This document shows, piece by piece, positions 1 to 5,802 of a stretch of DNA of 5,802 nucleotides. The stretch is taken from NCBI GenBank assembly GCA_016932955.1, contig JAFGBV010000254.1, positions 1 to 5,802 of the forward strand. The letters run 5' to 3'. The notes under the pieces were generated by a model. It was not told the DNA's origin. It was given only the letters and a program-made list of their open reading frames with translations, and searched no databases. Numbering within the stretch: the stretch's first letter is position 1; the number at the start of each line of letters is the position of its first letter. The DNA comes from Anaerolineales bacterium (lineage in GTDB: Bacteria > Chloroflexota > Anaerolineae > Anaerolineales > UBA4823). A program made the translations under genes and the position numbers.

Positions 1-336
1 GCGCTGGTCGGGGTGGACGGCCACGTTGGCGATCAGATAACAGCGTCGCCCGCTGACCGTGATGGGGATCAGGCTGACATTGCCGATCAATCTCCCATCC
101 TCCTCCCAGACCAGGCCTGTTTGGGGAGTAGGTGTGTGGTCGGTGAGTGAATCGGTCCAGCCCATCAAGCGGGCGCTGCGGGCAGTCTCGCGCATTCCGC
201 GCAGGAAATGCCTGCCTTCCAGGTCGAGGGTATCTGAAAAACACAGCTCGACCAGGTCAGCCACTGTTTCCAGATCACGGCGCAGGCTGAGACGGCGGAT
301 GTGGCTATCAACGGCAGGGGGCAAAGCAATATCCAC
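1..336 (-). CDS. GNAT-family N-acetyltransferase, 3' end cut by the window edge
   Basis: An open leftward frame of 112 codons has no stop before the left edge. Translated from the GTG at 336, it begins VDIALPPAVDSHIRRLSLRR. The region near the edge reads GLVWEEDGRLIGNVSLIPI, then CYLIANVAVHPDQR. This is the beta-strand pair and the start of the acetyl-CoA-binding motif A of GNAT enzymes, in which 'NVAVHPDQR' is normally followed by GxG. The acetyl-CoA loop and the C-terminal half lie outside the window. GNAT enzymes move an acetyl group from acetyl-CoA to an amine; the substrate cannot be told here. The start is uncertain. A TTG at 342-340 sits 7 nt after an AAAGG and may be the true start. 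The GTG at 336 is further from it. An in-frame ATG at 399 lies upstream of the likely promoter and is less likely. The gene is divergent from the regulator gene to its right. Confidence 0.75.
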   Translation of the reverse strand, partial: MDIALPPAVDSHIRRLSLRRDLETVADLVELCFSDTLDLEGRHFLRGMRETARSARLMGWTDSLTDHTPTPQTGLVWEEDGRLIGNVSLIPITVSGRRCYLIANVAVHPDQR

Positions 337-362
337 GACCAAGAGCGCACCTTTCTTCTCAC

Positions 363-390
363 ATTTTACCCCATCCCTGAGAAATGTACA
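363..390 (-). promoter_or_regulatory. Candidate promoter of the GNAT gene
   Basis: Read leftward, TGTACA (390-385) lies 16 bp from TAAAAT (368-363). These match the sigma-70 consensus at 4/6 and 5/6 positions. Transcription would begin near 356, giving a very short leader that carries AAAGG (354-350) just before the TTG/GTG starts. This is a pattern match only. Confidence 0.45.
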
Positions 391-395
391 TTTCT
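380..395. repeat. Perfect 16-bp palindrome in the divergent intergenic region (candidate operator)
   Basis: AGAAATGTACATTTCT is its own reverse complement over all 16 bases, with no spacer. It lies between the divergent acetyltransferase and regulator genes. Its central TGTACA overlaps the candidate -35 elements of both. A dimeric DNA-binding protein bound here would block both promoters. OmpR-family regulators usually bind direct repeats, so the binder may not be the neighbouring response regulator. The palindrome is seen directly; the operator role is inferred. Confidence 0.55.
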
Positions 396-426
396 TCATA
401 AAACCTTTATATTATTTTGATATACT
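385..426 (+). promoter_or_regulatory. Candidate promoter(s) of the two-component/transporter operon
   Basis: Two readings are possible. In the first, TGTACA (385-390) and TATATT (408-413) are separated by 17 bp, which puts the start site near 420 with a leader of about 14 nt. In the second, TATACT (421-426) is preceded by TGA (418-420) as an extended -10. It ends 7 nt before the ATG at 434, which would give a leaderless mRNA. The only Shine-Dalgarno-like sequence, GAAAGG (427-432), is just 1 nt from the ATG, too close for normal use. This favours the leaderless reading or a weak initiation site. Confidence 0.45.
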
Positions 427-433
427 GAAAGGC

Positions 434-1132
434 ATGGATCGCACCATCCTGGTGATTGAGGACGACCGCAAGACGGTCGATTTGATCCGCCTGTACCTGG
501 AGCGGGACGAATACCGTGTGGTGGAAGCTTTTGATGGGCGGATGGGGCTGGAGATGGCGCGCCGGGTGCATCCTGATCTGGTCATTCTTGACCTGATGCT
601 GCCGCGCCTCGACGGATTGGAGGTCTGCCGGCTACTTCGCAATGAAACCAATACTCCGATCATCATGCTGACTGCACGTGCAACAGAAGATGACAAGCTG
701 ATCGGGTTGGATTTAGGCGCTGATGATTATGTTACCAAACCCTTCAGCCCGCGCGAGCTGATGGCGCGCGTGCGCGCCGTGCTGCGCCGGGCAACGGAGC
801 AAAGACGGCAAAAGGCGGATGCTTTCACGGCAGGTGACTTGCGTGTGGATTTTGTCCGGCAGAAGGTGACCCTGCAAGGTGAGACAATACATTTGACACG
901 GCGGGAATTTCGCTTGTTGGAAATCCTGACCAATGAGCCGGGGCGCGTATTCTCTCGCCTTGACTTGCTGGAGGATGCCTTTGGATTTGATTATGGCGGT
1001 CTGGAGCGCACGGTGGATGTGCATATCATGAACCTGCGCAAGAAGATCGAGCCAGACCCGGAACACCCACGCTATATCCAGACCATCTACGGCGCAGGCT
1101 ATTGTTTCGCAGAGGCCTCTCATGCTGCATAG
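434..1132 (+). CDS. OmpR/PhoB-family response regulator
   Basis: This is a 232-residue DNA-binding response regulator of typical family length. The receiver domain (about residues 3-118) has the acidic pair D10/D11 after ILVIE, phosphoacceptor D53 in VILDLMLP, T80 in IIMLTAR and K102 in YVTKPF. A short charged linker (119-130) leads to a winged-helix effector domain (about 131-226), with the recognition-helix region RTVDVHIMNLRKKI and the wing YIQTIYGAGYCF. Phosphorylation of D53 by the neighbouring kinase should promote dimerisation and DNA binding. The frame is open further upstream to an ATG at 59, but that extension lies over the opposite-strand acetyltransferase and the promoter region and has no domain match. 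The start at 434 gives the canonical N-terminus MDRTILVIEDD. The last 11 nt overlap the kinase gene. The target promoters are unknown; autoregulation from the upstream intergenic region is plausible. Confidence 0.96.
   Translation: MDRTILVIEDDRKTVDLIRLYLERDEYRVVEAFDGRMGLEMARRVHPDLVILDLMLPRLDGLEVCRLLRNETNTPIIMLTARATEDDKLIGLDLGADDYVTKPFSPRELMARVRAVLRRATEQRRQKADAFTAGDLRVDFVRQKVTLQGETIHLTRREFRLLEILTNEPGRVFSRLDLLEDAFGFDYGGLERTVDVHIMNLRKKIEPDPEHPRYIQTIYGAGYCFAEASHAA
1111..1115 (+). promoter_or_regulatory. Ribosome binding site of the histidine kinase gene
   Basis: AGAGG lies inside the end of the regulator gene, 6 nt before the ATG at 1122. It supports this start and implies translational coupling of regulator and kinase. 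Confidence 0.6.
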
Positions 1133-2549
1133 CCTGCGTTTTCGCCTGTTGCTTGCCCTGGTGGTAGTTATCGGGGCTGCTCTGGGCATCGTGGCGCTAT
1201 ATGCAAGCCGGGTGACGACCAGCCAGTTCGAGCGCTCTGTGGTGGGCATCCTGCGCTACCAGGACCCCCGGCTGGATGTTAAAATCACCAACATCCAAAA
1301 GACAATCACGCAGTTAACCGGCGAAAGCGATATTTGGCCTGCTTTGCAAGATCTGCTGGAGCAAATGGGTGCATCTTCGCACTCACGTTTTGTAATGTCA
1401 GACCTTGAAGGCAAGGTGTATGCCGATTCGAAGCAAGAATTGATCGGTCAGCGCTTAGATACCAAGCAATCCAAGCCCATTGCGGTGTACCTGATCGAAA
1501 AGATACCCATCCTGATGTACTTCGAGCCACTGGATGTGCCCAACCTCGAAACAATCCGCGGGGAGTTCAGTAATTCGGTCAACCGCAGCCTGCTGCTAGC
1601 GATCCTGGCAGCGGGTTGCCTGGCAGTACTGGTGACGCTGATACTATCACATAGCATCCTGCACCCGGTGGATGCCCTGACGCTGGCGGCACAGCGCATG
1701 GGTGCTGGCGACTTGAGCCAACGGGTGGAGATACAGTCCAAAGACGAGGTAGCTGAGCTGGCAAAAGCATTCAATGCCATGGCAGACAACCTGGAGAGGT
1801 TGGAGTTGCTGCGCCGGACGATGGTGACAGACGTGGCACACGAGCTGCGCACACCACTATCGAACGTGCGCGGCTACCTGGAGGCAATCCAGGATGGGAT
1901 GGTGCAACCGACCAAAGAGGTGATTGACTCGCTGTACGAGGAAGCCATGCTGTTGAGTCGTCTGGTGAACGACCTGCAAGAGCTGGCATTGGCAGAGGCG
2001 GGAAAATTGCATATGGAAGTCCAGGAAATTGATGTGCGCCAGATGGTGCTGAGGGCTGCCGGGTTGGCGCAACAGCCTGCCAACCAAAACAAGCTGAAGT
2101 TGCGCACTGAAGTGCCTGCCGAGCTGGTGCCAGCATTTGCCGACCCAGAGAGGTTGGGTCAAATCTTGCATAACCTGTTGGATAATGCGATCCAATACAC
2201 ACCAGAAGGCGGCGAGATTACTATAACAGCCCGTCGCCAGGAGAGATTTGTCGAGATCCAGGTGCAGGATACAGGCGGTGGAATTGCTGCTGAACACCTG
2301 CCTTATATCTTTGAACGCTTCTACCGCGTCGACCAATCACGCAGCCGGGCGACGGGAGGTGCAGGTTTGGGTTTGGCGATCGTTAAACAACTGGTGGAGG
2401 CGCAAGGTGGGCAGATCAGCGCTCGCAGCCAGCTTGGAAAGGGAACAACAATTTCCTTTAGCCTGCCAATTGCAGAAGTAAGCGAAAGTGCTCACGCAAC
2501 CAAAACCAGCAATCAAAAACAGCCCATCGACCAACATTCCATTCCATAA
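1122..2549 (+). CDS. Membrane sensor histidine kinase (HAMP, HisKA, HATPase_c)
   Basis: This 475-residue kinase is the likely partner of the upstream response regulator. Its order is: membrane helix 1 (about 8-28), an extracytoplasmic sensor region (about 30-154), membrane helix 2 (about 156-177), and HAMP (about 178-230, HPVDALTLAAQRMGAGDLSQRV). HisKA follows with phosphoacceptor H240 in DVAHELRTPLSNVRGYLEA. The ATPase domain has N351/N355 in LHNLLDNAIQYTPEGG, the G1 box DTGGGIA (383-389), the F box YIFERFYRVD (395-404) and the G2 box GGAGLGLAI (412-420). The sensor segment VMSDLEGKVYADS...IGQRL (91-112) resembles the core of Cache/PDC-type small-molecule sensors; that is my reading, not a search result. 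All catalytic residues are present. A polar tail of about 25 residues follows the ATPase domain. The gene overlaps the regulator gene by 11 nt and ends 9 nt before the permease gene, so it may sense the transported substrate or a related stress. Confidence 0.96.
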   Translation: MLHSLRFRLLLALVVVIGAALGIVALYASRVTTSQFERSVVGILRYQDPRLDVKITNIQKTITQLTGESDIWPALQDLLEQMGASSHSRFVMSDLEGKVYADSKQELIGQRLDTKQSKPIAVYLIEKIPILMYFEPLDVPNLETIRGEFSNSVNRSLLLAILAAGCLAVLVTLILSHSILHPVDALTLAAQRMGAGDLSQRVEIQSKDEVAELAKAFNAMADNLERLELLRRTMVTDVAHELRTPLSNVRGYLEAIQDGMVQPTKEVIDSLYEEAMLLSRLVNDLQELALAEAGKLHMEVQEIDVRQMVLRAAGLAQQPANQNKLKLRTEVPAELVPAFADPERLGQILHNLLDNAIQYTPEGGEITITARRQERFVEIQVQDTGGGIAAEHLPYIFERFYRVDQSRSRATGGAGLGLAIVKQLVEAQGGQISARSQLGKGTTISFSLPIAEVSESAHATKTSNQKQPIDQHSIP

Positions 2550-2558
2550 CTCAAGCCT

Positions 2559-3539
2559 ATGACCCGCTACATCTTACGACGCATCCTGATCATCCCCTTC
2601 GCCCTGATCCTGATCCATTTCCTGGCTTTTGCATATGCCACAGCGGCGCGGCCAATCCGCGCCGCTCGTACACCCTACCTGCGTGAACAAATCGAAAGCG
2701 TACCGTTGGGAGATGCATACCTGGAACATATTCAACAAGTACTGAGCGGGAACGTGAATGATGTTCCTGGGCCGTTGGGTGGACTGGGCGAGTCGGTTTG
2801 GGCCGCTACCAAAGCAAGCCTGGGATTGCTCCTGCCTGCCATGCTGGTCAGCACCTTGCTGGGGTTGCTGCTGGGCTTGCAGGCGGTGCGCACTCAGCCG
2901 GCAGGGGTGAAGCGCTGGCTGACGCCGATTGCCACCGTAGGCTTGGCGACGCCCAGCTTTTACCTGGGGTCCTTGGGAATCTTGGGGATTGTGTATTACA
3001 TGCTGTGGCGTGGTCCTGGGGCTGAAAGCCCGCTACCGATCAGCGGGTTTGGTTGGGATAAGCATCTAATCCTGCCGGTGGTGGTGCTCTCATTGCGCCC
3101 GGTGGTGCAGATCGCCCAGGTCATCGCCGGACTGATGTCTGGCGAGCTGCGCAAAGATTATGTGGTTGCTGAACGCAGCTTTGGATATAGCTGGCGGAAT
3201 ATCCGCTGGAAATATAGTCTGAAGAACATCCTGGCGCCGGTGTTGCTAACCATTGCCGGAACCTTCCGGCTAACGGTGGGCGAGCTGGTGGTGGTCGAAT
3301 GGCTGTATAGATGGCCCGGGTTGGGGTATTTGTTGGCCTCAGCGTTGGTGCCGGGCGAATTGAGCACCAATCTGGGGGCTACGCCGCTGTTCTTGAACCC
3401 GCCGTTGATCGCCGCCATCATTACGGTGATCTCAGCGTTGTTCCTGGTGGTAGATATGGCAGCATCGATTGCAGTACGGGTCATCGACCCGCGCTTGCGA
3501 CCGCACGATGATGCTTCGGCGTCAGGGGGCGGCCTATGA
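2559..3539 (+). CDS. ABC transporter permease, OppB/DppB type
   Basis: This 326-residue integral membrane subunit belongs to a peptide/nickel/oligosaccharide-type ABC importer. The first helix (about 5-28, in MTRYILRRILIIPFALILI) is the classic OppB N-terminus. The permease core begins near residue 77. Family marks are PLPISGFGWDKHLILPVVVLS (158-178; DppB proteins have PxSGYG...HLxLP), the cytoplasmic EAA loop (about 200-226, YVVAERSFGYSW then KNILAPVL), VVEWLYRWPGLGYLL (245-259) and the C-terminal VIDPRLRP (308-315). The EAA loop is somewhat degenerate (ERSFG in place of the usual ARAKG), but the region that docks the ATPase is present. Length is normal. The ATG lies 9 nt after the kinase stop with no good Shine-Dalgarno, suggesting coupling to kinase translation. 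The stop overlaps the next start (ATGA), so the two permeases should be made together and pair as a heterodimer. The substrate cannot be assigned. Confidence 0.95.
   Translation: MTRYILRRILIIPFALILIHFLAFAYATAARPIRAARTPYLREQIESVPLGDAYLEHIQQVLSGNVNDVPGPLGGLGESVWAATKASLGLLLPAMLVSTLLGLLLGLQAVRTQPAGVKRWLTPIATVGLATPSFYLGSLGILGIVYYMLWRGPGAESPLPISGFGWDKHLILPVVVLSLRPVVQIAQVIAGLMSGELRKDYVVAERSFGYSWRNIRWKYSLKNILAPVLLTIAGTFRLTVGELVVVEWLYRWPGLGYLLASALVPGELSTNLGATPLFLNPPLIAAIITVISALFLVVDMAASIAVRVIDPRLRPHDDASASGGGL
2642..2666 (+). other. GC-rich perfect stem-loop early in the permease gene
   Basis: The 10-bp arms AGCGGCGCGG (2642-2651) and CCGCGCCGCT (2657-2666) pair perfectly around a CCAAT loop. The hairpin begins 84 nt after the start of the permease ORF. 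No U-tract follows, so it is not an intrinsic terminator. It encodes AARPIRAAR, so it may simply reflect Ala/Arg codons. A role in mRNA processing or in tuning expression between the signalling and transport genes is possible but unproven. Confidence 0.4.
3524..3529 (+). promoter_or_regulatory. Ribosome binding site of the fusion permease gene
   Basis: AGGGGG sits 6 nt before the ATG at 3536, inside the end of the upstream permease gene. It fixes the start of the long fusion gene, whose ATGA overlaps the upstream stop. Confidence 0.65.
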
Positions 3540-5802
3540 GCGCCACGTTATTCGAGGAAGCCCGTGCAGCCATCCAAAGGGGTGAACGCATCCACGCCCG
3601 TAAACTTCTGCGCAGTTTGCTGATGACCGATCCGCGGAATGAACAGGCCTGGTTGCTGATGGCGCGGGTCGTCGATTCCCAGGAACAAGTGGTTGACTGC
3701 CTGGAGCGGGCATTGAAGATCAACCCACAGAATCTGGCGACAGCCCGGGCGCTGGAAGCGCTGCGCCACCCGCATCCAGTGCATGTACAGGCTCCTGCCG
3801 CGCCACTTCCACCGGTTGAGACCGTCCAGACACTCGCGGATAACCAGAAGCTGGTGGAACAGCAAGCGGTGATGAGGAGAGCCGAGCAGCCTACCCGGAC
3901 AGCTATGTCTGCAGACATAGCTCATCTGCCTGACAGGAGCACGACGGCACCACAAGCTGCCGCCCGAGCGAAGCCGGTGGAACGTCGAGCCAAATTGCAG
4001 CCCAAGCAGGAGGCCAAGATCCGCCCACCACGGCGCTATGTCAACTGGTCGTTGATGATTGGGGCAGTACTGGTATTCATCGTGGCTTTTCTCAGCGTGC
4101 TGGGACCCAAGCTGGCGACAGGCGACCCGCTTAAGGAAAACGTGATCATCAAGGTCGGCGATACCTGGGTCAAACCGCCTTTTACCCCTCTTGAAGTGCC
4201 TGGGTTCCCGCTTGGCTCAGACCAGTTTGGGCGTGACCTGTTCAGCCGTGTTTTATATGCTGTCCAGCCGACCATGATCATGGTGACGATTGTATCGCTC
4301 GTGCGCTTGTTCCTGGGGACAGTGATTGGCTTGGGAGCAGGCTGGTCGACGCGGCGCATCGGGCGCGTGTTGGACACGTTGATATCGATGGCGTTGTCGG
4401 TTCCAGTGTTCATGATCGCTCTGGGGGCAATTGCCATGCTGGGGGCAGTAGGTGGTAACCTGCTGGCATTGGCGGCGGCACTTAAGGCGCCGCAGAGCCT
4501 ATTGGAGATATTGAAGGATACCAGCGGTAGCACCTTCGACCAAATTCTGCCCTTTGTGGTCGGGCTGTCGATCAACGGCTGGGGAGAAACGGCGCGCATT
4601 GTGCGCGAGCAGACGCAAGCAGTACGCGGGCAGTTGTATGTTGAGGCCGCGCATGCTTTGGGTGCTTCCTCGGGACGCATCCTGAAGCAGCATGTCCTGC
4701 GGCAGATCATGTCGATGGTCTGGATGTTGTTTGCTTTCGAAATCAGCAGCACGCTCATGGTGACTGCAGGATTGGGCTTTTTGGGCTACTACATTGGCGG
4801 GGATGTGTGGATCGAGGTAGCAGACTTTGTTTCACGGCGGGTGAGCGGTACGCCTGAGCTTGGTCAGATGCTTGCGACCTCCTGGGCTTCTCTGACTGAG
4901 CCCTGGCCGATGGTGATGACCGGCTCGGTGATCTTCCTGGCAGTGTTGGGCTTTAACCTGCTGGGAGAGGGGCTGCGAGTCAGGCTGAATCCGGAGAACA
5001 TCAACCGCAACAGCTTGTTTGCGAGGGCGAAGCGGGCATACAGCGCCTGGACGGAGGAATACATTACTTATCCGCTGAGCAACTGGCTGCACTCCCACTG
5101 GCGATTGGCTGCGCTGGCAGGCGCATTTCTGGTAGCTGTGCTTATCGGCGGCTTATGGCTGAGGGTGAACTTGTTTGCGCCGGAAGGTGCAGATGGGCAG
5201 GTCCTTGCGGTGCCGGGGGGGCATCTATGGTCAGGCGAGCGCGGCGATCCATACGGAACACGACACACCGCAGAAGCGGGTCCGCAAGAGCCCTCTATTC
5301 TTTGGCAATACCAGGACGAGGTAGGCTTATCCGACAGCCTGGCGATCAGCAAAGATGGCATCGTCTATCTAGGTTCGGAGCAGAAAAAGCTGCTGGCATT
5401 GAACCCGGATGGCAGTATCCTGTGGGAAGCCAGCCTTTCAGATGCTCCCCTGGGGGCACTCGCGTTGGGGGTAGATGGAGCAATCTATGTCACTGATGTC
5501 GCCGGTGGATTGACCGCCTTTAATGAGCAAGGCGAGCAACTCTGGCATTATACGCCCAGCGAGCGCGGCAAGCCGGTTCATGGAGCGATCACGGGTGAAG
5601 ATGGAGTGATATATTATCTGTTGGAAGACCCACAACGCGGGGATACACTTGTAGCATTGAATGAGGATAGCTCGCTGTACTGGAGCATAGCCACGGGAGC
5701 GAAAGTGGCGGACAGGGCGCTGCGCCTGAGCCCGGACGGTGAAGAAATCTACGTCAAAAACAAGGCGTTCAGCACCGAGACGGGTGAGCTGTTGACAAGA
5801 AA
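3536..5802 (+). CDS. Fusion protein: TPR-like module, OppC/DppC-type ABC permease, extra membrane helix, PQQ-like beta-propeller; 3' end cut by the window edge
   Basis: One frame stays open for 755 codons to the right edge. Residues 1-78 are helical and TPR-like (HARKLLRSLLMTDPRNEQAW; CLERALKINPQN). Residues 81-163 form a Pro/Ala/Gln/charged linker. Residues 171-482 are a full DppC-type permease: helix 1 (171-190), the family signature PLGSDQFGRDLFSRVLYA (225-242), helices near 247-270, 283-305 and 338-350, the EAA loop YVEAAHALGASSGRILKQH (368-386), GLGFLGYYIGG (412-422) and a last core helix with FNLLGEGLRVRLNP (473-486). A basic segment (484-502) precedes an extra helix (about 523-542). 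From 545 on comes a propeller: an entry strand (DPYGTRHT, then PSILWQY) and repeats GIVYLGS...ALNPDGSILW, GAIYVTD...AFNEQGEQLW and GVIYYLL...ALNEDSSLYW, spaced 40-46 residues. The propeller is incomplete here. It pairs with the upstream permease as the second channel subunit. The domain joints show no frameshift. The roles of the TPR and propeller parts are unknown. Confidence 0.92.
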   Translation, partial: MSATLFEEARAAIQRGERIHARKLLRSLLMTDPRNEQAWLLMARVVDSQEQVVDCLERALKINPQNLATARALEALRHPHPVHVQAPAAPLPPVETVQTLADNQKLVEQQAVMRRAEQPTRTAMSADIAHLPDRSTTAPQAAARAKPVERRAKLQPKQEAKIRPPRRYVNWSLMIGAVLVFIVAFLSVLGPKLATGDPLKENVIIKVGDTWVKPPFTPLEVPGFPLGSDQFGRDLFSRVLYAVQPTMIMVTIVSLVRLFLGTVIGLGAGWSTRRIGRVLDTLISMALSVPVFMIALGAIAMLGAVGGNLLALAAALKAPQSLLEILKDTSGSTFDQILPFVVGLSINGWGETARIVREQTQAVRGQLYVEAAHALGASSGRILKQHVLRQIMSMVWMLFAFEISSTLMVTAGLGFLGYYIGGDVWIEVADFVSRRVSGTPELGQMLATSWASLTEPWPMVMTGSVIFLAVLGFNLLGEGLRVRLNPENINRNSLFARAKRAYSAWTEEYITYPLSNWLHSHWRLAALAGAFLVAVLIGGLWLRVNLFAPEGADGQVLAVPGGHLWSGERGDPYGTRHTAEAGPQEPSILWQYQDEVGLSDSLAISKDGIVYLGSEQKKLLALNPDGSILWEASLSDAPLGALALGVDGAIYVTDVAGGLTAFNEQGEQLWHYTPSERGKPVHGAITGEDGVIYYLLEDPQRGDTLVALNEDSSLYWSIATGAKVADRALRLSPDGEEIYVKNKAFSTETGELLTR
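3901..3922. repeat. Perfect 22-bp palindrome inside the linker coding region
   Basis: The left arm AGCTATGTCTG (3901-3911) is followed at once by its exact reverse complement CAGACATAGCT (3912-3922). An 11-bp perfect inverted repeat with no spacer is not expected by chance in a window of this size. It encodes part of the weakly constrained linker (about residues 123-129), so protein sequence does not explain it. It may be a protein-binding site, a relic of a mobile or recombination site, or an mRNA hairpin. Confidence 0.6.

Follow-up and report, generated by a model that had tools for sequence, protein, structure and literature searches.

A DppC-type permease continuous with a PQQ/BamB-like propeller in Chloroflexota, its DppB partner and its possible roles

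In the textbook view, type I importers depend on a binding protein that sets off the ATP cycle, and in GlnPQ and OpuA a flytrap-type substrate-binding domain (SBD) is covalently fused to the permease on the outside. The window analyzed here, a stretch of 5,802 nt from an Anaerolineales bacterium (contig JAFGBV010000254.1), contains a dipeptide-type permease gene that runs instead into a beta-propeller, raising the question of whether its product belongs to an importer at all and, if so, what the propeller does there.

A single frame from TPR-like module to propeller

The original prediction of one frame encoding a TPR-like module, a linker, a DppC permease, an extra helix and a PQQ-like propeller was borne out by Pfam, by hydropathy and by the frame itself, which is open over 755 codons (3536–5800) without a stop up to the contig end (Table 1). 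Pfam identified TPR_14 at residues 8–44 (25.9 bits, cut-off 23.5), BPD_transp_1 at residues 261–476 (4e-16, 59.7 bits, cut-off 26.4) and PQQ_2 at residues 588–675 (2e-11); the fused domain also qualifies as a propeller by its fold. With BPD_transp_1 above its cut-off and an EAA coupling loop, the permease is of the DppC/OppC type; no NCBIfam equivalog for DppC/OppC was reached, the best being Opp2C with 114.9 bits for cut-offs of 300 and more. Conservation is highest in the permease core, including the EAA loop (E370 in 97 %, A372 in 94 %, and G376, H386 and Q390 in 100 % of the aligned rows), and lowest in the linker; residues 1–171 hold 27 K+R and 18 D+E. The insertion between TM3 and TM4 is also present in P0002, P0003 and P0005 (39 aligned rows). 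In the model of another relative, P0024, there are five helices at residues 5–78, corresponding to the TPR-like region, a linker region with pLDDT below 50 at residues 80–132, and a helix at residues 462–485 that matches TM7.

Table 1. Features of the window and of the deduced fusion protein.
Feature	Coordinates	Strand	Basis
OmpR-type response regulator	434..1132	+	Pfam; same neighbor in L001
Sensor histidine kinase (HAMP, HisKA, HATPase_c)	1122..2549	+	Pfam; same neighbor in L001
Partner permease, DppB-type	2559..3539	+	BPD_transp_1 5e-18; 4-base overlap with fusion gene
DppB TM1–TM2 loop, residues 29–86	2643..2816	+	Both motifs of the SBP-docking region absent
DppC-type permease-propeller fusion	3536..5802	+	755 codons; contig end reached before any stop
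TPR-like N-terminal module, residues 1–75, predicted cytoplasmic	3536..3760	+	TPR_14 above cut-off; helices in P0024 model
Variable basic linker, residues 76–165	3761..4030	+	Charge; low conservation; low pLDDT in model
DppC/OppC-type permease, residues 166–490	4031..5005	+	BPD_transp_1; model of relative versus known structures
29-residue insertion between TM3 and TM4, residues 308–336	4457..4543	+	Alignment
EAA coupling loop of DppC, residues 361–392	4616..4711	+	Conserved residues in aligned rows
Extra membrane helix TM7, residues 524–542	5105..5161	+	Hydropathy peak 2.39
Start of first PQQ/BamB-like propeller, residues 560–755	5213..5800	+	

The window includes part of one propeller only, stopping at the equivalent of about residue 693 of the 889-residue P0024. 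Because its closest relatives have two propellers, the complete protein is probably of ca. 1,300 aa, with two propellers expected. In both nearest relatives, P0003 (identity 78 %, query coverage 71 %) and P0002 (67 % and 96 %), the sequence crosses from permease to propeller, completes the first propeller and continues into a second, which excludes a chance or chimeric joint. No stop or frameshift, the proposed ground for refutation, was seen at this point, which homologs run across, and the proposed search for the same domain order in other genomes was successful: PF00528 is combined with a propeller family in 116 of the 119 listed homologs (window itself excluded), the remaining three (P0025, P0085 and P0108) having PF00528 only, and an alignment-based scan of genome contigs yielded 40 GTDB loci of which 36, all of them from Chloroflexota, carry the fusion. 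Thus, although the gene is cut by the contig end, an assembly chimera or chance read-through has virtually no probability left and was ruled out by this recurrent, identical junction. The TPR-like module is not universal, being matched in 100 of the 119 listed homologs and, among the 36 propeller loci, in L001 and L002 only. Locus L037 has a plain permease, which may either have lost a propeller or never have had one (tree support 81/82).

Other searches delimited the distribution of the family. Matches above 900 bits occurred in at least two of 201 genomes of the phylum, and matches in at least 10 of 199 genomes of the class, with three candidates scored per genome in both cases. None of the 31 stretches from a single-sequence scan of genome contigs was confirmed. 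Matches were also found in 2,701 plasmid and 38 phage records, all permease-type only, because none covered 80 % of the query. In the one open-access collection covered, we found no paper on a permease-propeller fusion.

The DppB partner and the genes nearby

The conserved unit consists of DppB and the DppC-propeller gene only, which is a new observation. In 34 of the 36 loci, DppB adjoins the fusion gene and has the same orientation, and no other recurrent Pfam family was widespread around them, the commonest being an amidohydrolase (10/36), with 4 kb of flank on both sides in only 16 of the 36 loci. In E. coli DppB, the TM1–TM2 loop region holds the scoop that docks the substrate-binding protein (SBP), according to PMC12136057. 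Two loop motifs, selected for this analysis with the location of the scoop taken from the same paper, occur in 18 of 19 ordinary DppB proteins versus none of 33 propeller partners, such that the partner DppB, judged by these motifs, does not display the SBP-docking scoop region of a complete DppABCDF-type importer. The DppB coupling loop of the propeller pair also deviates from the ordinary consensus, and the ratio of coupling-loop to core conservation in DppC is 0.89, versus 1.00 in ordinary DppC, values that are uncorrected for kinship and separate the groups weakly.

In four searched genomes, 19 of the 21 ordinary DppC places have a PF00496 SBP no farther than 3 kb away, versus none of the five propeller genes; for PF08352 and a distance of 10 kb, the counts are 15 of the 21 and, again, none of five. 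The SBP tally was taken from these genomes because the PF00496 listing for 29 genomes holds best matches only; several PF00496 proteins appeared among the matches listed for every one of the 29. In the complete chromosome of G001, the nearest SBP lies more than 200 kb from the propeller gene. Scoring the neighbors of the 36 loci by tblastn, a linked SBP and a strong match to an OppD/OppF ATPase were both found in a single locus, L019, where OppD, OppF and the SBP are situated 5–7.5 kb downstream, after intervening HNH and argininosuccinate lyase genes. The linked SBP and OppD/OppF genes of a complete DppABCDF-type importer therefore appear to be missing from the stretches examined. Two ordinary SBP-DppBC operons of G007 likewise have no ATPase within the 10–12 kb examined, which makes a sharing of ATPases plausible.

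An ABC ATPase match of any type was present in the flanks of 7 of the 36 loci. In L020, 84 bases upstream of DppB, there is a gene for a two-domain LolD-like ATPase, adjoined by two FtsX genes; L035 has a fragment 74 % identical to this ATPase just upstream of DppB; and in L029 the fusion gene is followed, after 460 bases, by an ABC_tran gene. Directly upstream of the permease pair, both the window and L001 carry the response regulator and the histidine kinase. A promoter and terminator scan of positions 300–3600 found sites no more frequently than in shuffled sequences.

The propeller and its structural relatives

For the C-terminal propeller part, a location outside the membrane is predicted from the extra helix that precedes it, its charges (14 K+R versus 32 D+E), a Cys pair retained together in all 60 rows aligned there, and the secreted-type domains (M28, DUF885 and DUF11) that occupy the same C-terminal end in relatives. 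No HEXXH motif was found in the DUF885 part of L004, and hence no peptidase role was assigned to it. A VIA-align comparison, which covered mainly the propeller (residues 491–878), gave Rv3035 as the best match to its structure. According to PMC12802301, Rv3035 and the orphan SBP-like FecB serve the arabinosyltransferase AftB and not transport. The Rv3035/MMAR_1667 propeller, YxaL and BamB are separate secreted or lipoprotein chains with no permease attached.

The permease itself resembles E. coli DppC and OppC (DppABCDF and OppABCDF; PDB 8z1v, 8z21) in its fold, its EAA coupling loop and its tandem DppB, the model of the relative giving TMt values of 0.81 with DppC (8z1x_B) and 0.84 with OppC (8z21_B). 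It differs from them in the additional seventh helix, propeller and N-terminal TPR-like module, and in having no linked SBP or ATPase genes and a DppB without the loop motifs. With GlnPQ and OpuA it shares an outside domain covalently joined to the permease, although the domain is a propeller and not a flytrap-type SBD, and no ATPase is fused. The proposal of a built-in extracytoplasmic domain of a kind different from those SBDs thus fits the predicted location; its companion idea, the propeller as a docking site for the binding protein in an ordinary dipeptide importer, is unsupported, because there is no linked SBP gene and DppB lacks the SBP-docking motifs.

The listed Chloroflexota DppC-M28 chains (P0121–P0240, 120 chains) are similar in plan, with a related permease, an adjacent DppB and a C-terminal non-SBP domain, a peptidase, where the propeller sits. 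They form a clade separate from the propeller family (96/87); some, such as P0153, have a TPR-like start, and the DppB loop motifs were absent in both M28-family loci (2/2). Ten of the 120 are single ABC_tran-DppB-DppC-M28 chains, whose fused ATPase domains are degraded as judged by their motifs: LSGGQ and the H-loop His are found in none of the ten, the catalytic Glu in three and Walker A in four (region absent in one row). Among the queries used, this fused NBD is nearest to the LolD/MacB-like type.

Importer or scaffold

The reading that we favor, with a probability of roughly 0.45, is that of a Dpp-like permease pair independent of an SBP. DppB and DppC would form the membrane channel, while the seventh helix would hold the DppC propeller or propellers outside the cell, where they would replace the absent SBP as a recognition or docking module; the TPR-like module would remain in the cytoplasm, and the pair would most likely be powered by ATPase subunits that are encoded at other loci and also serve ordinary peptide importers. 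The conserved fusion with its adjoining DppB, the rarity of linked SBP and OppD/OppF genes, the missing DppB loop motifs and the retained EAA loop of DppC support this reading. E. coli DppBCDF shows no activity when its SBP is missing (PMC12136057), so that the propeller would need a role not known for any propeller, and this counts against SBP-independent transport, as do the deviating DppB coupling loop, the DppC loop ratio of 0.89 and the neighbors of L019. Were it true, a type I channel could be loaded and activated by a second mechanism.

The main competitor, doubtful although a serious contender, is a non-importing DppB-DppC scaffold that anchors propellers or peptidases at the surface and is linked by the TPR-like module to the cytoplasm, with possible uses in envelope assembly, in surface protein processing or in signaling with the neighboring two-component system. 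The lack of linked SBP and OppD/OppF genes agrees with it, as do the function of Rv3035 with FecB in the service of AftB (PMC12802301), the regulator and kinase genes of the window and L001, and two L,D-transpeptidases of G001 that, as confirmed by Pfam, also begin with a TPR-like module. The degraded ATPase domains of the ten M28 chains favor it as well, but they belong to the sister family and not to the propeller family, and a mere anchor would have no need for a highly conserved EAA loop in a permease core that is the most conserved part of the protein. If correct, it would reveal a route from ABC parts to non-transporting envelope machinery. In a broader version, which we regard as speculative and rather unlikely, this Chloroflexota permease lineage would be a pseudo-transporter platform that has shed the SBP and perhaps the ATP cycle, with a TPR-like adaptor and swappable outside modules (a single or double propeller, a propeller combined with DUF885 or with DUF11 repeats, or an M28 peptidase) for envelope or surface-protein work.

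A complete importer with scattered genes, in which the propeller would be an accessory that docks an unlinked SBP or fastens the complex to the wall, with OppD/OppF also unlinked, seems improbable. The several PF00496 proteins listed for each of the 29 genomes, the two of 21 ordinary DppC places that also lack a nearby SBP, and the solution of Rv3035 together with SBP-like FecB are all consistent with it; against these stand the absence of the docking-loop motifs from all 33 partner DppBs and the SBP found within 3 kb in most ordinary systems of the same genomes. Still far less credible is a pair driven by a LolD/MacB-like ATPase and not by OppD/OppF, as the ATPase neighbors of L020, L035 and L029 and the type of the sister-family NBD might suggest, given that so few flanks contain any ABC ATPase match and that the L020 enzyme is more likely partnered by its two adjacent FtsX genes.

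A widespread permease pair that has neither a linked binding protein nor the corresponding loop motifs, and that carries a propeller or a peptidase instead, bears on the importer dogma. In databases, the fusion proteins have automatic names only, for example "permease protein" and "PQQ-binding-like beta-propeller repeat protein".

Organization of the fusion gene and its product

The four plus-strand genes of the window overlap or are spaced by only 11, 9 and 4 bases, which suggests a single operon. The fusion protein contains the Pfam domains TPR_14 (residues 8–44), BPD_transp_1 (261–476) and PQQ_2 (588–675). Its first 171 residues are basic (27 K+R vs 18 D+E), as is the stretch preceding TM7 (6 vs 3), and the propeller part is acidic (14 vs 32). 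Both members of a propeller cysteine pair are present in all 60 rows with residues at those positions, and M28, DUF885 or DUF11 domains occupy the same C-terminal end in relatives. All three observations fit the predicted arrangement, in which the TPR-like module would be cytoplasmic and the propeller would lie outside.

Genes of the window and two sister permease fusions (L, genomic locus)
Feature	Coordinates	Strand	Remarks
Response regulator	434–1132	+	
Sensor kinase	1122–2549	+	
DppB-type permease	2559–3539	+	
Fusion gene	3536–5802	+	Frame still open at contig end
GNAT gene, partial		opposite to the other four	
DppC permease-M28 fusion	L053:49–2496	-	Separate DppB gene adjoining; no SBP match nearby
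DppC permease-M28 fusion	L055:1432–3936	+	Separate DppB gene adjoining; no SBP match nearby

The gene order of window positions 1–3539, leading into the fusion gene, recurs identically at L001:5746–9984, including the opposite strand of the GNAT gene, despite L001 not being the nearest relative of the window in the permease-domain tree. A 29-residue insertion between TM3 and TM4 (window 4457–4543) is shared, among 39 aligned rows, by the homologs P0002, P0003 and P0005 only. The TPR-like module also opens two L,D-transpeptidases (YkuD) of the complete chromosome G001 (L064:467–1513; L065:779–2257, minus strand) and other proteins of the same genomes with a predicted single membrane helix (assigned by eye). 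This module may serve Chloroflexota as a general adaptor.

Distribution and related fusions

A protein search retrieved 357 proteins. The original observation of a permease and a propeller in one frame was borne out in homologs, both families being present in 116 of the 119 other homologs among the 120 best matches listed, which include the window's own. Homologs of 800–960 aa (74/119) and of 1,050–1,330 aa (36/119) are predicted to differ in having one or two propellers, the latter being found in P0003 and P0002, the closest relatives among the matches listed. A genome scan gave 40 loci, 36 with the propeller, and the record titles of all 36 place them in Chloroflexota (Anaerolineales, Caldilineales, Thermoflexales, Chloroflexaceae, Oscillochloris and others). 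The fusion occurs in at least 10 of 199 whole genomes of one class and, at >900 bits, in at least two of 201 of the phylum. The longest contigs are of equal length within the homolog pairs P0008/P0083 (15,548) and P0009/P0081 (89,522), which suggests two fusion genes on one contig in each case.

Searching with a sister chain retrieved 746 proteins, and the best 120, those listed, all combine the permease with an M28 peptidase. Ten of these also contain ABC_tran (among them P0150, P0159 and P0207), in the order ATPase-DppB-DppC-M28 in both chains scanned. All ten have degraded ATPase motifs, retaining the signature in none, the H-loop histidine in none, the catalytic glutamate in three and Walker A in four (one row lacks the Walker A region), and are apparent pseudo-ATPases fused to permease and peptidase. 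Because sister chains carry M28, some with a TPR-like start as well (P0153), the permease lineage seems to exchange its outside modules. One chain (L004:10193–14194) joins DppC permease, propeller and a full DUF885 domain, and P0117 (by scan) and P0118 (by precomputed domain list) add DUF11-type repeats to permease and propeller.

In a midpoint-rooted tree of 78 permease domains, the 49 propeller rows fall into one group (98/95) that also takes in the plain permease L037. All 16 M28 rows belong to a single clade (96/87), and a long branch separates four ordinary DppC from the rest.

Permeases with fused substrate-binding domains are already known, and no description of a permease-propeller fusion was found in the open-access literature searched. 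What differs here is that the place of the fused binding domain is taken by a propeller or a peptidase, apparently without a binding protein (SBP).

Genomic neighbors and the partner permease

Of the 21 ordinary DppC places in four genomes, 19 have a PF00496 SBP within 3 kb by our own tally, against none of the five propeller genes. The OppD/OppF tail (PF08352) lies within 10 kb of 15/21 and 0/5, respectively, although the six ordinary places likewise lacking it call for caution in reading this absence. In G001, neither propeller gene has an SBP or an OppD/OppF tail closer than about 200 kb. By tblastn, one of 36 propeller loci (L019) had an SBP match and seven (L004, L017, L019, L020, L021, L029, L035) any ABC ATPase match in the flanks, which extend 4 kb on both sides in only 16 loci, limiting the weight of missing neighbors. 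The SBP and strong OppD/OppF matches of L019 are 5–7.5 kb downstream, beyond HNH and argininosuccinate lyase genes. Across 17–18 kb at five M28 or plain sister loci we found no SBP match, and an ATPase match at one (L061). A LolD-like two-domain ATPase gene is immediately upstream of DppB at L020:7250–8899, and a fragment 74% identical to it occupies the equivalent position at L035:5884–6189. G001 also has a solitary OppF-type ATPase gene (L043:1576–2610), with no permease or SBP in the 5-kb stretch examined.

E. coli DppB docks the SBP by means of a periplasmic scoop that follows TM1, and DppBCDF has no activity when the SBP is missing (PMC12136057). PGDP-like or LGLDxP-like motifs, markers of our own choosing assigned to this scoop by position, occur in the region in 18 of 19 ordinary Chloroflexota DppB (20 loci tried, one without DppB found) and in the loop of 0/33 propeller partners; when the search takes in as long a stretch as in the ordinary DppB, one partner of the 33 (L025) has a motif, outside the loop. 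Among the sisters, nine plain DppB and the DppB partners of two M28 chains likewise have neither motif. Eight partner DppB aligned with two ordinary ones show a nine-residue gap in the motif region. To judge from these motifs and this gap, the partner DppB has changed as well.

Possible function

Our preferred but tentative reading (probability about 0.45) is that DppB and DppC-propeller would work as a permease pair without an SBP, the fused propeller standing in for the receptor, and that ATPase power would be borrowed; two ordinary operons of genome G007 likewise have no ATPase nearby. The main rival, somewhat less probable, is that the pair is a non-transporting envelope scaffold. The degradation of ATPase motifs in sister chains and the TPR-like module favor it, as does the Rv3035 propeller, which takes part in arabinan synthesis together with FecB, an orphan SBP-like protein (PMC12802301). 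DppC has kept its EAA loop, which argues for a living ATPase contact. Against the SBP-independent permease pair, relative conservation of this DppC coupling loop is slightly below that of ordinary DppC (0.89 vs 1.00), and the coupling loop of the partner DppB is altered.
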